Below are positions 1 through 43,936 of a stretch of 43,936 bases of DNA, in pieces. How positions within the stretch are numbered: the stretch's first letter is position 1; every line of letters starts with the position of its first letter. The translations under genes and the position numbers were made by a program. Origin of the DNA: Candidatus Kaiserbacteria bacterium. Its GTDB lineage: Bacteria > Patescibacteriota > Minisyncoccia > Phycocordibacterales > UBA2100. The DNA lies in NCBI GenBank assembly GCA_028286585.1, contig JAQBRI010000010.1, forward strand, positions 1 to 43,936. The letters are read 5' to 3'. The notes below the pieces were generated by a model. The model was given only the letters and a program-made list of their open reading frames with translations. It searched no databases and was not told where the DNA came from.

Positions 1-2
1 AC

Positions 3-242
3 TTCCGCACCGCCCTCATCACCTGGCTCGGTGCTTCAGACAATGGACTGAGCAGAGTCCGAGCAGATGAACTCTGTGCCGGCAACACCTGTGTGACCGA
101 GGCACAACTCCAGCGGTTGCTGGGGACTGGAGGTGGGGGGATTGGGGGGACGCCGGTACAAGATACTTCTGATCAAACGGCAACGGACACACCGCATATT
201 GTAGACCCCATCATAGACTCAGTGGCTACTTCGACTCCTTAG
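3..242 (+). CDS. C-terminal fragment of a large surface/tail-fibre-like protein (partial at window start)
   Basis: Frame 3 is open from the window edge to TAG at 240-242: FRTALITWLGASDNGLSRVRADELCAGNTCVTEAQLQRLLGTGGGG...SVATSTP*. The LCAGNTCVTEAQLQRLL motif resembles ends of giant CPR surface proteins. Confidence 0.6.
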   Translation, partial: FRTALITWLGASDNGLSRVRADELCAGNTCVTEAQLQRLLGTGGGGIGGTPVQDTSDQTATDTPHIVDPIIDSVATSTP

Positions 243-284
243 ATACAGCATTAAAATATTTTTGCCTCGTACTACAATATGTAG

Positions 285-290
285 TACAAT
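285..290 (+). promoter_or_regulatory. -10 element (TACAAT) 9 nt upstream of ndk ATG
   Basis: gtagTACAATccgctgcatATG; no Shine-Dalgarno sequence. Confidence 0.5.
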
Positions 291-299
291 CCGCTGCAT

Positions 300-902
300 A
301 TGCAACATCCAAAAAAAGAACGAACGTTTGTTATTATCAAGCCAGACGGCATTCAGCGCGGACTTATGGGCGAAATTATCAAACGCTATGAACGTACCGG
401 TCTCAAGCTTGTTGGAATCAAATTTGGCATTCTCGATGAGAAGAAAGTATGGGTACACTACAACAAGGACGATGCGTGGTTTTTGAAAAAAGGAACAAAG
501 ATCGTAGAAGACAAGAAGGCAAACAATCTTCCTGTTGATAAAGAGGCCATCGAATATGGAAAGGATATTATCAAGCAGTTGGCAAAATTCATGACCAGCG
601 GCCCAACACTCTCAATGGTATGGGAGGGTAATCAGGCCGTTGCAGTAGTAACCAAAATAACCGGCACAACAGAACCTGCAACATCCGATGTAGGAACTAT
701 TCGAGGAGATTTGACCGTGGACTCATACACTATCGCAGCAGTCGATGATCGTGCAGTACGCAACTTAATTCATTGTTCAGAGTCACCCGAAGAAGCACAG
801 CGTGAAATTGGTATCTGGTTCACTGAAGGGGATATGACAGAATATCGTCATTTGGCAGAAGAGATACTATACGATGTAAATCTGGACGGCATTCTCGAAT
901 AA
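300..902 (+). CDS. ndk: Nucleoside diphosphate kinase (long form with insertion)
   Basis: ERTFVIIKPDGIQRGLMGEIIKRYE; catalytic His context RNLIHCSESPEEAQREIGIWF. Confidence 0.93.
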   Translation: MQHPKKERTFVIIKPDGIQRGLMGEIIKRYERTGLKLVGIKFGILDEKKVWVHYNKDDAWFLKKGTKIVEDKKANNLPVDKEAIEYGKDIIKQLAKFMTSGPTLSMVWEGNQAVAVVTKITGTTEPATSDVGTIRGDLTVDSYTIAAVDDRAVRNLIHCSESPEEAQREIGIWFTEGDMTEYRHLAEEILYDVNLDGILE

Positions 903-969
903 TTAAAACCTTAAAAATCAGCGCACTTCTTTGTCGCTGTTCAAAAAATATTTTTCACCATAGGCATAC

Positions 970-1394
970 ATGGAATACATTCACCAATCAACATATGGTC
1001 ATGCGGGAGGTTTTCATACGCTTAAGCCGTTGTTCGCAAAAAGCGGTGACCATATCTACGAAATGAAAGGAGGAAGACCCGACACAAAGCCAATTTATGC
1101 TGTAACTGGTGGGAAAGTGTATGCAACATCCTTTCATCCCAATGGTGCAAGTCAACATGCTTCGTTTGAAATACGAGGAAATAGTATGCACACAACATCC
1201 TACCACCCTGGGCACAGCCCCGTACGTTCCATGTCGATACGATAGATATAGACGCCCGTCAGATTTTAACGTATATAGAGCATAGGCTTGTTGCCTCTTT
1301 TGCCGGTGATATACTGAACAAAGCGATCGGCATGAACCTCTTGGATTACATCAAGGATGGTCGAATCGTTGCAAGCAATACGCTTGTATACTGA
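970..1394 (+). pseudogene. Hypothetical protein, apparently frameshifted (two ORF pieces joined near a CCCC run at about 1218)
   Basis: The 970-1245 frame is followed in the -1 frame by PRTFHVDTIDIDARQILTYIEHRLVASFAGDILNKAIGMNLLDYIKDGRIVASNTLVY* ending at 1394, just before a terminator. Confidence 0.45.
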
Positions 1395-1437
1395 GACTTT
1401 CCACCTGGTTCACCCAGGCTATCCTGCCGATCGTCTC

Positions 1438-1468
1438 AAAAACCTCTCACTCTGTGAGAGGTTTTTGA
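1438..1468 (+). terminator. Intrinsic terminator
   Basis: AAAACCTCTCAC-TCT-GTGAGAGGTTTTT. Confidence 0.8.
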
Positions 1469-1476
1469 CATATAAA

Positions 1477-1599
1477 TTTCAAACTCGTCGAAGCGTACGT
1501 TTGATAAAGCCTCTCGCAGCGCGGCGGCGCGAGAGGAGCAATTTGCCACCAGGCAAATATGCGTGCTTTAGAAAATGTATGCTGAGAAAGAGTTTGAAA
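1477..1599. repeat. Structured intergenic element E1 (long stem plus two hairpins, three-way junction)
   Basis: TTTCAAACTC/GAGTTTGAAA; AGCGTACGTTTGATAAAG/CTTTAGAAAATGTATGCT; CCTCTCGC/GCGAGAGG; ATTTGCC-ACCA-GGCAAAT. Confidence 0.6.
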
Positions 1600-1624
1600 T
1601 CAATCACTGTGCTAGAATATTCCT

Positions 1625-2998
1625 ATGAATGATAAAAAATCTGCATCCATCACATTCTATGGTGGAGCGGGTACGGTAACAGGTGCCAATTTTTTGCTCG
1701 ACACAGGAAACAAAAAAATCCTGATGGATTGTGGTGCGCTACAGCGCGAAGGATATACCTGTGATGTCGAAAATCTAAAACCATTTGCATACGAACCCCA
1801 CTCAATGGATGTGCTTATCGTAACCCACGCACACCAAGACCATATTGGACGTATTCCAAGGCTCGTGCATGAAGGCTTTTCGGGAGTTATCTACAGTACT
1901 CCTGCAACGCGGGATTTGGCCGCTATCATGTTTGAGGACTCACTTTCGGTAATGGCGCGCGAACAAGAACTGCATGGCTGTACGCCGCAATATGACGCTC
2001 ATGCGGTGGAGCGAGCACTTTCCTTGTGGAAAACACACGAATATCACGAATCATTTTCGATTGGTGATGGAACATTTAGTTTTTTGGATGCAGGGCATGT
2101 TCTTGGTTCGGCAATAATAAAATGCGAACGCAATGAAAAGGTTCTTTTGTTTACAGGTGATTTAGGAAATTCGCCTGATCCGCTTTTGCCCGATACAGAA
2201 TCTGCAGAAGGAGCCCATTATATTGTGATGGAGAGTGTGTACGGAGACAGGTTGCACGAGGACAAGGAAAATCGCACCGACATTTTAGCGGAGGCGATAC
2301 GTGACACGCAAAAGATCGGTGGAACTCTCCTTATCCCTTCGTTTTCACTTGAGCGTACACAAATATTGTTGTTTGAAATTAAGGAACTCCTTGCACTCAA
2401 AAAAATACAACCAATACCAGTGTATCTTGATGCCCCTTTGGGAATTAGAGTAACAGAAGTATTTAGAAAATACGCTTCGTTGTTTAATGAGCATGTTCGC
2501 GATTCTATTCAACAATTTGGGGACGCGTTTACCTTTGATGGCCTGCATGTGGTGCATAATACACGCGCCTCAGCGAATATTCACGAAAGTGCCGACCCTA
2601 AGATAATCATTGCAGGCGCCGGCATGTCGAACGGCGGGCGTATTAGGGCACATGAAATGAAGTACCTGGGAGATAAAAATGCCCATGTTTTGTTTGTCGG
2701 ATATCAAGCACCTGGTTCACTTGGACGGCGCATACAAGACGGTAATAAGAATGTAAAAATCGACGGTAAGCCAGTTACGGTGCGCGCGTCCATTTCCTCA
2801 CTTGGCGGATATTCGGGACATCGAGATCGCGACGGTTTGATGCAGTTTGTCGAAGGATCGCTCAAAACGATACAAGAAGTATTTGTAACGATGGGTGAAC
2901 CAAAGGCAGAATTATTTCTTGCACAACGTCTTCGAGATTTTTTCTCTATTAATGCACAGGTTCCGGAAAGTGGACAGACTATTTCTATTCAATGGTGA
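1625..2998 (+). CDS. Metallo-beta-lactamase/beta-CASP RNA-processing exonuclease-like protein
   Basis: FYGGAGTVTGANFLLDTGNKKILMDCGALQ; THAHQDHIGRIP; GAGMSNGGRI; SLGGYSGHRDRDGL. Confidence 0.9.
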   Translation: MNDKKSASITFYGGAGTVTGANFLLDTGNKKILMDCGALQREGYTCDVENLKPFAYEPHSMDVLIVTHAHQDHIGRIPRLVHEGFSGVIYSTPATRDLAAIMFEDSLSVMAREQELHGCTPQYDAHAVERALSLWKTHEYHESFSIGDGTFSFLDAGHVLGSAIIKCERNEKVLLFTGDLGNSPDPLLPDTESAEGAHYIVMESVYGDRLHEDKENRTDILAEAIRDTQKIGGTLLIPSFSLERTQILLFEIKELLALKKIQPIPVYLDAPLGIRVTEVFRKYASLFNEHVRDSIQQFGDAFTFDGLHVVHNTRASANIHESADPKIIIAGAGMSNGGRIRAHEMKYLGDKNAHVLFVGYQAPGSLGRRIQDGNKNVKIDGKPVTVRASISSLGGYSGHRDRDGLMQFVEGSLKTIQEVFVTMGEPKAELFLAQRLRDFFSINAQVPESGQTISIQW

Positions 2999-3010
2999 TA
3001 TACTTTGTGT

Positions 3011-3691
3011 ATGAAAAAACCGATTCATCCTAATCACGTTACGGTGCCGCGAAATTTTTGTCGGCTACCAGATGGATATGGTGTAGTTAAGGTTGGTGTA
3101 TCGGGTTCAGCTGACCTATCTCATAATTCACTCGATACGTTTGAAATTGCAAAAGCAGTTGGACGCGAAATCGCACTTGCGGGCGCAATTACCGTAACGG
3201 GTGCTACCACAGGATTTCCAATGTATGCAGCAATGGGTGCAAAAGATGAATGTGGATTTTCCATTGGTTATTCTCCTGCAAGCACCGAGCATGAACATAT
3301 TGTTGAATATCAGCTCCCGCGTGATTATATGGATGCTGTTGTATATACGGGATTCGGTTATGCTGGGCGCGATTTGTTGTTTGTACGCGCTTGTGACGCA
3401 CTTATCATCGGACCTGGACGCATTGGTACCTTGAATGAGTTTGCGGTAGGATTTGAGACTCATATTCCTATGGGAATTTTGGAAGGGAATTGGGATACTG
3501 ACGAGCTCATCCATTTGATCATTGATGCGGCACATCGACCAAACCCCAACGTAATCTTTGATTCGGATCCAAAAGCGCTAGTTGAACGACTAATCGAGAT
3601 GGTCATGAAGTCAAAAAGCGAACTTGAACGTGTATACCAAAACTATGACGGCTACTCTGCGACTGGTAAGAACGCTGACGTGATTTTGTAA
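3011..3691 (+). CDS. LOG-family/SLOG Rossmann-fold nucleotide-binding protein
   Basis: VGVSGSADLSHNSLDTFEIAKAVGREIALAGAITVTGATTGFP; IIGPGRIGTLNEFAVGFE. ATG at 3011 preferred over the upstream TTG used in the ORF track. Confidence 0.75.
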   Translation: MKKPIHPNHVTVPRNFCRLPDGYGVVKVGVSGSADLSHNSLDTFEIAKAVGREIALAGAITVTGATTGFPMYAAMGAKDECGFSIGYSPASTEHEHIVEYQLPRDYMDAVVYTGFGYAGRDLLFVRACDALIIGPGRIGTLNEFAVGFETHIPMGILEGNWDTDELIHLIIDAAHRPNPNVIFDSDPKALVERLIEMVMKSKSELERVYQNYDGYSATGKNADVIL

Positions 3692-3700
3692 TCACATTAA

Positions 3701-3866
3701 TCTTCTTGAGGTATGCAATTTTCAGAGCCTCTCGGAGCGCGACCATTTTTTAAAGATTGTACTCGATCTATTTAAAAAGGAAGTGTAAAGCCGACGGCGC
3801 GAGAGGGACTAATTTTTCAGCAGAAAAATATAGTGTGTTCTGAAAATTCGTATGCCGTAAAGAAGA
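3701..3866. repeat. Structured intergenic element E2 (same fold as E1, with a UACU hairpin inside one arm)
   Basis: GGTATGCaATTTTCAGA/TCTGAAAATTcGTATGCC outer stem; GCCTCTCG/CGAGAGG; ATTTTTC-AGCA-GAAAAAT. Confidence 0.6.
3743..3785 (+). repeat. UACU-hairpin element copy C (partial, hairpin I plus linker)
   Basis: TTTTTAAA-GATTG-TACT-CGATC-ta-TTTAAAAA-GGAAGTG. Confidence 0.6.
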
Positions 3867-3870
3867 TCAA

Positions 3871-3904
3871 ATAAAAAAGACCCTGTTGAGGGTCTTTTTT
3901 ATTT
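3871..3904. terminator. Bidirectional intrinsic terminator
   Basis: AAAAAAGACCCTgttgAGGGTCTTTTTT between convergent genes. Confidence 0.85.
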
Positions 3905-3913
3905 GATTCAGAT

Positions 3914-4261
3914 TTATTGAGCTACGTGCTTTACAACACGAGTAAAGATTTCTGGGTAATCCTTGGCGAGAGTGGAGAGAACCTTGCGATCCAATCCGAC
4001 GTTTGCCTTTTTGAGGTTGCCGATCAATTTTGAATATGAAATCCCTTCTGGGCGAGCAGCAGCGTTGATGCGGAGTGACCATGTTGCACGCGCAATTCGC
4101 TTCTTTGTCTTTCGGTCACGAAATGCGTGAGTACCAGCGTGGGCAATAGCTACCTTTGCAGTCTTTTCCTTGTTTCCGCGATCAAAACGATATCCTTTGA
4201 CTTGAGCAAGGACATTCTTTCTCCGCTTGTTTTTTGTAGTACCTCGTTTGACGCGTGACAT
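3914..4261 (-). CDS. rplT: Ribosomal protein bL20
   Basis: MSRVKRGTTKNKRRKNVLAQVKGYRFDRGN...ATWSLRINAAAR. Confidence 0.95.
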   Translation of the reverse strand: MSRVKRGTTKNKRRKNVLAQVKGYRFDRGNKEKTAKVAIAHAGTHAFRDRKTKKRIARATWSLRINAAARPEGISYSKLIGNLKKANVGLDRKVLSTLAKDYPEIFTRVVKHVAQ

Positions 4262-4294
4262 AAAAATTAGTGATTAGTTGTTAGGGTATAGGGG

Positions 4295-4483
4295 TTAGGT
4301 CTTGAGAAAACGACTTTTAGCAGTGTTATTAAAAGCTGCATGAAAAGCTACTCCTCGCTTCTTGTGCTGGGAAGCTGTACCACTGTCCTTAGAATTAAAG
4401 TGGTTTTGACCCGGTGCGCGAGCGATGATTTTGCCAGTCTTTGTGACTCGCAATCGCTTCATAAATGATTTGTTAGTTTTCAT
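4295..4483 (-). CDS. rpmI: Ribosomal protein bL35
   Basis: MKTNKSFMKRLRVTKTGKIIARAPGQNHFNSKDSG...; canonical infC-rpmI-rplT order. Confidence 0.9.
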   Translation of the reverse strand: MKTNKSFMKRLRVTKTGKIIARAPGQNHFNSKDSGTASQHKKRGVAFHAAFNNTAKSRFLKT

Positions 4484-5123
4484 GGTTGTCTGTTTTTGGT
4501 TCACTTTCTGGCTCACTGGCAATTGCGGTCTCGAGTGCTAAATCGGCGATTTTAGGCGGTTTTGTGGCACTTGGTCGCTTGGTAGTGTCTCGTTCGATGA
4601 TCACTGAGAGGCCTTTTGGACTTTTCTTGATCTCGTCCGCTATTTTATACGATTCTGGCACAAAAGCAAGGAAACGCTCCAATCTCTCCTTGAGAAATTC
4701 GAAATCCATGTACTTGTAACGGCCCCACAAAAAGAGATCGATCTTGGCACGATGACCCTCTTTGAGCCATATTCCAATTTTATTTGCCTTGATACGCATG
4801 TCGTTGTCGGAAGTACCGATCTTGACCTGTGTTTCTTTAATTTCGACCACTTTTGCTTTGGACTTAACTTCTTTGTCCTTTTTCTTGAGTTCGTATTTAA
4901 ACTTGCCATAGTCGGTAATACGACATACTGGCGGTACAGCGTTAGGGGATACCTCGATCAAATCGAAGCCCATTTCACGAGCTTTATCGAGTGCGTCCTT
5001 TGTAGCCAAGACGCCAAAATTTTCACCCTCAGGGCCGATTACACGCACTTCACGTGCACGAATACTCTCGTTCATGTTGACGCGTTCTTTTTCTGCTTGT
5101 GCTGTGTATTTTGTAAATCCCAT
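4473..5123 (-). CDS. infC: Translation initiation factor IF-3
   Basis: NESIRAREVRVIGPEGENFGVLATKDALDKAREMGFDLIEVSPNAVPPVCRITDYGKFKYE. Confidence 0.95.
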   Translation of the reverse strand: MGFTKYTAQAEKERVNMNESIRAREVRVIGPEGENFGVLATKDALDKAREMGFDLIEVSPNAVPPVCRITDYGKFKYELKKKDKEVKSKAKVVEIKETQVKIGTSDNDMRIKANKIGIWLKEGHRAKIDLFLWGRYKYMDFEFLKERLERFLAFVPESYKIADEIKKSPKGLSVIIERDTTKRPSATKPPKIADLALETAIASEPESEPKTDNHEN

Positions 5124-5230
5124 CTTGTGTAAAGTTGTGTCCGAAGATTATACCATATATTAGACCTGATTACAAAATCCGTACCTAAATCCGGCGACCG
5201 CGGGGGTTAGGTACGGATGATTGAGGGACG

Positions 5231-6808
5231 TTACCGGCCGGCAATGAGGTGACGCAGATATACGAGTGCATTCGTAAGTTTTATTCTAAGATCGGTAAGT
5301 ATTGCCTGAGTACGTTCAATCGCACTGCTTGAATTTGTAGTAGGGGTAGGCGAGTACGTGTCGGACCCTGATCCGCGAAGATCCGTCGAGGTAAACGTTT
5401 GTGAGCCAAAAGCTGGCTGCGTACTGCGTATCACATTTGAAGAACCGGTAGACGAGCCTTGAACACCAGTATCTTCAGAACCTTGTCCTGCGGTGCTTAC
5501 CGAATTTGAACCGGAAGATACTCCTATTTGGGAAAGTGATTGAGAAAAAGGATTGAGTTGCGACACGTCTGTGCTGTCGCTGTTGAGAGCGATACTGCCG
5601 CCCGTGTTGCTACTTGTGTTGGTTGAAACACTGGATGTAGGAGATTGCATGAGGTTATAAAGCTGAGTACTGACTGAAGGAGATGTTGCGGTTGTTGTGG
5701 TAGCAGATGATATCGGAGTACCGGAAGTTATTCCGGAAAGTATTGAAGATATTCCCGTTTGTGAAGTACCAGGCGTTGATCCCAATGATGATGCAGGAGA
5801 TCCCGAAGAAGAAGGGGAGCTAGCGCCAGTGGGTTGACTTGCCTGAGCTGGGGCTGGAGCAGCCTGAGCAGTTGGTGCAGCTCCATTGAGTGGATAACAA
5901 AAACCATTTGAAAATACAGAACCTGGTGCGCACTGATTTTGTGGGGCTACACACTGCATTACTCCACTAACGAGTACGCCCGTTCCCGCAGCACACTGAC
6001 TTTGATTAGTAGGCTGACTCGCACAAACTAAAGGAGGCCCTACACTAACCACGGTCTGTCCGACACCACAAGAAGTAGCACATTGATAAAGACTATTACA
6101 TGATGGCTGAGTACTAGGATCATTGGTTGGAGCAGAACCCGTGCCATCCTCATCACCCGGGGTGACCGTTTTATTGTTGACTGTTCCACTTGGTTCGATA
6201 TGCCACATTTCATTTGAAAGTGGAAAGTGCAATTGAAATTGAGCTGATGCCTTCTGAATCGTAGTAGTGATGTTACTTAAGTCCGCCGCTAGTCCTCGAT
6301 TGTGATTCGATCCGTTTCCACATGTAACTGCATTTGTTTCTGCCGAACATGGCGGTGGAGCAACCCATTTACGTGCAGCTGCAGCGCTTCCGTATTTTTG
6401 GACTGCTGCATTAAAGAGCTGCGCCTGAGTTGTCGGTGATCGATATGCGCTAACAATATTAACTTGAGGATATGCCTGAATAAATTTAGAAAGACGGCAT
6501 GCAAAGTCGGCATTTAACATCGTTATACCTTTGTTACCGGCTGCAGCGCTGGCTGCACCCGGTTTATAGTGCTGCAAAAGAAATGGATACGGGCTTGTTG
6601 GACAGCCTCCTGTTACCATATTTAAATCTTTGGGACATATCTGCCCTGGAGCTTTTTGGTCGAGTACAGTGAAGGAGGAAACTTCGTCGGCGGTTGGAGT
6701 GTGACAACCAGTTGTTATTTGCGCTTGTGCCAACGAAGGAGTGATGAACTGTCCGCTTACAATATACAAAACATATATCAAGGCAGTGACGCCTATCTTT
6801 TTTCTCAT
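5231..6808 (-). CDS. Secreted M15-type (VanY/D-Ala-D-Ala carboxypeptidase-like) peptidase with long Ser/Thr-rich tail
   Basis: Signal peptide; NHNRGLAADLS (HxxxxxxD), EMWHIEP (ExxH); low-complexity S/T/P tail. ATG at 6808 preferred because the track N-terminus MRYTER translates a TATACT -10 box. Confidence 0.75.
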   Translation of the reverse strand: MRKKIGVTALIYVLYIVSGQFITPSLAQAQITTGCHTPTADEVSSFTVLDQKAPGQICPKDLNMVTGGCPTSPYPFLLQHYKPGAASAAAGNKGITMLNADFACRLSKFIQAYPQVNIVSAYRSPTTQAQLFNAAVQKYGSAAAARKWVAPPPCSAETNAVTCGNGSNHNRGLAADLSNITTTIQKASAQFQLHFPLSNEMWHIEPSGTVNNKTVTPGDEDGTGSAPTNDPSTQPSCNSLYQCATSCGVGQTVVSVGPPLVCASQPTNQSQCAAGTGVLVSGVMQCVAPQNQCAPGSVFSNGFCYPLNGAAPTAQAAPAPAQASQPTGASSPSSSGSPASSLGSTPGTSQTGISSILSGITSGTPISSATTTTATSPSVSTQLYNLMQSPTSSVSTNTSSNTGGSIALNSDSTDVSQLNPFSQSLSQIGVSSGSNSVSTAGQGSEDTGVQGSSTGSSNVIRSTQPAFGSQTFTSTDLRGSGSDTYSPTPTTNSSSAIERTQAILTDLRIKLTNALVYLRHLIAGR

Positions 6809-6843
6809 GCGCTCAGTATAACGCATTTTTACGCACCGCTCTT

Positions 6844-8325
6844 TTATGGTGTGTATACCGTTGATCGCAAATATTGTAGTGCATGAACAACTATTTCTTG
6901 TAGTTGAGAAAACTTTTGCTGACTGTTTTCGACGAATGTATTGAATGCCGGGGTAGGGGAATATCCAGGTTCATCACCAATGTTTTGGAGATTGCCGGAC
7001 GTAAATGTGCTTGAGCCTGGTATTTGTTGAGTCGGTGCAAGTGTTTGTGATGATGTGTTTGGGTTTGTATCTTGATTTGCTGTAGTTGAAACCATTTGAT
7101 CCGTCGAGCCGTATGTGTCGTTCGTGTCTTGTTCACCCATCGCATTCATTTTTTGAAAAAACGTTGCTGTAGTTTGGAGATCAGACACTTGTACGATGTC
7201 TGCATTGAGTGCGGTTGGTGTGGTAGTTGGTATTTTTGCAGTTCCAATAGTTCCAGGTGTGTTGATCTGTGTCGCAAGTTGGATTAACTGACTAGCTACG
7301 TTTGATTGTGTATTTGTTGACGTGCTTCCCGGGGTGACGATCCCATTAAATCCCAAAAAGAGTGATGAAATAGGATTGCTCGTGCTACCAGTGGAATTGT
7401 TTGTTAATCCAGTGCCAGTGAGTCCTGGAATTGATTGCTTTGAAATTGGAGGGAGTGAGGACGTGCTGCCGGTACTGCCTCCACTAGAAGAGGGAGAAGA
7501 GGGAGAAGAGGGAGAAGAGGGAGTCGAAGGCGTTGATCCTGAAGGAGAAGATTGTGGACTCTGTGCCGATGCTGGATAACAGATACCGTCAAATCCTTGT
7601 GTGCCGGCAGGACAGTTTTGCGTTGACTGATAATAATCTTGATATGCTTTGTTGCCGTCGTTATAAAGAGATGCAGGATTCGATCCGCCTCCGCCGCCTG
7701 CTATTTGGTTTTGGGTATTACTACCGCATACGTCACATTGATTGCGCGGAGGAAGTTTGGCCATAATCTGAATATGGCCAGGATCACAAAAGCCGGAAGT
7801 ATATGAACATCCAGTCTGAACGTTGAGGGTAGGAATAGGAGTCAATCCGTATTGTGGTGCGTTGGTGCGCATCCAGCGCAATGTTTCTTTTGAGGCATTA
7901 TTAAAATCTGCGGCAAGTCCGTATTGATGATATGAACCGCATGCACCAACTTGTGTTGCACCACTTGGTAACCCGGCCTGCGTTGCGGCACTTCGGTACG
8001 AGTCGGTGATCGTTGGTGGTCCGCCCGGGACTGCTTTCATAAGTTTAGCGAGGCGTTCTGCGTAATCCGAATTTAGACATTGGATTTTTGCCGGAGAACT
8101 TGAATGTTGCTTGAGGTATTCTTTTGCTGCACCAGCATCTTTTCCTGCGGCAGCATTGTTTGGTTGCCAACAAGAAGCAGACGTAGGAATGCCGGCTGCT
8201 GTAGCTTCGGCACGTGATGTACCAATCGGGACAGTACCAGCGGGGCAATCACTTTGCGCCGAAACAAATCCGCCATACATAAGCACACTCAAAAATGGGA
8301 GTGCTATCATGGCAAATTTCTTCAT
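6844..8325 (-). CDS. Secreted M15-like peptidase paralogue with Ser/Pro/Thr-rich tail
   Basis: YHQYGLAADFNN (HxxxxxxD), CDPGHIQIM; same architecture and C-terminal motif as the neighbour. Start at 8325 for the same reason. Confidence 0.7.
   Translation of the reverse strand: MKKFAMIALPFLSVLMYGGFVSAQSDCPAGTVPIGTSRAEATAAGIPTSASCWQPNNAAAGKDAGAAKEYLKQHSSSPAKIQCLNSDYAERLAKLMKAVPGGPPTITDSYRSAATQAGLPSGATQVGACGSYHQYGLAADFNNASKETLRWMRTNAPQYGLTPIPTLNVQTGCSYTSGFCDPGHIQIMAKLPPRNQCDVCGSNTQNQIAGGGGGSNPASLYNDGNKAYQDYYQSTQNCPAGTQGFDGICYPASAQSPQSSPSGSTPSTPSSPSSPSSPSSSGGSTGSTSSLPPISKQSIPGLTGTGLTNNSTGSTSNPISSLFLGFNGIVTPGSTSTNTQSNVASQLIQLATQINTPGTIGTAKIPTTTPTALNADIVQVSDLQTTATFFQKMNAMGEQDTNDTYGSTDQMVSTTANQDTNPNTSSQTLAPTQQIPGSSTFTSGNLQNIGDEPGYSPTPAFNTFVENSQQKFSQLQEIVVHALQYLRSTVYTP
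7487..7524. repeat. Short 9-bp tandem repeat coding SPS tripeptides
   Basis: gaagagggagaagagggagaagagggagaagaggga. Confidence 0.85.
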
Positions 8326-8413
8326 CCTGTCAGTATATCGCATGTTTTAAATCGGAGATTAGATAATAGAGTACTATATGGACAGCCCATAAAGCCGTGC
8401 TACAGTTTCAAAC

Positions 8414-9151
8414 ATGCTTACCATTATTGCTATCGGAGTTTGTGTCGCTACCTTGATTGGAGGCATATTTGCACTTCATCTTAATGACAAGCTCCATCTC
8501 ATTCTCGGATTTAGTGCTGGCGCTGTTATTGGGGTTGCCTTTTTTGACCTTTTGCCAGAAAGTCTTGATCTTGCGAGTCAAACCTACGGCGCTCACATGT
8601 TGCTGACTGTTACTGCGCTTGGCTTTGCGCTTTATTTGATACTTGATCGCTATGTATTGCTCCATAATCACGACACCAATGCACATAATGAACATGGCGA
8701 GCATGATGCACATATTGAACGGGGGATGTTTGGCGCCTTGAGTTTGTCGGCACACAGTTTTCTTGATGGTATTGCGATAGGACTTTCGTTTCAGGTATCA
8801 ACTGCTGTTGGTGCTGTAGTGGCGCTCGCTGTTTTGGCACATGATTTTTCAGATGGTATCAATACGGTTAGTATGATTCTCAAAAATGAAGGCGGACGTC
8901 GCACCGCAACAAAGTGGTTACTCACGGATGCGCTTGCTCCAGTTGCCGGTATTATCGCCACTAACTTTTTTGTGGTTTCAGAACCGCAGCTTGGATTACT
9001 GCTCGCACTTTTTGCCGGATTCTTTTTTTATATTGGCGCGAGCGATTTAATACCGGAAAGTTATCATGCGCACCCAATGCGTTGGACAACACTTTCAACC
9101 GTTTTGGGAATGGTAAGTTTGTACGCGGTCATTAGGCTGGCAGGAGTATAA
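8414..9151 (+). CDS. ZIP-family metal transporter
   Basis: HSFLDGIAIGLSFQ; LAHDFSDGINTVSMIL; His-rich loop HNHDTNAHNEHGEHDAHIE. Confidence 0.85.
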   Translation: MLTIIAIGVCVATLIGGIFALHLNDKLHLILGFSAGAVIGVAFFDLLPESLDLASQTYGAHMLLTVTALGFALYLILDRYVLLHNHDTNAHNEHGEHDAHIERGMFGALSLSAHSFLDGIAIGLSFQVSTAVGAVVALAVLAHDFSDGINTVSMILKNEGGRRTATKWLLTDALAPVAGIIATNFFVVSEPQLGLLLALFAGFFFYIGASDLIPESYHAHPMRWTTLSTVLGMVSLYAVIRLAGV

Positions 9152-9183
9152 AAAATAAAATCCCCGCACACGGCGAGGATAAA
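9148..9183 (-). terminator. Intrinsic terminator for the minus-strand small gene
   Basis: Minus strand: CCTCGC-CGTGT-GCGGGG-ATTTTATTTTTT. Confidence 0.6.
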
Positions 9184-9210
9184 TAGGAGGCTGGTAGTCG
9201 GCAAAAACTT

Positions 9211-9462
9211 TTAATAGTACACGCCTCTCTTATATACATTTTCACCAAGTTTTTTCTTAAGGCGATCGTCGCAAGACCTGTCCGCTTTGACCCAGTGTCT
9301 CTGCTGGATATTGTTGGGATAACCAACCACAAAGAGCCGACCGTTATTGTGCTTTTGTTCGCATCCGCAGGCACATTTGGATGCGGCAGCTTTTGCTTCT
9401 GCCTCTGCAAACGGTTTTTGCTTGGGCGGCTGCAGCATGTTTCTTTTCACGGGGATTTGCAT
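9211..9462 (-). CDS. Small hypothetical protein with CACGC cysteine motif
   Basis: 83 aa ORF preceded by Shine-Dalgarno-like AGGAG (gttAGGAGaaatgtcATG), followed by a terminator. Confidence 0.5.
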   Translation of the reverse strand: MQIPVKRNMLQPPKQKPFAEAEAKAAASKCACGCEQKHNNGRLFVVGYPNNIQQRHWVKADRSCDDRLKKKLGENVYKRGVYY

Positions 9463-9586
9463 GACATTTCTCCTAACAGATATATTCCATATAGATACTA
9501 GTACTTTTTTTGAAAATGTCGATGAGGAACAGTAAGTTTGTGCGCGGCTATTCGTCAGCAGTACATAACAGAACTATTATATTTAT

Positions 9587-10027
9587 ATGCAAGACTCTCA
9601 AGATCGATTTAAAAAGGTTGGGGTGTACGGAATTTTGCGCACAGGTGACAAGATCTTCATGCTTCAGCGCGCCAATACTGGATTTGAAGACGGCAACTAT
9701 GGGCTGGTTTCGGGACATGTCGACGATGACGAATCGCTTGCACAGGCACTCGTGAGAGAAGTAAAAGAAGAGGCAGGCGTCGACATTCGCGCCGAAGATG
9801 CCCGGCTTGTTACGGTAATGCACCGAGCTCGCGTTAATCGCATCGACTTTTATTTTGAAATAACAAAATGGGAAGGTGAGCCGTACAATGCCGAGCCAGA
9901 CAAGTGTTCAGACGCATCGTGGTTTTCTCTCAAAAAACTTCCCGAGCCTACTATTGTATATATAGAACAAGCACTCAATTGCTACCAGAAGGGAACAACC
10001 TATTCCGAGTTTGGCTGGGATTCGTAA
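9587..10027 (+). CDS. NUDIX hydrolase
   Basis: GHVDDDESLAQALVREVKEEAGVDI (Nudix box). Confidence 0.88.
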   Translation: MQDSQDRFKKVGVYGILRTGDKIFMLQRANTGFEDGNYGLVSGHVDDDESLAQALVREVKEEAGVDIRAEDARLVTVMHRARVNRIDFYFEITKWEGEPYNAEPDKCSDASWFSLKKLPEPTIVYIEQALNCYQKGTTYSEFGWDS

Positions 10028-10093
10028 TAAAATTAAATTATGGTATTGTGGCCATAGGTTTTGGTCTTAGTCAACTACTGGAGGGAGTATGAA

Positions 10094-10468
10094 ATGCAAA
10101 CGTTAACTCATCCCCTGAGCGGGGCGACTATTCTTGGCATTCAATCGGGCCCGCTTTCCGATAATGCTCACAGTCTACTCGGCTACCTCAACACGAAGCC
10201 GTGGGGCACAAAGACCTGCATTGGCGAGCACAACGGCAAGCCTTGCTTCATTCCGAGCCCGAGTTTTAACTGGGACGGCCGGTATGATGTCCAGGCTATG
10301 CGAGTTTTGCACCCTGAATGTGTTCAGGAGCTGGTCGATCACGGCTATCTTTCTTTCGCCGAATACGAAGCGGCCAACTGGTCCGCGGACTATGCGACCG
10401 TATGGCAAGGTCATATGAATCGCGTCTTTACGCTCACCGAGGAAGGTGAAAAGTTCCTCGCGAACTGA
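10094..10468 (+). CDS. Hypothetical protein
   Basis: 125 aa; strong SD (ctggaGGGAGt); terminator follows. Confidence 0.6.
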   Translation: MQTLTHPLSGATILGIQSGPLSDNAHSLLGYLNTKPWGTKTCIGEHNGKPCFIPSPSFNWDGRYDVQAMRVLHPECVQELVDHGYLSFAEYEAANWSADYATVWQGHMNRVFTLTEEGEKFLAN

Positions 10469-10490
10469 TTTTTCTTCAGTTCCTATAAAC

Positions 10491-10523
10491 AAAAAAGCAT
10501 GACCTCGCGGACATGCTTTTTTT
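10491..10523 (+). terminator. Intrinsic terminator
   Basis: AAAAAGCATG-acctcgcgga-CATGCTTTTTTT. Confidence 0.85.
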
Positions 10524-10558
10524 CTTTTGCGATACTATCGAATATCTTACGCCGTGAT

Positions 10559-10729
10559 TTAGAGATGGGGGTCTTGTCCCAGAATCGCGGACTTTTCCTT
10601 CATCACCTACGGTAACTCCGAAAAGATCTCGCGTTCTCGGACGGGCTCTCTAATTTTTCTTCTCTGGGAAGTTCTGAAAAATATCCTCCGGCGCTTCAAT
10701 TCCCCACGCACAGTGCGCAGGCACTGTGC
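10559..10729. repeat. Three-hairpin structured intergenic element (ncRNA or dispersed repeat candidate)
   Basis: TTAGAGA/TCTCTAA outer stem enclosing GTCC/GGAC, AGAA/TTCT, CGCG/CGCG, CTTTTC/GAAAAG; then ATTTTTC/GAAAAAT; then GCACAGTGC-GCAG-GCACTGTGC. Confidence 0.55.
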
Positions 10730-10744
10730 TCCATCCCTACAAAA

Positions 10745-10777
10745 CAAAAAAGCGCCTTACGGCGCTATTGTTTTTTG
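10745..10777 (+). terminator. Intrinsic terminator-like hairpin
   Basis: AAAAAAGCGCC-TTAC-GGCGCTattgTTTTTT. Confidence 0.7.
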
Positions 10778-10931
10778 TGGACTCAGTGAGTAAAACATCG
10801 AACCAGCTTAAAAGCTACTTAACTCGATTCTGGGTGTACTATGAAAGTAGTCCTCCACTCCGCAATATGCTTGATAATTCAATGATGTCAGCATTTACAG
10901 GAACCACCCATTAAGTATTAGACTAGTATGT

Positions 10932-11336
10932 ATGGCAACTATTAAACAAAAACGAGCAGTTCAAAAAATAGTGGAAAACGGTGGAAACGCCACAAATGCC
11001 ATGCGCGAAGCGGGATATTCTGAAGCATCGGTCAATAATCCATCAAATTTAACCAAAAGTAAGGGTTATCGAGAAATTCTTAACGAAACTGGTTTAAATG
11101 AACAAGTGGTGGTTAAAGCTCTTGTCAGTGACATCCGCAATAAAGCAAAAAACAGAGTCAGGGAGCTTTCTCTTGCGGCTGACATTTTAGGTATGAGGAA
11201 AAATATAGAAGAAATTCTAAAACCTCAAATTAAGCTTAATATCATTAATTTCAAAGATTTTAGTGATAAAGACAGAAATCACTACGATGAAGTGGATAGA
11301 AGGATGGCCGAATTAGACGGCCGAAAAATTAAATAA
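10932..11336 (+). CDS. Phage terminase small-subunit-like DNA-binding protein
   Basis: MATIKQKRAVQKIVENGGNATNAMREAGYSEASVNNPSNLTKSKGYREIL resembles TerS N-terminal HTH regions. Confidence 0.6.
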   Translation: MATIKQKRAVQKIVENGGNATNAMREAGYSEASVNNPSNLTKSKGYREILNETGLNEQVVVKALVSDIRNKAKNRVRELSLAADILGMRKNIEEILKPQIKLNIINFKDFSDKDRNHYDEVDRRMAELDGRKIK

Positions 11337-11442
11337 GTCCACATTACTTAACGAAAATACCTAGACTAACTAATCTCTAAACCTTTTCATGTATATGTTT
11401 CAGGAGTTTCTAGTTTTTTGGCTTTAGGTACAGGTATTAAGC

Positions 11443-11805
11443 TTATCCCTTTAAAAGGATTGATATAAGTAGAGCTAAAATCGCAATTACATTAGAAGTT
11501 ATATGCGGCCAATTCTTTTTAAAGAACTCTGAAGTCTTTTCTGTCTTACCTGAGAAGTAAAATCTTTCGCCGTCAATAGAAAGTCGTATTTCATAATCAT
11601 TTAGAGATATTACATGACCCAAATCCATCATTTGATGTACTTGGTTAAGGATATCATCTTCACTTATTCCAAGTTTCTCGGCTAAGGCGCGTTTTTGATC
11701 ATAACGATCCATATAAGCCTTCCCTCGCAAATCACTTGCAATAGCACTTCTTATTTGGTCTCTATCCATTCGGTAAGTATATTCCCAAAACTCAGATTCT
11801 AACAT
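11443..11805 (-). CDS. Small protein with N-terminal HTH-like region and C-terminal TM helix
   Basis: 120 aa; C-terminus WPHITSNVIAILALLISILLKG hydrophobic. Confidence 0.55.
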   Translation of the reverse strand: MLESEFWEYTYRMDRDQIRSAIASDLRGKAYMDRYDQKRALAEKLGISEDDILNQVHQMMDLGHVISLNDYEIRLSIDGERFYFSGKTEKTSEFFKKNWPHITSNVIAILALLISILLKG

Positions 11806-11811
11806 TATCTA

Positions 11812-12630
11812 TTAATCGCCAGCCTCTTCTCGCATTATTTTTTTTGCCTCTTCATATTCTTCCGGTGTAAGCTCCAAGTGACACTTTGAACAGGCGAAAT
11901 ATGGACTGACAATTCCTTCCTGCCATCTCCAGGCTGTAACTGCAGACTCTTCTTTTAATGTGTAGCTTCCACATCGAGGACACTTATTATTACCAAAGGC
12001 GTAGATAAAGTCATCTTGAGGCTCAAACATAGAAAATGCTCCGAATCTATACGGCACAAATTTACCTATTGAAATCTTACGCTTAACTGATTCTCTAAAC
12101 AAAGCAACCACTTCATCCTTTGATATGCCATCGTCTGTACTTTTCAATTTTTCTACTTTTCCAAGGATTGTGTTCAGTTCAGGTAACAACGCATTAAATG
12201 CTTCGCGAGAAAGTTTAATAAGAGTTATCGGCTTTACCGAGGTAAAAGGCAATACGTTATGATAGAGCTCATTCCTATATAAAAATAATACTTCAAAAAC
12301 TTTTAATTGTGTCTTTGCAATTTCTGAATCAGAGTTAAACATTCTATATAGTAAAAGCGCCTTACCAACTAAGACCGTATTTTCGTTCTCAGCGGCTTTA
12401 CCCTCAACAGCATTTACTAAATCATTTCCGGAAGGAATCTTGTCATAAATAAGTAATGGATTCTTCTCTACAAGCTTTATTTTAAGAACTTGTTCTATCA
12501 GATAAACAACATCTAAGACTAATTCGTATACCTCGAAGCTTTCTGCTTTATTTTTATCAATAACTTTTCTGATTCTTAACACTTTTTGCTTAAGCAATTC
12601 CTTTCTTGATTTACTTATTTGAAATGACAT
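11812..12630 (-). CDS. Hypothetical protein with C-terminal zinc-ribbon-like cysteines
   Basis: 272 aa; CPRCGSYTLKEE...YFACSKCHLELTPEE. Confidence 0.6.
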   Translation of the reverse strand: MSFQISKSRKELLKQKVLRIRKVIDKNKAESFEVYELVLDVVYLIEQVLKIKLVEKNPLLIYDKIPSGNDLVNAVEGKAAENENTVLVGKALLLYRMFNSDSEIAKTQLKVFEVLFLYRNELYHNVLPFTSVKPITLIKLSREAFNALLPELNTILGKVEKLKSTDDGISKDEVVALFRESVKRKISIGKFVPYRFGAFSMFEPQDDFIYAFGNNKCPRCGSYTLKEESAVTAWRWQEGIVSPYFACSKCHLELTPEEYEEAKKIMREEAGD

Positions 12631-12773
12631 AAAAGAATTCGATAATTTACACTATACACAATTTAGGATTTATTTTGAACAACTTAACGCTAGCTGTTAG
12701 CGTATCACTATTCCACCATTATCCAATATTGGTCCTGCAATCAATCTTATAGCTACACTACTAATGTAATGCA

Positions 12774-13031
12774 TTAGTTGTTGTTAAAGATAACCGATAG
12801 AGACATAAAACCAATCACTACGATAGCGACCACTAGGGCGCTTAATGATGGTTTTGCATACTTCTGCCAGAAAGTCCCATCTTTCGGTGCGGTAATACTA
12901 AATACCTGCCACACTAATTGAACAACAAATAATATGGGCAACACTAAGATAAATATAGGCAAAATAAAAATCAATAAAAGCGGAGTTGGCAATCTTTCAG
13001 TAATACTTCTAATTTTAGGAAGAATTTGCAT
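12774..13031 (-). CDS. Small two-TM membrane protein
   Basis: 85 aa; PLLLIFILPIFILVLPILFVVQLV and SLSALVVAIVVIGFMSLSVIF. Confidence 0.5.
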   Translation of the reverse strand: MQILPKIRSITERLPTPLLLIFILPIFILVLPILFVVQLVWQVFSITAPKDGTFWQKYAKPSLSALVVAIVVIGFMSLSVIFNNN

Positions 13032-13041
13032 GGTTTTTGGC

Positions 13042-13299
13042 TTAGTCGCTATTTATAAGTCGATCTTTAATGAGACGGGCTCTAGCGTAACCCATACTGT
13101 ATTGACGCTGCAGGAAGGCAACACTAATATCCTTAAGTTCTGATTCATCAAACATTGTAAGTAAGTTACTTCGGATTGTTGGAAACTCGATTACTGTCTC
13201 AATTCCATTTAGTTTTCTCGTAATCTCATTCAATTCGATTTTCAATTTCTTGACTTGTTTTAATAGTTCCAAATTTGAATCCTCCGATTGTGATTGCAT
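13042..13299 (-). CDS. Coiled coil plus FtsK-gamma-like winged-helix small protein
   Basis: LKDISVAFLQRQYSMGYARARLIKDRLINSD resembles the FtsK gamma LLQRRFRIGYNRAARLID motif. Confidence 0.55.
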   Translation of the reverse strand: MQSQSEDSNLELLKQVKKLKIELNEITRKLNGIETVIEFPTIRSNLLTMFDESELKDISVAFLQRQYSMGYARARLIKDRLINSD

Positions 13300-13332
13300 A
13301 ATATCAGTTTTGATAATCGTTAAGATTCTTAG

Positions 13333-14133
13333 TTAGATAGGATTGATCGTTAGATCATTAAGTAATGCGCGTGTTTTTGGTCCAGTAGCACCAGTTGCTT
13401 CAAGGCCGTTATTTTTTTGAAATCGTTTTACTGCGCGCTCTGTTGCTGGCCCAAAAACTCCTGTGACTGAACCCTCTGGATAAATGCCAGTCATTCCTGC
13501 TAGCATTGTTTGAAGATTTTTAACATCATCACCCTTCATATTTTTTGATAAGGTTCTTGAAATTATCACTTTCGCTACGGCAACAGTCTTCGTTACAGGT
13601 ACTATGACGGGAATCCGTGGGGTGGCTACAGTATTAGAGGTTGAGGCGATTACAGGTGTGTCCACAGCTCGCGTATTTTCAGGTAAACTTTTTTGATTTT
13701 CGATCACTTCTAGGCGTTGTTTAATATCATTAATTTCTGAATTCAGCGAATCCTGAGCAGAAGAACTAACCTGCATGCTTTTTATTTGACTTTTCAATGA
13801 ATTAATTTGAACATCGTATTTTGCATTAATATCTGCAATTGCTGCATCTGCTTGGCTAGTAATTCCAAGCTGACCATAACGACCCTTAATATAATTTATT
13901 TTAGTATTCCTCTCATCCTCTAACTGAGTGATGCGGTCTTGAAGAACGTATGTTGAGGCATCTGGATTTGCTGAAATTTTCGATTCAAGTATCTGGAGCC
14001 TATATTCCAAAGCAGATTTTTCCTCCTGTTGCTTAATATATACATCATTTGGAAGACCACTATATGTCGATGCTTGTACTACTGAAAAGCATGCGGAAAA
14101 AAAGAATAAGGTGATGAACATTATATATTTCAT
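13333..14133 (-). CDS. Secreted coiled-coil protein with C-terminal peptidoglycan-binding (PG_binding_1-like) domain
   Basis: Signal peptide; LSKNMKGDDVKNLQTMLAGMTGIYPEGSVTGVFGPATERAVKRFQKNNGLEATGATGPKTRALL. Confidence 0.75.
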   Translation of the reverse strand: MKYIMFITLFFFSACFSVVQASTYSGLPNDVYIKQQEEKSALEYRLQILESKISANPDASTYVLQDRITQLEDERNTKINYIKGRYGQLGITSQADAAIADINAKYDVQINSLKSQIKSMQVSSSAQDSLNSEINDIKQRLEVIENQKSLPENTRAVDTPVIASTSNTVATPRIPVIVPVTKTVAVAKVIISRTLSKNMKGDDVKNLQTMLAGMTGIYPEGSVTGVFGPATERAVKRFQKNNGLEATGATGPKTRALLNDLTINPI

Positions 14134-14149
14134 ACATGTATAAATTTGG

Positions 14150-14317
14150 ATAATAAAAAACCCGCCACGGGTCTCGGCCTAGACCGAGCACATAAGTTTC
14201 CCTATGCGGCGAGTTAAGCGATCCCATGACGGGTTTTCAACGCTTAACTCGACTTCATGCCATGCCAATGCTTACGCTCTGGTTTAGGCACTACCCTTAC
14301 GGGTCAATATTCAGTTG
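14150..14317 (-). ncRNA. Structured leader/small RNA candidate (riboswitch- or attenuator-like) upstream of the PG-binding protein gene
   Basis: 11-bp stem CGAGTTAAGCG/CGCTTAACTCG; GAAA-capped hairpin; CTCGG/CCGAG hairpin; terminal ACCCG-TGG-CGGGT-TTTTT; upstream extended -10 TGCTAGTAT. Confidence 0.5.
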
Positions 14318-14344
14318 TCTCCAAATACTAGCATAACTATATGA

Positions 14345-14372
14345 TTGCAACAGAACTTATTTATGATATTAT
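14345..14372 (+). promoter_or_regulatory. Promoter for plus-strand leader RNA/recombinase operon
   Basis: TTGCAA - 16 nt - TATTAT with extended TG (TGaTATTAT). Confidence 0.5.
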
Positions 14373-14481
14373 TTATTCAGTAACTAACATCATTTGTTAG
14401 CAAACCCTTATATTGTTTTAGCTCGAAATCCCTACCTTCATGTCTTGAGAAGACTGAGGACAGACTAGAGTGAGATAAAAG

Positions 14482-14545
14482 GACGCGACCATTTGAACTC
14501 AATAACGCTGCTTCAGCGTGAGTTCGATATGTTCGCGTCTTTTTT
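14482..14545 (+). terminator. Large intrinsic terminator hairpin
   Basis: GACGCGA/TCGCGTC, GAACTCA/TGAGTTC, ACGCTG/CAGCGT followed by TTTTTT. Confidence 0.8.
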
Positions 14546-14596
14546 CGTTGAACACCCTCGTACCCACATAAAGCAGCTCGTTAGTGATTATTAATG

Positions 14597-14651
14597 AGCT
14601 TGGATGCAAAGAGGTGTATTCATATCCAAGCTGAATACACCTCTTTGTTTT
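14597..14651 (+). promoter_or_regulatory. Attenuator-like overlapping inverted repeats upstream of recombinase operon
   Basis: CAAAGAGGTGTATTC(14607-14621)/GAATACACCTCTTTG(14633-14647)+TTTT; competing AGCTTGGAT(14597-14605)/ATCCAAGCT(14624-14632). Confidence 0.65.
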
Positions 14652-14661
14652 CGCGTGGAAT

Positions 14662-14865
14662 ATGAATTCAGCTAATCATTCAATGAGTACTCATAACTCC
14701 AATGCTGGTGGTATAATTTCTATTGAAGAATATCGCCAACTCTTGAGCGATACAGTAAGTACGGATGAGCAAATCAAAAAGCGAATAGCGTATCTGGAGT
14801 CATTCTGCGGAAATATAATTAGGAATGAAATACACACCTATGCAGGAAAAAAATCAAAACAATGA
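14662..14865 (+). CDS. Small protein overlapping the recombinase start
   Basis: 67 aa ORF; IISIEEYRQLLSDTVSTDEQIKKRIAYLESFCGNIIRNEI. Confidence 0.5.
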   Translation: MNSANHSMSTHNSNAGGIISIEEYRQLLSDTVSTDEQIKKRIAYLESFCGNIIRNEIHTYAGKKSKQ

Positions 14866-16444
14866 TAGTGAATTATCAGGAAGAATTGGGCTTGTATATG
14901 CTCGCGTTTCTTCAATTGGTCAGGCAAATTATGGAGGCGGTTTGGAGAGTCAAGAGTCTCGCTGTATTAGGGAGCTTAAGAATTTACAGATACCACATGT
15001 AAAGACTTTTTCAGATAGTTTTACTGGTGGAGGCGATTTTATGAAGCGGCCTGCTATGAGCGAATTATTAGCATATGTCGACTCGCATCCACATCAGAAA
15101 TTTTTGATCGTATTTGATGACCTGAAACGTTTCGCACGTGATGTTGAGTTCCATCTAAAATTACGTGCTGCTCTTCGTTATCGAAATGTCGCTCTACGAT
15201 GTCTAAATTATACCTTCGACGAATCACCCGAAGGTGTGTACACAGAACTGATAATGGCTGGTCATGCACAATTGGAACGTCAACAAAACCGCAGGCAAGT
15301 CATTCAAAAGCAGCGTGCGCGTATGGAATCTGGTCACTGGTCCCTTGCTGCGAAAAAAGGCTATACCCGTAATCCAGTCACACGCATACTTCAACCAAAT
15401 AATTTGGGTTTAACTATGCTCAAACCAGCATTAGAAGGATTTGCGACCGGTAACTTGATACGAAAGATTGATGTCTGTAGATTTTTAGTTGAATCGGGAT
15501 TTTGGAATAAACAAAGACCAGAAAAATACATACACCGTATAGATAGTATTTTACGGGATCCATTTTTCTGTGGCGATATCGAATATAAGCGTTGGGATGT
15601 TACTCGTAGAAAGGGGCAGCACGATGGCATAATTTCTTCAGAAATTTATGAAAAAATCCAAAGACGATTAAGTACCCGGGGAGCAACTGCGCGCGTGCGA
15701 AAGGATATATCAGATGAGTTTCCTTTAAGAGGCTTAGTTCTTTGTTCTTGCTGTCTTAATCCACTTACTGCAGCAAACACTACGAAAAAGAATGGTAAGA
15801 AATTTCCATATTACTACTGTCAGCATAAAGACTGTGAGAAATACGCATCAATGATTAGGAAACAAGAAGTAGAGGACAACTTCCGACATTTGCTCCACCA
15901 TAATTATCTAAGAAAAGATGTAAGTAAAATTGTAGAGGTCGTTTTTGATCGCCTATGGACGCAAGAATCAATCGTATATAGTCAACATAAACAAGGCGTA
16001 GAGCATCGTAAAAAGGATCTACAAGTGGAAATAGCAGAACTGTCTCAACTTGCTCGCAGAGCGCAATCTGAAGCGGTACAGCGTGGATATGAAGCTCAAA
16101 TGGAGCGTGTCGTAAACGAATTGGATAATATTCATGTCGGAGGCGATGATCTCGATATACCTTATCGAACCGCACTTAACAAAGTAAGTGGGCTACTGAA
16201 AAATCCCTTAGTTATATGGGATAACGTCGATACTTTAGAAAGACACAGGTTATTTTTCTTTCTTTTTGAAGAGAAACTACCTTATACGAAAAACATAGGT
16301 TATCGAACTGCTAATTCAGTAAGCAATGTAAGGCTTTTTGAGGAATTTGCTGTTGCAAATCCTCATTTGGTGGAGATGGGGGGAATTGAACCCCCGTCCA
16401 AGAAGAGAAATTTGTATGAGTCTACACGATGTAGGTCACCTTAG
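14825..16444 (+). CDS. Large serine recombinase (resolvase N-terminal, recombinase, zinc beta-ribbon); C-terminus encoded antisense to ssrA
   Basis: IGLVYARVSSIGQANYGGGLESQESRCIREL; VFDDLKRFARD; LRGLVLCSCCLNPLTAANTTKKNGKKFPYYYCQHKDCEK. Confidence 0.9.
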   Translation: MKYTPMQEKNQNNDSELSGRIGLVYARVSSIGQANYGGGLESQESRCIRELKNLQIPHVKTFSDSFTGGGDFMKRPAMSELLAYVDSHPHQKFLIVFDDLKRFARDVEFHLKLRAALRYRNVALRCLNYTFDESPEGVYTELIMAGHAQLERQQNRRQVIQKQRARMESGHWSLAAKKGYTRNPVTRILQPNNLGLTMLKPALEGFATGNLIRKIDVCRFLVESGFWNKQRPEKYIHRIDSILRDPFFCGDIEYKRWDVTRRKGQHDGIISSEIYEKIQRRLSTRGATARVRKDISDEFPLRGLVLCSCCLNPLTAANTTKKNGKKFPYYYCQHKDCEKYASMIRKQEVEDNFRHLLHHNYLRKDVSKIVEVVFDRLWTQESIVYSQHKQGVEHRKKDLQVEIAELSQLARRAQSEAVQRGYEAQMERVVNELDNIHVGGDDLDIPYRTALNKVSGLLKNPLVIWDNVDTLERHRLFFFLFEEKLPYTKNIGYRTANSVSNVRLFEEFAVANPHLVEMGGIEPPSKKRNLYESTRCRSP

Positions 16445-16753
16445 ATTTTAAGTTGCATATGTATAAGATGAACAAAATCATACACAACCGAGCTCAATCC
16501 TTGCCTTTGTAGTGAGCAGGTACAAAAGTGTGCGTAAGTTAAATGACGCTCAATAATCGCTCTTACGCAAGACGATTACGAAACGGCGCATTGGCGATTA
16601 AGCGAATGCGAGCTGCAAATCTGCCAACTGAATTGGTGACAAAGTTGCCCGTGCTGTTTTATTTGCACTTAGGTTTTGAATAGTTATACGCAGTTATTCA
16701 ATGCGATCGCGCACATACAGATTCCGTACTTCCTGTCGAAGCCAGTCATCCCC
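16367..16753 (-). ncRNA. ssrA: Transfer-messenger RNA (tmRNA), predicted tag ANKTARATLSPIQLADLQLAFA
   Basis: 5' GGGGATGACTGGCTTCGACAGG; 3' GGACGGGGGTTCAATTCCCCCCATCTCCACCA; acceptor GGGGATG/CATCTCC; adjacent smpB. Confidence 0.95.
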
Positions 16754-16803
16754 CTACAACACACCACAGGAGTGGCGCGTTGTAGGCGAATGGCTGAAAA
16801 CAG

Positions 16804-17253
16804 TTAACGGTCTTTAATTTTCAAAGTTCTATCGATGTCTCGCTTGGTATCTCTTTCTGCAATGGTTGCACGCTTGTCGGCTTTCTTTTTACCCTTTGCT
16901 ATACCAATTTCGAGCTTCAAATTCCTACCTTTATTATACATCGCAATTGGTATAGTTGTCAAACCTTTCTCGTGCTCAGCGCCTTCAATATCCCTAAGTT
17001 CCTTGTGATTAAGGAGGAGTCTTCTATTTCGCTCGGGATCATATGATTCTGGGGCGTTTTTTGGCTGAAATGGGGGAATTGTTGAGCCAATAAGATATGC
17101 CTCACCGCCCCGAACTACCACCCGAGCACCCTTGAGTGATCCTAATCCCGCACGTATCGATTTGACTTCGTAGCCAAAAAGCTCGATTCCTGCCTCAAAT
17201 CGATCGAGTATTTCGTAATCCAAAAGTGTCCGTTTGTTGTCGATGAGTGACAT
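16804..17253 (-). CDS. smpB: SsrA-binding protein
   Basis: LDYEILDRFEAGIELFGYEVKSIRAGLGSLKGARVVVRGGEAYLIG. Confidence 0.95.
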   Translation of the reverse strand: MSLIDNKRTLLDYEILDRFEAGIELFGYEVKSIRAGLGSLKGARVVVRGGEAYLIGSTIPPFQPKNAPESYDPERNRRLLLNHKELRDIEGAEHEKGLTTIPIAMYNKGRNLKLEIGIAKGKKKADKRATIAERDTKRDIDRTLKIKDR

Positions 17254-17307
17254 GCAAATACTATATCATTCAACGCCACAATACTGTATAATGTGCCAAC
17301 AGAATAT

Positions 17308-19233
17308 ATGCCAAAAAAAGACATCAAAACCGAAGAAAAAAAGCCCGTACAGACTCCTCCTGGCAAGAAACCAGAGGGTATTAATATTTGGATACAACTC
17401 GGAGCCGCGCTCGTTGTTTTTGTCATACTCTCAGTAGGGTATTCGTCGGTCAAGCAGTATTTCACCGACCAAAATAACGTCGTTCCATTTTCACAAATCG
17501 CGCAAGATATCATCGCGGGTAAGATTAGTTCCGTCACTGTTGCGGGGGACAGTATAACTGCGACCTACACCGACAAGAGCGAAAAAAAGTCACGCAAGGA
17601 ATCAGAGGATTCACTGACCAACACATTGGCGCGCTATGGTGTGACACCGGCAGAATTTGCTACGGTAAAAATTGATGTCGAGGATCAAAGCGGTGTCAGA
17701 TTTTGGTTTTTGACACTCGCACCACTCATCATTCCGATAATTCTTTTGTTCGGACTCATGTGGTATCTCTCGCGACAACTTCGCGGTGGCGGTATGCAGG
17801 CACTTTCGTTTGGCCGTTCGCTCGCACGACTCATTAGTCCTGAGGATCAGGTACAGCGAGTACTTTTTTCTGATGTTGCTGGAGCAAAAGAAGCAAAAGA
17901 AGAACTTACAGAAATTGTCGACTTTCTCAAAAATCCAGACAAGTTTCTCAAAATCGGTGCACGTATTCCAAAGGGCGTACTACTTATGGGAGCACCGGGT
18001 ACCGGTAAGACGATGCTTGCTCGCGCTGTAGCGGGTGAAGCGGGGGTACCATTTTTCTCGATCTCCGGATCCGAGTTTGTTGAAATGTTTGTAGGTGTTG
18101 GTGCGTCACGCGTTCGCGATCTTTTTACTACTGCAAAAACCGCATCACCCGCGATTATTTTTATTGATGAAATAGATGCCGTTGGTCGTATCCGCGGAGC
18201 GGGAACAGGTGGCGGAAATGATGAGCGCGAACAAACTCTAAATCAAATTCTCGTCGAGATGGATGGTTTTGAACCAAGTGAAAAAGTCATTGTGATGGCA
18301 GCTACCAACCGCCCAGACGTGCTCGACCCGGCGCTTTTGCGTCCAGGACGTTTTGATCGACGGGTGACTATCGACCTTCCAGACAGAAAGGATCGCGAAG
18401 ATATTCTTATTTCACATGCCCGCCAAAAGCCAATGGGACCTGATACGAGTTTTCCTGTCATTGCAGAGCGGACACCGGGATTTAGCGGAGCTGACTTGGC
18501 CAACCTTATGAACGAGGCTGCCATTCTTGCCGCACGCGAAAACCGAACAGAGATTACGCAGTATGATTTGATCCGCAGTATCGAAAAGGTAATGCTCGGT
18601 CCCGAAAGACGATCACATATTTTGAGTAAAAAAGAAAAAGAGATTACCGCGTATCACGAAGCGGGTCACGCACTTGTTTCGAGTATCTTGCCGTATGCCG
18701 ATCCAGTGCACAAAGTTTCGATCATTAGTCGCGGACGTGCTGCTGGATATACATTGCACCTCCCATTCGAAGATCGAAAGCTCCAATCACGTAAAGCGTT
18801 TCTTGATGACATTGCGGTCTCACTTGGCGGATACTTGGCAGAAAAAATGATTTATGGAGATATTACGACTGGTGCATCGAACGACCTGCAAGTATTAACA
18901 GCGCTTGCCCGCGACATGGTTACCCGATACGGAATGTCAGAAAAGCTGGGTCCAATAGCGCTTGATGCGGCACAGGGCAGAACCATGTTTGGTAGCGGCA
19001 TTGAGCAGGGTGATTCACAATCAGAACATGTGTCTGCTTCTATTGATGCCGAAGTTCGATTTATTATCGAAGGCGCGCAAGCACGAGCAACAGAAGTGCT
19101 TACAACGCACCGCAAGGCGCTCGATGCGATTGCACTCAAGCTTGTCGAAGTAGAAACACTCGAACGAGAAGAATTTGAAAAGATTTTGGTATTGAACGGC
19201 ATCGAACCAAAAAAGAGGGAAGATGTAATCTAA
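17308..19233 (+). CDS. ftsH: ATP-dependent zinc metalloprotease FtsH
   Basis: [51 protein letters not shown]. Confidence 0.97.
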
Positions 19234-19255
19234 TTACATTCTAATGACATGCATT

Positions 19256-19284
19256 GAAAAAGGCGGGATGTTGAGTCCCGCCTT
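19256..19284 (+). terminator. Intrinsic terminator
   Basis: AAAGGCGGGA-TGTTGAG-TCCCGCCTTT. Confidence 0.75.
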
Positions 19285-19288
19285 TGTG

Positions 19289-19825
19289 CTAATGGAGCGT
19301 TAATGATGAGGTGTGATAATATCGCCAGCTGAGCGATATTATCTCCTGCACTTGAGGGTGGATTTCGATCGAGCTGAAGTGTTCGTTGCAAATCCTGTCT
19401 GCTCTAGTAGAGATGTCCATCATTTTCTCGATGATTGAATTCACTTTCTCCATAGAGTGATCTTCCAAGAGGCGCTTGATGCATTCATCGAGCCATTGGT
19501 GTGCAAGTGAAAGATAAAACGAAATCGGACGACTGAAGCATGCATCGTGCCCGTATCGATCGTGAAGAAATAATAAGTTACGAAGCTCAAATCCAACACA
19601 GTTGTTTGGATTGGCACTATCCAATAAAAGAACTAGAGACTTGTCGGGCGAGACACGTCTTTTGATTCGGCACGATGATTTTTGCGGTATCCTTACCCGC
19701 AAGACATCGGTTTTGGGATAAAAGCACATCCCATATTCGCGCATATGGAAACGATAGTTTCGAATTCGATGATCTGCCTCAGCGTGCATCGCATCCTCCA
19801 TCAAACGCATTACAACTATCCCCAC
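19289..19825 (-). CDS. Hypothetical protein
   Basis: 178 aa ORF (start uncertain; internal ATG near 19789 has GGAGG upstream). Confidence 0.45.
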   Translation of the reverse strand: MGIVVMRLMEDAMHAEADHRIRNYRFHMREYGMCFYPKTDVLRVRIPQKSSCRIKRRVSPDKSLVLLLDSANPNNCVGFELRNLLFLHDRYGHDACFSRPISFYLSLAHQWLDECIKRLLEDHSMEKVNSIIEKMMDISTRADRICNEHFSSIEIHPQVQEIISLSWRYYHTSSLTLH

Positions 19826-19859
19826 AGTATACCGATTGTCCGCCGAGTCAAGATTATAA

Positions 19860-19893
19860 AAAGTGCCCTCGGCGCGCAGTGCGCCGAGGGCAA
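19860..19893 (-). terminator. Intrinsic terminator-like hairpin after pyrC
   Basis: TGCCCTCGGCGC-GCA-GTGCGCCGAGGGCA. Confidence 0.65.
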
Positions 19894-19906
19894 AATATCA
19901 ACTGGT

Positions 19907-21019
19907 TTATACTCGCTGCCAACTGAGAGTTCCGCCTTCATCGAAGGAGACAATATCGTCTGGCCCTTCAGTGCCCATGGCAACATATCTGTGAGCGGGT
20001 TGCCAGGGCTTTCGAACAAGCTCGACCATTTTATTGCTCGGATCGATGCCGATGTATTTTGCAAAATTAGTTGAGGAAAACCGCTCAAAACGTTCGTCGA
20101 GTCTCCCGAGTGAATCAAAGAGTTTGGCATATCGCTCGAGTGCATGGGTCATAAGCACTCCACTTTTGCAGCATCCAGCTTCTTTGTCGCGTTTGGGATG
20201 TGCCGCAGAATCCGTTCCGAGCCAGACAAAGTCATGACCTTCAGTCATGAATTCATGCAGCTCCTTCCGGTGCTCAGACGACTGCAAGATTGGCATCCAG
20301 CCAACATGCGTGTTGTATCCCCGGCGAAACAGGTCGCGCCGGTCGAGCGTCGAATGATGAACGGTCATCGAACATCCTAGAAATTCGCCGCCGTGCTTGC
20401 GCATGTATTCGACGCCTGTGATCGTCGACAAGTGTTCGATCGATATCTGGAGTGTCGGATGTGCATCGCGAATGCGTGGCAAAATATTTTCGATGAAGTA
20501 TGGCTCCTGATCGTATGGATCGAGCTCAATGCCGTTAGCATCAACCCCCGCTGCCGCATGGATGAAGAAGATACCTCCCTTATTAGCAAGCTGCCACAGT
20601 ACTCGGTACGGTTCCGTCAGTCTCGTCCAGAGCGCACTCACGTCCTTGACGCCCCTATCACTGTTGGTTGTCAGTCCTGGTGGATAGAACTTTACACCCA
20701 TAATATCCTTCCTTATGAGTGCAGCAGCAACTTCGCTTGAATTGATTTCGTCGGTGAGATACATCGTCATCAGGGGAATGAAATTTGTACGCGAAAACTC
20801 CATAATATCCTTGCGATAGTTCCGGGCATCTTCGATCGTGGTAATCGGCGGATCCAGATTCGGCATGAATACCGCAGCGTGAAATTCTTCAGAAAGTGTG
20901 GGAACAGTGATCTGAAGAATACCGCTCGACTTATCGCGAGCATGAAAATGCCCTTCGATCGGCATGCGCATACGAAACCACATAATACGACCCTGGTCGT
21001 CTCGTTTCCAGATTTGCAT
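19907..21019 (-). CDS. pyrC: Dihydroorotase (homodimeric PyrC type)
   Basis: GHFHARD; AAVFMPNLDPPITTIEDARNYR; FVWLGTDSAAHPKRDKE; SD GAGGAG before ATG at 21019. Confidence 0.88.
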   Translation of the reverse strand: MQIWKRDDQGRIMWFRMRMPIEGHFHARDKSSGILQITVPTLSEEFHAAVFMPNLDPPITTIEDARNYRKDIMEFSRTNFIPLMTMYLTDEINSSEVAAALIRKDIMGVKFYPPGLTTNSDRGVKDVSALWTRLTEPYRVLWQLANKGGIFFIHAAAGVDANGIELDPYDQEPYFIENILPRIRDAHPTLQISIEHLSTITGVEYMRKHGGEFLGCSMTVHHSTLDRRDLFRRGYNTHVGWMPILQSSEHRKELHEFMTEGHDFVWLGTDSAAHPKRDKEAGCCKSGVLMTHALERYAKLFDSLGRLDERFERFSSTNFAKYIGIDPSNKMVELVRKPWQPAHRYVAMGTEGPDDIVSFDEGGTLSWQRV

Positions 21020-21107
21020 GTCACACAACTCCTCTATGTCTGTGTTGTCGGAGAACAATTGTTTCCCAGCGCACAGTATCAAAGTACAGATAGAGAAGCA
21101 ATAAAAA

Positions 21108-21141
21108 AGAAAGTGGCGTCCCGGAGGACGCCACTTTAAAA
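21108..21141. terminator. Intrinsic terminator
   Basis: AAAGTGGCGTCC-CGGA-GGACGCCACTTT. Confidence 0.8.
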
Positions 21142-21154
21142 AGTTCTACATATT

Positions 21155-22123
21155 CTAGTCGGGAAGGCCGTACTCGACGAGGTAATCCACCAGCCCCGTA
21201 TGACCAACGCTCTTGTCGCCCATAATTATTTCTTGCGCGACTTTCGGATCGAGGTTTCTTCGCGAAAGTGCTGTATTGAACTGGAATCCATGTGCGCCGA
21301 GACAGAGATACTTGTACGCATCAAGTCCGCTGTCGATGCCGCCTGCTGCAATAAGTTTAGTTTTCGTTCCCTTAACTATTTCGCGCGCCTGCATAAGCAT
21401 GCCGCTCACGATTGGAATGAGAGCTTTCCCGCCAAGACCGCCTCGCCCCATATTGATCGCCGGTTTGCCAAGCTCTTTCTCGAGATACGAATTCGGAATT
21501 GTATTCGCCAGGATCACGTAGTCGATCCCAATATCCACGCATGCTTTGATGTTTGGAATGAGAAACCGTGCTTCGGTAATCGGCGCATGTTTGATAGCAG
21601 TCAGAAGACCTCCTGCACCATTTTTGAGTGAAGCTACACCTTCACGAAATGCATCACTATCAAAGCATACGATGGGCTTGAACTTTCCGTCGACGACCAT
21701 GTTGCCGCACGAAAAATTCCCCTCCACTATATTGGCGGCATTGTAACTTGCGATATCGGCAGCCATGTAATGGTATTCCTCGGGGTCGAACTTATTTCCC
21801 GCAGAAATACTGACGCAAAAGTTCGCGCCAGCATCATTGACACTCTGGCAAATTTTCCGAAGAAGCGGGAGAGTTGCTTCGTGGCCCTGGTTTGGTATTC
21901 CCAAGGCGTTGATCGAATTCCCGGTCTTTTCATCATAGAAAAAATTGTTACCGGTGTTGCCTTCGCGCGGTTCCATCGTGTATGAACCATAGGTGACGAC
22001 TCGCATGCCCGTCCGTGCAAATCTCTCTGCTGTTTTCAGGTTTTTGCAAGTACCTGCCGCGTTGCCCCAAGAGAGAGACTGTATGTATTCCAGGGCCTTA
22101 TCAGGAGTGCTAAAAGTGTTCAT
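21155..22123 (-). CDS. pyrD: Dihydroorotate dehydrogenase family protein
   Basis: ISAGNKFDPEEYHYMAADIASYNAANIVEGNFSCGN; GRGGLGGKALIPIVSGMLMQAREIV; LIAAGGIDSGLDAYKYLCLGAHGFQF. Confidence 0.8.
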   Translation of the reverse strand: MNTFSTPDKALEYIQSLSWGNAAGTCKNLKTAERFARTGMRVVTYGSYTMEPREGNTGNNFFYDEKTGNSINALGIPNQGHEATLPLLRKICQSVNDAGANFCVSISAGNKFDPEEYHYMAADIASYNAANIVEGNFSCGNMVVDGKFKPIVCFDSDAFREGVASLKNGAGGLLTAIKHAPITEARFLIPNIKACVDIGIDYVILANTIPNSYLEKELGKPAINMGRGGLGGKALIPIVSGMLMQAREIVKGTKTKLIAAGGIDSGLDAYKYLCLGAHGFQFNTALSRRNLDPKVAQEIIMGDKSVGHTGLVDYLVEYGLPD

Positions 22124-22226
22124 ACCACACCTCTATTTGGAAGAGCTGATTGCTCTCGCGACAGACTATCACGAGACTCATTTTTGAGCGAGAGGTATTG
22201 TTTGTGTCATTTGCTATACTAAAGTA

Positions 22227-23399
22227 ATGAAAAAAACTACACAAACGCAAAAAAAGCCAGCAAAACACCCAGATGTTTCGAAGGCGGCATTAGCACTGCA
22301 TAAAAAACTTGGCGGCAAGCTCAGAATAGTGCCGGCGGTTGCGGTAAAAAATCGTGCAGACCTTGCACTCGTGTATACGCCAGGCGTTGCAGCTGTCTCG
22401 ACCTATGTTGCAAAAAATCCAAACGAGGCACGCAACTACACAGGGAAGGGTAGAACAGTTGCTGTTATTTCTGACGGCTCTGCCGTTTTGGGACTTGGAA
22501 ATATTGGTGCCTTGGGCGCACTTCCTGTCATGGAAGGCAAGTGTATGATATTTAAATCATTTGCAGATATTGATGCAGTACCAATTGTGCTAGGAACGCA
22601 GGACCCGGACGAAATCGTACAGACCATCATTAATATCGCGCCTGCATTTGGCGGCATCAATCTCGAGGACATTGCGGCTCCAAAATGTTTTGATATTGAA
22701 CGGCGAATTATCGAGGCACTCGACATACCGGTCATGCACGACGATCAGCATGGAACTGCTATCGTAGTTTTGGCTGCACTCGTTAATTCACTCAAAGTAG
22801 TTAAGAAAAATATTAAAGATATTCGTGTGGTTGTCTCTGGCGCCGGTGCAGCAGGAACTGCCGTTGCAGAATTGATACATTCCGCAGGCGTTGGACACTT
22901 GGTGGTATTGGACAGCAAGGGCGTGATTCATAGCGGACGAACCGATCTTAATGAACACAAGCGTGAACTCGCCCTTATGAACACCGACGCCGTTGCTGGC
23001 GGGTTGCGCGAAGCGTTGACTGATGCCGATGTGCTTATTGGTGTGTCCGGCCCAAATCTTGCGGATGCAAACGACATTCGACTTATGAATAAGGGTGCTA
23101 TTGTCTTTGCGCTTGCAAATCCGACTCCCGAGATTATGCCGGAAGAGGCTTATGAAGGCGGCGCGGTGGTAGTGGGGACTGGACGATCTGACTATCCTAA
23201 TCAAATCAATAATTCGCTTGCGTTTCCCGGAATTTTTCGCGGAGCTCTCGACAACAAGGTACGCAAAATCACTAACGAGATGAAGCTAAAAGCCGCGTAC
23301 GCTATTGCAAAATTGGTGCCAAAACCAACGGCACAAAAAGTGGTTCCAGACATGTTTGATAAAAGAGTTGCCCCTGCCGTTGCCAAGGTTATCCGATAG
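22227..23399 (+). CDS. NAD(P)-dependent malic enzyme
   Basis: YTPGVAAVSTYVAKNP; VISDGSAVLGLGNIGALGALPVMEGK; MHDDQHGTAIVVLAAL. Confidence 0.93.
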   Translation: MKKTTQTQKKPAKHPDVSKAALALHKKLGGKLRIVPAVAVKNRADLALVYTPGVAAVSTYVAKNPNEARNYTGKGRTVAVISDGSAVLGLGNIGALGALPVMEGKCMIFKSFADIDAVPIVLGTQDPDEIVQTIINIAPAFGGINLEDIAAPKCFDIERRIIEALDIPVMHDDQHGTAIVVLAALVNSLKVVKKNIKDIRVVVSGAGAAGTAVAELIHSAGVGHLVVLDSKGVIHSGRTDLNEHKRELALMNTDAVAGGLREALTDADVLIGVSGPNLADANDIRLMNKGAIVFALANPTPEIMPEEAYEGGAVVVGTGRSDYPNQINNSLAFPGIFRGALDNKVRKITNEMKLKAAYAIAKLVPKPTAQKVVPDMFDKRVAPAVAKVIR

Positions 23400-23443
23400 C
23401 TTTTTCAAATGGCGAATTTGGACTATACTGTCTGTGACCAATC

Positions 23444-23517
23444 CCGCCCTTAGCTCAGTTGGTTAGAGCGCAGAGCTTATACCTCTGATGTCCCTGGTTC
23501 GAATCCAGGAGGGCGGA
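23444..23517 (+). tRNA. tRNA-Ile (anticodon UAU)
   Basis: CCGCCCT/AGGGCGG acceptor; GCTC/GAGC D-stem; CAGAG-CTTATAC-CTCTG; CCTGG-TTCGAAT-CCAGG; no encoded CCA. Confidence 0.92.
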
Positions 23518-23703
23518 CATATTTTTAACGAACGTGTGAGTATAAAAATAGTGAGTGGCCCTTGCGGCCCGGACATATTTTTAAGGAGCAAAGCGACTAT
23601 AAAAATAGTCGGGCCTCCTGGAGGGCGCTCATTTTTCATAGACAGTACTCTGTCTTATGAAAAAGGAAGTGCTGTCATGTACTCATGAGCAGCCGGACAT
23701 ATT
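23515..23703. repeat. Post-tRNA repeat cluster: GGACATATT(TTTAA) units at 23515, 23571 and 23695
   Basis: GGACATATTTTTAA...TATAAAAATAGT unit occurs twice, a shorter GGACATATT a third time; CGACTAT-AAAA-ATAGTCG hairpin. Confidence 0.65.
23631..23694 (+). repeat. UACU twin-hairpin element copy A
   Basis: TTTTTCATA-GACAG-TACT-CTGTC-TTATGAAAAA-GGAAGTG-CTG-t-CATG-TACT-CATG-ag-CAG. Confidence 0.7.
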
Positions 23704-23750
23704 CAGCTTCTCCTATTGCAGATGGATAGGGATATGTGACAATAAGAGAT

Positions 23751-25166
23751 ATGAAGTACACACATCGCATCGCTCTTATAAGTGCCTCGTTGATCGTTTT
23801 ACCATTGGTTTCGTTTGCACAAGTATCATCTAGCGCAAACTATAGTGCGTCCGATCCAAATGCAAGTAGCGCAAACGGCTCATCATTACAAGCGCAGGCC
23901 CAGGCATTGCTGCAGCAAATCGCCGCACTTCAGGCGCAAATCGCCGCAGCTGGTGGTTCATCGAGCGGGGGAACTACAGTTAGTAACTCAAGTGCATGTC
24001 CACTCATCGGCCGATCACTCAAAGTAGGATCATCCGGTGATGATGTGACTCGATTGCAGCAATTTCTTGCGCAAGACCCTTCTATTTATCCAGAAGCAAC
24101 AGTATCCGGATACTTTGGCGGACTTACCGAAGCCGCAGTACGAAGATGGCAGGTCAAGTTTAATATTGTCTCGAGTGGTTCTCCTGCAACAACAGGATAC
24201 GGCATGGTAGGACCGCGAACAGCTGCTGCAATATCGCTGCAGTGTACTCAGCAATCTTCACAAAATAGTCAATCAAATTCAACTCAAGTTGGTGGATACA
24301 TTCAGGTAACACCGGTTTCTGGAAGCGCTCCTCTTACGGTCTCGGTGCAAGCGTTCGTCAATACCACCAACAATTGTAATGCACAAGTGTATACGCTCGA
24401 TTTTGGTGATGGAACACAGCTACAGCAAATTCCAACCAACGGATCCTGTACACAAGTTACACAAAATTATGCACATACTTACACGTATGGCGGCAGCTAT
24501 CAAATAGTTTTGGCTGCGGGTACGCATCGCACTTCTGCGATTGTTACAGTCTCGGGTGCATCAGCACAACAGCAGCAACAACAAACTCCTGCTGATTCGC
24601 TACGTGCGTCAATCACATCAGGTGTAGCACCGTTAAGTGTCATATTCTCAGGTACCATTTCAAATGCAGCGGGTCTTGGATGTCAGGGCACCTGTAACGA
24701 AACTATCAACTTTGGTGACGGAACAGTGGGACTCGTTGCAATACCAACAACTCCTGGTACTTGGCAGTCGTACTCTATTACGCATGTCTATGCAAATGTC
24801 GGAACATATAACCCAGTATTACAATCGGTAACAGGCAACGCACTCAGTTCATCAATCACGATTACCGTTGGACAGCCATCGACTGTAACTGGCAACAATG
24901 GCTCATACGGCATTGTTTCAGTTTCACCATCATCAAGTAGTAGTGTAGCGGTAACCGCGGTTGTGTCTGTGCCAAGTTGTGGGATCTACAGTGTCGCATG
25001 GGGAGATGGCGCTAGCAGTCAGCCAGTTACATCTTCGTGTACAACTGGTGGAGTTGCTTCATCGATCACACTGACTCACACATATCCATCTACTGGAAAC
25101 TATCTTATCGTACTTAAGGACGGACAGGGTAATTCACAAGCAACTGCAAACTATAATATTCAATAG
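23751..25166 (+). CDS. Secreted PG_binding_1 domain protein with PKD-like repeats
   Basis: LKVGSSGDDVTRLQQFLAQDPSIYPEATVSGYFGGLTEAAVRRWQVKF; DFGDGT/NFGDGT motifs. Confidence 0.8.
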   Translation: MKYTHRIALISASLIVLPLVSFAQVSSSANYSASDPNASSANGSSLQAQAQALLQQIAALQAQIAAAGGSSSGGTTVSNSSACPLIGRSLKVGSSGDDVTRLQQFLAQDPSIYPEATVSGYFGGLTEAAVRRWQVKFNIVSSGSPATTGYGMVGPRTAAAISLQCTQQSSQNSQSNSTQVGGYIQVTPVSGSAPLTVSVQAFVNTTNNCNAQVYTLDFGDGTQLQQIPTNGSCTQVTQNYAHTYTYGGSYQIVLAAGTHRTSAIVTVSGASAQQQQQQTPADSLRASITSGVAPLSVIFSGTISNAAGLGCQGTCNETINFGDGTVGLVAIPTTPGTWQSYSITHVYANVGTYNPVLQSVTGNALSSSITITVGQPSTVTGNNGSYGIVSVSPSSSSSVAVTAVVSVPSCGIYSVAWGDGASSQPVTSSCTTGGVASSITLTHTYPSTGNYLIVLKDGQGNSQATANYNIQ

Positions 25167-25182
25167 TTCGTACTGCATCACG

Positions 25183-25226
25183 AATAAAAAAAACTCCGTC
25201 GTGCGACGGAGTTTTTTTATTCGTGA
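25183..25226. terminator. Bidirectional intrinsic terminator
   Basis: AAAAAAACTCCGTCG-TG-CGACGGAGTTTTTTT. Confidence 0.88.
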
Positions 25227-27379
25227 TGTAAGTTTGTCGAGATCAGTTGCACTTGTGCTCGCAACTCTGGGTAGTGTGAAAGTTCAAAATCCTTTTCGAC
25301 GATTTTTTCTGCTTCGGTACGTGCTGCCTGAATGAGTTTCATGTTTTGGAGCGCTTCCATCCCTATGTCCGAGATGCCCCATTGTTTGTCACCATACAAA
25401 TCGCCGGCTCCGCGTGCCTTGAGATCGGCTTCGGCAAGTTCGAATCCGTCACTGGATTTTGCAAGTGCCCGGAGTCGTTTGACTGATACTTCGGACTTGG
25501 AGTCTGCAAGCAAAAAACAATACGGCACATCCGACGAGCGCATGATTCGTCCGCGCAATTGATGTAACTGTGCAAGCCCAAACCGACTTGCTCCCTCGAT
25601 AAGGATTACCGTTGCATTGGGTACGTTGATACCAACTTCGACAACTGATGTTGCAACCAGTATTTGTATTTTGTTTTCGGTAAATTCCCGAAGCGCTGCT
25701 TCTTTTTCTTTGGGAGTCATTGCGCCATGCAAAAGTCCCACTTCGACATCCGGAAACACATCAGCCTGCAGTCGCTTTGCTTCGGCTTTTGCAGACTTAG
25801 CTTGCAGTGCATTCAATTTCTCAGGATCTGGTTCCTCGATACGGGGACATATTACGTACACCTGGTGACCTATGTCTAGCTCGCTTCGCATGCGTTCATA
25901 TGCCTCGTTACGCGTATCGTCGGTTACTATCTGCGTAATTATTTTTGCCCGACCTGGCGGAAGTTCGTCCAGTAGCGAAAGATCAAGATCGCCATACACC
26001 GTAAGCGCAAGCGTGCGGGGGATAGGAGTTGCCGTCATCGAAAGAAAATGAGGAGCAATTGTACCTTTTTTTGAAAGTGCGTGGCGTTGTGCCGTACCAA
26101 AACGGTGCTGCTCGTCGACGATCGTGAGCGCCAAGTTTTGAAATTCGACGGATTTTTGAATGAGTGCGTGTGTGCCTATAACTACGGCAATTTCGCCGCC
26201 CGCAACCCATTTAAGAAACTGTGTACGCGAAATAGGGGTAGCTGCTTCTCGATTGCTCTTCGAAGGAAACTTTTTACAGCCGCTGCCGGTAATGATTCCT
26301 ATATTGAGCGGCAGGTCTTTGAAGTAGGTGATAAACGATTCAAAATGCTGCTGCGCCAAAATCTCGGTTGGAGCCATGTATGCAACCTGCAGCGTACCGC
26401 TCTTTCTACCTGGTGGTTGCGAATGCACCACGGCATAGCTTGATGCTGCAGCAACTATTGTTTTGCCTGAGCCGACATCGCCCTCAAGCAGGCGTGCCAT
26501 TGGGTAAGGGCGCTCCATGTCATGAATGACTTCATCGATTGCGCGCTTTTGCGCACCTGTTGGTGGAAAGGGAAGGCTCGACAAAAACTTTTCGACATAT
26601 TTTTCGGGCTCAACGAGCGTGTATGTTTGCATGCTTGCATTACGTGCTCGCTCTTGTGCCCGCGAAACTTGTAGCACAAACATTTCCTCAAATGCAAAAC
26701 GTTTGCGTGCCGCTTGCGCGTCTGAATTTTTTTCTGGCGTATGAATCCATACTAGGGCGACTGATCTGCCGGGAAGGTGGTACTGGTTTAGGAGGGTCTG
26801 AGGAAGCGGATCGCGAGTATGTTCGTGCACTCTTGCTGCCAAAATTTTTGCAATCGTATGGCGAAACCACAACGACGTGACACCCTGGCTTTCTGGGTAG
26901 ACTGCATAGAGTGTGTTCGTAGTGTCTGTTCCGTCTGGTACAAACATGCCGGTATCCTGAATGGCCTCCTCGGCGGTCACAGGTTCTACTGCAGGATTTG
27001 CAATGTATGGTTTATCGGCTGATCCGCCCACAACGCCGCTCATGCGAACTGGCGTGCCAACTTTTACATATGATGCGATGTAGGGCTGGTTAAACCACAT
27101 GACTCGCACTCGACCCTGACCATCCTCGAACGTCCCCTCAGAAATAGCGCGGCGACTCTTCCAAAGTTTTTTTGCCTGGATTTTTGAAAATGAACCAGTG
27201 AGCGTGACCTTATCACCCACGACCAAAGACCGTGTGTCAGACTGGGAACCGCTTGATTCATACCGCACTGGAAAGTGCTCAAGTACGTCACCAATGGTCT
27301 TGAGTTTGAGCTTATTCAGTGCCCGTAGTTGCAATGGGGTAAGGCGAAAATGCTTTTGAAGTAAATCCTGTGGCTGCAT
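25217..27379 (-). CDS. recG: ATP-dependent DNA helicase RecG
   Basis: LLEGDVGSGKTIVAAA; VDEQHRFG; MTATPIPRTLALTVYGDLDLSLLDELPPGR. Confidence 0.96.
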   Translation of the reverse strand: MQPQDLLQKHFRLTPLQLRALNKLKLKTIGDVLEHFPVRYESSGSQSDTRSLVVGDKVTLTGSFSKIQAKKLWKSRRAISEGTFEDGQGRVRVMWFNQPYIASYVKVGTPVRMSGVVGGSADKPYIANPAVEPVTAEEAIQDTGMFVPDGTDTTNTLYAVYPESQGVTSLWFRHTIAKILAARVHEHTRDPLPQTLLNQYHLPGRSVALVWIHTPEKNSDAQAARKRFAFEEMFVLQVSRAQERARNASMQTYTLVEPEKYVEKFLSSLPFPPTGAQKRAIDEVIHDMERPYPMARLLEGDVGSGKTIVAAASSYAVVHSQPPGRKSGTLQVAYMAPTEILAQQHFESFITYFKDLPLNIGIITGSGCKKFPSKSNREAATPISRTQFLKWVAGGEIAVVIGTHALIQKSVEFQNLALTIVDEQHRFGTAQRHALSKKGTIAPHFLSMTATPIPRTLALTVYGDLDLSLLDELPPGRAKIITQIVTDDTRNEAYERMRSELDIGHQVYVICPRIEEPDPEKLNALQAKSAKAEAKRLQADVFPDVEVGLLHGAMTPKEKEAALREFTENKIQILVATSVVEVGINVPNATVILIEGASRFGLAQLHQLRGRIMRSSDVPYCFLLADSKSEVSVKRLRALAKSSDGFELAEADLKARGAGDLYGDKQWGISDIGMEALQNMKLIQAARTEAEKIVEKDFELSHYPELRAQVQLISTNLHHE

Positions 27380-27535
27380 TCTCGCAGTATACGCGCATCT
27401 TTCCCCGCTCCCAAGCGAAGAGTTTGTACTCGTGAGCGCCCCTATTTATCCACATCCAATATGATAACCCCTTGCAAATTTCTATTAAGTTTGTAGGATA
27501 GCGATACATTAGAAGAAGTAATGATGTTTTAGTAT

Positions 27536-27700
27536 ATGCATGATGATGAGAAAGAAGATGACAAAATTGTAGACGTATCTGACGATTTGCTCGACGGATT
27601 GGGGGACGCTGATGCCTTTGTCGACGAAGAAGAAGATCCAGAAGAAGGTGTCACGGACGATGGATATGATCCATTTGGGGCCGAACGTGACCGAGTATAA
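27536..27700 (+). CDS. Small highly acidic protein (54 aa, below the ORF-track cutoff)
   Basis: MHDDEKEDDKIVDVSDDLLDGLGDADAFVDEEEDPEEGVTDDGYDPFGAERDRV*; followed by hairpin AGCAACGA...TCGTTGCTTTT. Confidence 0.55.
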   Translation: MHDDEKEDDKIVDVSDDLLDGLGDADAFVDEEEDPEEGVTDDGYDPFGAERDRV

Positions 27701-27772
27701 CTCCACAGACAGCAACGATTTCGAAATGTTCGAGGTCGTTGCTTTTGTATATAATGGAGGTACGATAGATAT

Positions 27773-28108
27773 ATGCACTTCATTCTTAAATTTCTCGGAC
27801 TTGTCGCGGCAATAATCCTGACGGTCTACCTTGTGCCAGGCATTAGTATTACCGGCGGATGGGTCAATATTGTACTGGTTGCACTTGTGTGGTCGGTCAT
27901 TACGATGGTAATTCGCCCGGTCTTACGTGTCCTTACGTTTCCACTTACCATCCTTACCTTTGGATTGTTTTCACTTATTCTGAGTGCGCTTCTCTTTTGG
28001 GCGATGACACTTGTCGTTCCCGGATTTACGGTAGCCGGATTTATTCCAGCTCTTGTTGGTTCGCTCGTGCTTTCAATTATTTCTACTCTTATCAACATGG
28101 TGATATAA
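27773..28108 (+). CDS. Phage-holin-4-superfamily (YvlD-like) membrane protein
   Basis: PGISITGGWVNIVLVALVWSVITMVIRPVLRVLTFPLTILTFGLFSLILSALLFW. Confidence 0.85.
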   Translation: MHFILKFLGLVAAIILTVYLVPGISITGGWVNIVLVALVWSVITMVIRPVLRVLTFPLTILTFGLFSLILSALLFWAMTLVVPGFTVAGFIPALVGSLVLSIISTLINMVI

Positions 28109-28169
28109 CCGTTTGATCACAAGCTGTTCGCACTGGTGAATATTTGAAATATATAGATTATAAAAAAAT

Positions 28170-28200
28170 CCCGCCGAGGCAAGCCTCGGCGGGGTCGTTA
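28170..28200. terminator. Intrinsic terminator hairpin
   Basis: ccCGCCGAGG-caag-CCTCGGCGgg. Confidence 0.6.
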
Positions 28201-28215
28201 AATGTTCAACATATG

Positions 28216-29658
28216 CTACCTATACAACATACATTCAAGAAGATTCAGCTCTTCTTTGAGCGAAGCATCTTTCTGTGCAAGTGCTTCGATCTTGCGCACG
28301 GCATGAAGTACTGTAGTGTGATCACGCCCTCCAAAACGCCTGCCGATTTCGGGCAAAGACCGACCGGTAATGATCTTGGAGAGATACATTGCGATTTGTC
28401 GCGGTCGCACCACCGTCGCGTGGCGCCGCGCCGAGATTATGTCTTGGAAATCTGTCGTGTAGTGTATTGCAACCAGCTTCTGGATATCCTCAATCCGAAC
28501 ACGCTTCGGATTGTGCGGTCGAAGTAAATCGTTGATGGCACGTTCAGCCGTCTCTATCGTAAGTGGTGCGCCAGTTAGAGTAGTATGAGACAAGAGTCGA
28601 TTGACCGCGCCGTCGAGATCATGTCCGTTGGTTGTAATCGTCTTTGCAAGAAAGTCGATGACCTCGGGCGAAACTTCGAAGGTTGGATTGAAGACTCGTG
28701 CCTTCTCGATCCTCATTTCAAGTATTCTCTTGCGCAGATCTGTTTCGAACGTATCCAGTTGCACAACTAATCCACTTGAGAGTCGCAAACGAACTTCTTC
28801 GTCGAGGTTTTCTAGCTCATACGGCGGACGATCCGCAGCAATCACAACACCGCGGCCGTTGATCATACGCTTGCACAAGATTTGGCGAAACTCACTGGTG
28901 ATGTTTTCGCCACGAAGAAACTGCATGTCGTCGATGATGAGTATGTCGGCAGCGAGTAACGCCCCGTTGAACTGAATCACGTTCGATGATCGGACTGCCG
29001 AGACAAAATCGTACATGAACTTCTCTGCCGCATAGTAAAGAATGTTCAGACCTCTCGCCGACGCGGTATGAGCGATTGCCTGCAGAAGGTGGGTCTTACC
29101 CAGACTTTTTCCCGCATGGACATACAGAGGATTGAATAGTAACTCTCCTTCTTCAGCGACATTCAGAGCCGCGGCGCGCGCGATCGTGTTTGAAGGTCCA
29201 GCAATAAATGTCTCGAACGTAAAATCGTTGTTGAGGGTTGAGCCTAGCGAGGCCGGCGCTGTTGGCGCGCGCAGCGCTGTTGCTCCCGACATTTTTGTCG
29301 GCCGGGTGTCACGAAACACGGGCGCAGGCTTGTGTGGCGCAGGGGTGACGATTCCTTTGGTCACAGGTACTCGCGCCGCCGAACGCACACAGATCGAGAT
29401 TTGCGCAATGTGCGGCATCTCGGATTTGAATATTTCCGCGATACGAGCGAGATAGTATTTGCAAATCCACGACCGAAGGAAGTCGGTCGGGACAGAGAGG
29501 TGTGCAACTGCATCAGTAACATCGTCAAGCTCCAATCTGCCAAGCCAGGCATTGAAGTCGTTTTCTCCAACTTTCCGCCGCATAAGGACGAGAATTTGTT
29601 TCCAGTCAGTGGTGACGGCGGTAGTTTCTGAGGTAACGGTAGCGAGGTCATCCGGCAT
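28216..29658 (-). CDS. dnaA: Chromosomal replication initiator protein DnaA
   Basis: NPLYVHAGKSLGKTHLLQAIAHTA; ILIIDDMQFLRG; GRRFGGRDHTTVLHAVRKIE; SD GGAG before ATG at 29658. Confidence 0.94.
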   Translation of the reverse strand: MPDDLATVTSETTAVTTDWKQILVLMRRKVGENDFNAWLGRLELDDVTDAVAHLSVPTDFLRSWICKYYLARIAEIFKSEMPHIAQISICVRSAARVPVTKGIVTPAPHKPAPVFRDTRPTKMSGATALRAPTAPASLGSTLNNDFTFETFIAGPSNTIARAAALNVAEEGELLFNPLYVHAGKSLGKTHLLQAIAHTASARGLNILYYAAEKFMYDFVSAVRSSNVIQFNGALLAADILIIDDMQFLRGENITSEFRQILCKRMINGRGVVIAADRPPYELENLDEEVRLRLSSGLVVQLDTFETDLRKRILEMRIEKARVFNPTFEVSPEVIDFLAKTITTNGHDLDGAVNRLLSHTTLTGAPLTIETAERAINDLLRPHNPKRVRIEDIQKLVAIHYTTDFQDIISARRHATVVRPRQIAMYLSKIITGRSLPEIGRRFGGRDHTTVLHAVRKIEALAQKDASLKEELNLLECMLYR

Positions 29659-29801
29659 TGCAAGACTCCACTCATATGACAAGGAACTTCTTGTCTGGGT
29701 AAAGACTACGCCCGGGTTACGGTTCCGTCAATGAATTTGTGACATCCGTACCAACAAAAGGGAGATGCCATAAAGACGAATAAATGATAGGATGTTTGCA
29801 C

Positions 29802-29887
29802 GGAGGATTGGATGAGTGGTTTAAATCAACAGTTTACTAAACTGTCGTCCTGTTATGGGACCGTGAGTTCGAATCTCACATCCTCCG
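29802..29887 (+). tRNA. Class II tRNA, predicted tRNA-Ser with anticodon ACU
   Basis: GGAGGAT/ATCCTCC acceptor; GAT/ATC D-stem; ACAGT-TTACTAA-ACTGT; long variable arm GTCC..GGAC; GTGAG-TTCGAAT-CTCAC. Confidence 0.85.
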
Positions 29888-29889
29888 CC

Positions 29890-29953
29890 CATTTTTTATT
29901 GACCGTACTCAGTCCCATAAAAAGGAAGTGCAGTCGTGTACTCACGAGCTGCC
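29890..29953 (+). repeat. UACU twin-hairpin element copy B
   Basis: TTTTTAT-t-GACCG-TACT-CAGTC-cc-ATAAAAA-GGAAGTG-CAG-t-CGTG-TACT-CACG-ag-CTG. Confidence 0.7.
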
Positions 29954-30004
29954 GCCTTCGCACGCCCAAGGAAATCAGCTATTTTTTTGCGGTACAATCA
30001 TAGG

Positions 30005-31051
30005 ATGAAAAACATGTACAGGATTTTTGTGTATATAGTACCTGCGCTCGCTCTTCTTGTTCCTGTCGCCGCTTCAGCTCACGAGGTATATATATTGAGC
30101 TCCTCTACAATAGCGCAAGATGTTGGCATGGTATCGCCCAATCCTATTGACGCGTTTTACACCAACCAAGGTCGATTTTTCTTATGGGGATTTATTGCAT
30201 TTGTGACGGTCTCAACAATTTTCTGCATGTCGATATTTCGTGTGTTCGAAGCATGGACCAATCCATTTCTGTACAAACTTAAGCGTTACGCGCCGCTTGT
30301 CGAGAGAGTTACGCTCGGACTTACTCTCATCGCATTTGCATATAACTCGGCGCTTTTTGGCCCTGAACTTCCGCTCGTAGGTATATATGGTGCATATACT
30401 CCGTGGGTTGTAGGTGTGTTATATGTAAGCGGAGTTCTTATTACTCTTGGACTTTTTACACGGATCGCAGCATTTTTGGTTGCGCTCATCACGCTTGTCT
30501 CAATCCCTGTTCATGGCTGGTATATGTGTACCTATACTGCGTATTTTGTTGTAACGATCGTTATCTGTATTATGGGCGGTGGTGCATATTCGCTTGATCG
30601 ATTGCTTGGCCGCGGAAAAAAGAAAAACACGATCAACCAGCTGCGGAAACGATTTGAGCCATATGAAATGCTGGCGCTGCGCATAGGATTTGGTATTTCA
30701 GTGATCGCTGCCGCTATTTTTGCAAAATTTTTACACACTGATCTCGCGCTCGATGTTATTCGCATTTACCACCTCACAAACTACTTTCAGTTTGAACCGC
30801 TTTTCATTGTGCTTGGTGCGCTCATTATTGAAATACTCATAGGTCTCTTTATTATGTTTGGTATAGAGATCCGGTGGACTGCACTCTTTTTCCTCTTTTG
30901 GCTCATACTCTCATTGCTGTATTTTGGCGAAGGAGTCTGGCCACATCTTGCGCTTTTTGGACTCAATTTCATGCTCTTTTTCCACGGATACGATCGCTAC
31001 ACTATCGAAGGCAGGTTTTTCAAAAAGCATCCATATGAACCCGTGTTCTAA
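30005..31051 (+). CDS. Polytopic membrane protein (DoxX-like, two repeats)
   Basis: Multiple TM helices; LVSGVLITLGLFTRIAAFLVALITLVSIPVHG-type DoxX motif. Confidence 0.55.
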   Translation: MKNMYRIFVYIVPALALLVPVAASAHEVYILSSSTIAQDVGMVSPNPIDAFYTNQGRFFLWGFIAFVTVSTIFCMSIFRVFEAWTNPFLYKLKRYAPLVERVTLGLTLIAFAYNSALFGPELPLVGIYGAYTPWVVGVLYVSGVLITLGLFTRIAAFLVALITLVSIPVHGWYMCTYTAYFVVTIVICIMGGGAYSLDRLLGRGKKKNTINQLRKRFEPYEMLALRIGFGISVIAAAIFAKFLHTDLALDVIRIYHLTNYFQFEPLFIVLGALIIEILIGLFIMFGIEIRWTALFFLFWLILSLLYFGEGVWPHLALFGLNFMLFFHGYDRYTIEGRFFKKHPYEPVF

Positions 31052-31083
31052 CGTTTGATACGTATTAAGAGGAACAATATGTA

Positions 31084-31962
31084 CTACCCATCAAATGCTT
31101 CTTGTAGCGTTTTGATATCAAACTTTTTCATTTTCAAAAAGGCCTGTGTCACACGGTCAACTTTTTCTTGATCACCGCAGGTCATCATGTCCTGCATTAT
31201 CGACGGAACGATCTGCCATGAGACTCCGTACTTATCTTTAAGCCAGCCACATTGTTCGGCTTCTGGTACTGCAGAAAGTTTCTCCCAGTACATATCGATT
31301 TCTTCTTGTGTATCACAGTTGACCACGAGCGACAATCCTTCGCTAAAGGTAAACTCATGCGGGCCTGAACTATCCATTGCCATAAAATTTTGCCCGACCA
31401 AGGTAAATCGCGCGTGCTTGATATAACCCTCGACATCTCCTTCGTTTGCCTCGTAGGGGATTGCCATCTGAACGCTGGAATCTGGAAAAATACTCGCATA
31501 CATATCCATCGCTTCTTTTGCCTTACCTGCAACCTTTTGTGTAAACATAAGGAGCGGGGTGATTTTTTGGTCTGGTGCACGGTCTTCGCTCAGCGAAAGC
31601 TGCCACGTGAGTCCGTACCTGTCTTGAATCCAGCCATATTTTTTTGCCCATGGATATTCCTGATATTCCATCAAAACTTTTCCGCCTTCGGAAAGCATGT
31701 TCCATACCTTGTCGATTTTTTCTTGCGCTTGAAATACAACGAACATTGAGATTGACGGATTGATTGTAAAGTATGGGCCCCCGCTAATCGCCATAAACGG
31801 TTCTCCTGCGAGATCAAACGTAACAATGTCGGAGTCTCCAGAAGGAGTGTTAGTAATTGTCGTCACATTTTTAACCTTTGAATTGTCAAAAAGTGTTGTA
31901 TAAAAGTTCGCCGCTTCTTTTGCCTGCGTATCAAACCATAGGTGAGGAATTATTTTTTTCAT
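31084..31962 (-). CDS. VOC-family protein, tandem PhnB/3-demethylubiquinone methyltransferase-like domains
   Basis: KIIPHLWFDTQAKEAANFYTTLFDNSKV...; second copy ITPLLMFTQKVAGKAKEAMDMYASIFPDSSV...GWLKDKYGVSWQIVP. Confidence 0.88.
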   Translation of the reverse strand: MKKIIPHLWFDTQAKEAANFYTTLFDNSKVKNVTTITNTPSGDSDIVTFDLAGEPFMAISGGPYFTINPSISMFVVFQAQEKIDKVWNMLSEGGKVLMEYQEYPWAKKYGWIQDRYGLTWQLSLSEDRAPDQKITPLLMFTQKVAGKAKEAMDMYASIFPDSSVQMAIPYEANEGDVEGYIKHARFTLVGQNFMAMDSSGPHEFTFSEGLSLVVNCDTQEEIDMYWEKLSAVPEAEQCGWLKDKYGVSWQIVPSIMQDMMTCGDQEKVDRVTQAFLKMKKFDIKTLQEAFDG

Positions 31963-32074
31963 ATACATACAGTATACCAAATATAAGGACTCTACACTTA
32001 TACACAGGACGTGCGGGTGCACTGTTAAAAAGGGGTCATACTTGCTATATTGTGAGATACTTCCTATTCAAACT

Positions 32075-33457
32075 ATGTTAAAAAGGTTATTGACGCTCGA
32101 AGTAAAAATCAGACCACTCTTGCTGATTGGAGTACTTATCACAATACTGCTTGGAGGAGGTTTGTCGGCGGTTGTTTACAATACCGTCTTTTCTGGCCAA
32201 GAGGATTCTCTTACACAGCGCATTAGTACGATCGGAACACTGCTTAGCTCGCTTCCGCTCCAAAATCTGCACGGCGATCCGTCGGACAAGGCAACATCAA
32301 CCTATCAGTCACTCAAGCAGACTCTGATATATACGCATACGATTAACTCCGATACCCGATTTATTTATTTGATGGGTAAGCGTGACGAAACTATTTTCTT
32401 CTTTGCCGACTCTGAACCAGAGCAAAATTTTGTTGAATATTCGCAGCCGGGACAGGTCTATACCGAAGCCAATCCAGAGATAAAAAAAGTTTTTGAAACC
32501 GGTGCACCTGCGGTTGTCTTTTATTCTGATCGATGGGGTAACTGGGTATCTGGTTTTGCCCCGGTATATAACGCCAACCATTCCCAGGTTATTGCAGTTG
32601 CCGGCATGGATATTGATTATTCCGAATATCTGCGGATTGTGTTTGTGTATACAACGATGCCTGCTATCGTAGCACTTGGTTTTGCATCACTTTTGTTTTT
32701 CTTGTGGCTTTTGAGTAAGCGAGAAGAAGAAATGCTTACGGTTCGTGCACAAATTCTAGCAATTGCTGCGCACGATTTGCGCAGTCCAATCATCAGTATT
32801 AAGTGGGCTGCCGAGGCATTGAGTGCATCAAAGGATCAATTGTCGGAGGCGGGTTTGAAAAAGGCACGCATGATTCAGGTGACCTGTGAATCAGTACTCG
32901 ACTCTATTAGTGAATTGCTCAATGTTGCGGCTAGCAACAATGTTTTTGCAAAGCTTAAAAAGGCCCAAGTTCCTCTCATTAATCTTATCAATAGCGCTAC
33001 AGACCCCTTGAGTCTCTCGCTCGCCGAATTCAAGATTACCTTGGACATCAAGGATGCATGCCGCACTGCACAGGTTAATGTCGAGATGGATCGCATGCGA
33101 CGAGTGTTTACCAACCTCCTTTCAAACGCTATTAAATATTCGAAGCCAGAGACGACCATCACTATTGATGCCAAGCGCCAAAAAGATCGACTCGTGATCA
33201 CCATACAGGATCAGGGTATGGGAATTCCAAGGGGAGAGCAATCGAAAGTATTTAACGGATATTTCCGCGCATCAAATGCACGCGACAGTTCAATCAAAGG
33301 TAATGGTGTCGGATTGTATTACTCAAAAAGAGTTGTCGAAGCGCATGGCGGACGCATGTATCTTGAATCCGAAGTAGACAAGGGAACAACCATATTTATC
33401 GATCTGCCATACAAAGAACCAGTCGCCTTGGCGGCGACTGGAACAGTGCAAACTTAA
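32075..33457 (+). CDS. Membrane sensor histidine kinase
   Basis: AIAAHDLRSPIISIKWAAEAL; NLLSNAIKYS; DQGMGIPRGEQSKVFNGYFRA; GVGLYYSKRVVEAHGG. Confidence 0.92.
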   Translation: MLKRLLTLEVKIRPLLLIGVLITILLGGGLSAVVYNTVFSGQEDSLTQRISTIGTLLSSLPLQNLHGDPSDKATSTYQSLKQTLIYTHTINSDTRFIYLMGKRDETIFFFADSEPEQNFVEYSQPGQVYTEANPEIKKVFETGAPAVVFYSDRWGNWVSGFAPVYNANHSQVIAVAGMDIDYSEYLRIVFVYTTMPAIVALGFASLLFFLWLLSKREEEMLTVRAQILAIAAHDLRSPIISIKWAAEALSASKDQLSEAGLKKARMIQVTCESVLDSISELLNVAASNNVFAKLKKAQVPLINLINSATDPLSLSLAEFKITLDIKDACRTAQVNVEMDRMRRVFTNLLSNAIKYSKPETTITIDAKRQKDRLVITIQDQGMGIPRGEQSKVFNGYFRASNARDSSIKGNGVGLYYSKRVVEAHGGRMYLESEVDKGTTIFIDLPYKEPVALAATGTVQT

Positions 33458-33467
33458 TTTTTTAAAG

Positions 33468-33866
33468 TTACGCTTTTGGTACGAGCTCAAACTCGATATC
33501 AGCGATAATATCCTCGAGCGATCGACTGCTTTTGATGATGTACTTGGTGACATTGAGTGTCATTGCGTCAGACACTTCTTCTATTGCGTCGTTGTTGGTA
33601 AAGAATACGACATGCGCATTCTTACCCCACGCTGCATCCTGTCGGATGTGACGCAAACAATCCATACCGTTTAAAATTGGCATGACCATGTCGAGCACGA
33701 TCAAATCAGGATGCTCGGTAAGAGCTGTCTTCCAGCCTTCTTCACCGTTTTTTGCTTCGATAACGGTGTGACCATGTGCGCGCAACCCTTCACTCAAGGT
33801 TGTTCGGATAGTCTCATCGTCTTCAACACATAAAATCTTCTTGGGCACTTGATTGGTGTTTTCCAT
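33468..33866 (-). CDS. Single-domain (CheY-like) response regulator
   Basis: KKILCVEDDETIRTTLSEGLRAHGHTVIEAKNGEEGWKTALTEHPDLIVLDMVMPILNGMD. Confidence 0.92.
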   Translation of the reverse strand: MENTNQVPKKILCVEDDETIRTTLSEGLRAHGHTVIEAKNGEEGWKTALTEHPDLIVLDMVMPILNGMDCLRHIRQDAAWGKNAHVVFFTNNDAIEEVSDAMTLNVTKYIIKSSRSLEDIIADIEFELVPKA

Positions 33867-34008
33867 GGACAAAAGTATAGCATACTCAAATCCAGGCAAA
33901 CAACAGTTCATTATTTTGCGGGCCGTCTCGAGTTCGGACTTCTTGATACCAAACCCTGCAAGGCGGAATAGCTCTATTTTACCCTGCTCAAACGACGCGT
34001 CCTGAGCG

Positions 34009-34923
34009 CTACTTCTTTTTTGCTTTGTATATCCAAAAGCCAGTGCCAATAGCCAACTTTCCCTTGGCTTTAACTATCTTCTCAAATTCCAATTTCAAGA
34101 AGTCGTAAATAGGAGTAAAGGCCGGAGTGCCATTAAATTCACCTTCCAGATGGAAATTCATAAAAATCTCTAGCGCCTCATCAAGAGAGTCGTATTCGAT
34201 TTCATTTCCGGTAACTTGAGTCACATTTGTTTCCGTTGAATCAAAGATCGAACCCTTTAGTAGGGTTGCAAATACGGAGTCTAGGATTCTTATACTCGGC
34301 GACTGGAAGTCACTGTAATACTCACTTTCGAGCAGCCTTTTATGTAAAATACCATCTCCAAGGAACCAGCTTTGCTTAATCAGTTTTTGTTCCTCGCTAG
34401 CACCGTCAGTCTGAATAATAAATACTGCACCGCCTCCTTTTAGATTTTGAACGAAGAAGTTTGTGAGGATGTCTTCAATCATTTTGAAGGCGCCCTGACC
34501 ATGCCTTGCATACCAAGGGAATACGGAATGTGCGAAACTCCATAGGGAGATGATCGTGTTAAATTCTTTCTTCGCCTTTTGAAGAAACTCTATATGGTCG
34601 CTCTGCTCGTATTCGGAGATTTTTGAACCTTCTTGTCTTTGCACAAAATCCAACATCTGTTTACTCAGATCTGTAACTGTGAGGTCGTGATAGTGATCGA
34701 TATCGGTAATGACTCGAGTTGCCCTGCCCGAGCCGCATCCTAATTCCAAGATGCTTCCGTTTGATGGGCGCTCATTAAGAAAATCAGTGAGAAGATCTAG
34801 ATCTTCATGTAGGCCATCTTGAGTGCCGTATTTCTTCAAGATCCGGTCGTAATATTCAGGCGCCAGATATTCAGACCCAAACTGCATCACGCGCCAATCT
34901 GAGCCAAGGTCTTTGGATTGCAT
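34009..34923 (-). CDS. SAM-dependent class I methyltransferase
   Basis: GSILELGCGSGRATRVITDIDHYHDLTVTDLSKQML. Confidence 0.85.
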   Translation of the reverse strand: MQSKDLGSDWRVMQFGSEYLAPEYYDRILKKYGTQDGLHEDLDLLTDFLNERPSNGSILELGCGSGRATRVITDIDHYHDLTVTDLSKQMLDFVQRQEGSKISEYEQSDHIEFLQKAKKEFNTIISLWSFAHSVFPWYARHGQGAFKMIEDILTNFFVQNLKGGGAVFIIQTDGASEEQKLIKQSWFLGDGILHKRLLESEYYSDFQSPSIRILDSVFATLLKGSIFDSTETNVTQVTGNEIEYDSLDEALEIFMNFHLEGEFNGTPAFTPIYDFLKLEFEKIVKAKGKLAIGTGFWIYKAKKK

Positions 34924-34995
34924 ATATTAATTGTATCGCTTCCACCGATTTATGTAAGCGATGCGTCTCGAGCGCGATAACTGCGCTCTATTTGG

Positions 34996-35083
34996 CGGAG
35001 AGGGAGGGATTCGAACCCTCGGAACCCTTTTGAGGCTCAACACATTAGCAGTGTGCTCCATTCGACCACTCTGGCACCTCTCC
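34996..35083 (-). tRNA. tRNA-Ser (anticodon GCU)
   Basis: GGAGAGG/CCTCTCC acceptor; GCACA-CTGCTAA-TGTGT; class II variable arm; GAGGG-TTCGAAT-CCCTC. Confidence 0.93.
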
Positions 35084-35195
35084 GGCTAGTTTGTATACTA
35101 CTTGATTTTTATAGCTTCTCCAACGTCTAGGTATAATTGATTTAGGCATTAGCTGACCAGATTCCTTTCCTGTGCTATTATGCGTGACCACCGTT

Positions 35196-36035
35196 ATGAA
35201 GACAATTTCAAAACATATTCTCATAGTCATTGTTGCCATATTTGCATGCATTGGCGTGCTTTTTAGTCTTGTATTTATTGGTATGCAATTTGGCATCTTT
35301 GATGTGCGGGGCACTATCGCCGATAGAAATGCATTCTTTGGACCTGCTGCGAGCAGTAGTCCGGTATGTGTCGACACCAAAAAACAAATCTGTGATTGGA
35401 CAGAGACTCCCGAATGGGCGGTTATCAAGGCGGGATTTCTCAAGGACCAAACTATTATCGAAAGGGTAAGTACAGAAACGGGTGTGCCGCCACGAATCAT
35501 CGCGTCTGTTGTTGTGCCAGAGCAGATTCGCTTTTTTACCTCAGAGCGTGAAATATTTAAACGATATTTTGAACCACTCAAAATATTGGGCTCCATGAGT
35601 AAGTTTTCTTTGGGTATTTCGGGTATCAAACAAGATACGGCAAGTATGATCGAGGAATTTGCGGCAAGTACAACATCTGCGTTTTATCCTGGTCCAGAAA
35701 TGTCGGCACTTATAGTGTATCCGACTTCGGTCACCGATCGCAATGCAGAACTTTTTAATCGTCTGACAGATGCAAAGAATCACTACTATTCATACCTGTA
35801 TACTGCGATCTACATAAAGGAGATAGAAGCACAATGGAAAAACGCCGGATATGACATCAGTCAAAATCCCGGTGTTATCACTACACTTTTTAATATCGGT
35901 TTTCAAAACTCGCACCCAAATGCAAATCCAGAATCAGGCGGATCTCCCGTCACAACTGGTGGAACCGTTTATAACTATGGAAAACTTGGAACCAATTTTT
36001 ATAATTCCAACGAACTCCCGATGTTTTCAAAATAA
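35196..36035 (+). CDS. Membrane-anchored hypothetical protein, possibly lysozyme-like fold
   Basis: N-terminal TM; GVPPRIIASVVVPEQIRFF...MSKFSLGISGIKQDTASMIEEF...GVITTLFNIGF. Confidence 0.55.
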   Translation: MKTISKHILIVIVAIFACIGVLFSLVFIGMQFGIFDVRGTIADRNAFFGPAASSSPVCVDTKKQICDWTETPEWAVIKAGFLKDQTIIERVSTETGVPPRIIASVVVPEQIRFFTSEREIFKRYFEPLKILGSMSKFSLGISGIKQDTASMIEEFAASTTSAFYPGPEMSALIVYPTSVTDRNAELFNRLTDAKNHYYSYLYTAIYIKEIEAQWKNAGYDISQNPGVITTLFNIGFQNSHPNANPESGGSPVTTGGTVYNYGKLGTNFYNSNELPMFSK

Positions 36036-36056
36036 GTACCGCGTATCACAAGTAAG

Positions 36057-36737
36057 TTACGCGCGGGAGAGCGCGATACAGGTAACAGTGCAGCGTGTTT
36101 GTCTCAGTGTTTTTGCTGCTTCGGATAATGTCGCGCCCGTTGTTGTCACATCGTCGATAAGATACACATGTGTGTCATAGAGTGCGGCTGGATTATTTAC
36201 TGTGAAAGCATTCTTGAGATTGGTTAATCGTGCGGCCCGTCGCAATTGCGCTTGTGGTGTTGTCGCACGAGTTCGAACAAGAGTGTTGTGTACTATTCGT
36301 GCGCTCGTTCCGTCTCGCAAATGCATCGGAAGCGTATTACAAATGCGTTCCATTTGATTAAACCCACGTTCGCGCACGCGCGATGCATGCAGTGGCATTG
36401 GAATGATAAGAATTTGCCGCGGAGAGAAGGTCCGAGCAGACTGAATTTCTTCTTCTAAATAATCTGCAAGAATACGTCCGCACAACTGGCTTGCGCGGCC
36501 GCTTTGTTCGAATTTAAGTGCGGTAATTATATCTTTTACAAATGGCGCATGATATGACATAAGTGTAGTCACTTCGTTTGAAAGTACACTGCGCACTTGT
36601 GGTGCGACGGTTAGCTGATGCACACGAATCTTTGCAATGCGCGCAGTATTTTTTCGTGGAGGAGCGATGACATCAAGCATCATCCTGTACATCTGCGCAC
36701 CATACAATACTATTTTTTTGCCGTGACCCCACAACAT
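36057..36737 (-). CDS. ComF-family phosphoribosyltransferase-like protein
   Basis: HVYLIDDVTTTGATLSEAAKTLRQTRC; start at 36737 preferred because MRYTCH translates a -10 box. Confidence 0.82.
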   Translation of the reverse strand: MLWGHGKKIVLYGAQMYRMMLDVIAPPRKNTARIAKIRVHQLTVAPQVRSVLSNEVTTLMSYHAPFVKDIITALKFEQSGRASQLCGRILADYLEEEIQSARTFSPRQILIIPMPLHASRVRERGFNQMERICNTLPMHLRDGTSARIVHNTLVRTRATTPQAQLRRAARLTNLKNAFTVNNPAALYDTHVYLIDDVTTTGATLSEAAKTLRQTRCTVTCIALSRA

Positions 36738-36817
36738 GTGACAAGTATATCGCACTCATCCACCGTCGTTGATTTTTTTACTACACTCGATTGTGTACGA
36801 TGTTATACTATTAGGTA

Positions 36818-37963
36818 ATGCCGTTCTTACAATCACTCATTAGTTCAGTTACATCGCTTGGGCATAAAAACGCAGCGAGTGTGGTGGGAGTTGATATAGG
36901 TTCATCTTCTATTAAAGTTGTTCAGCTTCGTTCTTCGCGAGGAGTTGCAATACTCGAGACATATGGAGAGATTGCACTCGGTCCATATGGCAAGCAGCCG
37001 ATAGGCAAAGTAGTTAAACTTTCTTCGGAACAGCTTGGGGAAGCGCTTCGCGACCTTCTTAAAGAAGCAAATGTAACAACACACGAAGGCAGCATGTCCG
37101 TCTCTTTCTCGAGTACGATGATGACCGTTGTGGAATTACCAAAAGTTGGCGCCGAAGCGCTTAAGCGCATAATTCCACTCGAGGCGCGCAAATATGTACC
37201 GGTTCCGATTTCGGAAGTAACGCTTGATTGGTTTGTTATTCCCGAAGATGAGGTCGGAAAGAGCGCTTTTGATGTGCTTACCAAAGACAAAGATACGAAA
37301 CTAAAAGGCCAAGAGGTGTTGCTTGTCGCCATTCAAAACGCGATGCTCCAAAATATGCAGTCTATTAGTAGTGCGGTTGGACTCACTGTCGATTTTTATG
37401 AAATTGAAGTATTCAGCGCAATTCGCGCATCATTTGAGCACGGGATCGCACCAATGGCGTTTGTGGATATTGGTGCTGGAACGACCAAGGTCTATATAGT
37501 AGAGCGAGGCATTGTGCGACTCACACACCTCATCATGGTAGGCGGGCAACAAATGACAGAAACACTGGGGCATGCAATGAGTTGGGAATTTGAAAAAGCC
37601 GAACGAGTCAAGCGCGAAAACGGGCTCATCGACAACACTGCGTACTCGCGTACCGAGAACGATCAAATCCAATCCGTATTGTTATCAACACTCTCTCGTG
37701 TGTTTACCGAAGTAAATCGGGTATTATTAAGTTACGGACAACGTTACAATAAAAATATTGCACAGGTTGTCTTGTTGGGAGGGGGAGCATCATTGCCTGG
37801 AATAACAACAGCAGCAAAATCTTCACTCAGCGTCGAGGTGGATATATCGCATCCGTTCACACATACCGAAGCCCCGGCGTTTCTCGATTCTGTGCTTCAA
37901 AGCATTGGTCCTGGTTTTGCCGTCTCTGTCGGCCTCGCATTGCGCAAACTACAACAAAAATAA
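36818..37963 (+). CDS. pilM: Type IV pilus assembly protein PilM
   Basis: SVVGVDIGSSSIKVVQLRSSRGVAILETYGE; AFVDIGAGTTKVYIVERGIVRLTHLIMVGG. Confidence 0.92.
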   Translation: MPFLQSLISSVTSLGHKNAASVVGVDIGSSSIKVVQLRSSRGVAILETYGEIALGPYGKQPIGKVVKLSSEQLGEALRDLLKEANVTTHEGSMSVSFSSTMMTVVELPKVGAEALKRIIPLEARKYVPVPISEVTLDWFVIPEDEVGKSAFDVLTKDKDTKLKGQEVLLVAIQNAMLQNMQSISSAVGLTVDFYEIEVFSAIRASFEHGIAPMAFVDIGAGTTKVYIVERGIVRLTHLIMVGGQQMTETLGHAMSWEFEKAERVKRENGLIDNTAYSRTENDQIQSVLLSTLSRVFTEVNRVLLSYGQRYNKNIAQVVLLGGGASLPGITTAAKSSLSVEVDISHPFTHTEAPAFLDSVLQSIGPGFAVSVGLALRKLQQK

Positions 37964-37966
37964 ATT

Positions 37967-38644
37967 ATGGATACAGGACTTTCATCTTCACTCATTCCTC
38001 ACGAACGCATAACAGCTCCCGGCAACCAGAGTCATCGTGGTGGACTCGAAGATGTTGTACTCCTTTTGGCGATCATTATTCTTGTTGCGTCAGCCGCTCT
38101 TGGCGGAGCGACATTTTTGTATCAACAATTTACAACTACACAGATTTCATCGAAACAGCAATCACTCGAAAATGAGCGCAAGGCACTTGATCCAAGTACT
38201 ATTGATCATCTTGTAAAAGTGAGTCAGCAACTGCAGACAGCGGACTCGCTCCTTACTGCGCATACTGCGCCAAATGCACTTTTTGCTGCACTCAGTCAGG
38301 CGACCTTGCAAACGGTTACTTTCGACGGTATTTCATATAACGCGGATGATCCAAAAAAGATAACCATTTCCATGGGAGGAACAGCGCAAAGCGTCAATTC
38401 GGTAGCATTGCAGGCAGAAGTATTTGCAAAAAACAATATAATCGTCAATCCTATTTTTTCTGGAGTAAATCGTCAGCAAAACGGCGTGCGGTTTAATGTG
38501 ACAGCGCAAATTAATCCAGCCGCTGTGAGTTATGAGCAGCTCGTTGCTGGTTCTGCTGCAGTTCAACAACAAACCACTCCGCAAACTAATCCTGTCCAAA
38601 CTACATCGCCGTTTGGTACGCCACAAAGTGGCGCAACACAATAA
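37967..38644 (+). CDS. PilN-like pilus assembly protein
   Basis: Single TM then coiled coil; position after pilM. Confidence 0.7.
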   Translation: MDTGLSSSLIPHERITAPGNQSHRGGLEDVVLLLAIIILVASAALGGATFLYQQFTTTQISSKQQSLENERKALDPSTIDHLVKVSQQLQTADSLLTAHTAPNALFAALSQATLQTVTFDGISYNADDPKKITISMGGTAQSVNSVALQAEVFAKNNIIVNPIFSGVNRQQNGVRFNVTAQINPAAVSYEQLVAGSAAVQQQTTPQTNPVQTTSPFGTPQSGATQ

Positions 38645-38646
38645 CT

Positions 38647-39210
38647 ATGAAATTTATCTACGCAGGTATCGCAGTCATTCTCGCCGGAGTAGTCTTCTTT
38701 ATGTATACAAAACCTACGTATGATGCAATGCAGGCAAACCAAACTCTGGTGAATCAGTACGATGTTGCACTTAATAAGGTGGCCGAACTTGATAAGGTTC
38801 GTGACAAACTCCTGCAGCAAAACAATTCGTTTGATCCTGCAAATCTCGATCGCCTTCAAAAACTCATCCCAGATCATGTTGATAATATTGCGCTCATCCT
38901 TGATATTGATGGTATTGCGAGCAGATATGGCATGGCATTACAAAATATAGATGTAGGAGGAGGTACTAGTGCTGCTTCAACTGACACGGCCATCCATTCT
39001 TCGGGGGCACAGTACAATTCAATCACGATGCATTTTACTGTACAGGGTTCATACGACACATTGCTTGCGTTTATGGGTGATTTGCAATCAAGTCTTCGCC
39101 TGGTGGATATTCAATCTTTCTCGCTTTTCCCAGGCACCACGCAGACTCCCGGATCAAATACACGCATATACGCGCTCTCTATCACGCTCAGAACATACTG
39201 GATTAAGTAA
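38647..39210 (+). CDS. PilO-like pilus assembly protein
   Basis: N-terminal TM; PDHVDNIALILDIDGIASRYGMALQNIDV; position after PilN. Confidence 0.75.
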   Translation: MKFIYAGIAVILAGVVFFMYTKPTYDAMQANQTLVNQYDVALNKVAELDKVRDKLLQQNNSFDPANLDRLQKLIPDHVDNIALILDIDGIASRYGMALQNIDVGGGTSAASTDTAIHSSGAQYNSITMHFTVQGSYDTLLAFMGDLQSSLRLVDIQSFSLFPGTTQTPGSNTRIYALSITLRTYWIK

Positions 39211-39217
39211 CAATATT

Positions 39218-39616
39218 ATGGAAGCTCTCTTCAAAAACAAAATCATTCTTGCCGGTATCGTAATCGCAATTGTTACGGTTGCATGGTTTACGCTCGGCTC
39301 ATCGTCGCAAAGCGGGGGAGTTCTTCAATCCGCGGGAACTGCGGGAGACTCAGGCACAACCGGAAGCGATCTTATCCAGACACTCACAAATCTAGAAACG
39401 GTTTCGCTCGATGCTCCCATATTTACAGATCCGGCATTTTTGAGTCTCAAGGATTTTTCACGACAAATTGTTGCAGAGCCGACTGGACGACATGATCCAT
39501 TTGCGCCATTGGGCAACGATACGACGGGAGCGGGAACAGTGCAGGCTCCACCACAAGCGTCTTCAACAAGTTCAACAACGCTGCGCAGTGGTACGAATAG
39601 TTCAACGGCGCAATAA
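39218..39616 (+). CDS. Small membrane-anchored protein in PilP position
   Basis: MEALFKNKIILAGIVIAIVTVAWFTLG...GRHDPFAPLGND (PilP-like RDPF motif). Confidence 0.6.
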   Translation: MEALFKNKIILAGIVIAIVTVAWFTLGSSSQSGGVLQSAGTAGDSGTTGSDLIQTLTNLETVSLDAPIFTDPAFLSLKDFSRQIVAEPTGRHDPFAPLGNDTTGAGTVQAPPQASSTSSTTLRSGTNSSTAQ

Positions 39617-39621
39617 ATCAT

Positions 39622-41355
39622 ATGGCAGATACCCCTTCCCAGTCTGATCAGAAAGGAGCTTCAACGGTACGACAATCCGGAGTACCCATGCGCTCGATTG
39701 GCGACGAAAGTATTCCTTATGATGTACTTCGATATATTCCCGAAGAATCTGCCGAGCATTACAAAATAGCACCGCTTGCAACAACACTTGAAGGCGTGCT
39801 AGAGGTTGGAATGGTAGATCCAGAGGATATGAATGCCGCGGATGCACTCAACTTTATTGCGCGTGCAACAGGAATGCCGTTCAAAGTGTTTCAAATTTCG
39901 CAGGAAGATTTTCAAAAAATAATTACCAAGTATCGAGGATTGGGAGGTGATGTAGATCGCGCAGTGTCCGAAATGCAAACCGAGCAAACGACTACCAAAA
40001 AGAGTGAGAGTACCAAAAAAGATGAAGCAGTGTTTGGGCTAGAAAATACTCCGCTTGATCTGGATGATCCAACCATCATGGTACATCGCGACGGGTCGGC
40101 AAACAAAAATATTCAGGAAGATGCACCAGCAATCAAGATTGTCTCGACAATCTTGCGCTATGCAATCGACGGCAAAGCATCCGATATTCATATTGAACCG
40201 CAATCCAATGGTGTACGCGTGCGATACCGTGTCGACGGTGATTTGCACACGAGTGTATTGTTGCCAACCAACACACACCGCGCCATTACCGCGCGCGTAA
40301 AAGTGCTCGCGTCACTTCGATTGGATGAGACGCGCAAGCCACAGGACGGTCGTTTTTCCGCATCGATTGATTCTCGACCGATCGACTTTCGTGTATCAAC
40401 ATTTCCTACGTATAACGGAGAAAAGATTGTTATGCGTATTCTTGATCGTGATCAGGGATTTCGTACGCTCGACAAGATTGGTCTTACTAAGCGCAATGAA
40501 ATGCTCATGAAAAAGGCGATAGAGCGGCCACACGGACTTATTCTCGTTTCAGGACCAACGGGTAGTGGTAAATCATCAACCCTGTACTCGATGCTCGCCT
40601 CAATCGATCGTGAGCACAAAAATATTCTTTCACTCGAAGACCCGGTTGAATATTATATGGATGGTGTAGCGCAATCACAGGTGCGGCCGGAAATCGGGTA
40701 TACATTTGCCACAGGACTTCGCACCACATTGCGACAAGACCCAGATGTGATCATGGTGGGAGAAATCCGCGATGGTGAAACCGCGCAGCTTGCGATCCAG
40801 GCTGCACTTACTGGTCACTTGGTTTTGTCTACCATTCACACCAACGACTCTGTTGGTACTATTTCGCGCCTCATTAATATGGGTGTCGAACCGTATCTTA
40901 TTCCACCGGTACTTATCCTGTCGATCGCACAGCGTTTGATGCGTACGCTTGCACCTGGTAGCGGCAAGGAAACCCCGTTGTCACCAAGTGATCGTAAACT
41001 TATTGAACTGCAAACAGCATCGCTTCCTCAGGAATTTCATTTTCCGATTCAGGAGCATACGTATACGCCGGAGCCATCCGAAGGCTATCCAACAGGCATG
41101 AAAGGTCGTATGGCAGTATTTGAAGTGCTCGAAATGTCATCACATCTCGAAAATATCATTCTCACTAATCCAGTTGACTCAGAATTGTTTGCAGCGGCAC
41201 GAAAACAGGGAATGCATACCATGTTTGAGGATGCGCTTCTCAAGTCGTTTGATAAAAAAATTCCTTTCACCGAAGTCGAAAGTCTCAGTAATTCAAAACT
41301 TGAGGATGATCCTGTGATCGAAGAGGTAGTTGATCCACAGGTTGTGCATGCGTAA
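39622..41355 (+). CDS. pilB: Type IV pilus assembly ATPase PilB
   Basis: SDIHIEPQSNGVRVRYRVDGDLH; GPTGSGKSSTLYSML; LRQDPDVIMVGEIRDGETA. Confidence 0.95.
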   Translation: MADTPSQSDQKGASTVRQSGVPMRSIGDESIPYDVLRYIPEESAEHYKIAPLATTLEGVLEVGMVDPEDMNAADALNFIARATGMPFKVFQISQEDFQKIITKYRGLGGDVDRAVSEMQTEQTTTKKSESTKKDEAVFGLENTPLDLDDPTIMVHRDGSANKNIQEDAPAIKIVSTILRYAIDGKASDIHIEPQSNGVRVRYRVDGDLHTSVLLPTNTHRAITARVKVLASLRLDETRKPQDGRFSASIDSRPIDFRVSTFPTYNGEKIVMRILDRDQGFRTLDKIGLTKRNEMLMKKAIERPHGLILVSGPTGSGKSSTLYSMLASIDREHKNILSLEDPVEYYMDGVAQSQVRPEIGYTFATGLRTTLRQDPDVIMVGEIRDGETAQLAIQAALTGHLVLSTIHTNDSVGTISRLINMGVEPYLIPPVLILSIAQRLMRTLAPGSGKETPLSPSDRKLIELQTASLPQEFHFPIQEHTYTPEPSEGYPTGMKGRMAVFEVLEMSSHLENIILTNPVDSELFAAARKQGMHTMFEDALLKSFDKKIPFTEVESLSNSKLEDDPVIEEVVDPQVVHA

Positions 41356-41384
41356 TTGCAAGAAGCACGGTACACTATACAAGT

Positions 41385-42446
41385 ATGGACTACGCACACA
41401 CTCTTAAAACATATTTTACTGCGATCACGCACGAGAATGCATCCGACCTTCACTTTGCTGCAGGAGTTCGTCCGACGATGCGCGTATCAAGTTTATTGGT
41501 TGCGATGGCAAAGGAGCCAATTCTTACACCGGAAGATACACTCAGTTTTCTTAAGGTGATGATTAGCAAGGAACAGCTGGAGCGTTTTAATACTCTGCAA
41601 GAACTTGATTTCGCATACGAAACACTCGAGGGCACTCGCTTTCGCGGCAATGCCTTTTATCAGCGTGGTACGGTTGCAATCGCGCTTCGCCTCATTCAAA
41701 AGCAGATCCGCACCATCGCAGAGTTGAACATGCCTGATGTGTTGCTTTCGTTTGCACGCCGCAACCAGGGATTTTTCTTGGTCGTTGGCCCAACAGGAAG
41801 CGGTAAATCAACAACGCTCGCCGCAATGGTTGATTTGATCAATACCGAGCGAGCAGAACATATTGTTACCATTGAAGATCCGGTTGAATACATATTCGAA
41901 CCAAAGCAATCTGTCATCAACCAGCGCGAAGTACATATTGATACCAAGGATTTTGCATCCGCACTCCAGTCGGCATTTCGTGAAGACATCGATGTACTGC
42001 TGGTGGGTGAAATGCGAGGACCAGAAACAATGGCTGCTGCCGTTACTGCTGCAGAAACAGGTCACTTGGTATTTTCGACGCTTCACACTAATAACGCAGC
42101 ACAAACTATCGATCGTATTATCGACACCTTTCCTGGTCCTCAACAAGATCAAATTCGTTTGCAGCTTTCATCGTCATTGGCAGGCATATTTTCACAACGA
42201 CTCGTGCCTCGCATTTCAGGCGGCCTCATTCCGGCGTACGAATTGCTCATCAACAACACTGCTGTCGCCAATTTGATTCGCGAAAAACGCACACATGAAA
42301 TAGACACGGTTATCGAAACTGGTTCGACCGAAGGAATGGTTGACATGAACCGATCGTTGGCTGAACTAGTTGCGCGCGGAGAGATCACAACCGAAACCGC
42401 GTATCAATATTCCATTAATCCGAACATGCTAAACCGACTTTTGTAA
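41385..42446 (+). CDS. pilT: Type IV pilus retraction ATPase PilT
   Basis: SDLHFAAGVRPTMRV; GPTGSGKSTTLAAMVD; REDIDVLLVGEMRGPETM. Confidence 0.92.
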   Translation: MDYAHTLKTYFTAITHENASDLHFAAGVRPTMRVSSLLVAMAKEPILTPEDTLSFLKVMISKEQLERFNTLQELDFAYETLEGTRFRGNAFYQRGTVAIALRLIQKQIRTIAELNMPDVLLSFARRNQGFFLVVGPTGSGKSTTLAAMVDLINTERAEHIVTIEDPVEYIFEPKQSVINQREVHIDTKDFASALQSAFREDIDVLLVGEMRGPETMAAAVTAAETGHLVFSTLHTNNAAQTIDRIIDTFPGPQQDQIRLQLSSSLAGIFSQRLVPRISGGLIPAYELLINNTAVANLIREKRTHEIDTVIETGSTEGMVDMNRSLAELVARGEITTETAYQYSINPNMLNRLL

Positions 42447-42447
42447 T

Positions 42448-43659
42448 ATGGCTGTCTTTTCATATACTGCAATCGATAGCGACGGTAAGGAGCGAGCGGG
42501 TACTATTGACGCTGTAAACGTTGATCTTGCTATCGGCGCACTGCAACGCCGAAGTCTTATTGTGTCTCGCATTGATGCAACAGAAGCAACTGGTTCGATT
42601 TTTTCGGGAAGCATGGTTTTGTTTGATCATGTCAAAAATGAAGACGTTGTCATGATGTCGCGTCAGATGACGACTCTTTTTGAAGCGCAGGTATCTGCAC
42701 TCCGAGCATTTCGATTGCTGGCATCAGAAGCGCGTACGCCGCTCATGACCAAACATTTGAATGCTGTTGCAGACGATATTCAAGCGGGAAGTCAGATGTC
42801 GGCTGCGATGGCAAAACATCCAGATGTTTTTTCTACATTCTACGTCAACATGGTGCGCGCCGGAGAAGAGTCGGGTAAATTGGATGAAACATTCGCCTTT
42901 CTCGCGTCCTACTTGGAACGTAATTATGAAATTACGCAAAAGGCACGCAATGCCTTAATCTATCCTGCGTTTATCGTTTTCACATTTATCGTGGTCATGA
43001 TACTCATGATGACCTTGGTTGTGCCAAATCTTGCAGTTATGCTCGAAGGACTGAATCAAACACTCCCACTCCCTACGCGCATCGTCATTGGTATTTCATA
43101 CTATTTGCGGCACTATCTTATCGTACTCATTATATTGGTTGTTGCTGCGGGCGCTGGACTGTACCAGGCAGGCCAGTCAAAAAACGGACGCGACATGTTG
43201 TCGCGAGCACGGCTTCAAATTCCGGGAATTGGAGGAATTTATAAAAAGATCTTTCTCTCACGTATTGCGGACAACCTTTCGACAATGCTAAAAAGTGGTA
43301 TCCAAATTTTGCGTGCACTCGAAATCACGGGCGCCGTAGTAGGGGACCCTGTTTTTGAAGAAGTAATGACTGCTGTTGCGCTTGATGTAAAAGGAGGAGC
43401 GCCGCTTTCTGAATCACTCCGCAAACACCCTGAGATTCCGGGCATGATTGTCGCCATGATTAAGATTGGCGAAGAAACTGGTAATGTTGGTAAAATTCTT
43501 GAGACTGTGGCGAACTATTATCGTCGCGAAGTTGATAATGCAGTTGACACGATGGTTGACCTCATCGAGCCTATTATGATCGTGAGTCTCGCGCTTGGCG
43601 TCGGTGTCCTTTTGACAGCTGTGCTGATGCCGATCTACAACGTCGCCTCCTCGTTTTAA
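42448..43659 (+). CDS. pilC: Type IV pilus inner-membrane platform protein PilC
   Basis: MAVFSYTAIDSDGKERAGTIDAVN; ESGKLDETFAFLASYLERNYEITQKARNALIYPAFIV. Confidence 0.94.
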   Translation: MAVFSYTAIDSDGKERAGTIDAVNVDLAIGALQRRSLIVSRIDATEATGSIFSGSMVLFDHVKNEDVVMMSRQMTTLFEAQVSALRAFRLLASEARTPLMTKHLNAVADDIQAGSQMSAAMAKHPDVFSTFYVNMVRAGEESGKLDETFAFLASYLERNYEITQKARNALIYPAFIVFTFIVVMILMMTLVVPNLAVMLEGLNQTLPLPTRIVIGISYYLRHYLIVLIILVVAAGAGLYQAGQSKNGRDMLSRARLQIPGIGGIYKKIFLSRIADNLSTMLKSGIQILRALEITGAVVGDPVFEEVMTAVALDVKGGAPLSESLRKHPEIPGMIVAMIKIGEETGNVGKILETVANYYRREVDNAVDTMVDLIEPIMIVSLALGVGVLLTAVLMPIYNVASSF

Positions 43660-43720
43660 AAACTGGCGCACTGCAGTAAAAAAGTTGTGAATAAAAAAGG
43701 ACTTAGGCCTTTTACAATGC

Positions 43721-43726
43721 TATAAT
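43721..43726 (+). promoter_or_regulatory. Extended -10 (TGcTATAAT) 11 nt upstream of ATG
   Basis: caaTGcTATAATtactgcaaactATG. Confidence 0.6.
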
Positions 43727-43737
43727 TACTGCAAACT

Positions 43738-43936
43738 ATGAAGTCTTTCTATGTCAAGATCGTGAAGCGAATAAATGTCACAGGAACACTCTCTGCACTC
43801 ATACTCCTCCTTTCCCCATCCCTCACCTTCGCAGTTTCCTACACCCCCGGCCAAACGCTTGACCCCGCCTGTCTTCCTACCGACTCCACCTGTCAGGTCA
43901 TCAACACCAACGTCGTAGCTGCGAACTTCACCGCAA
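43738..43936 (+). CDS. N-terminal fragment of large secreted surface protein (partial at window end)
   Basis: Signal peptide MKSFYVKIVKRINVTGTLSALILLLSPSLTFAVSYTPGQTLDPACLPTDSTCQVINTNVVAANFTA... Confidence 0.6.
   Translation, partial: MKSFYVKIVKRINVTGTLSALILLLSPSLTFAVSYTPGQTLDPACLPTDSTCQVINTNVVAANFTA

Follow-up and report, generated by a model that had tools for sequence, protein, structure and literature searches.

A probable non-autonomous mobile DNA element behind the dispersed hairpins in Paceibacteria genomes

Introduction

Why should a bacterial genome contain several copies of a hairpin whose loop and linker are fixed, while the two strands of its stem differ from copy to copy and still pair? 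The question is raised by a stretch of 43,936 nucleotides from Candidatus Kaiserbacteria bacterium (contig JAQBRI010000010.1), referred to here as the window. An earlier note on this DNA described three hairpin copies (A, B, and C), two of them after tRNA genes, and took the preserved pairing as a sign of selection on the structure of RNA or of single-stranded DNA. Very small mobile hairpins have been described in Rickettsia, enterobacteria, and mitochondria. Here, we analyze these copies and their relatives in other genomes and argue, from sequence comparison, that the hairpins probably represent a mobile but non-autonomous DNA element of the Paceibacteria, designated E. The E family makes the mechanism of such movement testable, because it offers an empty and a filled site, precise junctions at tRNA ends, and in-frame gene insertions in a large family across many Patescibacteria genera. 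It would also mean that ultra-small genomes bear active-looking selfish DNA that alters tRNA trailers, terminators, and proteins.

Copies of the Element in the Window and in Related Genomes

Copies A, B, and C are present where they had been placed by the earlier note (Table 1). All three share hairpin I, with its UACU loop, and the linker GGAAGTG; in A and B this is followed by hairpin II, likewise with a UACU loop. In hairpin I, the A/T-rich lower stem is 8 bp long and is separated by a 1x2 internal loop from an upper stem of 5 bp, which the UACU loop closes; GGAAGTG comes next. The compensatory stem changes that had been described, by which pairs are kept despite differing sequence, were seen again, but the pairing is not unbroken, since B contains a C·A mismatch in its upper stem (GACCG/CAGTC).

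The first covariance model (R1), which covers hairpin I and the linker, was built from A, C, and three copies located on other contigs. It recovers copy B from outside its training set at an E-value of 3.5e-8, matches other untrained places at 1.9e-6 to 0.01, and finds about 13 places, B included, over the 885-kb genome. For a second model (R2), the training set comprised copy C and 17 others, with A and B left out; this model matches both of these in the window at the E-values listed in Table 1. The recovery of held-out copies by both models indicates that the copies are far beyond chance. The search for further copies by covariance model, which the earlier note had proposed, yields about 14 in the genome and up to 17 in relatives, with the pairing preserved.

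Table 1. Coordinates of the hairpin units and associated features in the window; the last row lists loci in other records.
Feature	Position	Strand	Sequence or model match
Copy A hairpin I	23632–23664	+	TTTTTCAT-A-GACAG-TACT-CTGTC-TT-ATGAAAAA; model match 23623–23684, E-value 1.3e-12
Copy A conserved linker GGAAGTG	23665–23671	+	sequence
Copy A hairpin II	23672–23692	+	CTG-T-CATG-TACT-CATG-AG-CAG
Copy B hairpin I, one C·A mismatch in upper stem	29892–29923	+	model match 29883–29943, E-value 3.6e-10
Copy B linker GGAAGTG	29924–29930	+	sequence
Copy B hairpin II	29931–29951	+	sequence
Copy C hairpin I, center of palindromic composite	3746–3778	+	model match 3737–3791, E-value 9.9e-11 (C in training set)
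Copy C linker GGAAGTG	3779–3785	+	sequence
Composite around copy C, left arm	3701–3727	+	pairs with 3838–3866
Composite around copy C, right arm	3838–3866	+	pairs with left arm
Related hairpin unit 1 after tRNA-Ile, weak member	23520–23550	+	ATTTTTA…TATAAAAAT; weak model match 23511–23572, E-value 0.36
Related hairpin unit 2	23577–23607	+	ATTTTTAAGGAGCAAAGCGACTATAAAAAT; apex type that of class-wide members
CGGACAT at tRNA-Ile 3' end, first of three perfect direct repeats	23514–23520	+	sequence
CGGACAT, second direct repeat	23570–23576		sequence
CGGACAT, third direct repeat, right after copy A	23694–23700	+	sequence
tRNA-Ile(tat), insertion hot spot	23444–23518	+	
tRNA-Ser(act), insertion hot spot; copy B starts at its 3' end	29801–29891	+	
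Loci of E in larger GTTTGCGTAAGTCC-tailed repeat	L133, L162, L169, L188, L200, L209, L217		LCFC01 and similar records

The general form of E is about 55 nt long and consists of GCGACC, a hairpin of variable sequence, and GAAGTACTCTTGTGGTG. Relatives carry a simpler form, in which GCGACC is followed by an A/T-rich stem with a variable apex and then by the same 3' sequence. Simple copies measure about 52–58 bp and the twin-hairpin form of A and B about 68 bp, so that units overall span 52–69 bp. Twin-hairpin units include A, B, G000:C5:66372, L018, and a triple in G015:C27; those of the window's genome (A, B, G000:C5:66372, and G000:C10:24423) stand after tRNAs. Copy C, G000:C8:40295, and G000:C14:23556 each form the center of a palindrome of ~165 nt, whose ~27-bp arms differ in sequence and keep their pairing. 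The loop and linker that had been reported as fixed are so inside the A/B/C subfamily; outside it loops vary, often with a GGAGC…GCGAC apex that is similar to a palindrome, TTGCGAG…GCGAAGCAA, which is itself a target of E. In genome G097 (L074, L082, L090, L095, and L098) the feet of the copies are near-identical and the apices wholly different yet paired. In Parcubacteria GW2011_GWA2_43_11, E is embedded in a longer repeat that has a GTTTGCGTAAGTCC-like tail, and it apparently stands either way round with respect to that repeat.

The spread of E is patchy and multi-copy: R2 matches 20 of 40 genomes of the same genus, with up to 17 copies each, and, at class level, 12 of 286. A strict consensus pattern returned 100 loci from 84,980 species, and all named records among them are Patescibacteria, nearly all Parcubacteria/Paceibacteria, including Kaiserbacteria, Taylorbacteria, Lloydbacteria, Nomurabacteria, Niyogibacteria, and an Elulimicrobium record. 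Flank conservation in this set is by construction, because the loci were picked by exact pattern; conserved flanks are seen, too, in alignment A3, for which hairpin I and the linker served to find the copies. The strict pattern has no match in viral contigs, on which ground a phage origin of E was ruled out. No Rfam family matches at E, and the literature searched, partial in coverage, contains no description of such an element in Patescibacteria. E is therefore apparently a family new to the literature, of an already known sort of mobile hairpin.

Insertion Sites and Evidence of Mobility

In genome G015 a dispersed palindrome dimer is found empty and, at one exact point, filled by a 52-nt E. 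The empty palindrome reads TCTTTGCGAGCGA|AGCGAAGCAATC around the insertion point, and the empty dimer is also given as …GTGTCTTTGCGAGCGA|AGCGAAGCAATCTAGGG…. In a direct comparison of three filled copies with six empty ones, both flanks match, and there is no target duplication beyond an ambiguity of 1 nt. This is the one empty/filled family found. The dimer (L224–L235) is a CGTC-type-like palindrome, TCTTTGCGAG…GAAGCAATC, dispersed with 22 matches. Its apex resembles the apices of many E copies.

Hairpins hold E elsewhere as well: stem-loops resembling terminators (L119 and L124), a palindromic repeat at several places in a Taylorbacteria genome, and the loop of another copy of E (G000:C7). 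Tandem copies also occur, and larger composites carrying E spread as units. Of 102 copies, 20 have a flanking stem of at least 7 bp, where about 4 would be expected. As such stems accompany only about 20 of the 102, the idea that E always caps a variable outer stem was ruled out, and palindrome loops are one target among several.

A 5S-like pseudogene has E inserted (ggtag|CGACC…TGTGTCA|ttagcgcc). Disruption of the 5S rRNA gene itself was ruled out: a normal 5S is present in the operon, and E sits in a second, truncated copy. At L025 (G010:C71) the truncated copy lies just after the normal gene, and its 5' part is replaced by another inverted repeat. At L057 (G062) and L071 (G173), E stands just upstream of a 5S rRNA gene, the latter site being the 23S–5S spacer.

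Protein genes are entered in-frame. The prmC/hemK gene in L199 contains an in-frame E, and alignment to solved HemK shows a 17-residue gap at E. A DnaQ/ExoX-like exonuclease gene of G015 (L219, G015:C27:5500-9500, contig bases about 7846–8060) carries three tandem 69-nt twin-hairpin units in-frame between conserved motifs, which translate as 23-residue repeats of the GFSKAGVPAKKISAAAGEYATAL type. A shared neighbor gene of E was ruled out, the neighbors being housekeeping genes. Neither transposition intermediates nor within-species polymorphic sites were seen.

From these sites we infer that the form of E that is recognized and moved would be a folded single strand of DNA. The invariant 5' foot GCGACC and 3' foot GAAGTACTCTTGTGGTG would serve as recognition and joining sequences, and the stem would need no more than the capacity to pair. 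Insertion would take place where single strands or hairpins are exposed, as at terminators, REPs, and tRNA ends, and the mover may be host functions or an unrecognized enzyme.

Search for an Enzyme

The main rival to movement by host functions or an unrecognized enzyme is movement in trans. E would then be REP-like, moved by IS200/IS605-type Y1 (HUH) transposases (RAYT/TIRYT) that use the feet as guide/cleavage sequences. Insertion without target duplication fits that enzyme family. Y1_Tnp genes are common in the genus, and all four genus genomes without Y1 in both searches also lack E. A single-stranded DNA hairpin with conserved feet likewise suits these enzymes (PMC8266576). However, three of the 16 carriers, G097, G140, and G147, have E without Y1 (present in the other 13), and G097 is 98% complete with seven copies of E, whereas G012 has 13 Y1 genes and no E; the two counts correlate weakly (rho 0.36, p 0.09). 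None of the Y1 genes of the 16 carriers is bracketed by E, and the nearest, in G015:C27, lies about 600 bp from the in-gene triple on one side only. In G000, the genome of the window, the one Y1 gene is bracketed by GGGGTCAGCCACG repeats of its own; these match GGGGWSAS, a motif that has been reported for TIRYT genes (PMC3733652). At that locus (L039, G000:C8:30954-34298) the sole Y1 gene stands within AATGGGGTCAGCCACGATTT repeats, TIRYT-like. Among the recurrent neighbor families of E there is no transposase or other mobile-element gene family. A RAYT/REPtron linkage was ruled out because Y1 genes, common as they are, are unlinked to E and absent in three carriers, and we regard movement by Y1 in trans as rather doubtful.

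None of G000, G007, G009, G015, and G032, all carriers of many copies, has a reverse transcriptase (PF00078), and the occurrence of this enzyme is hardly correlated with that of E (rho 0.09). Since neither Y1 nor reverse transcriptase is consistently found in carriers, host replication/repair or an unrecognized enzyme is implied. Tentatively, E may even belong to an unrecognized class of single-stranded DNA mobile hairpins without transposase or reverse transcriptase, in which recognition would fall to two fixed single-stranded feet, on either side of a stem free in sequence, and the targets would be tRNA 3' ends and hairpin loops. If true, this would provide a tractable bacterial model for the mobility of Rickettsia palindromic and mitochondrial hairpin elements.

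Stem Pairing: RNA or DNA

Of the 13 hairpin pairs in an 18-copy alignment, 11 have changed on both sides. The covariation score of this alignment, 0.451, compares with 0.131 in shuffles and at most 0.092 with partners slid. Strong stem covariation alone is not proof of a functional RNA. Intrastrand template-switch correction, not recognition, could be what keeps the pairing of E. On this explanation the repeats would be passive, generated by replication template switching or ectopic recombination with no dedicated enzyme, and it accords with the lack of an enzyme that tracks with E, with two-sided stem changes and almost no intermediates, and with nested and tandem copies and the spread of larger composites. 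Passive copying cannot explain, however, why long asymmetric feet are fixed across many genera with an apex free to vary, and the 1x2 internal loop of the UACU subfamily resists correction. We therefore consider it unlikely.

An RNA helix is expected to tolerate G·U more than A·C. The eight basal pairs of 96 copies (768 cells) comprise 695 Watson–Crick, 4 G·T, 3 A·C, and 66 other combinations, the last mostly from a first column outside the stem; stem offsets were set to maximize Watson–Crick pairs, a choice that does not favor A·C over G·T. Genes around the copies, called by a simple long-ORF rule, are co-directional with E in 27 cases, opposite in 28, convergent in 23, and divergent in 8, so that strand appears not to matter and promoters are avoided. 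The near absence of G·T together with the lack of strand bias indicates DNA, either as a folded single strand or as a cruciform. Of the selection on RNA or single-stranded DNA structure originally proposed, the kept pairing thus stands, and the RNA half is not supported, given the base-pair and orientation counts and the occurrence of tRNA-downstream copies both ways round.

The compensatory stem changes, the preference for gene 3' ends (convergent over divergent), and the copies adjoining tRNAs would be expected of a cis-acting structured RNA, active in a 3' UTR or in tRNA-trailer processing or stability. Such a role was rejected as very unlikely in view of the unbiased orientation and intolerance of G·U, the lack of an Rfam match, the copies in a pseudogene and in-frame in genes, and the very patchy distribution. 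An intramolecular pseudoknot between the UACU loop and AGUA in the linker was also dropped, because the spacer is too short to span the 13 bp of stem and members outside the subfamily do not conserve the loop. A structured RNA, LOOT RNA (RF03000, 82.1 bits), is located at 14173–14290 (-) of the window.

Copies at tRNA 3' Ends

The two copies reported to follow tRNA genes do so at different distances, B directly after tRNA-Ser and A about 110 nt past tRNA-Ile, with two related hairpins (Table 1) standing between. A trailer function was not upheld, and the tRNA association is best read as an insertion preference. Downstream of tRNAs E is present in both orientations. All seven reverse-oriented tRNA-adjacent copies begin directly after …CACCA, compared to 23 of 104 other tRNA genes in the same loci scored as encoding CCA; the forward twin-hairpin copies of the window's genome likewise start at tRNA 3' ends. 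As E ends in TGGTG, the CACCA is either the target or supplied by E. These exact junctions would suit a tRNA-primed retroelement, whose 3' UGGUG pairs with the tRNA CACCA and whose reverse copies arise when cDNA is joined to tRNA ends, but the reverse transcriptase that is missing from many-copy carriers and does not correlate with E makes this extremely improbable.

At the tRNA-Ile locus, three perfect CGGACAT repeats bracket three hairpin units, which looks like repeated target duplication, recombination, or tRNA-end capture. This bracketing does not fit the clean insertion in G015 and counts against the reading of E as a mobile element.

Comparison With Known Mobile Hairpins

IS200/IS605 ends and TnpA_REP substrates are single-strand hairpins with conserved foot sequences (PMC8266576). 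E resembles them in its hairpin with conserved feet. IS200/IS605 insertion generally causes no target duplication, and the G015 insertion is likewise without one, with at most 1 nt of ambiguity, but direct repeats are found at the tRNA-Ile of the window. E further differs in that it has no associated Y1 gene and that some carriers have no Y1 at all.

REP, REPIN, and CGTC- and GTAG-tagged palindromes are short hairpin repeats that lie close to the 3' ends of genes, sometimes inside genes, and seldom between divergent ones; frequent GT pairing has been reported for REPs, and the CGTC class also occurs without a dedicated transposase (PMC3733652; PMC3116915). E shares the position near gene 3' ends and the rarity between divergent genes (23 convergent, 8 divergent), and the GGAGC…GCGAC apices of many copies resemble the palindrome TTGCGAG…GCGAAGCAA. 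In contrast to REPs, E has no GTAG/CGTC tag, its ends being GCGACC and TGGTG (in alignment A3 and, by search pattern, in 104 listed copies); its feet are long and asymmetric, G·T pairing is almost absent, and no cognate RAYT/Y1 gene is flanked by E in the 16 carriers.

Rickettsia palindromic elements (RPE) are small dispersed palindromic repeats found in intergenic regions and in-frame in unrelated protein genes (PMC10969869; PMC3767692). E, too, is a small dispersed palindrome in a reduced bacterial genome, both intergenic and in-frame (prmC and the exonuclease). It is set apart by size and host, RPEs being about 100–150 bp long and found in Rickettsia/Wolbachia, whereas E is about 55 bp long and, by the strict pattern, found only in Patescibacteria. 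Unlike RPEs, E has invariant single-stranded feet around a sequence-variable hairpin, and its targets further include tRNA 3' ends and palindrome loops. RPEs, like E, are not known to have a mobilizing enzyme.

Mitochondrial double-hairpin or repetitive hairpin-forming elements comprise single and double hairpins, with tandem copies and insertions in rRNA, intergenic regions, and genes (PMC2800124). E likewise has single- and double-hairpin forms, tandem copies, and insertions in an rRNA copy, in intergenic regions, and in genes, but it is found in bacterial genomes, has other sequences and conserved feet, and keeps a family consensus across many genera.
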